A DNA stretch of 48,981 bases from a virus. The notes under the pieces are model-generated. The model had not been told where the DNA came from, made no database searches, and saw nothing but the letters and a program-made list of their open reading frames with translations. The DNA is taken from IMG/VR virus record IMGVR_UViG_3300025168_000136, positions 1 to 48,981 of that record; one strand, 5' to 3'. This document shows, piece by piece, positions 1 to 48,981 of the stretch. A program made the translations under genes and the position numbers. How positions within the stretch are numbered: position 1 is the stretch's first letter; each line of letters begins with the position of its first letter.

Positions 1-1
1 A

Positions 2-886
2 GGGATTGCAAACCTAGCCAACCCTGCTAGAGATACGCGCCCTGCGGCTCAAACGCTTACCGATACTGAAGTAGTAAAGACATTTACAGACATAGACAAT
101 AACCCCGCTTATGACACGGAGCGTAAGCAAATAGAGCAGGGTATTGGGGCCATGAACCAATACAACATAAGCCCTGAACGTGCTTCAGAATTAACGGGCG
201 TGCCTTTAAGCGACGTTAACGCCATGATGAGTCCGTACTATACGGCTTTTGGAGAGACAAAACCCGAAGGTATTGCCGATTTAATAAGCACTCAAAAAGA
301 CTTAGTAGCAGCGGCAGACGAGCGCCTTCCTTACATGACAAGTTCACAGGGAGCGTTATATAGCGCAGCACAAAATCTATCTGATAAAGAAGTAGCTAGC
401 CTTATAGATAGGGGTATTTTTACTCCCGCACAAGCCGCTGAATTTTACCAAAGTCGCTACCCCGGAATAACAGCTAGTGAAGTTGAAGCAGCTATGGCAC
501 AGCTTGGGTACGGAAGCTACGATGAAACTATAGAGGATATTACACTCGGACCGGGTATTGACGCAGACATAGCAAACAACACAGGCCCACAACAAACAAC
601 ATACGCGCAAGGTGGTATAGCTAGTGTAGCCCCGCAAGGGTACTATTTAGGCGGCGCTACAGACGGAATGGCAGATCAGATTCCTGCCACGATAGACAAT
701 AGTCAGCCCGCTGCTTTAAGTGACGGGGAATTTGTAGTTCCCGCTGATGTAGTAAGTCATTTAGGTAACGGTAACTCTGCTGCCGGTGCAACTCAACTTC
801 ACGGCATGATGGATAAAGTCCGTCAAGCACGCACTGGTACTACTGAACAAGGGCGAGAAATAAACCCTAATAAATTCTTAGCGTGA
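2..886 (+). CDS. Virion-associated protein, 5'-truncated
   Basis: The frame is open from the first bases of the window, so the gene begins upstream; 294 residues are visible. No enzyme motif is seen. The C-terminal third carries a glycine-rich stretch (YAQGGIASVAPQG) followed by a conserved-looking block (GGATDGMADQIPATIDN, then LSDGEFVVPADVVSHLGNG). From memory, this block recurs in structural or ejection proteins of uncultured marine phages. It ends 10 bases before the next gene on the same strand and heads a four-gene virion block. The role (tail, fibre base or internal virion protein) is inferred from position only. Confidence 0.8.
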   Translation, partial: GIANLANPARDTRPAAQTLTDTEVVKTFTDIDNNPAYDTERKQIEQGIGAMNQYNISPERASELTGVPLSDVNAMMSPYYTAFGETKPEGIADLISTQKDLVAAADERLPYMTSSQGALYSAAQNLSDKEVASLIDRGIFTPAQAAEFYQSRYPGITASEVEAAMAQLGYGSYDETIEDITLGPGIDADIANNTGPQQTTYAQGGIASVAPQGYYLGGATDGMADQIPATIDNSQPAALSDGEFVVPADVVSHLGNGNSAAGATQLHGMMDKVRQARTGTTEQGREINPNKFLA

Positions 887-896
887 GGAAATAATC

Positions 897-1748
897 ATGG
901 CTGATCCAATAGGAAGCCCCACTAGCACCACAGAATCTCTTTCGGGTTGGGCTGCGCCGTATGTAACGGATATGCTTGGCAAAGGGCAAGCGCTCTCCAA
1001 CCAACCCTACCAAGGCTATGGCGGTCCACTTACTGCGGGGCAGTCTGGACTACAAACTCAAGCTTTTCAAGGGCTTGCCGGATTAACCGTGCCTACAGCG
1101 CAGATGGGTGGGTTTAACCCTACGAGCTTTACTTCTGGCACAACAGCTCAAGACTACATGAGTCCTTTCGTGCAAACGTCTATGGAGCCGCAAATTGCTG
1201 AAGCGCAACGCCAAGCAGAAATACAACGCGTGCAAAATGCGGGCAGGCTTGCTAAAGCGGGTTCTTTTGGTGGGTCACGTCAGGCTGTTATGGAGTCCGA
1301 AGGGCAACGCAACTTGCTTAGGAACATAGCAGACATAACAGCGGAAGGTTATGGGCAAGCCTACACTCAAGGTATGGGGCAGTTTAACACCGAACAAGAT
1401 CGTGCCCAACAAGCGCAGAATCAAATAAATCAGTACGGGTTAACGGCGTTAGGCGCACAACAAACAGCAGGTGGGCTAGAACGTGGTATCGAACAACAGG
1501 GTGTTGCTGCTGATTACGCTCAGTTTAGAGAAGAGCGAGACAACCCCTACAAACAAGTACAGTATCAGCAGTCGTTACTGCAAGGACTGCCTATTGCTGC
1601 TCAAGAGATGGACTACATAGGGCAGAGTGGGTTGTCTGAAATACTAGGTGATGTAGGTGTGGGCGCTGAAATTTGGAACACCATATACGGCGGTGCTTGT
1701 CCAAAAGGCAAAACTAGAAACTGGATGGGCCTTTGTACGGACGATTAA
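897..1748 (+). CDS. Putative virion protein, 283 aa
   Basis: The start is preceded by GAGGAAATAATC-ATG. The protein is rich in Gln, Gly and Ala. It has a predicted helical, Gln/Arg-rich centre (about residues 95-215, with AEAQRQAEIQRVQNAGRL) and a short cysteine-containing tail (CPKGKTRNWMGLC). No known domain is recognised. It lies between a virion-like protein and a transglycosylase-containing protein and is probably co-transcribed with them. An internal or tail-associated structural protein is inferred; it could also be a chaperone of the neighbouring large proteins. Confidence 0.8.
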   Translation: MADPIGSPTSTTESLSGWAAPYVTDMLGKGQALSNQPYQGYGGPLTAGQSGLQTQAFQGLAGLTVPTAQMGGFNPTSFTSGTTAQDYMSPFVQTSMEPQIAEAQRQAEIQRVQNAGRLAKAGSFGGSRQAVMESEGQRNLLRNIADITAEGYGQAYTQGMGQFNTEQDRAQQAQNQINQYGLTALGAQQTAGGLERGIEQQGVAADYAQFREERDNPYKQVQYQQSLLQGLPIAAQEMDYIGQSGLSEILGDVGVGAEIWNTIYGGACPKGKTRNWMGLCTDD

Positions 1749-1773
1749 GCACAAAAATTAAGAGACTATAGTT

Positions 1774-4700
1774 ATGGCATACGCAGGCGGAATCGGACAA
1801 GAAATAGATCAGTTAAAAGACTTGAGTGTTCAAGAGCTTGTGCGCAGGCAAAAATTAGACCCTTCGCTCATCTATACTATTGCGCTACAAGAAAGACAAA
1901 AAATGGATGCCGCAGGCGCTCGTCAAGGCGTTTTAGACGAGCCAAAGCCACAAGGCACTGTTACTGGCCGGATGGAACAGGAGCTAGCACAACAAACTAT
2001 GCCACAATCTCCATTAAACCGAATGGCTCCGGGAGTTATGCAGCAGGGGCAGCGTAGTATGCAGCCACGAGGTCCACAAATGGCGCAAGGCCGACAAATG
2101 GCTCAAGGTCCACAAATAGCGCGAGGTATTTCCAGTGTCTCTGCTAATAACATGGGGGCTATAGGTCGCGCAGGCGGCGGTATTATTGGGTATGCAGATG
2201 GGGGAGATGTAGGCCCGACTCTCTATGACGAAATGGGTAAGCAGTATTTACCGGGGCAAGACGAAATGCCCGACAACTGGCAGACCTTAAGTAATCGTGA
2301 CCCTATGGGGCCGCTTGATCCAGCAGGAGGAGAGTTTGCAGATGAACTTGGGAGGATGGAAAGGACTAGAAGAGAGCGTAGCACTAGAACTATTCCTGAA
2401 TTTTTGAGTGACCTATCAGGAAGTCAATTAACTGAAAGTAAGGCTGGGGAAATATTACGCTCCCCTATTCCAGCAATTTTAAAAGGCCAAGTAGAGAGAG
2501 GCATCATCTCTGAGCAAGAAGCAGCCAATAAAATCCAGAAGATACTGTCTGGGCCTAAAGGTATGGGCCAGAGGCGGCAGTGGAATAAAGAAAACCCTGA
2601 TTTTTTATCACAACTAGAAGCCATGAAAGAATCTAGGGAAAGGGTTTTAGACGCTCAAGAAGAGGGTATGGCTGGCGGTGGGATTGTTGGGTACGCGCCG
2701 GGTGGCGAAATAAACCCCGAAATGGAAAGGCTCTTAGACGCGCTTATGATGGCTGAAAGCGGAGGTGATCCAGACGCAGTAAGCCGCGCAGGGGCTGAAG
2801 GGTTGTACCAAATTATGCCCTCCACAGGTAGGGAGCCGGGGTTTAATGTTGAACCTCTAGGCGACGCTTTTGACCCCCAAGAAAGCCGTCGATTTGCCCG
2901 TGACTATCTCCAAGCTATGTTAGACAGGTATGACGGAGACGTAGAAGCAGCTTTGATTGCCTACAACGCAGGGTTTGGGAACGCGGATAAATTTATAGCA
3001 GCCGACCGTGACCTGTCTGCGCTTCCAAGAAGAGGCGAAACCGAGCCTTACGTGCGTAAGATTATGGGACAACTTGAAAAAGAAGATCGCAGAAGAGATT
3101 TCCGAACGGGTGGCGGCAGAAGCATCTCTACAACTGCCGAGGAAAGTTACACGGAACGAACTAGACGAGAGCGGCTAGAAAACCAAGAAGCTGCATTGGC
3201 TTCCCTGTATCCACCAGTAGCTATGGAAGAAGCGGAGATGTACGAGCCAAACCTTCCTGATGCTCTTGCAGTAGCACAAGCTATGGATTCCTTGAGTGGC
3301 GGCGCAGAAGAAGCCCCCGTGATAGCAGGATTTCCTACTCAGGAAGAGACAGATAAAGCTTTTACTGACGCTGGGCTTTCTGGCTATGGCGACGGTTCTA
3401 GGATACGCCAACGTGGTCGAACTGGCCCTGAAGAAGTAGAAGAAGTAGAAGAAGAAAGCCGAGAATTAACTTTTGGTGGTGGTAGAAATATAACTACTAC
3501 TCTACCGGAAAGTTTTACAGAACAAAGTACACGGGAGCGGCGGGAAGCTAATGCCCCTGCTGAAGGCATTGCAGGCTACTTGCAGAATATTGGCAGGCAA
3601 CAGCAACTACGCAGGGATGACTTCCGTAGGGCAGTGCCCGGTGCGGAAGCTGCGGTGGCTAGAGCAGAGCAAGAAAAAGAAGACGGTGGCATTGGGTACT
3701 TACGTCGCTTAGGTAGGCTGCAAGAACAAGCTGCACAACGTCAGGCTGAAGAAGCAGAGCGAGCTTTAAAATCCATACTTATGTTGCAACGGAACAACGA
3801 TGATGTAATGGGTATAGACCCAGCGGAAAAAGGTACTGGGCAAGCCTATACTCAACAAACTATGCCTATTCAAAAATTTGAAAAAGGTGGATCACCAAGC
3901 TCTTATGGTGGTGGAAGTATGGGGAACTTAGGTGAATATGCAGAGATGGCGGTGAACTGGGCTACTGAGAATCCAGTAGATGCCTTAGCAACAGGCTTAA
4001 TGTTTATACCCGGAATAGGCTGGGGGGCAGCGGCGGGTGCCAAAGGCATTGCGTTAACTGCTAGAGTAGCAGGCCCTATACTTAAAAAATACGGAACCAC
4101 AGCAGGGCAAAAATTAATACAGGGAATTAAAACATTAGGCACTAAAGCTGTTACTAAGCCAAACCCTGCGGCTGTACCGCGTGTTGGCAACAAACCGGGG
4201 CAAATAACAAAAGGAAAAGTACAACCTACTCAATCAGTTCGAGGGCCGGACGGGAGAATGCAAGCTGGACCGCCGGGGCGGGTAGTTGACCCTCTAAGAA
4301 TAGCAGGAGGAACTGGCGTTGGAATTAAAGCAGGGCAAGCTCTTTTCGACGGCGAGGATGAAGCAACTGAGCCGACAACTCAGCTAGAGTATTTCCAAGA
4401 GCTAGCGCGTAAGCAAGAAGAAGCAGGGACAGTCGAGGCTTTCCGAGCAGAACAAAGAGCGCAGAGAAACCAAACCTCTGATAAAACAGGTATTGCAGGC
4501 GCGTTAGATAAAGCTAAACCTCTAGGTAATCTGGCGCTCAGACTTGCAGAAGTCTTAGGCCGTGGTGCTGGTGCATCTGAAGGGTTTGAAGGCGCTAAAA
4601 TACTAGAAGAAAGCCGTAAACTGCGCTCTGAAGAAGCAGCAATCCAACTAAGAAGGGATCAAATTGCAGCTACCACAGGACAAACCGAAATTAGAGCAAA

Positions 4701-4980
4701 TGCAACTATTGACGCGATGATCGGAAAAGCAGTAGCTGATTACACAGAGGGTTTAACTGGCGGCTACCAAGCGGCCATAACCGCCAAGGCGGCAGAGAAG
4801 GGCTTAGAGGAAGGCGACCCTAGAGTTAGCGCGGCAGTTATAAAAGACTATGTAACGATGCTAAGAAGTACTATGGGCAGCAGTATGCAGGGGCTAGGAG
4901 GCAGTATGCAGGGGCTAGGAGGCGGCGGACTTTCGGCGGCTGACCAAGCACTCATAGATCAATATGCACCGAGTAACTAA
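1774..4980 (+). CDS. Large virion protein with lytic transglycosylase (SLT) domain
   Basis: 1068 residues. Residues about 312-435 form a soluble-lytic-transglycosylase-like domain. The likely catalytic Glu is E328 in MMAESGGDP, followed by AEGLYQIMPSTG and the family motif AYNAG at 396-400. Such domains cleave peptidoglycan locally so that phage DNA and proteins can cross the envelope. Outside it the chain is low-complexity and coiled, with two copies of a glycine motif (GGGIIGYADGG near 130, GGGIVGYAPGG near 303), two GGGR-(S/N)-I-(S/T)-TT blocks, a hydrophobic stretch near 730-775 (ALATGLMFIPGIGWGAAAG) and a tandem SMQGLGG repeat near the end. It stops 3 bases before the giant gene, consistent with an ejected protein complex. 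The domain call is strong; the virion location is inferred. Confidence 0.9.
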   Translation: MAYAGGIGQEIDQLKDLSVQELVRRQKLDPSLIYTIALQERQKMDAAGARQGVLDEPKPQGTVTGRMEQELAQQTMPQSPLNRMAPGVMQQGQRSMQPRGPQMAQGRQMAQGPQIARGISSVSANNMGAIGRAGGGIIGYADGGDVGPTLYDEMGKQYLPGQDEMPDNWQTLSNRDPMGPLDPAGGEFADELGRMERTRRERSTRTIPEFLSDLSGSQLTESKAGEILRSPIPAILKGQVERGIISEQEAANKIQKILSGPKGMGQRRQWNKENPDFLSQLEAMKESRERVLDAQEEGMAGGGIVGYAPGGEINPEMERLLDALMMAESGGDPDAVSRAGAEGLYQIMPSTGREPGFNVEPLGDAFDPQESRRFARDYLQAMLDRYDGDVEAALIAYNAGFGNADKFIAADRDLSALPRRGETEPYVRKIMGQLEKEDRRRDFRTGGGRSISTTAEESYTERTRRERLENQEAALASLYPPVAMEEAEMYEPNLPDALAVAQAMDSLSGGAEEAPVIAGFPTQEETDKAFTDAGLSGYGDGSRIRQRGRTGPEEVEEVEEESRELTFGGGRNITTTLPESFTEQSTRERREANAPAEGIAGYLQNIGRQQQLRRDDFRRAVPGAEAAVARAEQEKEDGGIGYLRRLGRLQEQAAQRQAEEAERALKSILMLQRNNDDVMGIDPAEKGTGQAYTQQTMPIQKFEKGGSPSSYGGGSMGNLGEYAEMAVNWATENPVDALATGLMFIPGIGWGAAAGAKGIALTARVAGPILKKYGTTAGQKLIQGIKTLGTKAVTKPNPAAVPRVGNKPGQITKGKVQPTQSVRGPDGRMQAGPPGRVVDPLRIAGGTGVGIKAGQALFDGEDEATEPTTQLEYFQELARKQEEAGTVEAFRAEQRAQRNQTSDKTGIAGALDKAKPLGNLALRLAEVLGRGAGASEGFEGAKILEESRKLRSEEAAIQLRRDQIAATTGQTEIRANATIDAMIGKAVADYTEGLTGGYQAAITAKAAEKGLEEGDPRVSAAVIKDYVTMLRSTMGSSMQGLGGSMQGLGGGGLSAADQALIDQYAPSN

Positions 4981-4983
4981 AAC

Positions 4984-7900
4984 ATGGCAGCGGACATACA
5001 GCAAATTCTTACCGCGTTACGAAATGCTGATGCGGTGGGGGATACAGAAGCTGCTACTCGGTTAGCCGAATTAGCTAAACAGTTCACTCCAGCTCCGCCT
5101 GTCGAAAGAGAAGTTGGTATAGGAGAAGCTGCGGGTATTGGCTTTGAGCGGGGTGTTGGCCGTTTTGGCTCTACAATTACAGACATCATCCCTGCCTTAG
5201 TGGGTAGCGCTGTAGGTGCAGACGAGTATGCAAAAGAACAACTTGAAGAAGCGGCTACTAAACAAGCTGCATTACCTGCGCCTGTATTCGAAAGCTATAA
5301 AGATGTAGAAGGTATAGGCGACGCTGCTAAATTTGTAGCTGAAACTATGGGGGAGCAAATCCCCAACATGGGCTTGGCACTTGGCACCGCGCTTACTGGC
5401 GGGGCAGCAGCACCGACACTCTTAGGTGGACGTGCACTAGCTACCAAAGCTGCTACCGAAATAGCTAAAAAAGAAGCTGCTAAGCTAGTAGCAAAGCAAG
5501 CAACAGCAGGGCAACTTGTAGGCGCGGGCCTCGGTTCGTATGTCCTGAACGCCCCTGAAGTATTCCAAAACATATTCCAAGAAACCGGAGAGCTTGCTCC
5601 CGCCACCGCCTTATTATTTGGAGCCGCCGCCGCTGCGCTAGACTCTGTTCTTCCTGTTGCTTTAGCTAGAAATATCTCAGCTCCTGTTAAAGCAGAGGCA
5701 GCGAAAAAACTTTTACTAAGATCAGGCATGAAACCAAGTATTTTACGTTCGGGTACTGTGGGTTTAGCTAAAGGTGTTGGTACAGAAGGCATTACTGAGG
5801 GTGCGCAAGAAGCTATTAGCATTGCAGCCGAGCGACTTATAGACGACAACCCTGATCTTTTTGGTGGTAAAGAATGGGATCGCATCATAGAGAGCAGTGT
5901 CCGTGGTGCCGTAGCTGGCGGTGGGTTTGGTACTATTGGTGGTAGCATAGAGGGTGCGCGAGAAAAAGCTGCTGCGAGGCAGGAACAAACTGCTGTTGAG
6001 CAACGCGAAAGGGAAGTTGCCGAAGAGCAGACAGTTTCACCTTCTGTAACGCCTGAAACCCCACCTAAAACCCCACCTAAAACCCCACCTGAAACTCCAC
6101 CTGAAACGTCGCCTGTAGTAAAAGAAATGAGCGCCCAGAGCGTTGCTCAAGATGTTGAAGACTTAACTCGTGAAGAGTTTGATGCTAAATACGAAGGGCT
6201 GTACAACTACGATGAGATTATGGATGCTGATGAGGGGCAGACAGTTTCACCTGTTGTTAAAGCCCCTGAGCTGTCTGATGCCGAGATTACTGCGGCAACG
6301 GCTGAAGGGTCTAGGGTTGTAGATAGAGCGAAGGAAAAAGAGCGTGAAGCAAAGGAAGTCGATCCAGAGATAGCTGTAATAATTCGTACCCAGAGGGAGC
6401 GGCGGAAAGCGTTTGAAAAACTAAAAAAAGAAAGCGAAGTAGTAGAAGCCGCAAAAACGTATGAGCAAGAAACAGACGAACGCATTGCAAAAGAAACAGA
6501 AGAGCGGCGGAAAGAGTTTGAAGACCTAAAAAACAAACCTACCCCTGCAACTACTCCTCCCCCGATTGCCCCTGCAACACCTACTGACACTGGAACAAAC
6601 GCAGTAGGAACCTTGCTGCTAGACGCGCCTGCAACATTTACTAACAGAAAAATGGCAGCAGCGGCAGAAACCTACGAAGCAGCAAACCAAAGGGTGATAG
6701 CCAAACCTAATGTGGTTAACAAGGGCAAGCTGGCAAAAGCTACTAAGGACTACAACGCAGCTATTAGGGAAGATAGAGAAGCGCAAGCGAAGGTGTACGA
6801 ATCCACACCAACAACAACCGTTGCTCCTATTGCACCTGCGGATAAACCCGTAACGACAACGGTAGCCAACACTGTAACGCCTGCTGTTGACCGCACAAAA
6901 CAAGTCTTTGAGGATAGGGACTTCACCACGCTGAAAGACGAAAAAAACCCAGCGAAGCAAAAGACAGAAAATGTAGGCCAAGGAGCATTCAGGCGAATAT
7001 TGGCGGGGGAGACAGCAGACTTTAGCAACCTTCCAGAAAGCGCATGGCGTGGACTGCCGATAGAGGTGAATGAAAAATCCCCTACTTGGTCAATCATGAA
7101 AGCCTTAAACACAGTGGCTTTTGCTAGTACGGGGCAGCGTGAGTTTAAAGGTAAAGAAAAGAGCATGTTGAAGGAGAAGACAGATGGCGAAAAAGCTGTC
7201 CAGTTCGTGCGTGAGAATTTCTCTCCTCAAGTCAACGCTTCCTTAGATGTCCTCATCGCCTCACAGCAAGAGATAGAGACTGAGCGTGTCAGGAAAGATA
7301 CGGGTGAAGAGGTCGCTGAGGATGAAGTAGTTGATGAGAATGCGCCCGCCCCTGTCATAGCTGAGCGGTTTAGGCCGGACACTAAGTCAAGCCCTGTCAA
7401 AGTCCTCTCTCCCAGCGCTGTAGCCAAAGTCAATAAGTCAAAGAAGGGTAAGGAACTAGCCGTTGAAGTAGGCCGTCAAACAAAGAACACCAAGCAGAAA
7501 GCTGTTTCTAAAAAAGCAGATGATGACTTTACCCGCGACCAGTTAGTCACTTTAGAACAGATCAATGACAACATTGAGGTAGAGATTTTTGAATCCGCTG
7601 AAGCCGAATCTAAAGCAACTGGCATACCCCTAGCAGACGTTAAGGAAGAATACAGGGCCAAGCAAAGGTTAAAGAAGCAAGAACTAGAAGCAATAGACAC
7701 CAGCAATCCTATTAATAGCGATGCGGAGAAAGTTAAAAACGCAGCAGCAGCTATCATAGAGATGCGCAACAAAACCTCGAAAGATAAGGAAACAGAAGCC
7801 GCAGCTAACGCAGCTTTTGACATTGCCTCGAAAAAACTCAAGGCCAGTGCAGTGCTGTCTGGCATGGGTACGGTTTCGGCAAAGGTAAACAACAAGCTGC

Positions 7901-10900
7901 TCGCTGGAGACATTGTTGGGGCACTTACACAGATAGCTTCTGACACAACCAACACTGACCTAGCTAAAGTTGCTAAGACACTTGCCCGAAGAATGAGTAA
8001 GGAAAGGACTAAACTTACACTAATCGATGGTCTTACTGATGCTGAAGGAGTGTTGTTGGCTGGTTCCTATGTTCACACGACACGGCAAATAAGCCTAAAC
8101 AACGCAGGGCCAATAAGCATACACGCTGTACTGCATGAGTCAGCACACGCTGCTACCCACGATGCTTTGATGAATAAGAGCGACCCTATCACGAAGAAAC
8201 TTACTAAGCTGTGGAAAGAAGCACAAAGTCTGATACCCGCTGAGTACGGTGTCACCTCCCTAGAGGAATTTGTTGCTGAGGCATTCACTAACCCAAGATT
8301 TCAAGCCATGCTTGCTTCATACAAGCCAGCGTCACAGCCCCTCTCTGCATGGCGCAGATTCATCAACGCCATATTCACACGTATTGGACTGCGTGGCGAA
8401 CCACTGTCAGCTAAAGATGAAGTCCTGACTCTCGCCAATTTCATCATGGGCAGCACTATAGATAACAGAAACGCTACCACAGTAAGGCAGTACCTCTCTG
8501 AAGGTAAGCCAGACCAAGCCCTGTTTGAAATGCGTAAAGGTGCCCGTTCTTTGAGTAAGGCTGGCATTAAAGACTCCAACATAGTACTCGCCTCGTGGGC
8601 GCGAACTGCTACCGCTAAGTCACGTGAGCAGGTTATGAACGCCGTCAGTATGAATCATTTGGTTGAGTGGGCGCAAAAAACTACGTTTGGCAAAGAAGCA
8701 ACAGAGCTACATGAACTTATCATCCAAGAAGATGGTGAACGCGGTAGGATGGCGGGAGAGGATGCTAAGCTAGCTGATATTTTACGTAATGCGTTTAAAG
8801 GGGATGTTGAAGCCCTTAACGCCTTTACTTTTATCGCTACTGAAGGCACAGACTTTGGTGTTGACGTAGCTAAACCGCTTAACACATACACGAAGTTTGG
8901 CTTGGCCTACTCCTTAGCTGATGGCACCCTTGTTGAAAACCGAAACTTCCCCAACCAGTTAGCCAGAGATGAAAAGTTAGCCGCGTTAAAGGCTGAAATA
9001 AAAGTAGTGAACGCCAAAGAAAAACCTGATAAAGGGGACTTGGTGATTGTAGGGGGAGTGCAGAAGCTAGAGCCATCCACAGAAAAGCAAATGAAGTGGA
9101 AAGAGCTAAGACCGCTGTGGGATAAGAAACTAAACAAGGAGCAGAAAAGCGCCTACATAACTCTGCGTGACCACTACACATCACGCCAGAAAGAAGTCCG
9201 TAAAGCTGTTGCTGCTCGTATGGATGCCCTCACTCAAGACGACTCAGTGCTAAGAAGGCAGATCAAAGACATCGTTTTTGAAAAGATAATGAAGAGCGGT
9301 AGCATTGACCCTTACTTCCCTTTTGATCGGCGCGGTCAGTTCTGGATAGGGTTCACATACGGAAAGGCTGAAGGCAAGGGAACTGAATACTACACCACAC
9401 CTTTCGAGTCGGAAGCAGCACGTGCGGTGGCTATGGATAGGCTACGTGAAGACCCCACTGTAGACCAAGATACTTTAGAAGAGATGTCTGCCGACAAAGT
9501 AGCGGCAATGAACGGCGCTGATATAAACAATGTCTCTACTAGTTTCGTACTGGAGATGACCAACGAAGTAGACAAAGTTAAGCTCCCTAAAGGTGAAGAA
9601 GGTTCTACAGAAGCTGACAGTTTTGCCAAGGTTGAGGAACTAAAACTTAAACTGCGAGAGCTATTGCTGCGCACATTGCCCCAACAGGGGCTTGTCCAGA
9701 CACAGAAGAAAAGGGCAGGGTTCAAGGGATATGAAGAGAACCCCATCATTGCCTTTCAGTCTCGCTCTAAATTAACCAATAATGCGTTTGTGAACCTGAA
9801 GTATGAAGTACAAATATCCAAGGTTGCTAAGGAGTTACGCCAAAAAGCCAAAGACGCTGAGTATGCCAATAATTCTATGGAGCGGTACTTATCTTTAGCC
9901 CTTGCTGGCACTAAGGCTGAAACAGACGCTACAGTGTTGAAGCTGCCTAGCTACGCAGAGTTTGCAAAGAACCCCTACATCTCCAAATTTGCGCGTAATG
10001 TACGAGCGGGTGTGTTCATGTTTACGCTTGGGGCTAACATATCTGCTCCTGTGGTGAACTTGTCGGTGCTTGGCTTGATAGTAAGCCCTCGACTACAGGC
10101 AGACTACGGGCCACTTAAAGGCTTAGCCGCGCTCAGGAAAGCTATAGGTGTCTATGGTAGTACCTTTGGAGATGTGGATTCAGAAGTGCTGCCTGACATG
10201 GAACAGGGAAGTGACGGCAACTACTTCGTTAAGGCGCGTAACTACGTTAAGAAGCGCGGTGGTTTCGGCATGGGTAACACTAAAGGCACTAAGCAGCACG
10301 CCGTTTTCAACCCGCTTACCCAGCGTATGGAGGACATAGGGCTAGACAACCGTACTATTTCACAGGACATGGCTGAATTTGATTCTCCCACTAGCGCAAT
10401 TCTACAAAAAGCTTCCTTCTATAGTGGCTTTATCTTCAACCACAGTGAGCGTGCGGCACGCCAGATAACTGCGTTGTCTGTGTATATTGGTGAGATGGAG
10501 GCTAAAACAGGCAAAAAAATTAAAGATGTGACTAAGGCAGAGGTGGAGCAGTATGGGGGAGATGCCGCAGTAAAAGCTACTATGATGATGGAAGAGCTTA
10601 ACGCTTCCGCCCTACAGACCACAGCCCCCAGACTTACACAGAACACTCTAGGTAGCCTAGTAGGCCAGTTCAAGCGGTTCCCAATGAACGTATTGACCAT
10701 CCAAACTAAGATGGCTGCAGCAGGGTATAGGGTAATGACCCTTAAAACGAGAGCGAAAGTACAAGCAGCAGAAGCGGCTATGGCTGAGGCTCAAACCACA
10801 GGGGACACAGCAGCTTACGATCAAGCAGAAGCCGACTTGGCTGCGGCTAAGGCCGAGGGAGCAGAAAACTTAAAGGCAGTCCAGAATTGGGGATACATGA

Positions 10901-11751
10901 CTGCCACTGGGTTCTTGTTGCTTGGGCCGAAGGGTGTCCCTGCCTACGGCATCTTCGCTATGATCTACAACGCATTTATTGCTGGTGATGAAGACGATGA
11001 CTTAAACACGGTGATCTCCAAGACACTATCTGAGGGTATGTACTTCGGGTTGTTTGCACGTATAACTGGCATGGATATTACTGACCGTGCGGCACTTACT
11101 AACCTTATGATAAGAGACTCCAGTAACTACGTGCCAGATAACAAGGTAGAGTTTTTAATGGACAGCTACCTCGGCCCTGCGTGGAGTGTAAGTAAACGAG
11201 CGGTTGAAGGTGGGTACGAAGCAATGTTTGATGAAAACCCTAGGAACAATAGGCGTGGGTGGGAGAAACTAGCCCCTGCCGGTTTTTCCAACATTCTCAA
11301 GGCGATTAGGTTTAGTGACGAAGGTTACAACACATCTCGCGGTGACACGATAGTTGGTGACCTGAGCCTAATGGACTTACTACGTCAGGCGTTAGGTTTT
11401 CGTCCCGTTAAGTTCAGTGCGGGCCAATCAGAGCTAGCTAGAAACTACCGTGTAACTCGTTCCCAGAGCAACAGGAAGTCGATCATACTGGATGATGCTT
11501 GGTACTTACAGGAAAATGCTAGGCGGGAAGGTCGTTCAATAAACCCTGATGAGTTGAGAAAGCTGCAGGAGGAGATAGTAGAGTTTAATGCCAAGTATCC
11601 AGCCGATGCAGTGACCTCCGCCACCTTAAAAGCTTCCTACAATACACGGGCAAGAAACTCGGCCATTGCAGCAATTACTGGGGGTATGGTAACTCCTAAG
11701 AAATACCTACGTGCAGTAATGGAGTCTAACGAAGAAGCCTTTAGGGCATAA
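4984..11751 (+). CDS. Giant (2255 aa) polyvalent internal-virion-like protein with zincin motif
   Basis: The longest gene of the window. The N-terminal 330 residues are Ala/Gly-rich with amphipathic or hydrophobic stretches. A proline repeat (PPKTPPKTPPETPP) lies near 357-374, followed by charged coiled regions to about 1000. A metalloprotease-like site follows: H1051-E1052-S-A-H1055, with a possible third ligand E1099 in EEFVAEAF, the HExxH...E arrangement of gluzincins. The C-terminal half has long mixed domains with no motif I can name and a hydrophobic segment near 1980-2005 (GFLLLGPKGVPAYGIFAMIY). Architecture and position after an SLT protein resemble ejected proteins such as T7 gp16 or phage 'large polyvalent proteins'; that comparison is inference. 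Injected proteolysis of a host target or self-processing is possible. Confidence 0.9.
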   Translation: MAADIQQILTALRNADAVGDTEAATRLAELAKQFTPAPPVEREVGIGEAAGIGFERGVGRFGSTITDIIPALVGSAVGADEYAKEQLEEAATKQAALPAPVFESYKDVEGIGDAAKFVAETMGEQIPNMGLALGTALTGGAAAPTLLGGRALATKAATEIAKKEAAKLVAKQATAGQLVGAGLGSYVLNAPEVFQNIFQETGELAPATALLFGAAAAALDSVLPVALARNISAPVKAEAAKKLLLRSGMKPSILRSGTVGLAKGVGTEGITEGAQEAISIAAERLIDDNPDLFGGKEWDRIIESSVRGAVAGGGFGTIGGSIEGAREKAAARQEQTAVEQREREVAEEQTVSPSVTPETPPKTPPKTPPETPPETSPVVKEMSAQSVAQDVEDLTREEFDAKYEGLYNYDEIMDADEGQTVSPVVKAPELSDAEITAATAEGSRVVDRAKEKEREAKEVDPEIAVIIRTQRERRKAFEKLKKESEVVEAAKTYEQETDERIAKETEERRKEFEDLKNKPTPATTPPPIAPATPTDTGTNAVGTLLLDAPATFTNRKMAAAAETYEAANQRVIAKPNVVNKGKLAKATKDYNAAIREDREAQAKVYESTPTTTVAPIAPADKPVTTTVANTVTPAVDRTKQVFEDRDFTTLKDEKNPAKQKTENVGQGAFRRILAGETADFSNLPESAWRGLPIEVNEKSPTWSIMKALNTVAFASTGQREFKGKEKSMLKEKTDGEKAVQFVRENFSPQVNASLDVLIASQQEIETERVRKDTGEEVAEDEVVDENAPAPVIAERFRPDTKSSPVKVLSPSAVAKVNKSKKGKELAVEVGRQTKNTKQKAVSKKADDDFTRDQLVTLEQINDNIEVEIFESAEAESKATGIPLADVKEEYRAKQRLKKQELEAIDTSNPINSDAEKVKNAAAAIIEMRNKTSKDKETEAAANAAFDIASKKLKASAVLSGMGTVSAKVNNKLLAGDIVGALTQIASDTTNTDLAKVAKTLARRMSKERTKLTLIDGLTDAEGVLLAGSYVHTTRQISLNNAGPISIHAVLHESAHAATHDALMNKSDPITKKLTKLWKEAQSLIPAEYGVTSLEEFVAEAFTNPRFQAMLASYKPASQPLSAWRRFINAIFTRIGLRGEPLSAKDEVLTLANFIMGSTIDNRNATTVRQYLSEGKPDQALFEMRKGARSLSKAGIKDSNIVLASWARTATAKSREQVMNAVSMNHLVEWAQKTTFGKEATELHELIIQEDGERGRMAGEDAKLADILRNAFKGDVEALNAFTFIATEGTDFGVDVAKPLNTYTKFGLAYSLADGTLVENRNFPNQLARDEKLAALKAEIKVVNAKEKPDKGDLVIVGGVQKLEPSTEKQMKWKELRPLWDKKLNKEQKSAYITLRDHYTSRQKEVRKAVAARMDALTQDDSVLRRQIKDIVFEKIMKSGSIDPYFPFDRRGQFWIGFTYGKAEGKGTEYYTTPFESEAARAVAMDRLREDPTVDQDTLEEMSADKVAAMNGADINNVSTSFVLEMTNEVDKVKLPKGEEGSTEADSFAKVEELKLKLRELLLRTLPQQGLVQTQKKRAGFKGYEENPIIAFQSRSKLTNNAFVNLKYEVQISKVAKELRQKAKDAEYANNSMERYLSLALAGTKAETDATVLKLPSYAEFAKNPYISKFARNVRAGVFMFTLGANISAPVVNLSVLGLIVSPRLQADYGPLKGLAALRKAIGVYGSTFGDVDSEVLPDMEQGSDGNYFVKARNYVKKRGGFGMGNTKGTKQHAVFNPLTQRMEDIGLDNRTISQDMAEFDSPTSAILQKASFYSGFIFNHSERAARQITALSVYIGEMEAKTGKKIKDVTKAEVEQYGGDAAVKATMMMEELNASALQTTAPRLTQNTLGSLVGQFKRFPMNVLTIQTKMAAAGYRVMTLKTRAKVQAAEAAMAEAQTTGDTAAYDQAEADLAAAKAEGAENLKAVQNWGYMTATGFLLLGPKGVPAYGIFAMIYNAFIAGDEDDDLNTVISKTLSEGMYFGLFARITGMDITDRAALTNLMIRDSSNYVPDNKVEFLMDSYLGPAWSVSKRAVEGGYEAMFDENPRNNRRGWEKLAPAGFSNILKAIRFSDEGYNTSRGDTIVGDLSLMDLLRQALGFRPVKFSAGQSELARNYRVTRSQSNRKSIILDDAWYLQENARREGRSINPDELRKLQEEIVEFNAKYPADAVTSATLKASYNTRARNSAIAAITGGMVTPKKYLRAVMESNEEAFRA

Positions 11752-11754
11752 AAA

Positions 11755-11774
11755 AGCCCCGCGTAAGCAGGGCT
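11755..11774 (-). terminator. Rho-independent terminator ending the leftward operon
   Basis: The hairpin pairs AGCCC with GGGCT and GC with GC around a C/A mismatch, and has a GTAA tetraloop. Read leftward it is followed at once by TTTTTT, giving a canonical terminator for minus-strand transcripts. Read rightward there is no T run, so it should stop the replication operon rather than the giant gene. It sits 4 bases past the stop of the convergent giant gene. Confidence 0.8.
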
Positions 11775-11863
11775 AAAAATCTCTTACGAGAATGATGAAA
11801 GGGCAGTTTACAGTTTCATAGAACTCCATGCAACACCATGCAACTCCAAACAACTAAATCTCT

Positions 11864-12082
11864 TTAAGATAACCGCCAGACCCTTACCCCGTACAACCCA
11901 CGCTCTACACGAACACGTCTCTCTACCTGCTCACGCTTCAGTCCGGTGGCTGCTAGTAGTTGTTTGAGCGCTAAGTTAGTGTGGAGAGTTGGGATGAAGA
12001 CCGAAGTGCCTGAAACAAATTTGTCCCAGTCCACAATGGCCCTCACCCCATCTGGGGATATATCAGTCGGAACTACTATCAC
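11864..12082 (-). CDS. Small protein of unknown function, 72 aa
   Basis: GTG start overlapping the 3' end of the primase-helicase gene by 20 bases, in another frame. The sequence is MIVVPTDISPDGVRAIV... with a helical, basic C-terminal half (LLAATGLKREQVERRVRVE) that could contact nucleic acid. It is the last gene before the operon terminator. The 90 bases downstream contain a short direct repeat (CATGCAAC-ACCATGCAAC) and nothing else recognised. No ribosome-binding site is obvious, so translational coupling to the upstream gene is likely. Function unknown. Confidence 0.6.
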   Translation of the reverse strand: MIVVPTDISPDGVRAIVDWDKFVSGTSVFIPTLHTNLALKQLLAATGLKREQVERRVRVERGLYGVRVWRLS

Positions 12083-14930
12083 TGTCAGTCACATCCAAGT
12101 CATCCCAAGACATTACCAAGACTTGCTGCTGCATCATAGACATCTTAGTGCCCCTGCCTAGCCTGTCTCTCTTAGATTCGCCGTTCAGCTCTTTGTAGAT
12201 CATGTCCCTCGCATCCTTGTAGCTCAGTTGCTGGAGGACTACCCACTGCTTAAATGGCTGCACTGCTAGGTACAATTTGTTGATGTCATACTCATGCCGT
12301 ATAGACCAGTTGTACATTGGTGTAGCATCCGGCAGCACCAAGTGTTCCGTCTCGCCGGTAGGTCTATCAGTGCTTTTTATGCGCAGTACGCCACGGATGT
12401 TCTCGTTCACGTAGCGAGTCACCAAGTCACGAATATCGACCTTCATCTCTGTAGTGTCCACACGGGACTCGCGTATCTTAGCCACTATCCACTCACGCAG
12501 AGCTTCTAAATCCCAGTCTATAAGGCCAATGACGCTGGCTATCTGCGCGCCAGTAAGTGCCGCACCTGCCTGTGCTGTCCAGTGCCTATTCTCTGCACCT
12601 GCTTCGGAGTCTATTGTTAGCTTCCTAATGTTCTCAGAGAGCAATAATTTAACGGAGTCCAAGTTGTTCAGGACGTACTGGATAAATATCTGCCCAGCGT
12701 GTCCGTAGTTGCCTGACAGGTCATCGTTCAATGCCCTAGCCTGTATAACCTCTTCTTGAGTGTGCAATAGCTGCGTTACCGTAGACTCCATAACCCGCTG
12801 TGCTTCTCCTTTCGGCAGTGCCCTGTATTCGCCCATCTTGTCTATTAGGCTTGTGTTACCTGAAGTGCCACACAGAAGGCTCCATTCCTCTCCTCGGTAA
12901 CGCTCTTGGTTCTGGCCTGTGTTGGTCTGCCTGTTTTTCTGCTCCCCGTCACTGACCGCGTAGGCAAAGTCACTAGCCTCTTTGGCTTTGTAGTTAGATA
13001 GCTCATCAATGTACAACACGAGGTTCTTGTGTAGCTCAGCACGATTCCACACGGAGTTGACCGTATCTTTACCTTTTAACACTAGCTTCTTGTGGTTACC
13101 CCAAACGGAAGCACCTCCCCACTGACCAGTTGTCTTGCCTAAGCCTGATTCCGCACTCATGAGGTGGAAGATGGCCCCCGACACATTGGGCACGAACTCC
13201 ATTAGTGGAGACCCGAAGGACAGGGCAAACATAAACTGGTGTGGCTGAAAGCCTTTCTTGTTGTAGAAACTTGTTACTCGCTTCCAACCCTCTAGCGTTC
13301 CCTTCTTAACAAACATAGGGAAGTACTGCGCGGTACGTGCGCCGGGGGGATTTGGTTCTATTCGATCTGCAAAAACTTCTTTGTCTCCTATGACGAAGGA
13401 CTTGTTGCCTTCTGTCCAACCAAACTGAGTCTTCACTGTTATTTCATCTTGTGTTTCTTGTAGTTGCTCGATCCATTTCTGTACGTAAACCATAAGGGCA
13501 TCACTCTTTGTATTTAATATTTGTATTCCATTCATTCCCATAGCTTTTCGGAACTCTTCTTTTGACGAAAGTCTTACCCCTGATATTACAAAAGTCTGGA
13601 TACCTTCTCTAATAGAGTGGTATTTAAACTCAAAAGAGGGGCCGTCTATGGGGTCTCTTAGTCGCTTCGTGAGGTACAGGTCGCGCTTGTATATCAGCAC
13701 CTCGTCCGCGTTTCCTTCCTTATCCTTTGTCCTCATAAACACTCCACCGTTGGGCGAACGAAAATAAGGAAAAGGGTAATCTGGTATTTTGTGGCGCTCT
13801 AGCTTGACTGGGAGTTCTTCTTCATCTTCCCCTTCAGGCATTGGAACCACGGGAGTTTCTACCGCAACTTCAACTACATTATCTTCAGCAGTAGCTTCAG
13901 GTATCTCCATACATAGACGTATCGGGCTTTTTATCTTCCCATTGTGGGGACACGCCTCGCACGCTGATGGATTGTCATAACTAAAAGTAGTGCATAGATG
14001 CGGGGCATCTACAGAGGAGGCTATCTTTTCTGTCTCTTCGTGAGAGTAGCCTTCATACCCCTTTGAGACCAAGTGTATTGCTTGCTCCCCGTCTTCGCAG
14101 AACTTTGCAATAGAGAGAATGTGTAGCCACTCAGGGTAAGTCATGTCGTTGGGTTCTAGGATAGCCTTGCGTAACTGACCACACCCCCCGCCATTGCCCG
14201 TTGCAGCTAATAGCTTTGCGAACCGCTTCACGTATGGGCTTAAACCCATCGCTTGCTCCATGTCCTTCTTGTCTTGCTCTGAGTACTCTCTGACGCTAAC
14301 TACTGGTATCGGTTGGTGTGGTAACTTAGCTGCAAACGCATCGAGGTCTACTAGCCCAGTACCCATGCTCAACACTTCTACATCTAGCGCAGGTGTGGCT
14401 TTAAAGTTATGCGTATTCGGTATGCGTAGTATCCTAGCTGCATCGGCAGTAACAACAGGGTCAGCATCTAACCCCTGCTCCACACATGCAGCCTTCAACC
14501 TTTCAGCGACAGGTAGCCACTCTTCTCTAATGTACGCCTTTGATAACACCCAATAGACGTGTACGCCTCTCCCCGAATTAACTACCGAAGTAGGTTTGGG
14601 TAAAACGTAGTGCTTACAGAAATCTTTCAGTGCCGCAATGGCATCTGATTGTGTTGGGTATGGCTTCCCTTCGCCACAGTCTAAGTCTAAGAATAGAGCC
14701 TTTAATTGTTTTACGTTGTCGGCTTTCCTTGAATTCTGGTCATCGAACGTACCTAAAGCGTAGTACGCATCATATCCGTCTAAGTCAAAGTTCTCGGCTG
14801 TTTCCACCAAGGAGTCAATTGAACTGTAAAACTTCTGTACTGTTTGCCCATCCTTAATCCCTACCGTGCAGTAGTAGCCTTCCTCACTCAACACCGAGCT
14901 TAGAAATTGTTTTGTATCCATCATTCTCAC
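12063..14930 (-). CDS. Primase-polymerase/helicase fusion (AEP primase + DUF927-like ATPase)
   Basis: 955 residues from a GTG start; ATGs at 14924 and 14921 are equally possible. N-terminal archaeo-eukaryotic-type primase: FLDLDCG gives the metal-binding D82/D84, GRGVHVYW gives H124, and ARILRIPNTHN (166-175) fits the third motif. A cysteine cluster follows (C313, C324-x2-C327 in ACEACPHNGK). The C-terminal half is a superfamily-III/DUF927-like ATPase: Walker A SGLGKTT with K599 and Walker B LYIDEL with D642/E643. Established for these families: such fusions make primers and unwind the fork. It is the main replication initiator of this phage, with polymerase, SNF2 helicase and SSB-like genes upstream in the same operon. 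Confidence 0.9.
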   Translation of the reverse strand: MRMMDTKQFLSSVLSEEGYYCTVGIKDGQTVQKFYSSIDSLVETAENFDLDGYDAYYALGTFDDQNSRKADNVKQLKALFLDLDCGEGKPYPTQSDAIAALKDFCKHYVLPKPTSVVNSGRGVHVYWVLSKAYIREEWLPVAERLKAACVEQGLDADPVVTADAARILRIPNTHNFKATPALDVEVLSMGTGLVDLDAFAAKLPHQPIPVVSVREYSEQDKKDMEQAMGLSPYVKRFAKLLAATGNGGGCGQLRKAILEPNDMTYPEWLHILSIAKFCEDGEQAIHLVSKGYEGYSHEETEKIASSVDAPHLCTTFSYDNPSACEACPHNGKIKSPIRLCMEIPEATAEDNVVEVAVETPVVPMPEGEDEEELPVKLERHKIPDYPFPYFRSPNGGVFMRTKDKEGNADEVLIYKRDLYLTKRLRDPIDGPSFEFKYHSIREGIQTFVISGVRLSSKEEFRKAMGMNGIQILNTKSDALMVYVQKWIEQLQETQDEITVKTQFGWTEGNKSFVIGDKEVFADRIEPNPPGARTAQYFPMFVKKGTLEGWKRVTSFYNKKGFQPHQFMFALSFGSPLMEFVPNVSGAIFHLMSAESGLGKTTGQWGGASVWGNHKKLVLKGKDTVNSVWNRAELHKNLVLYIDELSNYKAKEASDFAYAVSDGEQKNRQTNTGQNQERYRGEEWSLLCGTSGNTSLIDKMGEYRALPKGEAQRVMESTVTQLLHTQEEVIQARALNDDLSGNYGHAGQIFIQYVLNNLDSVKLLLSENIRKLTIDSEAGAENRHWTAQAGAALTGAQIASVIGLIDWDLEALREWIVAKIRESRVDTTEMKVDIRDLVTRYVNENIRGVLRIKSTDRPTGETEHLVLPDATPMYNWSIRHEYDINKLYLAVQPFKQWVVLQQLSYKDARDMIYKELNGESKRDRLGRGTKMSMMQQQVLVMSWDDLDVTDSDSSSD

Positions 14931-14940
14931 ACGCTATAGA

Positions 14941-14966
14941 TTAGGGGTGCTAGCTAACACCCCTAA
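14941..14966 (-). promoter_or_regulatory. Perfect hairpin between the SSB-like and primase genes
   Basis: Nine-base perfect inverted repeat TTAGGGGTG / CACCCCTAA with an 8-base loop, in the 50-base gap between two leftward genes. No T run follows, so it is not a classical terminator. It may be an RNA-processing or stability element, or an operator, lowering primase expression relative to the upstream gene. Confidence 0.55.
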
Positions 14967-14980
14967 GTTCAAAGGAACTA

Positions 14981-15895
14981 CTAGTCATCAAAATCGTCTA
15001 GTAAGCTAGACAAGTCAAGAGCAGCTACAGGTTCTACTTTTGCTGTCTTCTTCTTTGCCTTTTTCTTAGGCTCTATAGGTGCGTCATCGTCAGCAAACAA
15101 CCCTCCTGCGGCTTCTTCTTTAGGTGCAGGTAAGGACGTGGCTTGAAGCTCTTTAGCTTCTTTCGGCGTGATTTTCAACTCCACTAGATTAGCTGTCTCA
15201 GGGTCTTGCTGTGCAGTAATAGCTAGTGCCAACTCTTCCTGTGTCAGTACGCGCTGTGGTTTAAAGCACAGGCGTGGGTGTGTAACTTCTGTGTCGAAAC
15301 GCAGTTCAGTTATCACCGAAGCCAATGGGGCTTTATGCGCGTTAAGGTGTCGTGCGTATGCTTGCATGGACATCTTCTGCTTGTTGTCACCAAACACACT
15401 AGTGGCGGGCAGTGAGAGTAAGTACGTATCAGGAGACACTACGTTACCATCGGCATCAGCAAGCAATACAGCAATACGTTGTTGGTAACGACATGCGCGG
15501 CTTTCACCAGTACCACTGCCTTTTATATTTTGTGGGCAGCTAGAGCAAGATGATGATGGTGCTTCTGAAGGCAGTACATCTTCGGAAGGCTTGCCGTGAC
15601 TAGTGTTTGATGACCAGCAAGTAGGAGCACTGGATTCACCTTCCACATACGTGCCTTCGTAGTACATCCGTGATATGGGAGCAGACTTCACTACCACTAT
15701 GTTCATGGTGCGGCTATCAATAGTGCCGACCTCTTCCCCGCCAACTACCTTACGGAATACTGCGCCACGGATACTCAGCTTACGCCCACCGCTACCGCCA
15801 TCGTTACCCATAAGATTTGTTTCTGGTTCTAGTTGTGCCAGCATATCTGTAAATGCTGCTGGCATGTTTCCAAATAAACCCACTTCTTTTGTCAT
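14981..15895 (-). CDS. Probable single-stranded DNA-binding protein
   Basis: 304 residues with a good ribosome-binding site (AGGAGC-TAGAAA-ATG). The centre holds cysteines and histidines that could bind zinc (APTCWSSNTSHGK, then SSCSSCPQN, then ACRYQQR), as in T4 gp32-like proteins. The C-terminus is Lys-rich (PKKKAKKKTAK) and then acidic, ending DLSSLLDDFDD; an acidic tail is typical of SSBs that recruit replication partners. Position directly before the primase-helicase supports this. I do not recognise a family by overall sequence, so the call rests on composition, tail and context; another zinc-containing replication accessory protein is possible. Confidence 0.65.
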   Translation of the reverse strand: MTKEVGLFGNMPAAFTDMLAQLEPETNLMGNDGGSGGRKLSIRGAVFRKVVGGEEVGTIDSRTMNIVVVKSAPISRMYYEGTYVEGESSAPTCWSSNTSHGKPSEDVLPSEAPSSSCSSCPQNIKGSGTGESRACRYQQRIAVLLADADGNVVSPDTYLLSLPATSVFGDNKQKMSMQAYARHLNAHKAPLASVITELRFDTEVTHPRLCFKPQRVLTQEELALAITAQQDPETANLVELKITPKEAKELQATSLPAPKEEAAGGLFADDDAPIEPKKKAKKKTAKVEPVAALDLSSLLDDFDD

Positions 15896-15905
15896 TTTCT
15901 AGCTC

Positions 15906-16163
15906 CTAAATGTCATCATTTTCGTTAAGCCCGTCCAACACGTGTTGGGGGGAAAGTTCTTTTACGTTTTCTGCAGGCTTCGCTGCACGCAACGCCTCTA
16001 ATACTTCAGGGATGTTAAATCTATACGTGTTACCAACTTTTATGTAGGTGTGCTTAGGTATAGACCCCTGCTTCACCCATTGCCGAATCGTAGTAATCTT
16101 TACTGAAAGATGATCAGATAGATTTTCGATAGGGACGTAAACAGTTGCATTTTGTTTGCTCAT
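15906..16163 (-). CDS. MerR/excisionase-type helix-turn-helix protein
   Basis: 85 residues. VYVPIENLSDHLSVKITTIRQWVKQGSIPKH fits the winged-HTH pattern of AlpA/excisionase-like proteins: a helix-turn-helix followed by the YRFNIPEVLEAL strand-helix. The start overlaps the preceding gene by ATGA. It probably binds DNA, either as a transcription regulator or a DNA-bending factor in replication. No integrase is present, so a role in excision is unlikely. Confidence 0.75.
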   Translation of the reverse strand: MSKQNATVYVPIENLSDHLSVKITTIRQWVKQGSIPKHTYIKVGNTYRFNIPEVLEALRAAKPAENVKELSPQHVLDGLNENDDI

Positions 16164-16573
16164 TTTTTCTTTTTCCTCCGTACATTGATCACATACTCAC
16201 TATCCACGTTAAGTGCTGGGGGCAGTAAGTCAGGACACTCAATTAAAAATTGGCGCATATTGGTCTGCTGTATGCGTTTCTCAAGCAGATCAACACACTC
16301 GTGCTCAAGGATAAACTTGCTCATAGCCTCCCAGTCGCTTGTCCAGTACCGATTTTTAACCGTGCGAAATACCGTACCGTGAGATGTCTGCATAGACTCC
16401 TCACCAGTTTCTTCAATGTTCGCTTTGATTTTGTCGGACAGGGCAGCGCGTAGTACGTCTAACTTGTCGTTAAGTGCACCTTCGGCTTCTTTAAACTCAC
16501 TAGTGAGTTCGGCTTTCTTATCCCGTACTTTGATAAATACAGAGACAAGTCTATCGGTACTTTCTTCACTCAT
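16160..16573 (-). CDS. Unknown protein with coiled-coil N-terminus
   Basis: The ATG at 16573 is chosen because GGAG lies just upstream; the longer TTG-initiated frame would place the ribosome-binding site inside the coding sequence. A charged helical or coiled-coil segment (DRLVSVFIKVRDKKAELTSE onward) leads into a compact domain (HGTVFRTVKNRYWTSDWEAM) and a basic tail (VRRKKKK). The layout resembles siphovirus Gp157-like or Gam-like proteins, which bind DNA or nucleases, but similarity is too weak to name it. Its place among SNF2, HTH and SSB-like genes suggests a recombination or replication role. Confidence 0.7.
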   Translation of the reverse strand: MSEESTDRLVSVFIKVRDKKAELTSEFKEAEGALNDKLDVLRAALSDKIKANIEETGEESMQTSHGTVFRTVKNRYWTSDWEAMSKFILEHECVDLLEKRIQQTNMRQFLIECPDLLPPALNVDSEYVINVRRKKKK

Positions 16574-16627
16574 TTCATCATTCTCCAACAGTTTTATTTA
16601 GTTTTATGGAGTATAGCTAGGTATTAT

Positions 16628-18223
16628 TTATAGTTCAAGCTCTTCTCGGTACAAGTCTATTATTTTGGTGTGCGTTTCCATGCGCCCATCTAGCATCTTG
16701 TAGACTCGTGACTCTACTGGAGAGCCTTGGAGTTGGATAACTGTACAGGGGTGTTTCTGTCCTGCCCTGTGTATTCGTGCATTAGCTTGTGCATACGTTT
16801 CTAACGAAGACACTGGCCCCCACCAAACGATTGTATTAGCTGCAGTGAGTGTGATGCCGTGGGCTGCAGCTTGTGGCTGCACTATAAGAACCCGTGGGTT
16901 TTCTTCATCTTGGAACTGAGCAAAAATCTCGGTGCGCTTACTTGCACTAACATCTCCCCGTATTATTGCGCTTGTGACTTTATCTTTAGTCAGTTTCTCA
17001 GAGAGCAAATCAATCACATGCCTAAAGGGGACAAATATAATAACCTTTTGGCTGGACTCGTCAATCACTTCTCGCAAAACTTTGTATCTATTCTTAATAT
17101 CGAACTCTATTGTCTCTCCACTATCGGTATAAACTGCACCGCATGAGATTTGTAGCAGTTTGTTCATGTTAACTGCAGCGTTTGCTGCAGTGACCGACTC
17201 TTCTGCAATGACTGCCATAAGTTGTTTGCGCAGGCGTTCGTAGTATTTCTTTTGCTGAGTGCTTAACTCCACGTGACGTGTGGCATAGGTAAGCTCAGGC
17301 AAGTCTAGGCATTGGTCTTTAGTGAAACGTATTGCTGGTTGTAACACATCGAACACGGTGTCCACGGCTGTAGGCTTTGGTGCCCACTTAAAGTTAGTGA
17401 CTTTGTACATCACCATTTCGCGGAAAGCCCCGAAGAACCTAGGCACTGTGGCTGGGTTGTTAAGTTTAGCTAAGCCGAATGCGTCTACAGGGGACTGCGC
17501 TGCAGGTGTTCCAGTCATCTGCCATACCCACGTATCTGGGCCTATTAACGTATTGAGGACTTTCCACCGATCTGTTTGAGCGTTTTTGTAGTGGTTCGCC
17601 TCGTCCACAATGATGCAGTCGAACCCACCTGCAGCAATCTCATCACGCACAATAGCCATGCCATCGTAGTTTATGATGATGTATTCGGCATCGCTGTTGA
17701 TTATTTCTCTGCGTTTCTGTGCGTTACTGTGGTGTGCTACGTCTACTTTGCGGTGCATTGCGCAGTTAAATAGCTCGTTACGCCACGCTGAGACCATGAT
17801 GGACAGAGGGCAGATGATAAGTACTCTGTTAATTATCCCCTGTTCCATAAGGAAATCTGAGGCCCACACTGCTGAAGCACTCTTCCCAGTACCTTGCTCG
17901 TTAAAGCAGAAGGCTCTCCGGTTGACTGTTAGGAACGCAGCCGTGGTTTTCTGGTGAGCGTAAGGCTCAAACCTGCCGCCCCACTTGTACTTACCCATGA
18001 TAGGAGAAGGTACGTTCTTAATGTTTAGGTTGTTGAGTACCCGTGTCTCATCAATACCCCAGCGTACTAGCACGTTGTTGTTGCCTAGGTTCTTGCTGTT
18101 AGGTATAGCCGCCGTTATCTGGTTGGGGTTACGGACTTTTAGCAGTAGCCCCCTGTTCTCAATCACTTCCATTTGTTTTTCTCTTCCCCATACGGACGGA
18201 TTCTCCAATTCTGGTTGCGCCAT
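16628..18223 (-). CDS. SNF2-family DEAD/DEAH-like helicase/ATPase
   Basis: 531 residues. Motif I GTGKS at 111-115 (K114), motif II DEANH at 207-211 (an unusual DEAN box), motif III-like TGTP in WQMTGTPAAQSP, and motif VI ARIHRAGQ at 482-489. Together these define both RecA-like lobes of SNF2/Swi2 ATPases, which translocate on duplex DNA and remodel protein-DNA complexes or forks. Start uncertain: 18223 has AGGA six bases upstream, but an ATG at 18172 has GGGGAAGAG upstream and would reduce the overlap with the small gene at 18163-18330 to 10 bases. Transcribed with the replication genes. Confidence 0.9.
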   Translation of the reverse strand: MAQPELENPSVWGREKQMEVIENRGLLLKVRNPNQITAAIPNSKNLGNNNVLVRWGIDETRVLNNLNIKNVPSPIMGKYKWGGRFEPYAHQKTTAAFLTVNRRAFCFNEQGTGKSASAVWASDFLMEQGIINRVLIICPLSIMVSAWRNELFNCAMHRKVDVAHHSNAQKRREIINSDAEYIIINYDGMAIVRDEIAAGGFDCIIVDEANHYKNAQTDRWKVLNTLIGPDTWVWQMTGTPAAQSPVDAFGLAKLNNPATVPRFFGAFREMVMYKVTNFKWAPKPTAVDTVFDVLQPAIRFTKDQCLDLPELTYATRHVELSTQQKKYYERLRKQLMAVIAEESVTAANAAVNMNKLLQISCGAVYTDSGETIEFDIKNRYKVLREVIDESSQKVIIFVPFRHVIDLLSEKLTKDKVTSAIIRGDVSASKRTEIFAQFQDEENPRVLIVQPQAAAHGITLTAANTIVWWGPVSSLETYAQANARIHRAGQKHPCTVIQLQGSPVESRVYKMLDGRMETHTKIIDLYREELEL

Positions 18224-18330
18224 GCGTTATCCTGCAATGCTTTTACATATGCTCCGTAGTCACTCATTAGGGTATCTTGTATGCCGTGCATCCAGTCGTA
18301 CTGGTAGAAGGCTTGCATTAGTGTTCTCAT
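18163..18330 (-). CDS. Small aromatic-rich protein, 55 aa
   Basis: Begins MRTLMQAFYQYDWMHG and ends WRIRPYGEEKNKWK; rich in Tyr and Trp. GAGG lies about 10 bases before the ATG. It fills the only gap between the helicase and the next gene. Its stop overlaps an internal helicase ATG at 18172, a typical coupled arrangement. It is unrecognised. It is real only if the helicase begins at 18172 or if a 61-base overlap is tolerated. Confidence 0.45.
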   Translation of the reverse strand: MRTLMQAFYQYDWMHGIQDTLMSDYGAYVKALQDNAWRNQNWRIRPYGEEKNKWK

Positions 18331-18351
18331 TCCATCATCCTCATTTTAGGT

Positions 18352-18654
18352 CTACTTGCCCTTACCCTTCTTCTGGTAATTTCTTGCACGGTTCTTGCTT
18401 TTACTTTCTACTTTCACACCATCTTTATTCTTGCCGCCTTTTACTAATGCCTTCTTGTGGCTAACGTCCTTGCCCTCGCGCTTGTCGGCTTTGCCGTTCT
18501 TGTTAGCGTCTTTACCTTCCTTATCCATCTTACGTCTAGCACGTTGCCGCTCCATCCTACGTTCAAATGTTGCACTACCTACAGGTGCGTTAGTCTGCTT
18601 CTTGCGTTTTGACTTTGCCTTTTTCTTTGCTTTTGTCTCACTTTTTGTTGCCAT
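18352..18654 (-). CDS. Very basic Lys/Arg-rich protein, possibly degenerate HNH-type
   Basis: 100 residues, about a third Lys or Arg (KAKKKAKSKRKKQ at the start). Strong ribosome-binding site (GGGAGGAG). The C-terminal half (KDVSHKKALVKGGKNKDG, then SKNRARN) resembles the D-x-x-H ... GG ... N pattern of small HNH nucleases, but it has VSH where functional enzymes usually show a DH pair, so it may be an inactive DNA-binding relative. Sandwiched between SNF2 and RecB-like genes. It will bind nucleic acid; nuclease activity is only a guess. Confidence 0.65.
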   Translation of the reverse strand: MATKSETKAKKKAKSKRKKQTNAPVGSATFERRMERQRARRKMDKEGKDANKNGKADKREGKDVSHKKALVKGGKNKDGVKVESKSKNRARNYQKKGKGK

Positions 18655-18656
18655 GT

Positions 18657-19340
18657 CTAACTCCTCCCGTTATGGGGACATTCAGTTACGATACAGTGTG
18701 CCCTACATAGCCCACTAGGCTTAGGGTTCCACACTCCATTTGCATGTGATTTCTCTACCATTGCGTACTTGCCTAACCACTTGCCCCACAAGTTCGCCTC
18801 GTTCTTAATTGTGTAAGTATCTTTCACCATGTCCCCACACACTACGAAGAACAGGCCGCCCCTTACTTCTTCAACCTCTGGGAAATGTTTGAACGTAGCC
18901 AGTGCCATCAACTCAAGCTGTCCTTTGTCTGCATATCGCGCAGACTTGCCTGTTTTATAGTCTATTACTATAGCTACCCCAGTCTCTTTGTTGAGGATGG
19001 TTAGGTCTGATATGCCCCGAAACCACACGTTCTCATCGAAGAACCCGCACGGCTCTAGGTCTACAGTAAGCCCCATCTTGTATTCGGGTAGCTTCTCACC
19101 TGTCATGCCAAGCAGTTTGTCCAATGACTCCAACGCGAAGTTAAACCTTGGGTCTAGCGGTATCTTCCCGCCTTCCCGTACATAGTCTTCAGCAGCTTGG
19201 TGAAACTCGTTACCGTACATTATCGCAGGGGTGTCAAAGTTCTCTTCGTAATCCTTAGCGACCTTAACGTGATAGTATTGCTTGGGGCATGTATCAAAGG
19301 TCTTCATTGCACTAAACGACCACGTTGGTTTCTTACTCAT
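18657..19340 (-). CDS. RecB/Cas4-like PD-(D/E)XK exonuclease with Fe-S-type cysteines
   Basis: 227 residues from the ATG at 19340, which has AAGGAG five bases upstream and overlaps the polymerase stop as ATGA. Numbering from that start: nuclease residues H47 (GNEFHQ), D112 (GISDLT), D127-Y-K129 (VIDYKTGK) and Q141. One cysteine near the N-terminus (C18) and three near the end (C212, C216, C221 in LCRAHCIVTECPHNG) match the 4Fe-4S cluster layout of Cas4 and AddB-type nucleases. Next to DNA polymerase, with no cas genes, so a recombination or end-resection exonuclease rather than CRISPR adaptation. Confidence 0.85.
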   Translation of the reverse strand: MSKKPTWSFSAMKTFDTCPKQYYHVKVAKDYEENFDTPAIMYGNEFHQAAEDYVREGGKIPLDPRFNFALESLDKLLGMTGEKLPEYKMGLTVDLEPCGFFDENVWFRGISDLTILNKETGVAIVIDYKTGKSARYADKGQLELMALATFKHFPEVEEVRGGLFFVVCGDMVKDTYTIKNEANLWGKWLGKYAMVEKSHANGVWNPKPSGLCRAHCIVTECPHNGRS

Positions 19341-21175
19341 CTCCACTCCTTAACTTCCCCGTAGTTTTTGCCAATCTCTACATCGCCCCGAACAGGCAAT
19401 CCTGCTGCCCATTCTGGAGTTTCGCCCATGCACTGACCGATGAAAGCGGCAGTTTCATCTACTTCTGAGTCCGGTACACAGCAAACAACAGAGTCATGTA
19501 CTGTTAGTAATATAGGCGTTTTCTTTTGTATCTTCAACATCTGATCTGACATTACACAGCGTGCGATACCTTGGCATACGTTCTCAATTACTTTACCACC
19601 GTAGATATTCGTTGGCCCTTTCCTAGTCTGGTAAGAGTACTGTAACCCCTTGTCACCTTCTACTGCATCAAGCCCGTCATAGCGCATCAATAACCCAGAC
19701 GGTAGGCGTATGGCATTCTGGTCGGACACTACTGACAACACACCACTCCTACCTATGGCGTACTTATCTCCGAGCAACATGCCTTTAAGCGCCGCGCCTG
19801 CCGTTTTCCAGATATTAGTAATGTTGGTATTCTTATCACGATACGCTCTTATGATTACCTGCGCTTCATCTAGGGTTATGTCTACCCCCTCTCCCCTTAG
19901 CTGCTCTTGGAACCTTGGTGCGCCCATGCCATACCCTGCACCTAGGATAGTTTGTTTACCTATGAACCGTTGTGCAGGTGTAACGTCGTCTACAGTGCAG
20001 TTGTATATATCTGCTGCCATAAGTTTGTACACGTCTTCACCTTTAGTAAACGCCTCGACCAAGTTGTTCTGCTCTGCCAGCCAAGCCAATACCCGTGCCT
20101 CTATCTGTGCAGAGTCGGCTTCAATAAGTGTGTACCCATGTGGTGCTACCATGCAGGATTTAAGTACCTTTCCGTTTACCCCCCGCGAAGGAAGATTCTG
20201 CAGGTTGATCTTGTCTGCACCTCCCCATCTGCCAGTGTGTGCTGCGTAGTATTTAATAGGTACAGGTAACAGGCCACGCTTCTTTATGTCTAGGAACCTA
20301 GTGGTGCGGGTTTCTTCTAGTGTGCTTTTCAGACCTAGCCTAGCTTCTACTAGTAACCTGACGTTCTCATCTGGGTGAGTCTGTAGTGCCACTAGCCCTG
20401 CATCTTTCTTAGCAAAGGCGAAGGCTTGCTTGCCTGTACGCAGACTTGTTTTCATAGGAGGAGTAACTCCTAGCAGTTCAAGGGCTTCAGCAAACTTAGG
20501 GTTGGACATAAGTTCAGGCTTTGTGATGCCGCAGTCAGATAGGAGGAGGTCTTTGTGTTTCTCTATTTGTTTAATGTGCCCTTTAAGTTTTGAATCGTCT
20601 AAGTCTAGCGTGGGGATAATAAACATACGAAGGGTCATGTCTATTACTTTGAGTTCTTTCTTCGGGAATGACTGCATGAAGATGCTGAACAACTCGTAGC
20701 ACAAGTCCACGTCGTTGATACAGTAGTCCCCATAAGCTGATAGTTCTTCTTCACTGAAGTCTTTGCGTCGTTTGCCCAGTGCTTCTACAACTTCTGTACC
20801 TTTTACGCCTATGTTGTACTGCTCTGCCAGCTTGGCTAGTGAGCCGCCGACTTCGACACCATGTAACGCACGTGCCATGCAGAGAGTGTCCAGATACAAC
20901 TTAGGGTAGATGTCGAAGTGATGGCTGAATATCAACCCATCGAACATTGTGTTGTGTGCTAACAGTGCTGAGTTTTCCCAATCGTAGTTATCGTGTAAGT
21001 ATTCCTTTAGTTGTTTGCGTGTGCCGCTGAGCCATATAGTCTCTGCATCGTTTACCTTGACACCTATACCTATCTCTTCAAACAACTCACCACGCACATA
21101 CTCTTCAGTGGTTAGCTTGCCTAGTGAGTAGTCCTTGGCATAGTAGGTCTCCCAGTCTATTGTTATTATATCCAC
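19337..21175 (-). CDS. Family A DNA polymerase with 3'-5' exonuclease
   Basis: 612 residues from a GTG start preceded by GGGAGAG. DEDD exonuclease: D7-W-E9 (TIDWETY), LLAHNTMFDGL, and YCINDVDLCYEL. Polymerase motif A is ADSAQIEARVL with D354, motif B is around RFIGKQTILGAGYGMG, and motif C is TVHDSVV with H560-D561. There is no 5'-3' exonuclease domain; at this length it is a compact T7/Pol-I-like replicative enzyme. All catalytic residues expected for both activities are present. The 3' end overlaps the RecB/Cas4-like gene. Confidence 0.96.
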   Translation of the reverse strand: MDIITIDWETYYAKDYSLGKLTTEEYVRGELFEEIGIGVKVNDAETIWLSGTRKQLKEYLHDNYDWENSALLAHNTMFDGLIFSHHFDIYPKLYLDTLCMARALHGVEVGGSLAKLAEQYNIGVKGTEVVEALGKRRKDFSEEELSAYGDYCINDVDLCYELFSIFMQSFPKKELKVIDMTLRMFIIPTLDLDDSKLKGHIKQIEKHKDLLLSDCGITKPELMSNPKFAEALELLGVTPPMKTSLRTGKQAFAFAKKDAGLVALQTHPDENVRLLVEARLGLKSTLEETRTTRFLDIKKRGLLPVPIKYYAAHTGRWGGADKINLQNLPSRGVNGKVLKSCMVAPHGYTLIEADSAQIEARVLAWLAEQNNLVEAFTKGEDVYKLMAADIYNCTVDDVTPAQRFIGKQTILGAGYGMGAPRFQEQLRGEGVDITLDEAQVIIRAYRDKNTNITNIWKTAGAALKGMLLGDKYAIGRSGVLSVVSDQNAIRLPSGLLMRYDGLDAVEGDKGLQYSYQTRKGPTNIYGGKVIENVCQGIARCVMSDQMLKIQKKTPILLTVHDSVVCCVPDSEVDETAAFIGQCMGETPEWAAGLPVRGDVEIGKNYGEVKEWR

Positions 21176-21211
21176 TTACGTTCTCTCCCAATCGCTTTCT
21201 CAGTTGTCATG

Positions 21212-21736
21212 TCAGTGGATGGTGTGTCCGTCAGAGTTTTCTTCTGTACTTCCATAGGGGTGGGTCTCATACATATAGTTTACGGTAGTGTCGTTAGATA
21301 TCGCTAAAATCGCGCCATTGGATAAGTGAAATTTCGCGGCTACTTTAGTGGGAGGGGACATTGTTATTGCATACCCCACCTCTGGGTGAAGTGAAGGGAT
21401 AGCCTCTAGCAATTGCTGCATTAGGTTACGCCCCGCGCCTTTTTTGTACGACCAGATAGAGTATGGACAAACGATAGGGCTTACCCCCTCTGCCCTAGGT
21501 TCAAGTCCACGGGTGTCCGCTAGTCTACGTAAGTCTCCTTCTGAAGTTGGAGTGAAGTGACAAACTACCACACACACGATAGCGTTCACCTCAACCCCCC
21601 AGCCCTGTTTCTCTATGTCCGCGTACACTTTGAAGTTCCCCTCAAACCTTGTGCTGTCATTGGGAAACAGGTCGGGCCGCACGGGGTCTTCTCTCATGTA
21701 GGGCAGATACGTTTCTACATCACACTCGACTAACAT
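21212..21736 (-). CDS. GNAT-like acyltransferase family protein
   Basis: 174 residues. The core contains VEVNAIVCVVVCHFTPT (a central strand), YSIWSYKKGAGRNLMQQLLE (like the acetyl-CoA pyrophosphate loop and helix, with K-x-G-A-G-R) and ITMSPPTKVAAKFHLSNGA, a pattern I associate with phage GNAT-like proteins. Substrate unknown; phages use such enzymes to modify host proteins or small molecules. Its first codons overlap the end of the preceding small gene. It precedes polymerase by 36 bases. Confidence 0.6.
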   Translation of the reverse strand: MLVECDVETYLPYMREDPVRPDLFPNDSTRFEGNFKVYADIEKQGWGVEVNAIVCVVVCHFTPTSEGDLRRLADTRGLEPRAEGVSPIVCPYSIWSYKKGAGRNLMQQLLEAIPSLHPEVGYAITMSPPTKVAAKFHLSNGAILAISNDTTVNYMYETHPYGSTEENSDGHTIH

Positions 21737-21909
21737 CTTTTATCCTTTTTATTGCGGATTATTTTTGGGTTTAGTCCCCACCCTTCAGTGAGAGGGTCAA
21801 CAACGCTCTCGCCAAAAGAGTAAGTTTTTACTACGCCGCCTTTAGCTAAATACGTTTTTATATCTTCCGCTAATTTCTCACGTTGCATTTCTTTTTCGTT
21901 CTTCACCAT
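21730..21909 (-). CDS. Small protein of unknown function, 59 aa
   Basis: Begins MVKNEKEMQREKLAED and contains YLAKGGVVKTYSFGESVVDP. Its stop overlaps the GNAT-like start (ATGTTAG). Composition and end-to-end packing support a real gene; the ribosome-binding site is weak. Phages often carry small proteins with a YLAKGG element, but I cannot assign a role. Confidence 0.6.
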   Translation of the reverse strand: MVKNEKEMQREKLAEDIKTYLAKGGVVKTYSFGESVVDPLTEGWGLNPKIIRNKKDKRC

Positions 21910-21924
21910 TAGTTAACGCCTGTC

Positions 21925-22101
21925 TTATATATGAATCTTTGTAATTGTGGGGGCGATGGTTGTCTCTCTTAGAATCGCTTCTTCAAAGTAATGGCACTTC
22001 AAGCAGTACCACCCCACCCGCTTTCTTTTATGCATGTTAAGTACTTGCTCAGAAGTTTCTTTACACTTAGGGCATACGTTAGTCTTTAGATCATCCGACA
22101 T
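21925..22101 (-). CDS. Small zinc-ribbon protein, 58 aa
   Basis: Two CxxC knuckles, C10-P-K-C13 and C33-L-K-C36, separated by 19 residues: a classical zinc ribbon. The rest is a short basic linker and a tail ending TKIHI. The start overlaps the upstream coding sequence by 11 bases. Possible host RNA polymerase, nuclease or ribosome modulator, as for many phage early mini-proteins; inferred from domain and position only. Confidence 0.65.
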   Translation of the reverse strand: MSDDLKTNVCPKCKETSEQVLNMHKRKRVGWYCLKCHYFEEAILRETTIAPTITKIHI

Positions 22102-22222
22102 CTAACATAGCCTCCAACCGTTTCTCCAAATCTTCTAGCCTATCTACAACGTCCAGAAGTTGTTGACCTAACTCGACCATTTCTTCGCCGTCTTCTTCGC
22201 TGAGTTCTATTATAACTTTCAT
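22091..22222 (-). CDS. Acidic coiled-coil mini-protein, 43 aa
   Basis: Begins MKVIIELSEEDGEEM and continues as a single acidic amphipathic helix (LLDVVDRLEDLEKRLEAM) with heptad hydrophobics, so likely dimeric. ATGA overlap with the gene before and 11-base overlap with the zinc-ribbon gene after. Function unknown. Confidence 0.6.
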   Translation of the reverse strand: MKVIIELSEEDGEEMVELGQQLLDVVDRLEDLEKRLEAMLDVG

Positions 22223-22359
22223 TCAACATCCCACGTAGACATAGCTTCATCGGCAGCACGTTCAGCCATCTCTTGCCTACGCTCCGCAGGGTCTATGTAA
22301 TCTTCTTCCTGTGTGTTTAGGTACTCTTCTAGCTCTACCATTACTCTGTCTCTATTCAT
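22219..22359 (-). CDS. Acidic mini-protein, 46 aa
   Basis: Starts MNRDRVMVELEEYLNTQ and ends AADEAMSTWDVE. A strong ribosome-binding site (GGAGGGCGAGAA-ATG) and ATGA overlaps at both ends make it credible. Mostly helical and charged; no motif recognised. Confidence 0.6.
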   Translation of the reverse strand: MNRDRVMVELEEYLNTQEEDYIDPAERRQEMAERAADEAMSTWDVE

Positions 22360-22580
22360 TTCTCGCCCTCCTGTATGTCTCTAAGTATTAAGCGTTTTAG
22401 TTCCTTACGTTGTTCACCCGTACACTTAGTAACTATCTTAATATCACTTAGCTTTAGTGGGTAACTGCTTGGCTTCCAGTACAGGGCAGCACGTGGTTTG
22501 GTAACCAATTGGTATGCCCATGTTTCCCCTTCGGGGTCTTTGACGTAGAAGAGTAGGTCGATAGGTAGTTCTGCACTCAT
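22356..22580 (-). CDS. Unknown early protein, 74 aa
   Basis: Sequence PIDLLFYVKDPEGETWAYQL suggests a small beta-rich start, followed by a Lys/Arg-rich helix (GEQRKELKRLILRDI). ATGA overlaps with neighbours on both sides. No family recognised. Confidence 0.7.
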   Translation of the reverse strand: MSAELPIDLLFYVKDPEGETWAYQLVTKPRAALYWKPSSYPLKLSDIKIVTKCTGEQRKELKRLILRDIQEGEK

Positions 22581-22732
22581 TGGTCTTGCTCCACATCCAA
22601 GTGCGCGTCGATTACGGCTTGCTCTAGCATCCGTTCCTTCTCTATCAAGCGTGCGTCTGCTATGCGTCCTTGGTCGGCAATCTTCTGCCGCGTTGTTTCT
22701 AACAATACTTCTAGCTCTTGTATGCTCATCAT
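22577..22732 (-). CDS. Helical mini-protein, 51 aa
   Basis: MMSIQELEVLLETTRQKIADQG followed by further charged helix; a predicted short coiled coil. The stop overlaps the next start by ATGA, and the start overlaps the upstream XRE-type gene. Either of two consecutive ATGs may be used. Function unknown. Confidence 0.6.
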   Translation of the reverse strand: MMSIQELEVLLETTRQKIADQGRIADARLIEKERMLEQAVIDAHLDVEQDQ

Positions 22733-22974
22733 TGCCCCCCTACAAAAAAGTTAATGTCTTCGTTTAACGCAAAGGCGATGTCGTTCACCACCTCCAAGTC
22801 CAGAAAGCACCCGTAGTTTCTTGTCGCCTCTATGTCCTCTAACTTCTTTCTGCTAATGCCTAGCACCGCAGCAAAGTGATTCATGTCGTAGCCTTGCACT
22901 ATGCGCTCAGCTTTTATGCGTGTCTTAGCCGCGATTGTCGCGGGGCCAAATTTATCTCCATGTCCTATATCCAT
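22729..22974 (-). CDS. XRE/Cro-type helix-turn-helix regulator
   Basis: 81 residues. The core KAERIVQGYDMNHFAAVLGISRKKLEDIEA fits a Cro/C1-type HTH: a first helix, then FAAVLGIS as the turn and recognition region. Strong AGGAG six bases before the ATG. It heads the run of seven small genes and has its own long leader (22975-23205) with hairpins, so it may autoregulate this unit. As no lysogeny genes exist, a middle-gene regulator is more likely than a prophage repressor. Confidence 0.75.
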   Translation of the reverse strand: MDIGHGDKFGPATIAAKTRIKAERIVQGYDMNHFAAVLGISRKKLEDIEATRNYGCFLDLEVVNDIAFALNEDINFFVGGQ

Positions 22975-22980
22975 TTTAAC

Positions 22981-23047
22981 TCCTGCGGTTTAACCGCTTG
23001 TCGATACCAGTAATAAGTTAGGGTGCCCCTGCAAGCAGGGGACTAAC
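22981..23047 (-). promoter_or_regulatory. 5' leader with two hairpins and ACTGGTATCG motif
   Basis: On the coding (minus) strand, in order: a hairpin (GTTAG and CCCCTG arms, CAAG loop on the plus strand, 23017-23047), the motif ACTGGTATCG (23002-23011), the palindrome GCGGTTAAACCGC (22985-22997), then AGGAG and the ATG of the XRE-type gene. The same motif followed by a GCGG-type hairpin and AGGAG precedes the HAD phosphatase gene. The hairpin abuts the ribosome-binding site and could gate translation. Confidence 0.55.
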
Positions 23048-23205
23048 CGTAGCGTGGCTTAGCCGGTGTGTGCATTCCAATTGGAGAACAGTAAATGTTT
23101 TTAGATCAAAATCACACACTGTGGGGCGTTAGTTAAAGTCCACCTCCCCACTGGGACACGGGTTAGGGATTGAAACCTGCCATTTGAATCCCTTGACTTC
23201 TCCAC
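23048..23205. other. Gene-free stretch with hairpin; possible small RNA or promoter region
   Basis: No credible frame on either strand. It contains a 7-base perfect inverted repeat extended by AAA/TTT (AGGGATT ... AATCCCT, 23165-23193), a GTGTGTG ... CACACAC pair bracketing a TTTTT run, and TCCAATTGGA, a perfect 10-base palindrome. Promoter, small RNA or protein-binding region cannot be told apart from sequence alone. Confidence 0.4.
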
Positions 23206-23862
23206 TTACGCGTTATCCTGAAGGTATCGGCTCAGTATATGCCCGACAACTTGCTCATTACTTAGCCCCTCAAACCCAGTCAGTTTTGACACTACTTCTT
23301 TAGCAAGGCTTAGGGTAGTGGTCTTAACTGGGACGGGGATGTAAGTTTCCTCGCTATCACCGTAGTTAGGCTTAGTAGACGTTATCAACTCCAGCACGGT
23401 TTCGGGTACTGTTTTCTTAACGGGGGCACGTGGTGGCTGTACCTTCTTTGGCTGGTGTTCGACAAACATTCCCGCTTGTCTTAGAGCTAGAGAAAGCTGC
23501 TGTGGCTCCTTCGTCTTTTTCCTCGCCTCCCTTTTTTCTTGCAGTACTTTAATATGTTTTTCTACTTCGTCTTCATGCCCTTTAGCTAGTTCCCTAACGT
23601 CCTCTATAGGCAGACTGTGTGCTTGGTTAAATGCCTCTTTGTAGTCTGCGGGATTAGCCGTGAGCTTAGCTATTACGTGTGCCATAGCCTTCTTTGCATC
23701 ATTCCAAACAATGTTGGCTGCAAGCCTATTCGCTCTTGCTCGTGGAGACTCCCCTTTAGGCTTAGCCTTACCCTTACCCTTATTCTTATGATAGCTAAGG
23801 TTGTTCTTTGCCCTATGTAACTCTTTTTCTAACTCTTCTATAGTTTTATTCATCATCATCAT
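23206..23862 (-). CDS. Unknown Lys-rich protein, 218 aa
   Basis: N-terminal charged helix with a basic patch (NKGKGKAKPKGESPRARANR), a central helical domain (DAKKAMAHVIAKLTANPADY), an acidic/basic coil, a proline-rich linker and a C-terminal segment (LSNEQVVGHILSRYLQ). Four consecutive ATGs follow AAGG; the third or fourth best fits the spacing. Likely nucleic-acid associated because of the basic N-terminus. No family recognised. Confidence 0.7.
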   Translation of the reverse strand: MMMMNKTIEELEKELHRAKNNLSYHKNKGKGKAKPKGESPRARANRLAANIVWNDAKKAMAHVIAKLTANPADYKEAFNQAHSLPIEDVRELAKGHEDEVEKHIKVLQEKREARKKTKEPQQLSLALRQAGMFVEHQPKKVQPPRAPVKKTVPETVLELITSTKPNYGDSEETYIPVPVKTTTLSLAKEVVSKLTGFEGLSNEQVVGHILSRYLQDNA

Positions 23863-23874
23863 CCTTTTTAAGTT

Positions 23875-24168
23875 TTATAAAAACTTCTTAAACATAACGC
23901 CTACGGCATCCATGTTCTCTTCGTTTACTACCCACCCAAGTCCACCTGCTGCAGTTATTTCTCGCAGCCGCAAATCCTGTAATGCGGTGGTTTTACCCTT
24001 ACCTGCTTTACACTCTATGCCAAAAAACTTACCCTCATAGCATCCCACAATATCGGGGTGACCGCTAGTGCCATATCCACCTGTAGTAGGAAATAAATAA
24101 TATGCACCAAGTTCTTTTAGCTGCTTAACAACAGCGTTTTTAACTTTCTTTTCCGGTGTCATTGCCAT
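23875..24168 (-). CDS. VRR-NUC domain nuclease
   Basis: 97 residues from ATG 24168, which has AGGAG four bases upstream; the longer frame would contain that site. PD-(D/E)XK core: SGHPD with D39, E52-C-K54 in GIECKAG, and Q64 in TTALQ. This matches the compact VRR-NUC fold of phage Holliday-junction or flap-type nucleases. It may resolve branched replication intermediates before packaging. Overlaps the preceding gene by 29 bases. Confidence 0.85.
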   Translation of the reverse strand: MAMTPEKKVKNAVVKQLKELGAYYLFPTTGGYGTSGHPDIVGCYEGKFFGIECKAGKGKTTALQDLRLREITAAGGLGWVVNEENMDAVGVMFKKFL

Positions 24169-24460
24169 CGGTCTCCTCTCCCTTATCATTAGCGAAAATC
24201 CAGAAAGTGTCTTTAGATATGCGCCTGCCCACGCCTGTTATGTACTCAGTTGGTGGCTCGTAACTACGCATATCCAATACAGCGATACGTTCCTGTACCC
24301 ATACGGGTAAATCTTTAAGTAAAATCCCTAGTGTTTTTTCTGGCATTCCAGCAATCATCGGTTTACCAAAACAATATACATCTGCTTTGTCCCCAGTAAT
24401 ACTTACGCGGAATATATCAGAATCTTTTGGCGCGTCTCCCCACACACTAGCCATTACCAT
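24140..24460 (-). CDS. Unknown conserved-type phage protein, 106 aa
   Basis: Begins MVMASVWGDAPKDSDIFRVSI; a small alpha/beta protein with VYCFGKPMIAG and GVGRRISKDTFWIF segments and an acidic, Thr/Gly-rich tail. From memory, similar sequences occur in other uncultured phages without a function. The start is either 24460 or 24454, the latter as a TAATG overlap with the previous gene. Placed between a nuclease and an unknown gene. Confidence 0.7.
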   Translation of the reverse strand: MVMASVWGDAPKDSDIFRVSITGDKADVYCFGKPMIAGMPEKTLGILLKDLPVWVQERIAVLDMRSYEPPTEYITGVGRRISKDTFWIFANDKGEETDGNDTGKES

Positions 24461-24933
24461 ACCGCCGTGCGTGCCATAAGGTCAGCGAGACATTCATCAG
24501 ACACAAACACAAACTGATTCTCTACAAACGCTGTATCGTTTTCTTCGTGCTTGCCACCTACCCCTGCTATGTATCGGAAAGAACCATTTTTTGATAGCCC
24601 ACTCGTTGATGCCATGTGGAGTGTAGCTAGCTTTTGTTTAATCTCTATTGGAACGCCCGTACCTTCTATGCCAAACTTCAGCGTCTTGTGTTGCGGCAAT
24701 ACTACATAGATAGCCTGATTGCTTGGTGTAACTACGATATTAATCGGGGTCATTCGGCCTTGCTTTTGTGCTGCTGTGGAACCGTTAACCAAGTCTTCCG
24801 CTCTCCCCACGTAGTCGGAATACGCATTCTGTAGGGATTCAGGGAGGGCATGTTTGTTGAACACCTCACCTCTCTGCGCTGCGTCTATCATGCTAATTAC
24901 AGTGGCGAGGTTTTTTGAATTGTCATAGGCCAT
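24454..24933 (-). CDS. Unknown protein, 159 aa
   Basis: N-terminal helical region (NLATVISMIDAAQRGEVFN), then two beta-rich stretches (INIVVTPSNQAIYVVLPQ and FRYIAGVGGKHEENDTAFV). No motif or transmembrane segment. There is no clear ribosome-binding site near the ATG. A tiny frame upstream (24934-24989) has nothing convincing. Function unknown. Confidence 0.7.
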   Translation of the reverse strand: MAYDNSKNLATVISMIDAAQRGEVFNKHALPESLQNAYSDYVGRAEDLVNGSTAAQKQGRMTPINIVVTPSNQAIYVVLPQHKTLKFGIEGTGVPIEIKQKLATLHMASTSGLSKNGSFRYIAGVGGKHEENDTAFVENQFVFVSDECLADLMARTAVW

Positions 24934-24989
24934 GTCGTAGCGAAAACATTCTTTCCTAACTGTATTTAGTTCTTCCTCGTAATGGTTGC

Positions 24990-25523
24990 CTATGGATTTA
25001 ATGGCTGGGTTTTAGATAGGGACACTAGCACTTCAACAAGTTCTCTGTCGTAGAACGGCCTCAGCTTTGCGAATACTTCAGCAATGCGCTTGATGTTTTT
25101 AGACACTACTACTTTGTCCGACTCGCGGCTGCTAAACGGCTGCTTTGTGACGTTCTTGTCTCGCATAATACGCGGCGATACGATGGTGAATATGCCATCG
25201 TCCATCGGGTTATCGTAGTTGTCTGCTTTAGTGCGAAGTTGTATTAATGCTGTGTAGAAACAACTCTTTGCATGTCGTACGCCTACTCGCTCCCCGTATA
25301 TAGTGCATCTTTCGAGTACCTCAAACAGGCACTCTTCGGTAGTTGTTCTTTGTAGCGCACGCAGTAAGTCCTGCATTTTAAGGGATAAGGTTTCTAGGTT
25401 CTGGTCTACCTTCTCTGACCTTTCCTTGTTCTTCAAAGAAACAGTATTTGTTATTTGGTAGCCCCAATCACCTGCTACGTAGTTGCGCTCTTGGTCTAGT
25501 GTTCTGTTGAATTGTATAGCCAT
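24990..25523 (-). CDS. Unknown protein, 177 aa
   Basis: The ATG at 25523 is chosen because AAGGAG lies seven bases upstream, at the end of the preceding gene; the longer frame would absorb that site. Mostly helical: ERSEKVDQNLETLSLKMQDL, then a Cys-containing stretch (EECLFEVLERCTIYGERV), then a basic C-terminal half. No family recognised. Confidence 0.7.
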   Translation of the reverse strand: MAIQFNRTLDQERNYVAGDWGYQITNTVSLKNKERSEKVDQNLETLSLKMQDLLRALQRTTTEECLFEVLERCTIYGERVGVRHAKSCFYTALIQLRTKADNYDNPMDDGIFTIVSPRIMRDKNVTKQPFSSRESDKVVVSKNIKRIAEVFAKLRPFYDRELVEVLVSLSKTQPLNP

Positions 25524-25524
25524 G

Positions 25525-26058
25525 CTATTGCTCCTTCCATGCGTTAACTTGGTGACAGTTGAATTCATTGTCGCGCCACATATCTACTACACACTGGCGG
25601 TCATCGAGTATGACCAACACGTCCCTAGGTCTTAGCCCTAGCTCTTGCATCATCTCTAGCTTGACGATGGTGTCAGCTCTGCGGTCATTCTTCTTGCGCA
25701 TAAACAATCTCAGCCCTACCGAGTAAGGATTCTCAGTCCAAATAGCAGGCGTGTTTAGGTTAACGTGTTTACATATCCACGCTATCGTTTCTTCGCGCAC
25801 CTCTTCATTGCGTCCTGAGAAGAAGTACACCTCCCGCTCTTCACCTCCCGCGAGGGATTCCAAAGCCATGATGTTGCGCGTGATTGGCAGGTCATCGGTA
25901 CAAGTCTTGTGGAACGAATCCCAATCCGCGTCCTTGTACTTCTTCTTCGTACCATCGGCATTCTTGATGAAGTGCAGCCGGTGCGTTAGGTCAGCTATTG
26001 TCCCGTCTAGGTCACATATCACTGTTGAGTACTGCCTTACTTTAATGATCTTATCCAT
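25525..26058 (-). CDS. HAD-family 3'-phosphatase (PNK phosphatase-domain-like)
   Basis: 177 residues from ATG 26058, preceded by AGGAG at eight bases. HAD motif I ICDLDGT with D16/D18, motif II in FFSGRNEE, a lysine in DTIVKLEMM, and motif IV LDDRQCVVDMW with D152/D153. The arrangement resembles the 3'-phosphatase half of T4 polynucleotide kinase, which clears 3'-phosphates from nicked RNA or DNA ends. The kinase half is absent. Starting upstream would translate a leader containing the hairpin and the ribosome-binding site, which is implausible. Confidence 0.85.
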   Translation of the reverse strand: MDKIIKVRQYSTVICDLDGTIADLTHRLHFIKNADGTKKKYKDADWDSFHKTCTDDLPITRNIMALESLAGGEEREVYFFSGRNEEVREETIAWICKHVNLNTPAIWTENPYSVGLRLFMRKKNDRRADTIVKLEMMQELGLRPRDVLVILDDRQCVVDMWRDNEFNCHQVNAWKEQ

Positions 26059-26100
26059 CGGTCGTTCTCCTGCGGCTGTGCCGCTGTTGTCGATACCAGT
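26059..26100 (-). promoter_or_regulatory. Leader with ACTGGTATCG motif, GCGGC hairpin and AGGAG
   Basis: Coding strand order: ACTGGTATCG (26091-26100), a hairpin GCGGC-ACA-GCCGC, AGGAGAACG, then the phosphatase ATG. A 24-base block covering hairpin and ribosome-binding site recurs unchanged at 29668-29691 before the 340-residue protein gene, and a variant precedes the XRE-type gene. The stem lies one base from AGGAG, so it can influence ribosome access. Confidence 0.6.
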
Positions 26101-26107
26101 CATCCAG

Positions 26108-27409
26108 TTAGTTGAACTTTACGTGAGCGTACTTGCCTACGTCCGGTCGTGTGCTTGGTGTGTTGTCGCTAGTGATTAGCCATAGTACCGGCTTATCCCA
26201 CTTGCCCCAGTCGCCGCCAAGGTATCCGTCTGTCAATACCACTACTGCTTGCGCTTCGATCTTCTTCTCTTTCATGTACTCGGTTAGGCAAGAGATACGT
26301 GTACCTCCTGTGCTACGTGGCTTCATAGACTCGACCATAGTTTCTATCGGCTTGCCTCCAAGGCCATACAGCTCGTCACCACCTATGGATGTGCCCCAGT
26401 AGATAATCCGTATTGTCGTAGGTGAAGTAGTCTCTGCAATCTGTTTAGCTATCGACAGAAACTTAGTCATCTCCGCCGCGCTCATACAGCTACCGGACGT
26501 GTCTATCCCAAACACTAGCTCACCTACTTTCTCAGAGATGCCGCTAGGCGCAAGCAGACCCATCGCTAACTTCCTACGGTTGGGTCGTCGCCATGTCGCG
26601 TCATCTTTACCTACACAAGTCTGTGTAACAAACTCATGCAACAGTTCCTTGGGGTCTATCTTAGGTTTCAACAGCTTGTCTATGCTTAGCAGTCCACCTA
26701 CGCCACCGGCCTTACCTGCTGTGATAACACCCTGACGTACTGCACGTTCTATCTCGGCATCGAGTGCGCGTTTCTCAGGCTCACTCATTTCCTTGGCATC
26801 CTCCCAGTCATGCTCGTCAAAACCTTGCGGCTTATCACCTGACTCGCCATCACCTGACTCACCCTCACCTGACTCACCATCACCTGACTCACCCTCGCCA
26901 TCACCTGACTCGCCACCTGACTTGCCCCCCTTCCTCTTCTCCTCTTCCTTCTTCTCATACAGATCATTGAATATCTGCGCGGTGTCCATGCCACGGTACT
27001 TCTCATCTACTAGCCCTGCGTACTCGCCGGTAGGCATCACAGCAAACCCGTCATCCTTGTTCTCATCATTGAGCATCAAGTTGGTGTAGTAGTCTGCTGC
27101 CTTGTTAGCACACTCGGCATCTATCTCGAACAAGTGTGCCCATGTGGTGAGGTGTCTGTGTAGCTTGTGCCCCTCCACTTCATGCAGTACCAAGTACCGC
27201 AGGTTTTTCTCGGTGATCGCGTTGATCATCGTTTCGCCGTACACTTCGTCACGCCCGTTAGTGCGTGCTGTTGGTGTATTCGGGCACGTCTTGCGTGTCC
27301 CTATCATCATCACACCAGCCAGTGCTATGTAACGCTTGTGTGCCATGATGTCGGTCACTGCTCTGTCTAGCCGCTGCTGTGGTGTTAGCTCTGTGTTAAC
27401 TAATAACAT
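26108..27409 (-). CDS. VWA-domain protein (CobT/ViaA-like partner of a MoxR ATPase)
   Basis: 433 residues. N-terminal putative metallopeptidase-type domain with LHEVEGHKLHRH (H76, E77, H81, H84), which departs from the usual HExxH spacing. A long Gly/Ser/Asp/Glu repeat linker (about 165-193, GDGESG units) follows, then a helical region and a C-terminal von Willebrand A domain. The VWA metal site is D303-T-S305-G-S307, with TDGY at 393-396. The acidic linker plus VWA layout is that of CobT-like proteins, which work with CobS/MoxR AAA+ ATPases. The neighbouring gene is such an ATPase, so the two probably form a metal-insertion or remodelling complex. The actual substrate is unknown. Confidence 0.85.
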   Translation of the reverse strand: MLLVNTELTPQQRLDRAVTDIMAHKRYIALAGVMMIGTRKTCPNTPTARTNGRDEVYGETMINAITEKNLRYLVLHEVEGHKLHRHLTTWAHLFEIDAECANKAADYYTNLMLNDENKDDGFAVMPTGEYAGLVDEKYRGMDTAQIFNDLYEKKEEEKRKGGKSGGESGDGEGESGDGESGEGESGDGESGDKPQGFDEHDWEDAKEMSEPEKRALDAEIERAVRQGVITAGKAGGVGGLLSIDKLLKPKIDPKELLHEFVTQTCVGKDDATWRRPNRRKLAMGLLAPSGISEKVGELVFGIDTSGSCMSAAEMTKFLSIAKQIAETTSPTTIRIIYWGTSIGGDELYGLGGKPIETMVESMKPRSTGGTRISCLTEYMKEKKIEAQAVVVLTDGYLGGDWGKWDKPVLWLITSDNTPSTRPDVGKYAHVKFN

Positions 27410-27422
27410 TGTCTGTCTCCCT

Positions 27423-28559
27423 TTATCGTACTGTTGAGAACATGTGGTTATTCTTCAGTGCCCACGCTTGGTAGTCCTTGTTCTGCCCAACCTTGTCCAT
27501 CCTGCTGTATCCCTTCACACGTGTGCCGTTGCCGAAGACACCTTGTGCTTCACTGGGAAGTCTCTGTAGGTAAGTCATCCACTGAGATGCCCAGTCACGT
27601 TCAATCGTAGCCAGTGTGCGGTACACCACCATCATTGTCGCTGACGCATCAGTTGGCACTATCGCGGTAAGCGGGTCGGCCTTGATAGAGTCAGTTGTTG
27701 GTAGTTGGTCAGCTAACTGAACGTAAGTGGCTAGGTTCAGTGTGGCTTCAAGGCCAATCGTCCCCGCTAGTGAGGCGGTCAGTGCTAGGGCAGATATGTC
27801 AGCACGTCTGTCTATGATACGGCTTGCCTTGTCGAGTGAACGTAGAGTTACCTTGGCTTCGTCACGGGTTGCTGCGTTGGGGTGAGGTATTAGCGGGTTC
27901 TCCTCTGGGTTGTCGTACATTTCAGCACTGTGGAACGCTTGCGGCGTTTCTTTGCACCATTGCAATACTAGTGGGTTGATAGGTGGGTTAGCTATGTTAA
28001 CCCCGTACTCGATGTACTCTAAGTTGTCAGCACCGCGCATCTCTACTACGGTCATCCTGTTTCTCAGGTGCGGAGGGATGTTGTCCCCAAGTCCTTCTGA
28101 GGTCAGGTTAGTTGTGCAGAACATCACTGTCTCTGCGTGGGCCTTGAACCCACCACCGATACGCTCACTTACTAGCCTAGCTAATGATAGCTTCACAGAG
28201 TTAGGTGCTTTACCTAGCTCGTCTATCATTATGATGCAGGGTACGTTGAGGTGCATCCCTAGCTCTTCGTGCGGTATGGTCACGAAGGTCTTGCCATCAT
28301 CTGAATACTTAATCATAAACAGATCGCCGCTGTCGGCCTTGGTGTTGCAGTCTATGTATATCAGTCTGTGGTTCTTATACTTCGGACGCTTGCCTAGTAG
28401 CCCAAGCAGGGCTGACTTGCCTATGCCCATCTGTCCTTGAACAAGCACACAGATTGCCGTCCCCATCACTTCAATAAGGTTAGCCATCTCAAGCATACCT
28501 AATGCGCGTGAACCTGCCTTTACGTTTGTTGCGGGTACTGCATTTGTTAATGTACTCAT
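27423..28559 (-). CDS. MoxR/CobS-like AAA+ ATPase
   Basis: 378 residues from ATG 28559 with GGAG six bases upstream. Walker A GQMGIGKSA (42-50, K48), Walker B IIMIDELGKA (D113/E114), sensor-1 region FCTTNLT with N151, and arginine-finger candidates R166/R168 (HLRNRMT). This is the MoxR class, whose hexamers act with VWA proteins (RavA-ViaA, CobS-CobT, NorQ-NorD pairs). The VWA gene follows after 13 bases, supporting a functional pair. The C-terminal third is helical and unrecognised. Confidence 0.9.
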   Translation of the reverse strand: MSTLTNAVPATNVKAGSRALGMLEMANLIEVMGTAICVLVQGQMGIGKSALLGLLGKRPKYKNHRLIYIDCNTKADSGDLFMIKYSDDGKTFVTIPHEELGMHLNVPCIIMIDELGKAPNSVKLSLARLVSERIGGGFKAHAETVMFCTTNLTSEGLGDNIPPHLRNRMTVVEMRGADNLEYIEYGVNIANPPINPLVLQWCKETPQAFHSAEMYDNPEENPLIPHPNAATRDEAKVTLRSLDKASRIIDRRADISALALTASLAGTIGLEATLNLATYVQLADQLPTTDSIKADPLTAIVPTDASATMMVVYRTLATIERDWASQWMTYLQRLPSEAQGVFGNGTRVKGYSRMDKVGQNKDYQAWALKNNHMFSTVR

Positions 28560-28642
28560 GTCGTTCTCCAATTGTGGTGTTGCGTTTACTTAGGTTAAGT
28601 TTAGTTTGTTTCAGTTAAGTTGTCTAGTTCTTAGACCATGCG

Positions 28643-29659
28643 TTACCAACCTAGGCTAGTAACTTGCTCGGTTGTGACTTCCTTCAGTTCCCCGGTAGGT
28701 TGAGTTTGTGATGTGTCCTGAGTTGTTGGTGTATCCTGTGGCTCAATGCCCTTGATGATCTCGTCCACCTTGCCCTTCACCTTGTCGCGCATGGTGTCGG
28801 ATGCTTTCAGCCCATCGTAGGTCACGCCAGTCAGTGCGTTTTTGAGGTCACGGCGTACCTGTTCCATCTTCGGGTCGTTGGCTATGTTGCACATCTTCAT
28901 CAGATCAACTATCTGTGTCACGTTGTCCACTAGTGTGCCCTTGAAGTATCCGTTGCGCGGCTTACCTGTCGCATCGTCATAGTCCAGTTTCTCAGACATG
29001 TTCTTCAGAGGTGCAAGAAGACGTTTCCATATATCGTCCATCATGTCTTTCATGCGGGCATCTTTAGTTGCGGTCACAGTGTCCACTATCACTTGGTGTC
29101 CCTGAGCCTCTACGTTGGTGATGAAGTTACTGTCTCCCCCTGCTAAGTAGTCAAGGTCTAACCGTATCTTGAATTTATCCATCAGCGTCTCTACGTCAGG
29201 ATAGTCTGCGGCGTTGAACATCTTACCCAGCCCCACGTAGTGCTGCTTGGCATACTCCACCTCTTGCGGATAGCTGATTCGAAACTGTTCTTTGAGTACA
29301 TCAAACTGTTTGAAGAAGCCTGTCATGGTGTTCTGATAGTCAATCATCAGGGGATTAGGTAGGAGTCTTTCGCCCAGTTCACCCCACGGCACTGTGCTGG
29401 CTGTGTGGTAGTCGCGTATCTTACCTTCCAAGGATTTGATCGCGGCGTGTATCGAAGAAGACAGTAGCTTCTTTGTGTACGTGCCTGAGTCCTTCGCGGC
29501 CTCGTTGTCTTGCTGTACCGCAAGGGTTGCGGCCTTGTCCTTCTTGCGTAATGTCGGCACGCTGATTGATAGGGATACCTTCATAGCAGAAGACGCTAGT
29601 GTAGGTGCGTGATGAATCGGCTCAAGGTTGTCGGCTGTTGCTTGGTTTTCGTAGTTCAT
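28643..29659 (-). CDS. Unknown helical protein, 338 aa, in the AAA+/VWA module
   Basis: The ATG at 29659 is used because AGGAG is seven bases upstream; the earlier in-frame ATG (29665) is too close to it. Largely helical, with WGELGERLLPNPLMIDYQ, a conserved-looking centre (DKFKIRLDLDYLAGGDSNF), a Lys-rich late region and a Thr/Gln/Pro-rich tail (TPTTQDTSQTQPTGEL). No domain recognised. Placed directly before the AAA+ gene (about 80 bases apart), so a likely third component or substrate of the ATPase-VWA complex. This is inference from gene order. Confidence 0.75.
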   Translation of the reverse strand: MNYENQATADNLEPIHHAPTLASSAMKVSLSISVPTLRKKDKAATLAVQQDNEAAKDSGTYTKKLLSSSIHAAIKSLEGKIRDYHTASTVPWGELGERLLPNPLMIDYQNTMTGFFKQFDVLKEQFRISYPQEVEYAKQHYVGLGKMFNAADYPDVETLMDKFKIRLDLDYLAGGDSNFITNVEAQGHQVIVDTVTATKDARMKDMMDDIWKRLLAPLKNMSEKLDYDDATGKPRNGYFKGTLVDNVTQIVDLMKMCNIANDPKMEQVRRDLKNALTGVTYDGLKASDTMRDKVKGKVDEIIKGIEPQDTPTTQDTSQTQPTGELKEVTTEQVTSLGW

Positions 29660-29661
29660 CT

Positions 29662-29976
29662 TCATTCTCCTGCGGCTGTGCCGCTGTTGGTGGTTCGGGG
29701 TGCTACAGTAAGTTCCTCGTACTCTGCTAGTAGATCACTCAAGGTGGCAGGCATTTTTTCGCGCAGGGTTTCTAGTGCCGCTAGCTGCTGCGTTGTGCTG
29801 TTTACGTTCCAATGCTTGCGTGCTTTGGCGTGCTTCACTTCGTGCTTGACTATGCGTTTAACTACAGACTCCTGTGTGTTGCAGTCTAGGTTGTATTGTT
29901 GCTGCACCACGTAGGTAATGCCTGCTTCGTATGCCCTGTCTAGTGCCGCTTTGAATTGCTGTTTACTAATCTTCAT
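29662..29976 (-). CDS. Small unknown protein, 104 aa, first gene of the AAA+/VWA operon
   Basis: Starts at ATG 29976 (CAGGAG six bases upstream). Helical with basic stretches (AGITYVVQQQYNLDCN, VKRIVKHEVKHAKARKHW). Its last residues are encoded by the same 24-base block that serves elsewhere as an untranslated hairpin and ribosome-binding site: here that block is coding and also primes the next gene. No family recognised. Confidence 0.7.
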   Translation of the reverse strand: MKISKQQFKAALDRAYEAGITYVVQQQYNLDCNTQESVVKRIVKHEVKHAKARKHWNVNSTTQQLAALETLREKMPATLSDLLAEYEELTVAPRTTNSGTAAGE

Positions 29977-29997
29977 ATCGTTCTCCTGTGCCGTTTT

Positions 29998-30015
29998 CAT
30001 GGTGGGTTCACCATG
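29998..30015. repeat. Palindromic element, copy A
   Basis: CATGGTG-GGTT-CACCATG, a perfect 7-base stem followed by GATTTTGGTT. It lies in the 5' leader of the AAA+/VWA operon. Related copies lie at 31055-31081, 31143-31169 and 32548-32580, always outside genes. Compared with those copies the loop is inverted (GGTT instead of AACC). Confidence 0.7.
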
Positions 30016-30085
30016 GATTTTGGTTAGGCCGTATGGCCGTTGCTGCTGTGCTGCTGTTTGCTACTTAATCTCCAACTGAACAGCT

Positions 30086-30114
30086 ATTATCTCATATTTG
30101 ACGGGTTGCGTCAA
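30086..30114 (-). promoter_or_regulatory. Sigma-70-like promoter with overlapping operator-like repeat
   Basis: Minus strand: TTGACG, a 17-base spacer, GATAAT; five of six matches to consensus in each hexamer. The -35 box lies inside a perfect inverted repeat TTTGACG-n5-CGTCAAA (30097-30115), a natural place for a repressor or activator to act. The inferred start near 30079 would drive genes from 29976 leftward. Confidence 0.65.
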
Positions 30115-30163
30115 AGATACCACCACGTGTTTGTGTAGCTTTTAGGTTTTTCCTATGCTGATT

Positions 30164-30508
30164 TTATGGGGTTGTTGGCTCTTCAGGCCGGTATACAGCT
30201 ATTACTATGTACTTAGTTTGGTGCTCTGGGTCTGGATGATTTGCTGTTGGCTCTGAGTCTATGCAAGTGGTGTATCCACCTAGTCCCCATACCCTGCTGA
30301 TTCGGTTCAGTGCTTGGCGTACATCCGCAAGGGATAGTGGTTCACCGTATCGGTTTTGTATTAATGGTAGGCGGGACGGCTCGTCAAAGGTTAAGCCGTT
30401 AAGGTGTTTGGCTAGCTTCCAACAGGTGGAGTTTCTCCTGAACTTTACTTGCAGTTGAGCGGTGTTGTTGGTGGGGTCAAAGAAGCCTAACTCTGTGGCG
30501 ATGTTCAT
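30164..30508 (-). CDS. Unknown early protein, 114 aa
   Basis: Starts with AGGACAG upstream. Contains TAQLQVKFRRNSTCWKLAKHL and VRQALNRISRVWGLGGYTTC; a small alpha/beta basic protein. First leftward gene after the non-coding repeat region, so probably expressed very early. Possibly DNA-binding by charge, but no family recognised. Confidence 0.65.
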   Translation of the reverse strand: MNIATELGFFDPTNNTAQLQVKFRRNSTCWKLAKHLNGLTFDEPSRLPLIQNRYGEPLSLADVRQALNRISRVWGLGGYTTCIDSEPTANHPDPEHQTKYIVIAVYRPEEPTTP

Positions 30509-31054
30509 ATGGTTCTGTCCTCGTTTGTGGTGCTAATGAAATACACAGCATACACAGTGTGCAGTGCGTTATCTAGCGTGCAGTGCAGTTTTAGGACGTG
30601 ATGTCGTTTTTTGGAAAAAGTTGAGTGCCACGTGAGGTTTGGTGTGTGGAGTTGTTGTGCAGCTAGTGCAGTTTGTGAAGCACGAAAAACTACTACGCCA
30701 GCTTCGACTAGTCCGCAAGGCGTACAGTGACATACACTGGAGTTCTCAGCGTTATATAATAACTTCACAGGAAAGACCCACAAAGTTTCTTCACAAACTG
30801 CACAACTTCTCAAACTCAATAACAACAATAACTAATAAAAACATAAAACAAAATATATATAATAAATACAATACCTTACCTTACCTAGTACCCAATCATA
30901 CCTATACCAAAACCACGAAATCTGTGAGTGACCTCTGGGTTTATTTACTGCACAGCGTGCAAAGTAGTTTCTCTCAAAGGGTAGTTACTTGAAGCACCTA
31001 CGTAAACGTACTAGGCTAAGATGGCAAAGCACAATCGGTGGTGAACCCAAAACG

Positions 31055-31081
31055 ATGGTGAACCCACCATGGATTTTGGTT
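31055..31081. repeat. Palindromic element, copy B
   Basis: ATGGTGAACCCACCAT (6-base stem, AACC loop) followed by GG and ATTTTGGTT. A half copy (GGTGGTGAACCC) lies just upstream. Identical core to copy C. Confidence 0.75.
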
Positions 31082-31104
31082 AGCGTTGTTATGAAATGGA
31101 TGCC

Positions 31105-31276
31105 GCAGACAGCGTGTATGTTACTGGTATCGGCCTGAAACGATGGTGAACCCACCATGGATTTTGGTTGACCATGGGATGATGCCCTGACGCAGACAGC
31201 GAGAATACGACTGGTATCGGCCTGACGCGGTGACTGGATAGCGCAGACAGCGTGAACATTACTGGTATCGAACTGC
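31105..31276 (+). repeat. Three 34-base direct repeats (iterons or phage promoters)
   Basis: Copies at 31105-31138, 31192-31225 and 31243-31276 share GCAGACAGCG, then about eight variable bases, then ACTGGTATCG; the first two also share GCCTGA. All three point the same way. Spacing is uneven (87 and 51 bases), so they are not simple tandem repeats. The second copy reads AATACGACTGGTATCGG, close to a T7-class promoter start. The ACTGGTATCG half also occurs in leaders at 23002 and 26091 on the other strand. Confidence 0.8.
31143..31169. repeat. Palindromic element, copy C
   Basis: Same ATGGTGAACCCACCAT hairpin plus GG and ATTTTGGTT as copy B, located between the first and second 34-base repeats. 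Confidence 0.75.
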
Positions 31277-31293
31277 ACAAATTGCAGGCAAAA

Positions 31294-31325
31294 AAATGCC
31301 CCGACCGATTAAGGTCGAGGCATTT
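31294..31325 (-). terminator. Strong terminator ending the short leftward unit
   Basis: Stem AAATGCC/GGCATTT plus CGACC/GGTCG around one C/A mismatch, loop GATTAA; on the minus strand followed by a seven-base T run. It would stop transcripts from 31327-32432 before the repeat region, insulating it. Confidence 0.85.
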
Positions 31326-31326
31326 A

Positions 31327-31413
31327 CTACACTACAAAAAAACTCCAAAGAACAAACAAGAAAAGCAAAGCTACAACAGCAGCCGAGGCTAACTCGCTAA
31401 GTATTCTTTTCAT
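31327..31413 (-). CDS. 28-residue single-span membrane peptide
   Basis: Begins MKRILSELASAAVVALLF; a charged N-terminus followed by one continuous hydrophobic stretch to the end, typical of a single transmembrane helix. It overlaps the end of the 80-residue gene by 17 bases and GGGAGC lies nine bases upstream of the ATG. It sits directly before the terminator. Could be a small membrane-active or lysis-related peptide; too short to be certain it is translated. Confidence 0.45.
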   Translation of the reverse strand: MKRILSELASAAVVALLFLFVLWSFFVV

Positions 31414-31639
31414 TTTTTCTTTGCTCCCTAAGTGCAGCCAATTGCTCTTCTCGCGTCCCTCTAAACAAAAGCAGCATTGCTTCGCGGTGCGCCGCTTCCC
31501 TATTCGCCTCGTGCATAGCAGTAACAAATTCGTTGTTGCTGTCTTTGCTATACTTTAACGATTGATCAGCATGGGCAAATGACATTTGCTCATACGCTCG
31601 TCTACGGTGCCACCTAAGTGACCGTTGAGTCTTACTCAT
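31397..31639 (-). CDS. Small basic helical protein, 80 aa
   Basis: Begins MSKTQRSLRWHRRRAYEQ; Arg-rich N-terminus and a helical, charged remainder (HEANREAAHREAMLLLFRG). GGAG lies eight bases upstream. A terminator-like hairpin (31673-31690) separates it from the preceding gene, so its level is probably attenuated. Unknown; the basic start suggests nucleic-acid binding. Confidence 0.65.
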   Translation of the reverse strand: MSKTQRSLRWHRRRAYEQMSFAHADQSLKYSKDSNNEFVTAMHEANREAAHREAMLLLFRGTREEQLAALREQRKNEKNT

Positions 31640-31672
31640 ACTATCTACTCCAAGTTATTAAGGTTAAAAGAT

Positions 31673-31690
31673 GGGGCCATCCATGGCCCC
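31673..31690 (-). terminator. Intergenic terminator/attenuator
   Basis: Perfect GGGGCCA/TGGCCCC stem with a four-base loop; on the minus strand followed by ATCTTTT. Lies 7 bases past the stop of the upstream leftward gene and about 30 bases before the start of the 80-residue gene, so partial termination is likely. Confidence 0.75.
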
Positions 31691-31697
31691 TAGTGAA

Positions 31698-32432
31698 CTA
31701 CTTAGCTTTGGTGAACCGCAGCTTCGCTTCTACTTTGCTACGCTTAAACGTGGTGACTTCTTTGCTGCTTGCTACCACTTCATCGACAAGCTTCTGGGCA
31801 CGCATGGCCCAGTCTACTTGCTTCTCAGTGGGCTTATCTAAGCCCCCCAATTCCGCCTGAGCGATAACAAAAGCAGCGAATGCCTTTTGTGTAGCGGTAT
31901 AAACTACCTTATCACCTTGTAACTTAGCGCCCTTCTTATCGCCTTCGCCCTTCGGTGCTACCGGATTATCCAGCGCCGATTTCAGAGCGGTATAAGCGCC
32001 CTTAATGGTATAGCGCACAATATATGCCGCACCATGGTGCGCATTCCACTTAACTTCGAAGGCTACCTTCGCCTTCTTAAGTTTATCGCCAGTTAACTCA
32101 GTGTCAGCAAAATGCGCTGTCCTAGCGTCTTTTAAAGTAATGCAATTACCAATTTTTGATTGGTGCGACTTGTCCATGCCGTTGATAATCAAATTCGCTA
32201 CCTGCCGGACTGTAGAGTCCTTCGCATTCCATGCTGGCAGTACTGGGCACTTAGCGTTATTTAACGCTTGCACTAATACCTCTCTTGCTACCTCCTGTGC
32301 AATGCTAGTCTTAGCGAACCTGCTAGTAGTCGCACCATACTTAGCGAAACCATCTTCTACTTCAGGGACGCTAAGTGCTACTTTGACAGCCTTAGTGGCC
32401 GATGCTGCTTTTACAATATTGTCAATAGACAT
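31698..32432 (-). CDS. Unknown early protein, 244 aa
   Basis: ATG 32432 is chosen: GGAG lies six bases upstream and would otherwise be coding. Ala/Lys-rich and helical: NIVKAASATKAVKVALSVPE, then FAKTSIAQEVAREVLVQALN, then HGAAYIVRYTIKGAYTALKS, ending in a basic tail. No motif recognised. It is the first gene of a short, terminated leftward unit next to the main control region, which suits an abundant early protein acting on the host. Confidence 0.75.
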   Translation of the reverse strand: MSIDNIVKAASATKAVKVALSVPEVEDGFAKYGATTSRFAKTSIAQEVAREVLVQALNNAKCPVLPAWNAKDSTVRQVANLIINGMDKSHQSKIGNCITLKDARTAHFADTELTGDKLKKAKVAFEVKWNAHHGAAYIVRYTIKGAYTALKSALDNPVAPKGEGDKKGAKLQGDKVVYTATQKAFAAFVIAQAELGGLDKPTEKQVDWAMRAQKLVDEVVASSKEVTTFKRSKVEAKLRFTKAK

Positions 32433-32547
32433 ACTGTTCTCCATATTCAGGGGCGTTACACTCGTTGGTGTTCGTTGTCCTGATGGTTCCCATAGTAGGG
32501 AATTGGTGGGACAATTGCCAGTGTCTCAAAACCGATAACCAAAAAAG

Positions 32548-32580
32548 ATGGTGAACCGACCATGAATTTTGGTTCACCAT
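32548..32580. repeat. Palindromic element, copy D (long-arm variant)
   Basis: ATGGTGAACC and GGTTCACCAT form a perfect 10-base inverted repeat with a 13-base centre that includes ATTTT. It is a rearranged form of the elements at 29998, 31055 and 31143. Possible operator. Confidence 0.75.
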
Positions 32581-32663
32581 GGAATTGACCCACCCCCTAC
32601 CCTATGCCCCAAATTTCCGAAGGCTCGCCAGCGCGTGTATACATACTAATCCAGACAAATCTT

Positions 32664-32691
32664 TTGCATTTCCCCACGTTTTTCATAGTAA
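32664..32691 (+). promoter_or_regulatory. Candidate late-operon promoter
   Basis: TTGCAT, a 16-base spacer, TAGTAA: a moderate sigma-70 match, four of six in each box. It points into the terminase genes, about 90 bases upstream of the first start. No stronger match is seen in this gap, so the late operon may need an activator. Confidence 0.4.
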
Positions 32692-32783
32692 AATTCGAAA
32701 CCCGCCTCTAAAAAAATTTTTTGCAAAAAAATAACAAACTCGGCATACTTCGTCTATCCCAGTATCACTGGCGCGAAGGCACT

Positions 32784-33365
32784 ATGGCTTTACAGCTAAC
32801 CCCGGAACTCGGCATCGAGATTCCTAAAAACGTGAACTACATGGACTTAGCTGTTCGTGCTGCAGCCGCGTGTAAAACGATTGCTGAACTTGAAGAACAC
32901 GGCGTATCTCCCGGTGAACCTAGCGAGATTGATAACGATGTTGCCGCTACGCTGGCTATGGCTTACGCAAAGGACATGGAGCGTACTTCTAAAGAGGTAA
33001 CTGATTCCCGCCTCGCCACACTAACAAGCGCCTCTCTTGTCCAAACCCACCACATACTCGAAGAATTCGGCGCTCTAGTTGCGAATAACGCAGCAGAGGT
33101 GCGCAACACCGTGGTCAACAAGCTAGTCCTAGAGACTGAAAACCCTGATGGGCGCATTCGCATCCGCGCACTGGAGCTACTAGGCAAAATGGGCCACGTA
33201 GGTTTATTTGTTGAGAAGAAGGAAGTGGTGGTCACACACCGCTCTAGCAAGGAACTTAGAGACAAGTTGCAGGAAAAACTGCTGACCTTAAAGAAATCTA
33301 TCAGCCCTGAAGGCGAAGTCATCTTTGCAGATGATCAAGAAGAAGAACATGAAAGCCCAAGCTGA
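32784..33365 (+). CDS. terS: Probable terminase small subunit
   Basis: 193 residues from ATG 32784 (AAGG four bases upstream); the longer TTG-initiated frame is less likely. Mostly helical (MDLAVRAAAACKTIAELEEH, IRIRALELLGKMGHVGLF), with an acidic tail (DDQEEEHESPS). It overlaps the large terminase gene by 17 bases, the standard place for the DNA-recognition subunit. No HTH is certain by eye, so the call is from context. Confidence 0.7.
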   Translation: MALQLTPELGIEIPKNVNYMDLAVRAAAACKTIAELEEHGVSPGEPSEIDNDVAATLAMAYAKDMERTSKEVTDSRLATLTSASLVQTHHILEEFGALVANNAAEVRNTVVNKLVLETENPDGRIRIRALELLGKMGHVGLFVEKKEVVVTHRSSKELRDKLQEKLLTLKKSISPEGEVIFADDQEEEHESPS

Positions 33366-35085
33366 CGTAACGCCAGAAAATATCCTACCCAAACCAAAGC
33401 CCGCTGACCTAGCGGGTGATTCCCTGTCTCCCGACGAAATTGACCTCCTACTTAAAAACATCAACAGCTACTCTAAAGCGGAAGCTACAGAGATACTGGA
33501 GAACTTAGAGGCTCTGGAAGAACGGAACACGATAGATGGGGCGTACAATGACTTGATTGCTTTCTGTTGCTACATGCAAGAGGACTACATTGTTGGGAAA
33601 CACCACAGGATACTAGCCGATCTTTTTATGGAGTTGGAAGGTGGACTAACTGAGCACGAAGACGGTACGACAACAGGCAAGGATAGAGCGGCGGTGAACA
33701 TGCCGCCTCGTCATGGCAAGAGTATCCTAACGTCTTTGTACTACCCAGCGTGGTATTTAGGGCGTAACCCCACTAAAAAAGTAATGATGGTGTCGCACAC
33801 TACGGACTTGGCAGTAGATTTTGGTCGTAAAGTGCGTAACCTCATCTCCTCACCGAAATTCCAGAAGATATTCCCGAACGTAGGGCTGTCTAGCGACAGT
33901 AAGTCGGCAGGCCGGTGGAACACAAGCGCGGGCGGCGAGTACTACGCCTGTGGTATAGGCTCCTCGATTGCAGGCCGTGGTGCGGATTTGCTCATTATTG
34001 ACGATCCCCACTCGGAGCAAGACGTAATTAACGGTAATTTCGGAGTATTTGAAAAAGCCTACGAGTGGTTTACCTACGGAGCGCGTACTCGACTCATGCC
34101 GAAGGGAAGGGTAGCGGTAGTCCAGACAAGATGGCATATGGATGACCTGACGGGACGGCTAGTCCGAGACATGGCGACCAACGACGAGGCTGATACATAC
34201 CACGTTGTTGAATTTCCTGCTGTGTTTGAAATACCAGAAGACTATTACGTAACTGTAGAAGAACAGGCTGATGAGGATGGGTTCATGCAGCCTGTCGAGA
34301 TTGAAGTATCCCCAGATAGCCCGATACCGATAAGTGCGCTGAAGAAATCAAGGGTAAAGGAGAAACCGCTCTGGCCTGAGTTCTTTACCTTAGCCGCACT
34401 CCACCGAACCAAAGCTTCAATGCCCCTGTTCCAGTGGAATTCCCAGTACCAGCAGCACCCCACTGCAGAAGAAGCTGCTATTATTAAGCGAGAGTACTGG
34501 CGGGAATGGCAGGAGGAGGAACCCCCTACGTGTGAGTACGTTATTGTTACTTTAGATGCTGCAGCGGAGAAAAATAACCGCGCTGACTATACGGGCATCA
34601 CACGCTGGGGGGTGTTTATGAACGAGGAAGAGGAGGCGTATAACATCATCTTATTAGATGTTATACAGGAGCGCTTAGAATTCCCTGAGCTTAAAAAGCG
34701 GGCGAAAGAGATTTATGCTGACGAGCAGCCGGATGCGTTTATCGTAGAGAAAAAAAGTAATGGTACACCCCTATACCAAGAAATGCGTAGAATGGGAATT
34801 CCGGTCACCGACTACACTCCCCACAGAGGCTCAGGGGACAAAATAGCGAGATTGAACTCTGTAGCAGATATAGTATTATCCGGTATTTGCTGGGTTCCCC
34901 GAACGCGGTGGGCTGAGGTGCTAGTGGATGAAGTGGCTGCGTTTCCGTTCGGGAGCAACGATGACCTTGTTGACTGTACCATCATGGCCCTTATGCGGTT
35001 TAGGCAGGGAGGCTTTATTCGCTTACCTTCGGACGAAGCAGAAGAGCAACGATACTTTAAGCGTAGAACTGGCGGCTACTACTAA
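33349..35085 (+). CDS. terL: Terminase large subunit (packaging ATPase/nuclease)
   Basis: 578 residues from ATG 33349; an upstream TTG or ATG is possible. Walker A MPPRHGKS (118-125, K124), Walker B LLIIDDPHSE with D218/D219. C-terminal RNase-H-like nuclease: VTLDAAAEK with D403, FIVEKKSNG, and D538/D539 in GSNDDLVD. All expected acidic residues are present. It pumps DNA into the prohead and cuts it. Followed with a TAATG overlap by a small cysteine-rich gene. Confidence 0.95.
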   Translation: MKAQADVTPENILPKPKPADLAGDSLSPDEIDLLLKNINSYSKAEATEILENLEALEERNTIDGAYNDLIAFCCYMQEDYIVGKHHRILADLFMELEGGLTEHEDGTTTGKDRAAVNMPPRHGKSILTSLYYPAWYLGRNPTKKVMMVSHTTDLAVDFGRKVRNLISSPKFQKIFPNVGLSSDSKSAGRWNTSAGGEYYACGIGSSIAGRGADLLIIDDPHSEQDVINGNFGVFEKAYEWFTYGARTRLMPKGRVAVVQTRWHMDDLTGRLVRDMATNDEADTYHVVEFPAVFEIPEDYYVTVEEQADEDGFMQPVEIEVSPDSPIPISALKKSRVKEKPLWPEFFTLAALHRTKASMPLFQWNSQYQQHPTAEEAAIIKREYWREWQEEEPPTCEYVIVTLDAAAEKNNRADYTGITRWGVFMNEEEEAYNIILLDVIQERLEFPELKKRAKEIYADEQPDAFIVEKKSNGTPLYQEMRRMGIPVTDYTPHRGSGDKIARLNSVADIVLSGICWVPRTRWAEVLVDEVAAFPFGSNDDLVDCTIMALMRFRQGGFIRLPSDEAEEQRYFKRRTGGYY

Positions 35086-35267
35086 TGGATATAAAGCTTA
35101 GTGAACGGCAGGCAGCGGTCGCTAAGCGTCAAAGTATATGTGCGGAGTGCCCTGAACTAATAAAGAAAATACAAATATGCAAACAATGCGGTTGCTTTAT
35201 GCCTGCTAAAGTCTGGCTAATAGATGCGTGGTGCCCACTACAAAAATGGGGCAAAGAAGAATTATAG
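35085..35267 (+). CDS. Small cysteine-rich (zinc-binding) protein, 60 aa
   Basis: Cysteines in CAECPEL, then CKQCGCF, then WCPLQKW form a compact metal-binding fold. From memory, similar proteins sit beside terminase or structural genes in cyanophages. TAATG overlap with terL, so translation is coupled. It may be a packaging accessory or a small regulator. Confidence 0.75.
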   Translation: MDIKLSERQAAVAKRQSICAECPELIKKIQICKQCGCFMPAKVWLIDAWCPLQKWGKEEL

Positions 35268-35283
35268 TTGGCGGATACTACTA

Positions 35284-36123
35284 ATGGCAGAGAAAACCAG
35301 ATACCAAACATGGCTTGACAGCCTAACGCCCAAGGAAGAAGCAGAGCGTAAAGCATTGATGGAGTTGAGTGACCAAGAGTATATGGCGGAGCTACAAAAC
35401 GACCTACCTCCAGAGCTTAGGTTTGGCGGGGAGTTTGGTGGGATAAGTGCGTTGGGTTACGGCGACGGTGGAGACGACCGTGCTCAGATACGCAGCTACA
35501 CTACGTCTAACGGGGGGCTGCCCTCAATATTAGGTTTATATTTACCGTCTGAGCGACGATTAGGTCAACTCACTAACAAACAAGCTAGAACAAATGCAAT
35601 AACTGAATCTGATATTGTTGATTACATAATTGGGCCACCAGACTACGAAGTGGAAAACACTACGGAAGGGCGAAGCAAAGGTATTTCGGTGTTTTCTCCC
35701 ACTGGTAAATTAGGCGCAGGCGGCAAGTACGGCTCTAAGGAGGGATACATGCCTGAATACGAACCCCTAACTAGACGGTACGAAGAACCGTTGCGGTATA
35801 CATACGCGCAAACCGTACAGCACGAATTACAGCACAGAGGGTTTGACCACCCCGCCTTTTTAGACTTTTTAGAAGAGACGGAGGAAACGGAAAACGGTCG
35901 ACCACTTAAAGCACGCGAGGAGCATAGGTTTATTGATGCTTCCCCAGATTTCGAGCGGAAACATAATGATCAGGAACTCTACCGTAAAATGCTATCTAGG
36001 TTTGAAGAGTGGTTAACGCCAGAAAAACAAGAGAAGTATGGTATTCGCGTGCCCGTTAAAGCATCAGTACCAACAAAAACGTCGGTACTAGATGACCTAA
36101 TTAACTTTATAAGAGGTCAGTAA
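35284..36123 (+). CDS. Putative metalloprotease-like protein (HELQH) beside portal
   Basis: 279 residues from ATG 35284; the longer frame adds an implausible basic leader that overlaps the previous gene. TVQHELQHRGFDHP gives H180-E181-x-x-H184, a zincin-type motif; a downstream EEHRF could supply the third ligand. The N-terminal half is unrecognised. Position between terminase and portal fits a head-maturation or virion protease, but the usual serine prohead protease fold is not seen, so activity is inferred. Confidence 0.7.
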   Translation: MAEKTRYQTWLDSLTPKEEAERKALMELSDQEYMAELQNDLPPELRFGGEFGGISALGYGDGGDDRAQIRSYTTSNGGLPSILGLYLPSERRLGQLTNKQARTNAITESDIVDYIIGPPDYEVENTTEGRSKGISVFSPTGKLGAGGKYGSKEGYMPEYEPLTRRYEEPLRYTYAQTVQHELQHRGFDHPAFLDFLEETEETENGRPLKAREEHRFIDASPDFERKHNDQELYRKMLSRFEEWLTPEKQEKYGIRVPVKASVPTKTSVLDDLINFIRGQ

Positions 36124-36124
36124 G

Positions 36125-38614
36125 ATGGCTATTGAGAAAGGTTTATACGACTTGCCAGAAGGCATCGAGGACATGGAAGAAGGCGAAGCCATGATAGCTA
36201 TAGATGTCATGTCTGACGAGGGTGTTGAAGTAGTGCTGGAAGACGGCAGTGTTGAGATTACTTTCGGGGAAGAATCGGGAGACTTAGACGACGCGCCGTT
36301 CGATGCCAACCTTGCTGAGTACCTCGATGACCAAGCACTTACTAAGCTGGCTAACGATCTCATTAGCGCAGTTGATTCTGATGTTAACTCACGTAAAGAC
36401 TGGGCAGATACTTTTGTTAAAGGACTAGAAACCATTGGCATGAAAATGGAGCAACGCTCTAGTCCGTGGGAAGACGCGTGTGGTGTTTACAGTACAGTTT
36501 TGGCCGAAGCGGCCATCCGCTTCCAAGCTGAAGCCATGAGCGAGACGTTCCCTGCTTCGGGGCCAGTACAAACTAAGATTCTGGGTGAGATTACTCAAGA
36601 CAAAGAAGACGCTGCCTTACGTGTTAAGACAGATATGAATTACGAGCTGACTGAGGTAATGACGGAGTACCGTCCTGAGCATGAAAGGATGCTGTACAGC
36701 CTAGGTTTAGCCGGTTCAGCCTTCAAAAAAGTGTACTACGACCCTAATCTAGGCCGTCAAGTAGCTATATACATCCCTGCTGAGGACGTAATTGTCCCCT
36801 ACGGAGCCTCTAACATAGAGCAAGCCGAGCGGGTTACGCACGTTATGCGTAAAACTAAGAACGAATTGGTCAAATTACAGGCCGTAGGGTTCTATCTGGA
36901 CACTGATCTGGGCGATCCTGAGCCTTATCACAGCGATATTGAGGAGAAAAAGGCCGAAGAAGGTGGATTTTCTCTTAGTGATGATGAGCGCTACTGCTTG
37001 TACGAGATACATGCTGACCTAGTTATCGACGGATTGGGCGAAGAAGCCGAAGAAGGGCTAGAAATCGCGCAACCTTACGTGGTTACGATAGAACGCGGCA
37101 CTAATACAGTGTTAAGTATTCGCCGTAACTGGAACCCTGACGATGGATTGACGCTTAAACGTCAACATTTTGTCCATTACGTGTACGTACCGGGGTTTGG
37201 GTTCTATGGTCTTGGTTTAATTCACATTATTGGGGGCTACGCTAAGGCAGGAACGTCTCTAATTCGCCAATTAGTTGACGCAGGTACGCTTTCTAACCTA
37301 CCGGGAGGCTTAAAGTCTCGTGGATTGCGGGTTAAGGGTGACGATACGCCTATCGGGCCGGGTGAATTCCGTGATGTGGACGTACCTAGTGGGTCAATAC
37401 GGGACAATATCCTACCATTACCCTATAAAGAGCCTAGCCAGACGTTATTGGCACTATTAAACAAGATTACTGAGGAAGGTCGCCGTTTAGGTGCCATATC
37501 CGACATGAATATCTCTGACATGAGCGCAAATGCGCCTGTTGGAACCACTCTTGCGCTATTAGAGCGTACTCTCAAGCCTATGGCTGCGGTGCAATCCCGT
37601 GTCCATTACGCAATGAAACAGGAATTTAAACTCCTACGGAAGATCATTGCTGAGTATGCACCGATAGACTATATGTATGTGCCTGACCGTGGCGAGCCTA
37701 GAGCTAGACAAGCTGACTATGCCACGGTGGAAGTGATTCCCGTCAGTGATCCTAATAGCAGTACGATGGCACAGCGCGTTGTGCAGTATCAGACTGTTAT
37801 GCAGATGGCGCAGGCCGCTCCTCAAATCTACGACTTACCTCAGCTTCATCGCCAGATGATCGAAGTCTTAGGGGTTAAGAACGCAGACAAGCTAGTACCA
37901 ACAGATGATGATATGCACCCGCTTGACCCAGTAAGCGAGAATATGGACGCCCTAGTAGGCAACCCGATCAAAGCGTTTATGTACCAAGATCACCAAGCGC
38001 ATATCGCTACACACCAAGCGTTTATGCAAGACCCAATGATTGCTCAAACTATTGGGCAAAACCCTCTAGCAAATCAAATTATGGGAGAGCTGCAATCGCA
38101 CATAGCTGAGCACACTGCGTTTATGTACCGCCGTCAAATCGAAGAAACACTAGGTGCGCCTCTGCCTCCTCCGAACGAAGAAATGCCGCGAGAACTTGAA
38201 ACACAGATTGCACAGCTTCAGTCGAAGGCAGCTATTCAGCTTACGCAGCAGCATCAACAACAACAGGCGCAGCAGGAAGCACAGCAAAAGGCACAAGACC
38301 CGATCATTCAAATGCAACAAGCGGAACTGCAAATCAAACAGGCTGAACAGCAGCGGAAAGCCCAGAAAGATCAAGCAGATACGCAGCTTGATGTTGCAAG
38401 ACTACAGCTTGATGCAGAAAAAGCCCAAACTACCGCGTCCCTTGAAGCAAACCGCATAGCCTCGCAGAACGACCAAGCGCAGGCGAAGAATGACTTAGGT
38501 GAAGCCAAGGCAATGATGGACGCTGCAAAAATACGGATAGAGAACGACCGTACTGAAGCCGAAGCACAACGGGACAGAGATGAAGCTGCCCGCAATAACC
38601 GAGAGGATAGATAA
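36125..38614 (+). CDS. Portal protein
   Basis: 829 residues. Acidic N-terminus (about 1-70), then a portal-like core with RKDWADTFVKGLETIGMKM, SSPWEDACGVYSTVLAEAA and the hydrophobic stem region FVHYVYVPGFGFYGLGLIH. The C-terminal 140 residues form a Gln-rich coiled coil (QQHQQQQAQQEAQQKAQ). Length and order (terL, portal, scaffold, capsid) match the dodecameric head-tail connector through which DNA passes. It starts two bases after the previous stop. Confidence 0.9.
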   Translation: MAIEKGLYDLPEGIEDMEEGEAMIAIDVMSDEGVEVVLEDGSVEITFGEESGDLDDAPFDANLAEYLDDQALTKLANDLISAVDSDVNSRKDWADTFVKGLETIGMKMEQRSSPWEDACGVYSTVLAEAAIRFQAEAMSETFPASGPVQTKILGEITQDKEDAALRVKTDMNYELTEVMTEYRPEHERMLYSLGLAGSAFKKVYYDPNLGRQVAIYIPAEDVIVPYGASNIEQAERVTHVMRKTKNELVKLQAVGFYLDTDLGDPEPYHSDIEEKKAEEGGFSLSDDERYCLYEIHADLVIDGLGEEAEEGLEIAQPYVVTIERGTNTVLSIRRNWNPDDGLTLKRQHFVHYVYVPGFGFYGLGLIHIIGGYAKAGTSLIRQLVDAGTLSNLPGGLKSRGLRVKGDDTPIGPGEFRDVDVPSGSIRDNILPLPYKEPSQTLLALLNKITEEGRRLGAISDMNISDMSANAPVGTTLALLERTLKPMAAVQSRVHYAMKQEFKLLRKIIAEYAPIDYMYVPDRGEPRARQADYATVEVIPVSDPNSSTMAQRVVQYQTVMQMAQAAPQIYDLPQLHRQMIEVLGVKNADKLVPTDDDMHPLDPVSENMDALVGNPIKAFMYQDHQAHIATHQAFMQDPMIAQTIGQNPLANQIMGELQSHIAEHTAFMYRRQIEETLGAPLPPPNEEMPRELETQIAQLQSKAAIQLTQQHQQQQAQQEAQQKAQDPIIQMQQAELQIKQAEQQRKAQKDQADTQLDVARLQLDAEKAQTTASLEANRIASQNDQAQAKNDLGEAKAMMDAAKIRIENDRTEAEAQRDRDEAARNNREDR

Positions 38615-38615
38615 T

Positions 38616-38780
38616 ATGGAAGGTGTTGATCATTTCAAAAAAAACGGAACCTTGTTTAAAGGCAATACACACAAGATGCCTGATGGCTCTTTGCACAGTG
38701 GGAAAACTCATACTAAAAGTAGTGTGAAGTTATTTCACTTAAAAGACTTGTCTGCTACGGCAAGAAAGAAAGCTAAGTAA
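38616..38780 (+). CDS. Small unknown head-region protein, 54 aa
   Basis: The ATG at 38616 has GAGAGGA about eight bases upstream; the longer frame overlaps portal too far. Sequence MEGVDHFKKNGTLFKGNTHK ... SVKLFHLKDLSATARKKAK; basic and short. Possibly a portal or connector accessory by position. Confidence 0.7.
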   Translation: MEGVDHFKKNGTLFKGNTHKMPDGSLHSGKTHTKSSVKLFHLKDLSATARKKAK

Positions 38781-38793
38781 GAGGTAGTAAGTA

Positions 38794-38991
38794 ATGACTA
38801 CAACCGTCTTTGACGTGCTGAATTTAAAACTTACAGAGCTTAAAGGCTCTAGCGAAGAATTCTTGAACTCAGGTGGGGCTAAAGACTTTGCCGAGTATAA
38901 GGAGGTGTGCGGTGTGATTCGAGGTCTAAACGCTGCATTAAGAGAAGTAGGCGACCTTTCGCGTAACTATATGGAAGATGACGATGACTGA
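38794..38991 (+). CDS. Small unknown protein, 65 aa
   Basis: MTTTVFDVLNLKLTELKGSS, helical throughout with an acidic end (NYMEDDDD). It overlaps the GroES-like gene by 14 bases. Likely a head-assembly accessory from its position; no family recognised. Confidence 0.7.
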   Translation: MTTTVFDVLNLKLTELKGSSEEFLNSGGAKDFAEYKEVCGVIRGLNAALREVGDLSRNYMEDDDD

Positions 38992-39442
38992 AACAGTAAC
39001 AGTAAGTGGAGTAACGGCGGAAGCGTCAGTATCTCCGGCTATGACTGCACTAGAAGAAAGACGTAACGAACGGATAGCTAAAGAGGAAGTTCAGGATGAA
39101 ATAGCGGAAGCTCAGATTCCACGCCCTGTAGGCTATCGAGTGCTAGTTGCATTGCCCAACGTAGAGGAAACTTTTGAGGGCAGCGGCCTTCTTAAAGCGC
39201 AAACTACACGTCGTGAGGAACAAGTGCTCTCTAATGTAGGAACCGTACTTGATATGGGCGACCAAGCCTATGCAGACAAAGAACGGTTTCCTACTGGTCC
39301 TTGGTGTGAAGTGGGTGACTACGTAATGTTTAGAGCAAACACTGGCACTAGAATTAAATTGGGTAGGCAAGAATATCGCCTAATGAATGACGATTCCATT
39401 GAAGCTGTCGTCGCTGATCCGCGTGCTATCACGCGTGCGTAA
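38978..39442 (+). CDS. GroES-like co-chaperonin
   Basis: 154 residues. After a charged N-terminal extension (about 45 residues), the segment from IPRPVGYRVLVALPNVEETF through SGLLKAQTTRREEQVLSNVGTVLDMGD and GDYVMFRANTGTRIKLG has the layout of a Cpn10 barrel: a mobile-loop position, G-x-V-x-x-M-G turns, and a V-G-D-Y-V strand. Phage co-chaperonins such as T4 gp31 replace host GroES to fold the capsid protein. It sits between portal and scaffold, ahead of capsid, which fits. GroEL is not encoded here. Confidence 0.8.
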   Translation: MTMTETVTVSGVTAEASVSPAMTALEERRNERIAKEEVQDEIAEAQIPRPVGYRVLVALPNVEETFEGSGLLKAQTTRREEQVLSNVGTVLDMGDQAYADKERFPTGPWCEVGDYVMFRANTGTRIKLGRQEYRLMNDDSIEAVVADPRAITRA

Positions 39443-39452
39443 GGAGTAAGGT

Positions 39453-40466
39453 ATGGCTATGCAACAAGTAGAGTATGAGTTCCCTGACTCAGATTCAAAA
39501 TCTACGGCGGTAACGGTAGATGTAGAAGAAAAAGAGGATAATAGTCTTGAGGTAGAAGAAGCTGTAGGTCGAGAAGACATGAAAGTTCCAGCTAAGGAAC
39601 TCAAGTCGGAAGAGATAGAGATAGAGATAGAAGACGATACCCCTGTAGCAGATCGAGGACGCAAGCCTTCTAAGCCTCCAGAAGAAGTGACCGATGAAGA
39701 GCTAGAAAACTACTCTGATAAAGTTAAGGGGCGTATTAAGCACCTTAGTAAAGGTTATCACGACGAGCGTAGAGTAAAAGAAGCTGCGCTAAGAGAACGT
39801 AACGAACTGGAAAGCTACGCTAAGCAGTTGGTTGCAGAGAATAACAAGCTCAAAGGTACTGTTGATAAGAATCAGGAGACGTTACTCAACCAAGCTAAAC
39901 ATACTGTAGCTGCGGAAATGGTGAACGCTAAGCGCCAGTATAAAGAAGCGTATGAGGAAGGTGACCCAGATGCGTTAATAGACGCGCAAGAAGCCCTTAC
40001 AACCGCTAAAATACGCGCAGATAAGGTAGCAAACTTTAAGCCTGCGCCTTTACAGCAGGAAGAGACTCCTGTACAAGTACCTCAACAACCTATTGAAACT
40101 CAAGAAGTTCGTGACGAACAAGCAGTATCTTGGGCGGAAGAAAATTCTTGGTTTGGAGCAGACGACGAAATGACGGCGTTTGCGCTAGGTTTAGACTCCA
40201 AACTTAAAAAAGAGGGAGTAGACCCTCAATCAAATACTTACTACGAGAAGATTAATGCTCGTATGCGACAAGTATTCCCGGATCAGTTTGATGAGGAACC
40301 GGAAAGCACTAAAAGAAAATCTAGCAATGTGGTTGCACCCGCTACGCGGAGCACGTCACCGAAGAAGGTGACACTTAACCAATCACAAGTTGCTATTGCA
40401 AAAAGACTTGGTATTTCACTGGAAGACTACGCCAAACAGGCTGCTGAATTAATGAGGAACAAATAA
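39453..40466 (+). CDS. Scaffolding protein
   Basis: 337 residues with AAGGAG upstream. Acidic, Glu-rich N-terminal half (ELKSEEIEIEIEDDTP), long central coiled coil (RVKEAALRERNELESYAKQL), and a basic C-terminal segment (KKVTLNQSQVAIAKRLGI) that could bind capsid. Charge, helicity and place just before the capsid genes are characteristic of internal scaffolds. Confidence 0.8.
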   Translation: MAMQQVEYEFPDSDSKSTAVTVDVEEKEDNSLEVEEAVGREDMKVPAKELKSEEIEIEIEDDTPVADRGRKPSKPPEEVTDEELENYSDKVKGRIKHLSKGYHDERRVKEAALRERNELESYAKQLVAENNKLKGTVDKNQETLLNQAKHTVAAEMVNAKRQYKEAYEEGDPDALIDAQEALTTAKIRADKVANFKPAPLQQEETPVQVPQQPIETQEVRDEQAVSWAEENSWFGADDEMTAFALGLDSKLKKEGVDPQSNTYYEKINARMRQVFPDQFDEEPESTKRKSSNVVAPATRSTSPKKVTLNQSQVAIAKRLGISLEDYAKQAAELMRNK

Positions 40467-40915
40467 TGGCTGATAACAAACTGAGCAGAGAACTAAATAC
40501 TCGTGAAAAAGATGTACGTAAGAAAGCGTGGGTGCGGCCAGAAACTTTGCCTAACCCTACGCCAGAAGACGGATATGTTTACCACTGGGTTCGTATTAGT
40601 ACTATGGGTCAGGCCGATACAGGCAATGTTTCCTCAAAATTAAGAGAAGGTTGGGAGCCAGTACGTGCAGATGCTCACCCTGAGATACTTCCTGATGAAG
40701 TGACCGATGGTCGTTTCAAGGATAATATCATTCAAGGTGGACTGATGTTGTGCAAAGCTCCTACTGAAATGGTGGACGAACGTAATGCCTATTATAACAA
40801 TCAGGCAGCTTCGCAAATCCACTCTGTTGACAACAGCCTTATGCGCGAAAACGACCCTCGTATGCCCCTATTTAACGATAGGAAGACGAAGGTGACATTC
40901 GGCAAAGGCAATTAA
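40466..40915 (+). CDS. Head-associated protein, 149 aa
   Basis: Starts one base inside the scaffold stop (TAATG). Contains GYVYHWVRISTMGQADTGNV, then GLMLCKAPTEMVDERNAYY. From memory, conserved between scaffold and capsid in uncultured phages, without a known role. A capsid accessory is inferred. Confidence 0.75.
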   Translation: MADNKLSRELNTREKDVRKKAWVRPETLPNPTPEDGYVYHWVRISTMGQADTGNVSSKLREGWEPVRADAHPEILPDEVTDGRFKDNIIQGGLMLCKAPTEMVDERNAYYNNQAASQIHSVDNSLMRENDPRMPLFNDRKTKVTFGKGN

Positions 40916-40931
40916 CTTTTAGGAGTTTAAA

Positions 40932-41519
40932 ATGGCTTATCCAACAGTCAACGCTCCCTACGGCTTTGAGCCAATCAACCGTATAGATGGTATGCCTTAT
41001 GCAGGTGCCACTCGCCTTATTCCTATTGCGAGCACCTACAATGTAGCTATCTATGCAGGCGATTTAGTTTCAGTCGTGGCGGCGGGTACAATCGAGAAGT
41101 TTACAGGCACCACTACTGGTTCCCCTGTAGGCGTTTTTATGGGCGTTCAGTACGTCAATTCACTGGACCAGTTCACACCGGCTCAGTACTACCCCGGCAC
41201 TAGCGTTTCACAAGCTTTTGCTATTGTAGTAGACGATCCAATGGCAGCCCTTAAAGTTGCTGTTACTACAAATGGAAGTGTTATGTCTTCTGCGGCACAA
41301 GCTGCGGTTGGCTCTAACATGTCTATTATACAGGGCGCTGGAGATGCTATTACAGGCAACTCTGGTATATCAGTACTAGCGGGTTCGGAGGCTAACACAG
41401 CCGGTTTACCTATCCGTGTTATAGCTACTGTTGCTGAAACTTCCACTGCTGCTGATACTTTTGTTGAGCTGATCGTTAAGATCAACTTGCATCAGTACAC
41501 CAACACAACCGGCGTATAG
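40932..41519 (+). CDS. Head protein (decoration-type), 195 aa
   Basis: Strong AGGAG upstream. MAYPTVNAPYGFEPINRIDG followed by Gly/Ala/Thr-rich beta sequence (GVFMGVQYVNSLDQFTPAQ), ending VKINLHQYTNTTGV. Placed between scaffold and major capsid, with the soluble, beta-rich composition of capsid decoration or spike proteins. Confidence 0.75.
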   Translation: MAYPTVNAPYGFEPINRIDGMPYAGATRLIPIASTYNVAIYAGDLVSVVAAGTIEKFTGTTTGSPVGVFMGVQYVNSLDQFTPAQYYPGTSVSQAFAIVVDDPMAALKVAVTTNGSVMSSAAQAAVGSNMSIIQGAGDAITGNSGISVLAGSEANTAGLPIRVIATVAETSTAADTFVELIVKINLHQYTNTTGV

Positions 41520-41530
41520 GAGACTAGCAA

Positions 41531-42439
41531 ATGGCTATTTCAAGAGCGCAACTCCTCAAGGAGCTATTACCGGGTCTAAACGCCCTATTTGGTCTCGAAT
41601 ACGCGAAGTATGGTGACGAAGCTGCTGAGATTTTCGAATCTGAGTCTTCTGATCGTTCGTTCGAGGAAGAAGTTAAGTTGTCAGGCTTTAGCGCCGCACC
41701 TGTTAAAGGTGAAGGTTCTGCTATCGAGTATGACAATGCACAAGAAGCGTGGACGGCTCGTTATACAAACGAGACTATCGCAATGGGTTTCTCTATTACT
41801 GAGGAAGCTATTGAAGATAACCTTTACGGCTCACTTTCTGCACGCTATACGAAGGCTCTTGCCCGCGCTATGGCTTACACTAAGCAAGTTAAAGGTGCCA
41901 CAATCTTAAACAACGCCTTTGCAGCAGGTACTACGTATGGTGACGGACAGACTCTCTGTTCAACTGCTCACCCTCTCGTATCTGGCGGCGTAAACTCTAA
42001 CCGTCCTACAATCGGCACAGATTTGAATGAGACTTCTTTAGAAGCCGCTATTATTCAGATCGCTGGTTGGACTGACGAGCGTGGTTTGTTAATCGCTTCT
42101 CAGCCTACTACTCTTGTTATCCCACCTGCGCTGCAATTCGTTGCTACTCGCTTGTTGGATACTGAGCTTCGTGTGGCTACAGCGGATAACGACATTAACG
42201 CTATCAAGTCTAACAGTGCAATTCCGGGCGGTTATACAGTTAATCATTATTTGACCGACGCTAACGCATGGTTCTTGATGACTGACGTACCTAACGGCCT
42301 GAAGCACTTTGTTCGTACTCCTATGCAAACTAGCATGGATGCAGACTTTGACACAGGCAACAGCCGCTATAAGGCTCGTGAAAGATACAGCTTCGGCGTA
42401 TCTGATCCACTGGGCATCTTCGGCTCACCCGGCGCTTAA
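41531..42439 (+). CDS. Major capsid protein
   Basis: 302 residues with GGAG upstream. An acidic N-terminal helix region (YAKYGDEAAEIFESESSDRS) precedes a beta-rich body with VKLSGFSAAPVKGEG, TARYTNETIAMGFSITEEA and the conserved-looking TLCSTAHPLVSGGVNSNRP, as in Mu gpT/HK97-fold capsids. It comes right after scaffold and decoration genes and is followed at once by a strong terminator. Identity as the main shell protein is well supported by context, less by motif. Confidence 0.85.
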   Translation: MAISRAQLLKELLPGLNALFGLEYAKYGDEAAEIFESESSDRSFEEEVKLSGFSAAPVKGEGSAIEYDNAQEAWTARYTNETIAMGFSITEEAIEDNLYGSLSARYTKALARAMAYTKQVKGATILNNAFAAGTTYGDGQTLCSTAHPLVSGGVNSNRPTIGTDLNETSLEAAIIQIAGWTDERGLLIASQPTTLVIPPALQFVATRLLDTELRVATADNDINAIKSNSAIPGGYTVNHYLTDANAWFLMTDVPNGLKHFVRTPMQTSMDADFDTGNSRYKARERYSFGVSDPLGIFGSPGA

Positions 42440-42460
42440 TAAGCAAAAGGTATTTAGATT

Positions 42461-42480
42461 GGGGGCTTCGGCCCCCTTTC
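42461..42480 (+). terminator. UUCG-tetraloop terminator after the capsid gene
   Basis: GGGGGC-TTCG-GCCCCC perfect stem, then TTTCTTTTGTC. One of the strongest classes of rho-independent terminator; it separates the capsid unit from the downstream virion genes. Confidence 0.9.
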
Positions 42481-42531
42481 TTTTGTCTTGAATTTAGTGC
42501 AACATTGAGGTGTATTTCCCCCTAGAGACTT

Positions 42532-42559
42532 AGCCCGCCCTAACCGACGGGCTTTTTTT
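42532..42559 (+). terminator. Second tandem terminator
   Basis: AGCCCG/CGGGCT stem with a 10-base loop, followed by TTTTTTT. A back-up to the terminator at 42461. Confidence 0.85.
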
Positions 42560-42561
42560 AT

Positions 42562-42590
42562 TTGTACGGTTTCTAAAAAAGTGGTATATA
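42562..42590 (+). promoter_or_regulatory. Promoter for the downstream virion operon
   Basis: TTGTAC, a 17-base spacer, TATATA, directly after the second terminator. Transcription would start near 42597, giving a leader of about 90 bases. Confidence 0.6.
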
Positions 42591-42593
42591 CTG

Positions 42594-42677
42594 AGCACTT
42601 ACCGGGAATCATCCGGTGCTTCTGACAGTCCCGGCTGACGACATGCAGACAGAGCACCCCATCACTCGCATGTGAGG
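42594..42677 (+). promoter_or_regulatory. Structured 5' leader with alternative pairings
   Basis: ACCGG (42601-42605) can pair with CCGGT (42613-42617), or CCGGGA (42602-42607) with TCCCGG (42629-42634); these exclude each other. GGTGCT (42615-42620) can also pair with AGCACC (42653-42658). ACATGC (42641-42646) pairs with GCATGT (42668-42673), whose 3' arm runs into the GAGG of the next gene. This is the look of an attenuator or translation switch. I recognise no known riboswitch. Confidence 0.5.
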
Positions 42678-42686
42678 AATATCAAA

Positions 42687-43244
42687 ATGGCTAGAACCAC
42701 ATTTTCCGGTCCCGTCCGCTCGTTAGCTGGATTTATCAGCGCGGGTGTTAAAAACCAAGTTACCCTAGTTGCCGGTCAAACTTTGACTGTTGAACCTGTT
42801 ACTAACAATGTTACAGGCGTAACTGTTGTTGGTAATTCAGGCAAACTAAACATAACAGGCTTTGACCTTGCGGGCGGAGCAAGCACTTTAACTCTTCCAC
42901 TTGTTAAAGACGCAACTCCAACCGACGCTACAGACCCCAATCAAGACAATAACTTTGGCGCGGTGATTAAAATATTTTTAGGCAACACTCTAGCCAATGA
43001 CCTTGTTATTAGCTGCCAAGGTGACGATAAACTTACTGGCACAGCTCTAATTATGGGCGCGGCAGGTGCGGTTACAGGCTTCACTACCAATGCTAATTTC
43101 ACTGATGTAAAGGTCACATTAAACGGAACTACAAAGGGTGGAATAGTTGACACGGTTGTCACGTTCACTTCAGTGGCCCAAGACAGATGGTTTGTCGAAA
43201 TGGTAGGCGTAGGCTCTGGTACAACTGTAACCCCTTTTAGCTAA
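42687..43244 (+). CDS. Beta-rich virion decoration protein, 185 aa
   Basis: ATG 42687 is chosen because GAGG lies just upstream; the longer GTG frame would contain it. MARTTFSGPVRSLAGFISAG, then Thr/Val/Gly-rich beta sequence throughout. It has its own promoter and structured leader after two terminators, as expected for an abundant structural protein. A head fibre or decoration role is inferred. Confidence 0.75.
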   Translation: MARTTFSGPVRSLAGFISAGVKNQVTLVAGQTLTVEPVTNNVTGVTVVGNSGKLNITGFDLAGGASTLTLPLVKDATPTDATDPNQDNNFGAVIKIFLGNTLANDLVISCQGDDKLTGTALIMGAAGAVTGFTTNANFTDVKVTLNGTTKGGIVDTVVTFTSVAQDRWFVEMVGVGSGTTVTPFS

Positions 43245-43277
43245 AGTTTAATTTAATCAAAGACTTAGGAGACTATT

Positions 43278-43382
43278 ATGTCTGATAAAATATTTGGAAT
43301 CCCCGTAGGTGGAGCAGAAGCTCCTGTAAAAGTAGCTAAAGCTCCTGAAAAGAAAGCAGCTAAAGCAACTAAAGCGACTTAG
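43278..43382 (+). CDS. 34-residue Lys/Ala-rich peptide
   Basis: Begins MSDKIFGIPVGGAEAPVKVA and ends KKAAKATKAT. A very good ribosome-binding site (TAGGAG, six bases before ATG) and filling of an otherwise empty gap support it. Probably a small basic virion component; unknown. Confidence 0.6.
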   Translation: MSDKIFGIPVGGAEAPVKVAKAPEKKAAKATKAT

Positions 43383-43413
43383 CCAGTAAACTACTTACTT
43401 TAAGGAGTAATTT

Positions 43414-43842
43414 ATGGCTGATACAGCGGTAACACAGACCATCCAAGATGGTGGTCGCACGGCTATTATAAAGACAACTGTGGTTATTGGGGCCGGATCG
43501 CCTCCGCCGCCACAGGAAGTTACCTTGGTAGACGTTTCTGCATTAGCGGTTGATCCCATTACTAAGCGAGCTTGCACAGAAGTTACTCTTCAAAAAGTGA
43601 CTTTTGCCAGTGTAGGTGTGGATGTAGAACTACAGTGGAATGCAACTACTAACGTACTTATCTTCGATTTCCCTAGGAACTGGACTGAGCAGTACGACTT
43701 CTCTGATTTTGGTATACCCAATAACTCTGGGAGTGGTAAGAACGGGGACATCGTGGCGCTTTCACAGGCTAATGCGGCAACCCCTCTAGCACCGGGTGAC
43801 ACGTACACGTTCATCCTTACGGTCACTAAAACTTATGGCTAA
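43414..43842 (+). CDS. Beta-rich virion protein, 142 aa
   Basis: AAGGAG upstream. Beta-strand-rich (RTAIIKTTVVIGAGSPPPPQ, VTFASVGVDVELQWNATTNV, PGDTYTFILTVTKTYG), like an Ig-type fold. It overlaps the next gene by 8 bases (ATGGCTAA). A tail or decoration protein by position. Confidence 0.75.
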   Translation: MADTAVTQTIQDGGRTAIIKTTVVIGAGSPPPPQEVTLVDVSALAVDPITKRACTEVTLQKVTFASVGVDVELQWNATTNVLIFDFPRNWTEQYDFSDFGIPNNSGSGKNGDIVALSQANAATPLAPGDTYTFILTVTKTYG

Positions 43843-44110
43843 GCAGTTAAACAAAAAGGCTATGGCTTGTAATAAGCCGAAACGAACCTCTAGCCACCCT
43901 AAGAAGTCTCACGTAGTTAAGGCGTGTGCAGGTGGTAAAGAGAAAATTATTCGTTTTGGCGAACAAGGCGCTAGCACTGCTGGTAAGCCCAAGGCAGGTG
44001 AATCTGCCAAGATGAAGGCCAAACGTAAGTCGTTTAAGTCTCGTCACGGCAAGAACATCGCCAAAGGCAAAATGAGCGCAGCCTACTGGGCTGACAAGGT
44101 TAAGTGGTAA
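43835..44110 (+). CDS. Small Lys-rich protein 1, 91 aa
   Basis: Starts at ATG 43835, inside the end of the previous gene. NKKAMACNKPKRTSSHPKKS, later KMKAKRKSFKSRHGKNIAKG and a conserved-looking end AAYWADKVKW. Strongly basic, first of four such genes in a row. From memory, relatives occur in cyanophages. A DNA-binding virion component is likely. Confidence 0.75.
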   Translation: MAKQLNKKAMACNKPKRTSSHPKKSHVVKACAGGKEKIIRFGEQGASTAGKPKAGESAKMKAKRKSFKSRHGKNIAKGKMSAAYWADKVKW

Positions 44111-44487
44111 TGCCGAGCAAAAGCAAAGCACAACACAAGTTAATGGCGGCAGTGGCAAACAACCCTAAGTTCGCCAAGAAAGCGGGCATCCCGCAAAACG
44201 TAGGAGCAGACTATATGAAGGCTGATAAAAAAGTTAAGAAGTACAACATGGGCGGAGTTATGGCCCATGATAAAAAAGAATTACGCAATCTTTCCGACGA
44301 GGACTACCGCATCAGAAATAGAAGCGGCAGTAACACAGACGCTGAAAGAAGGCGTATAGACGGTGAGCGTAGTTACTTGCGTAACCAAGAATCAAGCTAC
44401 AACATGGGCGGCAAGGTTAAAAAAGGTGGAAACCGTGGCGATGGTCCTATATTAACAAAAGGATTTACACGCGGCGGTATGGTTTAA
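44110..44487 (+). CDS. Small Lys-rich protein 2 with MGG motifs, 125 aa
   Basis: ATG 44110 by TAATG overlap. Starts MPSKSKAQHKLMAAVANNPK, a pattern seen in small phage proteins of the DUF3008-like kind. It carries repeated glycine motifs (YNMGGVMAHDKK, YNMGGKVKKGG, TRGGMV). Basic; virion-associated by context. Confidence 0.75.
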   Translation: MPSKSKAQHKLMAAVANNPKFAKKAGIPQNVGADYMKADKKVKKYNMGGVMAHDKKELRNLSDEDYRIRNRSGSNTDAERRRIDGERSYLRNQESSYNMGGKVKKGGNRGDGPILTKGFTRGGMV

Positions 44488-44490
44488 ATA

Positions 44491-44664
44491 ATGTTGAAGT
44501 GTCGGGGTATGGGCAAGATGAAGCCTATTGCGTTTAAGAAGGGCGGTACGGTTAAAGATGCCTGTTACCGCAAAGTGAAGGCATCTTATAAAGTCTTCCC
44601 TTCTGCCTATGCCTCCGGCGCTATAGCTAAATGCCGAAAGAAGAAAGCCAGTGGCCGTTCGTAA
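44491..44664 (+). CDS. Small Lys-rich protein 3, 57 aa
   Basis: MLKCRGMGKMKPIAFKKGGT, then DACYRKVKASYKVFPSAYAS and AIAKCRKKK. The CYRKVKASYKVFPSAYAS block is of a kind I have seen in phage and giant-virus small proteins. The end overlaps the next gene by 14 bases. Three cysteines (4, 25, 48) could bind metal. Confidence 0.75.
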   Translation: MLKCRGMGKMKPIAFKKGGTVKDACYRKVKASYKVFPSAYASGAIAKCRKKKASGRS

Positions 44665-44926
44665 AACTGCCAAAGGCGCAGCTTTAAAGCGTTGGTTCAA
44701 AGAAGACTGGAAAGACGTTAAAACAGGTAAGAAATGCGGGCGTAAAAAAGGTGAAAAGCGGGGAACTCCGTACTGTAGGCCCACTAAAAAGGTCTCTAGT
44801 AAAACGCCTAAGACTTCTGGTGAGATGACGGCGGCAGAGAAGAAGTCTCGCATAGCGCAAAAGAAACGCTTAGGGCAACCGGCGGGCAAACCCAAGCGAG
44901 TAGCATCGCTTAAAAGGAAAAAATAA
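44651..44926 (+). CDS. Small Lys-rich protein 4, 91 aa
   Basis: GTG start overlapping the previous gene. LKRWFKEDWKDVKTGKKCGR, then GTPYCRPTKKVSSKTPKTSG; basic to the end (KRVASLKRKK). The WFKE-W-DVKTGK-CGR and YCRPTKKVSSKTPKT blocks recur in cyanophage small proteins, as I recall. The stop overlaps the next start (TAATG). May condense or anchor DNA in the head. Confidence 0.75.
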   Translation: MAVRKTAKGAALKRWFKEDWKDVKTGKKCGRKKGEKRGTPYCRPTKKVSSKTPKTSGEMTAAEKKSRIAQKKRLGQPAGKPKRVASLKRKK

Positions 44927-45627
44927 TGGCGACTACGGGCGTTGCAGATTTTAACATGGAGTTTACGGAAATCGCGGAAGAGGCATGGGAACGTGCTGGC
45001 CGTGAAATGCGCTCCGGTTATGACCTGCGAACTGCTCGGCGTTCTATGAATCTGCTGACTATTGAGTGGCAGAATCGTGGTATTAACATGTGGACGATTG
45101 AGGAGGGGTTTATTAACCTCGTCCAAGGACAATCTGCATATCCGCTTCCCGCCGCTACCATAGACTTGTTAGAGCAAGTAATACGGACTAACCAAGGCAA
45201 CGCTAACACGCAATCAGACTTAACCATCTCGCGTATTAGTATGCCTACTTATGCCAGTATTCCGAACAAGTTGACTCAAGGCCGTCCTATACAGATCAAT
45301 GTAGAGCGTTTAAGAGATGCTCCAGTTGTCAATATATGGCCTGTGCCGAATCAGGGCACCGCTGTAGCTCCTTTCTATGTACTGCGGTACTGGCGTATGC
45401 GTCGGATTGAAAACGCAGGCGCGGGCGCTGAGACCCCTGACGTTACTTTCCGCTTCTTACCGTGCTTAGTTGCAGGGTTGGCGTACTATATAGCCTCGAA
45501 AGACCCTGACCTTGTGACTAGAATTCCTATGTTACAGGCTGAATATGAGCGTCAGTTTGAGCTAGCGGCAGGTGAAGACAGAGAGAAAGCGACAATACGT
45601 CTTGTACCAAGACTGAGCAACTACTAG
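44926..45627 (+). CDS. Neck/tail connector (tail tubular A or gp4-like)
   Basis: 233 residues. WERAGREMRSGYDLRTARRS and LLTIEWQNRGINMWTIEEGF form the helical N-terminal half typical of head-tail adaptors; PVPNQGTAVAPFYVLRYWRM follows. Resembles podovirus T7 gp11/P22 gp4-type connectors that bind beneath the portal. Supported by position after the head genes. Confidence 0.75.
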   Translation: MATTGVADFNMEFTEIAEEAWERAGREMRSGYDLRTARRSMNLLTIEWQNRGINMWTIEEGFINLVQGQSAYPLPAATIDLLEQVIRTNQGNANTQSDLTISRISMPTYASIPNKLTQGRPIQINVERLRDAPVVNIWPVPNQGTAVAPFYVLRYWRMRRIENAGAGAETPDVTFRFLPCLVAGLAYYIASKDPDLVTRIPMLQAEYERQFELAAGEDREKATIRLVPRLSNY

Positions 45628-45636
45628 GGTTAACCC

Positions 45637-46419
45637 ATGAGCAACAGGTTCGCCTCAAATAAAAGAGCACTCGCCATGTGCGATGTGTGCGGCTTTGAGT
45701 ACAGGCTAAAGCAGCTAAAGAATTTAGTAGTTAAGAATACAGAGACTCAGATAAAAGCTTGTCCTGAGTGTTGGGGGCCATCTCAACCACAGCTCATGCT
45801 AGGTACGTTCCCAGTGGACGACCCGCAAGCTATAAGGAACCCGCGACCCGATCAGAGTATAGTACCAGCGGGGGATTTTAGTAGTATTAACATTCAGTGG
45901 GGGTGGAACCCAGTAGGGTTAGACGACCCCTTTGGACTTACACCAGACACTTTGGAAGCCGTCGGTGCCGTAGGCCAAGTCACGGTATTATTGACTAGCG
46001 GAACATCGCCGGGGAGTGTAAATGTTAATGTTTCAAGTTTAACAGCTACAGCTTCAGCAGGATCAGTAACAGTAACAGTACCTGCTTTTACTACCTTTGC
46101 TATAACGGTAGCTAATCCGGGTGCAGGGAACAGATATTACGTAGATAGTGTGCTGCAAGCTACGTTAACTTTGAGCGAAGGCAGCACATACAGATTAGAC
46201 CAAAGTAACGGTAGCAATAGCAGCCATCCGTTGAGGTTTTCTACAACGTCGGACGGAACACACGGCGGAGGTAGTGAGTACACTACTGGAGTAACTACTA
46301 TCGGAACACCGGGCAATGCTGGAGCATACACGCAGATAACTGTGGCAAGCGGAGCACCTACTTTATATTATTACTGCACAAACCACTCAGGGATGGGCGG
46401 TCAAGCCAATACACCGTAA
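45637..46419 (+). CDS. Virion protein with zinc ribbon and cupredoxin-like domain
   Basis: 260 residues. N-terminal zinc ribbon: C15-x2-C18 and C42-x2-C45. A beta-rich linker follows. The C-terminal domain (about 160-260) resembles a cupredoxin: H197 in NSSHPLRFS, then C247-x2-H250-x2-M253 in YYYCTNHSGMGG, the His-Cys-His-Met set of type-1 copper sites. From memory, this domain recurs in marine phage structural proteins. Whether copper is bound is unknown. It lies among tail/neck genes, so it is likely virion-exposed. Confidence 0.8.
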   Translation: MSNRFASNKRALAMCDVCGFEYRLKQLKNLVVKNTETQIKACPECWGPSQPQLMLGTFPVDDPQAIRNPRPDQSIVPAGDFSSINIQWGWNPVGLDDPFGLTPDTLEAVGAVGQVTVLLTSGTSPGSVNVNVSSLTATASAGSVTVTVPAFTTFAITVANPGAGNRYYVDSVLQATLTLSEGSTYRLDQSNGSNSSHPLRFSTTSDGTHGGGSEYTTGVTTIGTPGNAGAYTQITVASGAPTLYYYCTNHSGMGGQANTP

Positions 46420-46429
46420 GGGGTAAAGT

Positions 46430-46618
46430 ATGAAAAACAAAGCTAGATCAAAAGTAAAGACACCTAAGATAATTGATTTTCCTGATACGCCTACGGTGTA
46501 TACAGTTGATCTTAACGGTCTTGATGCGCCACCGGCTAATTTAAAGACTAGTGGTATTAAAGTACGCGGCACAGGTGCTGCTACTAAAGGGCTTCTTGCT
46601 CGTGGACCAATGGCCTAG
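46430..46618 (+). CDS. Small conserved-type virion protein, 62 aa
   Basis: AAGGGG upstream. MKNKARSKVKTPKIIDFPDT and the end GIKVRGTGAATKGLLARGPM; the RGTGAATKG motif is familiar from uncultured phages. Basic at both ends. Function unknown. Confidence 0.75.
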   Translation: MKNKARSKVKTPKIIDFPDTPTVYTVDLNGLDAPPANLKTSGIKVRGTGAATKGLLARGPMA

Positions 46619-46629
46619 AGGGTTAGCTG

Positions 46630-47259
46630 GTGAATTACACCGAGCTTAAAGCGAATATTCAAGACATCTGTGAGCAGACGTTTACGGACGCGCAGCTTGC
46701 TATGTTTACTGAACAGGCAGAACAGGGCATATATAACTCTGTGCAGATACCTGCACTGCGTCGAAACCAAACAGGGTTTTTGTCGGTTGCTGATCCGTAT
46801 TTAATATTTCCAGTAGATTTTCTGTATCCGTTCTCTTTGGCAGTTATAGACGCTGCGGGAAACTACACGTACTTACTGAACAAAGACGTTAACTTCATGC
46901 GTGAGGCGTATCCAAACCCCACCAGTGTTGCTAAACCCAAACATTATGGGTTATTTGACGATACAGCGTTTATTGTAGGGCCAACGCCAGATATTGCTTA
47001 TTCTGTTGAATTACACTACGGCTATTACCCACAGACTATTGTAACTGCGGGTACTACGTGGCTTGGAACTGAGTTTGATACGGCACTACTTAACGGTGCG
47101 CTGGTTCAAGCAATACGCTTTATGAAAGGCGACGCTGAGATGGTTGCGTTATACCAACAGATGTATATAGATGCTATGTCGTTATTAAAGAACTTAGGCG
47201 ACGGGAAGATGCGGGAAGATATGTATCGCTCTGGTCAACTTAGAATAGAACCGCGTTAA
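46630..47259 (+). CDS. Tail/neck structural protein, 209 aa
   Basis: GTG start. Helical start (IQDICEQTFTDAQLAMFTEQ), then YLIFPVDFLYPFSLAVID and LHYGYYPQTIV. Resembles phage head-tail completion or tail-tube-type proteins that follow the connector. Assigned by order and general layout. Confidence 0.7.
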   Translation: MNYTELKANIQDICEQTFTDAQLAMFTEQAEQGIYNSVQIPALRRNQTGFLSVADPYLIFPVDFLYPFSLAVIDAAGNYTYLLNKDVNFMREAYPNPTSVAKPKHYGLFDDTAFIVGPTPDIAYSVELHYGYYPQTIVTAGTTWLGTEFDTALLNGALVQAIRFMKGDAEMVALYQQMYIDAMSLLKNLGDGKMREDMYRSGQLRIEPR

Positions 47260-47277
47260 TTTAAAGAGGAAACACAA

Positions 47278-47709
47278 ATGGCTATTTCACAAGCTATGGC
47301 TACATCATTTAAAGTTGCAATTCTCGGTGGGGACTTTGATTTTAGTTCAGGTACTTCGCAGTCATTTAAAATTGCCTTGTACACTAACTCCGCTACATTA
47401 GGGGCAACCACTACTGCGTATAGTACTTCTAATGAAGTTACGGGCACAAACTACACGGCGGGCGGCGAGGCGCTAACGATAACGCAAGTACCTACATCTA
47501 CAGGTACTACGGCGTTTTTAGACTTTGGCAATGCTACTTGGAGTACGTCTACTATTACGGCTCGTGGCGCTTTGATGTATAAAGTGGGCAGTGGTAACCC
47601 CGCTATTGCTGTCTTGGACTTTGGTTCGGATAAGACTTCTACTGCGGGTGACTTCACTATTGTGTTCCCTGCGTCAGATTCGAGCAATGCGATTATTCGG
47701 ATTGCCTAG
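47278..47709 (+). CDS. Beta-rich virion protein, 143 aa
   Basis: AGAGGA upstream. SFKIALYTNSATLGATTTAY, then FLDFGNATWSTSTITARGAL; a beta-sandwich-like sequence seen in marine phage virion proteins. Likely tail- or fibre-associated. Confidence 0.75.
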   Translation: MAISQAMATSFKVAILGGDFDFSSGTSQSFKIALYTNSATLGATTTAYSTSNEVTGTNYTAGGEALTITQVPTSTGTTAFLDFGNATWSTSTITARGALMYKVGSGNPAIAVLDFGSDKTSTAGDFTIVFPASDSSNAIIRIA

Positions 47710-47712
47710 TAA

Positions 47713-48399
47713 GTGGCTGGCGGTTGGGGTCGTAACACTTGGAGTTCAGGCTCTTGGGGTGAAGGTGTTGATGCAACCGTCCGGTTGGGTGGTTGGGGGC
47801 GTGCTGCGTGGGGCGCAGGGCCTTGGAGCGAATCTCTAGGTCTTGAAGCGGTAGGTTCGGTCGGCTCTGTTACTGTAGTTGCGGGCGCTATTGTTAACGT
47901 CACAGGAGTTACGGGCACTACCTTACTTGGTAGTGTAGCTGTAATTGGCGATGCTAGTAATATCGGCGTACTGGGCAACGCTGCCACTGGCACTTTAGGC
48001 ACTGTAACAACCACAGCAGACGCTAATGTAAGCGTAACAGGAGTTGTAGGAACCACTGCCCTAGGCAATGCCAACGTCCAACAAGGCGCAGGCGCTAACC
48101 CAGTAGGAGTTGTAGGAACCACTGCGCTAGGCGCGGTTACGGTAACAGGCAAAGCAAGTACCTCTGTAACGGGAGTAGTAGCTACAGCAGCTTTAGGTAA
48201 TGTAACGGTATTACTAGAGCAAAATGTTAACATTACGGGCGTTCAAGGCACTACGGCCCTTGGAACTGTAACTCAAATAGCAAGCGCCACCGTGAATGTG
48301 ACTGGAGTGCAAGCCACAGGCGAGCTAGGGATTGTGTGGGTTTGGAGTGAAATAACACCAACCGGCAACCCCAGATGGACGGAGATAATAGCAGCATGA
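47713..48399 (+). CDS. Repeat-rich fibre-like protein, 228 aa
   Basis: GTG start with no obvious ribosome-binding site. A W/G-rich N-terminus (GGWGRNTWSSGSWGEG) is followed by about seven repeats around VTGVVGTTALGNVTV, each roughly 20-25 residues. Such repeats probably form a beta-solenoid or stacked-strand shaft. It ends in a distinct cap (GIVWVWSEITPTGNPRWTEI). Fits a tail fibre or spike shaft. The DNA repeats are near-identical in places, so copy number may vary. Confidence 0.75.
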   Translation: MAGGWGRNTWSSGSWGEGVDATVRLGGWGRAAWGAGPWSESLGLEAVGSVGSVTVVAGAIVNVTGVTGTTLLGSVAVIGDASNIGVLGNAATGTLGTVTTTADANVSVTGVVGTTALGNANVQQGAGANPVGVVGTTALGAVTVTGKASTSVTGVVATAALGNVTVLLEQNVNITGVQGTTALGTVTQIASATVNVTGVQATGELGIVWVWSEITPTGNPRWTEIIAA

Positions 48400-48608
48400 G
48401 AAAAACTAACGAATCTATAACAGTAAATGGCGTAGAGCATCCCAAGTATGACACCGCAGTTATGTGCGGCCACTGTGGTTACGATCTTGACGAAAGTGAG
48501 CTTAGCGCTGATACTTGTTCAGATTGCGGGGAAGCCCTAACTGTGCAACAAAATACAACAATTTATGCGACAAGCATCCCTGCTGCCGACGGCAGTACAC
48601 TAGTATAA
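48396..48608 (+). CDS. Small zinc-ribbon protein, 70 aa
   Basis: ATGA overlap with the previous stop. CGHCGYDLDESELSADTCSDCG: two CxxC pairs of a zinc ribbon. Short beta tails on each side. Role unknown; among tail genes. Confidence 0.75.
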   Translation: MRKTNESITVNGVEHPKYDTAVMCGHCGYDLDESELSADTCSDCGEALTVQQNTTIYATSIPAADGSTLV

Positions 48609-48624
48609 GTACTGGAGAAACCAA

Positions 48625-48981
48625 ATGGCTACTTTTGTAAACAATTTAAGACTCAAAGAAATTACCACAGGGGATGAAGACGGTACTTGGGGGACCAGTA
48701 CTAATACTAACCTTGAACTTATTACTGACGGTTTTAGCTACGGCACGAAACAGATGTCTAGTGATGCTAACCAAACCTTCACCATGCCTGATGCTACGGC
48801 AGATGCCACTCGTGGTTTCTATTTAAGGATTACCTCGGCAGCTTCTCTTACGGCAACACGCGAGGTAACGCTTGGGCCTAACACCGTTTCTAAAGTGTGG
48901 ATGATTGAAAACGCCACTACTGGTGGTCAGTCTATTACCATCAAGCAAGGGTCTGGGGCAGGTATTACTATTCCCACCACG
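48625..48981 (+). CDS. Tail/fibre protein, 3'-truncated
   Basis: Starts MATFVNNLRLKEITTGDEDG and stays open to the window end (119 codons). GTWGTSTNTNLELITDGFSY and the beta-rich remainder resemble phage tail-fibre N-terminal regions that attach to the tail. GGAGAAACCAA precedes the ATG. The gene continues beyond the window. Confidence 0.75.
   Translation, partial: MATFVNNLRLKEITTGDEDGTWGTSTNTNLELITDGFSYGTKQMSSDANQTFTMPDATADATRGFYLRITSAASLTATREVTLGPNTVSKVWMIENATTGGQSITIKQGSGAGITIPTT

Follow-up and report, generated by a model that had tools for sequence, protein, structure and literature searches.

Gene organization of the locus

The locus belongs to an uncultivated phage, of which we analysed a stretch of 48,981 nucleotides (hereafter the window). 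Four consecutive open reading frames, all on the minus strand, span positions 26108-30000, so the co-directional arrangement described in the initial annotation is real; they are separated by gaps of -4, 71 and 13 nt. The most upstream is a small gene (29662-30000, minus strand) encoding 112 residues, or 104 if translation starts at Met9 (position 29976), which has a better ribosome-binding site than the longer form. It is followed by a DUF3150-family gene (28643-29665, minus strand), whose mostly helical product of 340 residues, or 338 from Met3, is the third component of the cassette described below. The motor subunit is an AAA+ ATPase of the MoxR/midasin (helix-2-insert) clade encoded at 27423-28571 on the minus strand (378-382 residues). 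Its reading frame starts with TTG, and the length of 378 residues is likelier because GGAG precedes an ATG located four codons further in. The fourth gene (26108-27409, minus strand) encodes a 433-residue protein with a metallopeptidase-like and a von Willebrand factor A (VWA) domain (DUF2201_N and DUF2201). The co-oriented run extends beyond this VWA gene, since a gene at 25525-26103 begins only 4 nt past it in the same orientation.

The four genes had been proposed to follow one promoter. A sigma-70-like match (TTGACG-17-GATAAT with a TG; 30086-30114, minus strand) does precede the small gene by 86 nt, but it is a consensus match only, and the number of promoter-type sites in the region is not above chance (5 observed against 8.5 expected in shuffled sequences).

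The motor subunit is a helix-2-insert AAA+ ATPase

The ATPase sequence contains Walker A (GQMGIGKS, residues 46-53; 28413-28436, minus strand), Walker B (IIMIDE), sensor-1 (N155) and sensor-2 (R244) motifs, with R170 and R172 as arginine-finger candidates. Residues G46, G49, K52, D117, E118, N155 and R244 are shared by all of 76 relatives, and R172 by nearly all of them, which agrees with the earlier view that these motifs are intact. The protein matches the ATPase family phrog_1297 (1.4e-32), and its Pfam AAA_5 score falls just under the cut-off. In the AlphaFold2 model (pLDDT 88.8), strands 85-89 and 96-100 form a helix-2 insert between strand 69-74 and the Walker-B strand 112-117, and a short pre-sensor-1 hairpin (about 138-143) stands ahead of the sensor-1 strand 149-155. 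As modelled, the protein is an intact AAA+ ATPase of the helix-2-insert clade (MoxR/chelatase/midasin-dynein). The closest solved structures found with Foldseek are those of NorQ and CbbQ, dynein and midasin also being near; the Z-scores of NorQ, dynein and midasin lie within about 1.5 of each other, and the sequence-profile preference is for midasin (1.2e-42).

The VWA protein carries a metallopeptidase-like domain

In Pfam, the VWA protein matches DUF2201_N (1.7e-20, 74.2 bits, cut-off 23.2) and DUF2201 (9.3e-7, 29.5 bits, cut-off 26.4), and it also matches phrog_1314 (6.5e-67). These two were the only Pfam models found at E<=1, CobT not being among them, and the former description of the protein as CobT-like is not supported. 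Judged by its sequence, it is a member of the DUF2201 family, with a zincin-like metallopeptidase domain at the N-terminus and a VWA domain. The initial annotation had missed this N-terminal domain, as well as the known family of the 340-residue protein. The acidic linker that it did report is real: a low-complexity segment with GESGDGE repeats (residues about 151-205; 26795-26959, minus strand), in which 20 of 55 residues are Asp or Glu, leads from the metallopeptidase-like to the VWA domain.

The metal site of the VWA domain, also correctly recognized at the outset, is intact. It comprises the MIDAS motif DTSGS (residues 303-307; 26489-26503, minus strand), T370 and D394, all invariant in an alignment of 10 relatives, and DxSxS is present in 110 out of 110 distinct relatives. 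The putative peptidase site differs: where 109 of the same 110 relatives have an intact zincin HExxH, the protein studied here has HEVEGH (27167-27184, minus strand), a motif with one inserted residue that we found only in the window and in a near-identical contig. This insertion probably abolishes peptidase activity in the window phage, which would leave only the remodelling proposed below. The peptidase activity of this protein is doubtful, while its membership of DUF2201 stands.

We reject the name 'HNH endonuclease' given to this family in phrog_1314 and in RefSeq records. The homologous N4 protein gp25 shows DUF2201_N (3.1e-87) and DUF2201 (1.4e-46) and no HNH domain. In phage SBP1, a true HNH gene lies between the ATPase and VWA genes, and a gene of this type is a possible source of the label.

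Homology links the third component to DUF3150

The 340-residue protein, which had been regarded as an orphan, has no Pfam match of its own, but several relatives connect it to DUF3150 (PF11348). With the window protein as tblastn query, phage MinM2 gave a match (3e-15) to a protein annotated as DUF3150. The homologue in one viral locus (L022) scores 28.1 bits against the PF11348 cut-off of 24.9, and 5 of 12 family members match this model at E<1, the best at 1.1e-4. Another homologue (L017) retrieves plasmid proteins down to 5e-41, including an annotated DUF3150 protein (8e-24), and a BFVD structure annotated as DUF3150 matches the window protein at 8e-15. This chain of homology places the protein in DUF3150. 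Scanning the genome collection with an alignment of the phage members gave no matches; matches were obtained with plasmid members, a mixed alignment being too divergent as a query. No fold was assigned, as a PDB search with the model (pLDDT 69.9) returned no match at E<=0.001, a result that does not show a new fold. Our literature search found no paper naming DUF3150.

Three genes form a conserved cassette

The initial annotation proposed a system of four genes and made its case depend on their co-conservation in related phages. We examined this in viral loci fetched by the ATPase that offered enough upstream (n = 63) or downstream (n = 60) sequence. The DUF3150 gene adjoins the ATPase gene in 63 of 63 loci, which upholds the co-conservation predicted for the 338-residue gene. 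By the criterion of our script it is directly upstream in 60 loci; it is also upstream in one with an over-extended reading frame, and it is downstream in two. The VWA gene lies downstream of the ATPase in 60 of 60 loci. This bears out a gene pair made up of a MoxR/midasin-clade ATPase and a VWA partner.

The sequences of the three genes also co-vary: Mantel r ranges from 0.75 to 0.86 among them, against 0.48-0.57 with the terminase, and is still 0.66-0.80 once terminase distance is removed. This co-variation can partly reflect tight linkage. DUF3150, ATPase and DUF2201 metallopeptidase/VWA genes constitute a cassette of nearly fixed order and co-varying sequence across a large phage clade.

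The small gene behaves differently. Besides the window, contig 3300031659_000270 has all four genes side by side in one direction; that contig ends inside the ATPase gene. A homologue of the small gene (56% identical) was found in only one contig other than the window (L009/L098) and in no further viral locus examined, whereas the remaining three genes always go together. A four-gene system including this gene of about 104 or 112 residues is therefore extremely improbable; the proposal fails its own test and the three-gene cassette stands.

Relatives in phages, plasmids and bacteria

The ATPase/VWA pair also occurs outside this clade. N4 gp24 and gp25 match the cassette ATPase and VWA profiles at 1.5e-88 and 3.4e-93, respectively. 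They share the domain make-up of the window pair, and their genes adjoin in the corresponding order, ahead of those for a DNA helicase and a polymerase, but the N4 ATPase is about 20% identical to that of the window and falls in a separate clade. Both are core genes of Schitoviridae (PMC7650795) and are middle genes in N4 (PMC4193335). Group 2.2 jumbo phages carry a MoxR AAA+/metallopeptidase-vWA chaperone pair (Iyer et al. 2021, PMC7824862) that is homologous, adjacent and in the same order, the members from Atu_ph07 matching the cassette profiles. In contrast to the window, no DUF3150 gene was found in the genomes of N4, three other schitoviruses and Atu_ph07, so the pair can do without it. 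DUF3150 is likewise absent from the nearest terminase relatives, phage 023Pt_psg01 and Pelagibacter phage HTVC027P, while phage MinM2 has the three cassette genes close together.

On Burkholderiales plasmids the genes of the triad lie directly next to one another, as they do in 41 of 53 bacterial DUF3150 loci. The Burkholderiales plasmids have the same DUF2201 class of VWA protein in the order ATPase-DUF3150-VWA, whereas DUF3150 comes first in the window phage clade. This plasmid order is also seen in a distant form of the cassette on pCAR1 (ORF101-103) and Rts1, where the three genes lie side by side, and pCAR1 ORF100-103 are reported to be conserved in Rts1, R478, SXT and R391 (PMC2642839). 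However, pCAR1 has a remote ATPase (only 3.8e-6 against the cassette profile) and a NorD-annotated VWA protein of unrelated type that does not match the cassette profile.

Two other kinds of MoxR-VWA system are comparable. NorQ-NorD likewise combines an AAA+ hexamer with a VWA/MIDAS partner, but NorQ is only about 16% identical to the window ATPase over a partial fold overlap (residues 25-285), and in the cassette the ATPase has additional C-terminal helices and the VWA partner carries a zincin-like domain at its N-terminus. The MoxR-vWA-centric ternary conflict systems, with VMAP, iSTAND, FtsH or beta-propeller components (PMC7159879), share the logic of a MoxR ATPase, a vWA co-chaperone and mostly one dedicated third component. 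The cassette differs from them in that its third component is DUF3150, no effector domain was recognized and its carriers are phages and plasmids.

Proposed function of the cassette

In the window, genes for a VRR-type endonuclease, DNA polymerase A, an exonuclease, a helicase and a DUF927 primase-like protein lie downstream of the cassette and are read in the same direction. In Rts1, SSB-RecT-exonuclease genes immediately precede MoxR-DUF3150; SSB, RecT and exonuclease genes are also near the cassette of pCAR1, and a distant bacterial DUF3150 gene adjoins genes for RadC, SSB, a PD-(D/E)XK nuclease and a UvrD helicase. That some plasmid cassettes adjoin DNA recombination genes suggests a protein-remodelling role in DNA replication or recombination. 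We favour this reading, in which the three genes encode an ATP-driven machine acting on replication/recombination complexes (probability about 0.45), over virion assembly or host takeover. Gene order alone does not prove the function, because early and middle regions also carry host-takeover genes, and the recombination context may not transfer to the phage given the remote ATPase and unrelated VWA type of pCAR1.

The MoxR-VWA machine might instead fold, assemble or, through the peptidase domain, process virion proteins. Virion assembly with peptidolytic processing is the role proposed for the jumbo-phage pair (PMC7824862); such a role is also inferred from interaction studies of the archaeal virus ATV, whose MoxR protein p618 binds virion proteins as well as the VWA protein p892 (PMC4124505), and some virion proteins of an N4-like roseophage are encoded near the gp24/gp25 homologues (PMC4193335). 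Against these precedents, the window cassette lies on the strand of the replication side and runs counter to the terminase, portal and other structural genes, the same triad occurs on plasmids, which have no virion, and the peptidase motif is broken in the window phage; we consider this explanation unlikely. Alternatively, the machine might act in host takeover or counter-defence, by remodelling or inactivating its target at an early stage of infection; the initial annotation had named a host complex or a defence protein as a possible target. The position of the cassette on the early/replication side of the window, its occurrence in plasmids and phages, both exposed to host defences, and the existence of MoxR-vWA ternary systems that act in conflict (PMC7159879) fit this idea. 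Yet DNA-metabolism genes neighbour the cassette in phages, plasmids and the distant bacterial locus. Counter-defence genes are usually variable, whereas the cassette is fixed in its clade. A known anti-phage defence system is rejected, none of seven proteins matching a PADLOC family at E<=0.01, which is a weak point against counter-defence since PADLOC covers defence rather than counter-defence. Overall, host takeover seems unlikely, a little more so than virion assembly. The names CobS and CobT would imply metal insertion or a cobalamin-type chelatase, which appears very improbable: NorQ-NorD, the best structural match of the ATPase, does insert iron into NO reductase, but no CobT matches in Pfam, the CobS structure matches only weakly (E 0.67), no metalloenzyme was recognized among the adjacent genes examined and no NO reductase was recognized with the cassette. 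The CobS/CobT reading was thus discarded.

Remodelling of replication/recombination complexes could proceed as in the known MoxR/VWA systems, for which NorQD, RavA-ViaA and midasin are precedents. The mechanism of NorQD has been described (PMC13036017). By analogy, the ATPase would assemble as a hexamer onto which the VWA domain docks; the MIDAS metal would hold an acidic residue of the client, which ATP hydrolysis would twist or pull. The client would be a replication/recombination protein on phage or plasmid DNA, and DUF3150 a dedicated adaptor recruiting the machine to it. The zincin-like domain at the N-terminus of the VWA protein could additionally cut the client in most relatives. We propose, more tentatively, that DUF3150 is the client adaptor of an undescribed class of MoxR-VWA ternary system, shared by phages and plasmids, that remodels single-strand-DNA/recombination complexes and is fixed in the phage clade, with peptidase activity lost in one phage.

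N4 gp24 and gp25 are core in a whole phage family and have had no known role, gp25 being mislabelled in RefSeq. Linking this pair to a co-inherited DUF3150 protein and to plasmid modules located by SSB, RecT and exonuclease genes leads to a testable idea, that of a remodeller of DNA-processing complexes. A natural comparison is offered by pairs that have or lack DUF3150, and by those that have or lack the peptidase motif.

Gene organization around the cassette

The window derives from a virus record of 48,981 bases, and its minus strand carries all four genes that the initial annotation had grouped into one system. These are a small ORF (29662-30000), a 340-aa gene assigned to the DUF3150 family by the homology of its relatives (28643-29665), an AAA+ ATPase ORF (27423-28571) and an ORF for a VWA protein with DUF2201_N and DUF2201 domains (26108-27409), separated by gaps of -4, 71 and 13 nt. 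The lengths of 104 and 338 aa first given for the two upstream products correspond to internal ATGs with better ribosome-binding sites, the ORFs themselves being longer; the likelier start of the ATPase is an ATG four codons into its ORF. The promoter proposed for the four genes has a matching site at 30114..30086, but five such sites occur in the region where 8.5 are expected by chance. A polynucleotide-kinase-type 3'-phosphatase gene (25525-26103, minus strand; HAD_PNKP, 1.6e-23) begins 4 nt past the VWA gene. Some relatives (L012, L013 and L017) instead have its homologue upstream of DUF3150. Downstream on the same strand are a VRR-type endonuclease, DNA polymerase A, an exonuclease, a helicase and a DUF927 primase-like gene, and the plus strand holds the terminase and portal genes.

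Several other features were observed in the window. A partly palindromic intergenic element, ATGGTGAACCCACCATGGATTTTGGTT, is present in four copies (29999-30027, 31055-31083, 31143-31171 and 32548-32576) around a gene-poor stretch upstream of the cassette; a second repeat family lies at 31101-31283. A 370-aa gene of the related contig L001 appears as two ORFs of 192 and 159 aa (24454-25568, minus strand), with a 2-nt difference at about 25010; this split may be a real frameshift or an assembly error. In the virion-protein region, no PHROG match at E<=0.001 was found for a 2255-aa protein (4984-11751, plus strand).

DUF3150, the ATPase and the VWA protein are co-conserved

Scans of IMG/VR returned 163 relatives of the DUF3150 type and at least 412 of the ATPase type; the 80 best in each set were retained, and the co-conservation counts apply to this clade. 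By the script's criterion, DUF3150 is directly upstream of the ATPase in 60 of the 63 clade loci with at least 1.5 kb of upstream sequence; in the remaining three, it lies upstream of an over-extended ATPase ORF (one locus) or downstream (two loci). In all 60 loci where at least 2.5 kb of sequence follows the ATPase, the VWA gene is present. Across 121 distinct loci, the genes usually run in the order terminase (opposite strand), DUF3150, ATPase, VWA, two conserved genes that lack a Pfam match, a small gene that is also conserved, a VRR-type nuclease and DNA polymerase. The window's small gene upstream of DUF3150 was found in just one other contig among the viral loci examined, so the four-gene system must be abandoned. 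Pairwise distances of the three cassette proteins in 52 loci correlate at 0.75-0.86 with each other and at 0.48-0.57 with those of terminase; after removal of the terminase distance, 0.66-0.80 is left among the cassette proteins, with shared ancestry retained in the permutations. Tight linkage contributes to this correlation. We consider that DUF3150, the ATPase and the VWA protein form a three-gene unit, with a probability of about 0.85.

The cassette proteins

The 340-aa protein alone gave no convincing model match in Pfam, PHROG or NCBIfam. Pfam DUF3150 is matched by 5 of its 12 aligned relatives (best 1.1e-4), and a relative in locus L022 scores 28.1 bits, above the curated cut-off of 24.9. 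The window protein matches a Synechococcus phage MinM2 protein annotated as DUF3150 (3e-15), and one of its homologues matches plasmid proteins with E-values down to 5e-41. Foldseek retrieved a DUF3150 structure from BFVD at 8e-15, with a low whole-chain TM (0.40-0.46). No solved structure resembling its model (pLDDT 69.9) was found. The relatives, the MinM2 match and the BFVD structure thus point to DUF3150 for a gene initially described as an orphan. In the closest other DUF3150-bearing contig (3300031659_000270), the gene is broken across two frames (L009:6860-7976).

The sole Pfam match of the ATPase is a sub-threshold AAA_5; PHROGs labels it 'ATPase' (1.4e-32), and the iterated profile of the clade matches phage N4 gp24 at 1.5e-88. 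The model built from 76 relatives (mean pLDDT 88.8) is closest to NorQ (Z 13.4, rmsd 3.9 A, 218 residues), NorQ-NorD complexes and CbbQ, with dynein and midasin close behind. It contains one hairpin in helix 2 (85-100) and another before sensor 1, and therefore the predicted fold places the ATPase in the helix-2-insert clade. As to MoxR proper versus midasin/dynein, structure puts NorQ/CbbQ first whereas the sequence profile favours midasin (1.2e-42). Beyond residue 290 or so, a helical C-terminal extension is barely included in the structure matches. Among 21 ATPases placed in a tree, those of the window's phage clade group together (support 0.97), separately from the Schitoviridae and Burkholderiales plasmid ATPases.

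The VWA protein combines DUF2201_N ('putative metallopeptidase', 1.7e-20) and the VWA-like DUF2201 (9.3e-7) through an acidic linker, and its MIDAS residues are intact, as initially annotated. HExxH is kept in 109 of 110 distinct relatives; the window carries HEVEGH (27167-27184, minus strand, in DUF2201_N), the zincin motif with one residue inserted. Random sequencing error is unlikely, because contig L001 (99.97% identical over 9.4 kb) has the same letters yet differs from the window elsewhere; the two assemblies possibly come from shared samples. We infer that the insertion would abolish zinc binding. RefSeq and PHROGs (phrog_1314) call N4 gp25 and its relatives 'HNH endonuclease'; we rejected this label, as Pfam sees only DUF2201_N (3.1e-87 in gp25, L179:11164-12306) and DUF2201 (1.4e-46).

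Distribution in phages and plasmids

The ATPase/VWA pair is already known from N4-like and jumbo phages: gp24 and gp25 are middle genes of N4 (PMC4193335) and Schitoviridae core genes (PMC7650795). N4, VBP47, SBP1, nACB1 and jumbo phage Atu_ph07 all have the ATPase with a same-family VWA gene nearby, and whole-record searches of these five found no DUF3150. MinM2 has the triad with small genes in between. On Cupriavidus and Paraburkholderia plasmids the three genes are contiguous, and in Simplicispira the ATPase lies 3.6 kb from the rest; of 53 bacterial DUF3150 loci, 41 have the triad contiguous. ORF101-103 of plasmid pCAR1 are a remote version (ATPase, DUF3150 and a NorD-annotated protein), and conservation of ORF100-103 in Rts1, R478, SXT and R391 was noted in 2009 (PMC2642839). 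The order in Rts1 is SSB-RecT-exonuclease-unknown-MoxR-DUF3150-unknown-IS2-VWA; the IS2 element separates DUF3150 from VWA, lying where the annotated VWA gene begins (L241:14790-17192). A study of Rts1 conjugation gives 32 genes as required for transfer; bet and exo are named, whereas the MoxR-DUF3150-VWA genes apparently are not (PMC10838148).

Ten distant DUF3150 loci are without window-type ATPase and VWA genes. In one (L235:3957-13324), Pfam places DUF3150 near another AAA ATPase, DUF1257, RadC, SSB, a SWIM protein, a PD-(D/E)XK nuclease and a UvrD helicase. Judged by eye, L228, L231 and L233 have similar neighbours; these four are deltaproteobacterial and Bacteroidota contigs.

Ternary MoxR-vWA systems in which another protein is the third component have been described (PMC7159879). 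In open-licence PMC, we found no description of DUF3150 as a fixed third component of a phage metallopeptidase-VWA/MoxR cassette, nor of a link between such a cassette and plasmid recombination modules. This novelty is provisional, since the search covers that literature only and DUF3150 is named nowhere in it.

Proposed function

The main alternative is that a MoxR-VWA machine assists virion assembly, as proposed in the literature (PMC7824862) and with an archaeal-virus precedent (PMC4124505); the position of the triad speaks against this, as does its presence on plasmids. By analogy with known systems, it is highly probable that the cassette performs remodelling of the MoxR-VWA type. For NorQD, the proposed mechanism is that ATP hydrolysis rotates the hexamer-docked VWA domain and stretches its linker (PMC13036017). 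The phage ATPase may similarly drive the VWA protein, whose MIDAS would hold the client, and the conserved third component, DUF3150, is best read as a putative adaptor. The phage replication genes, the plasmid SSB, RecT and exonuclease genes and the repair genes of the distant locus suggest that the client could be a replication or recombination protein; taken as a whole, with this client included, the account is tentative, at somewhat less than even odds.
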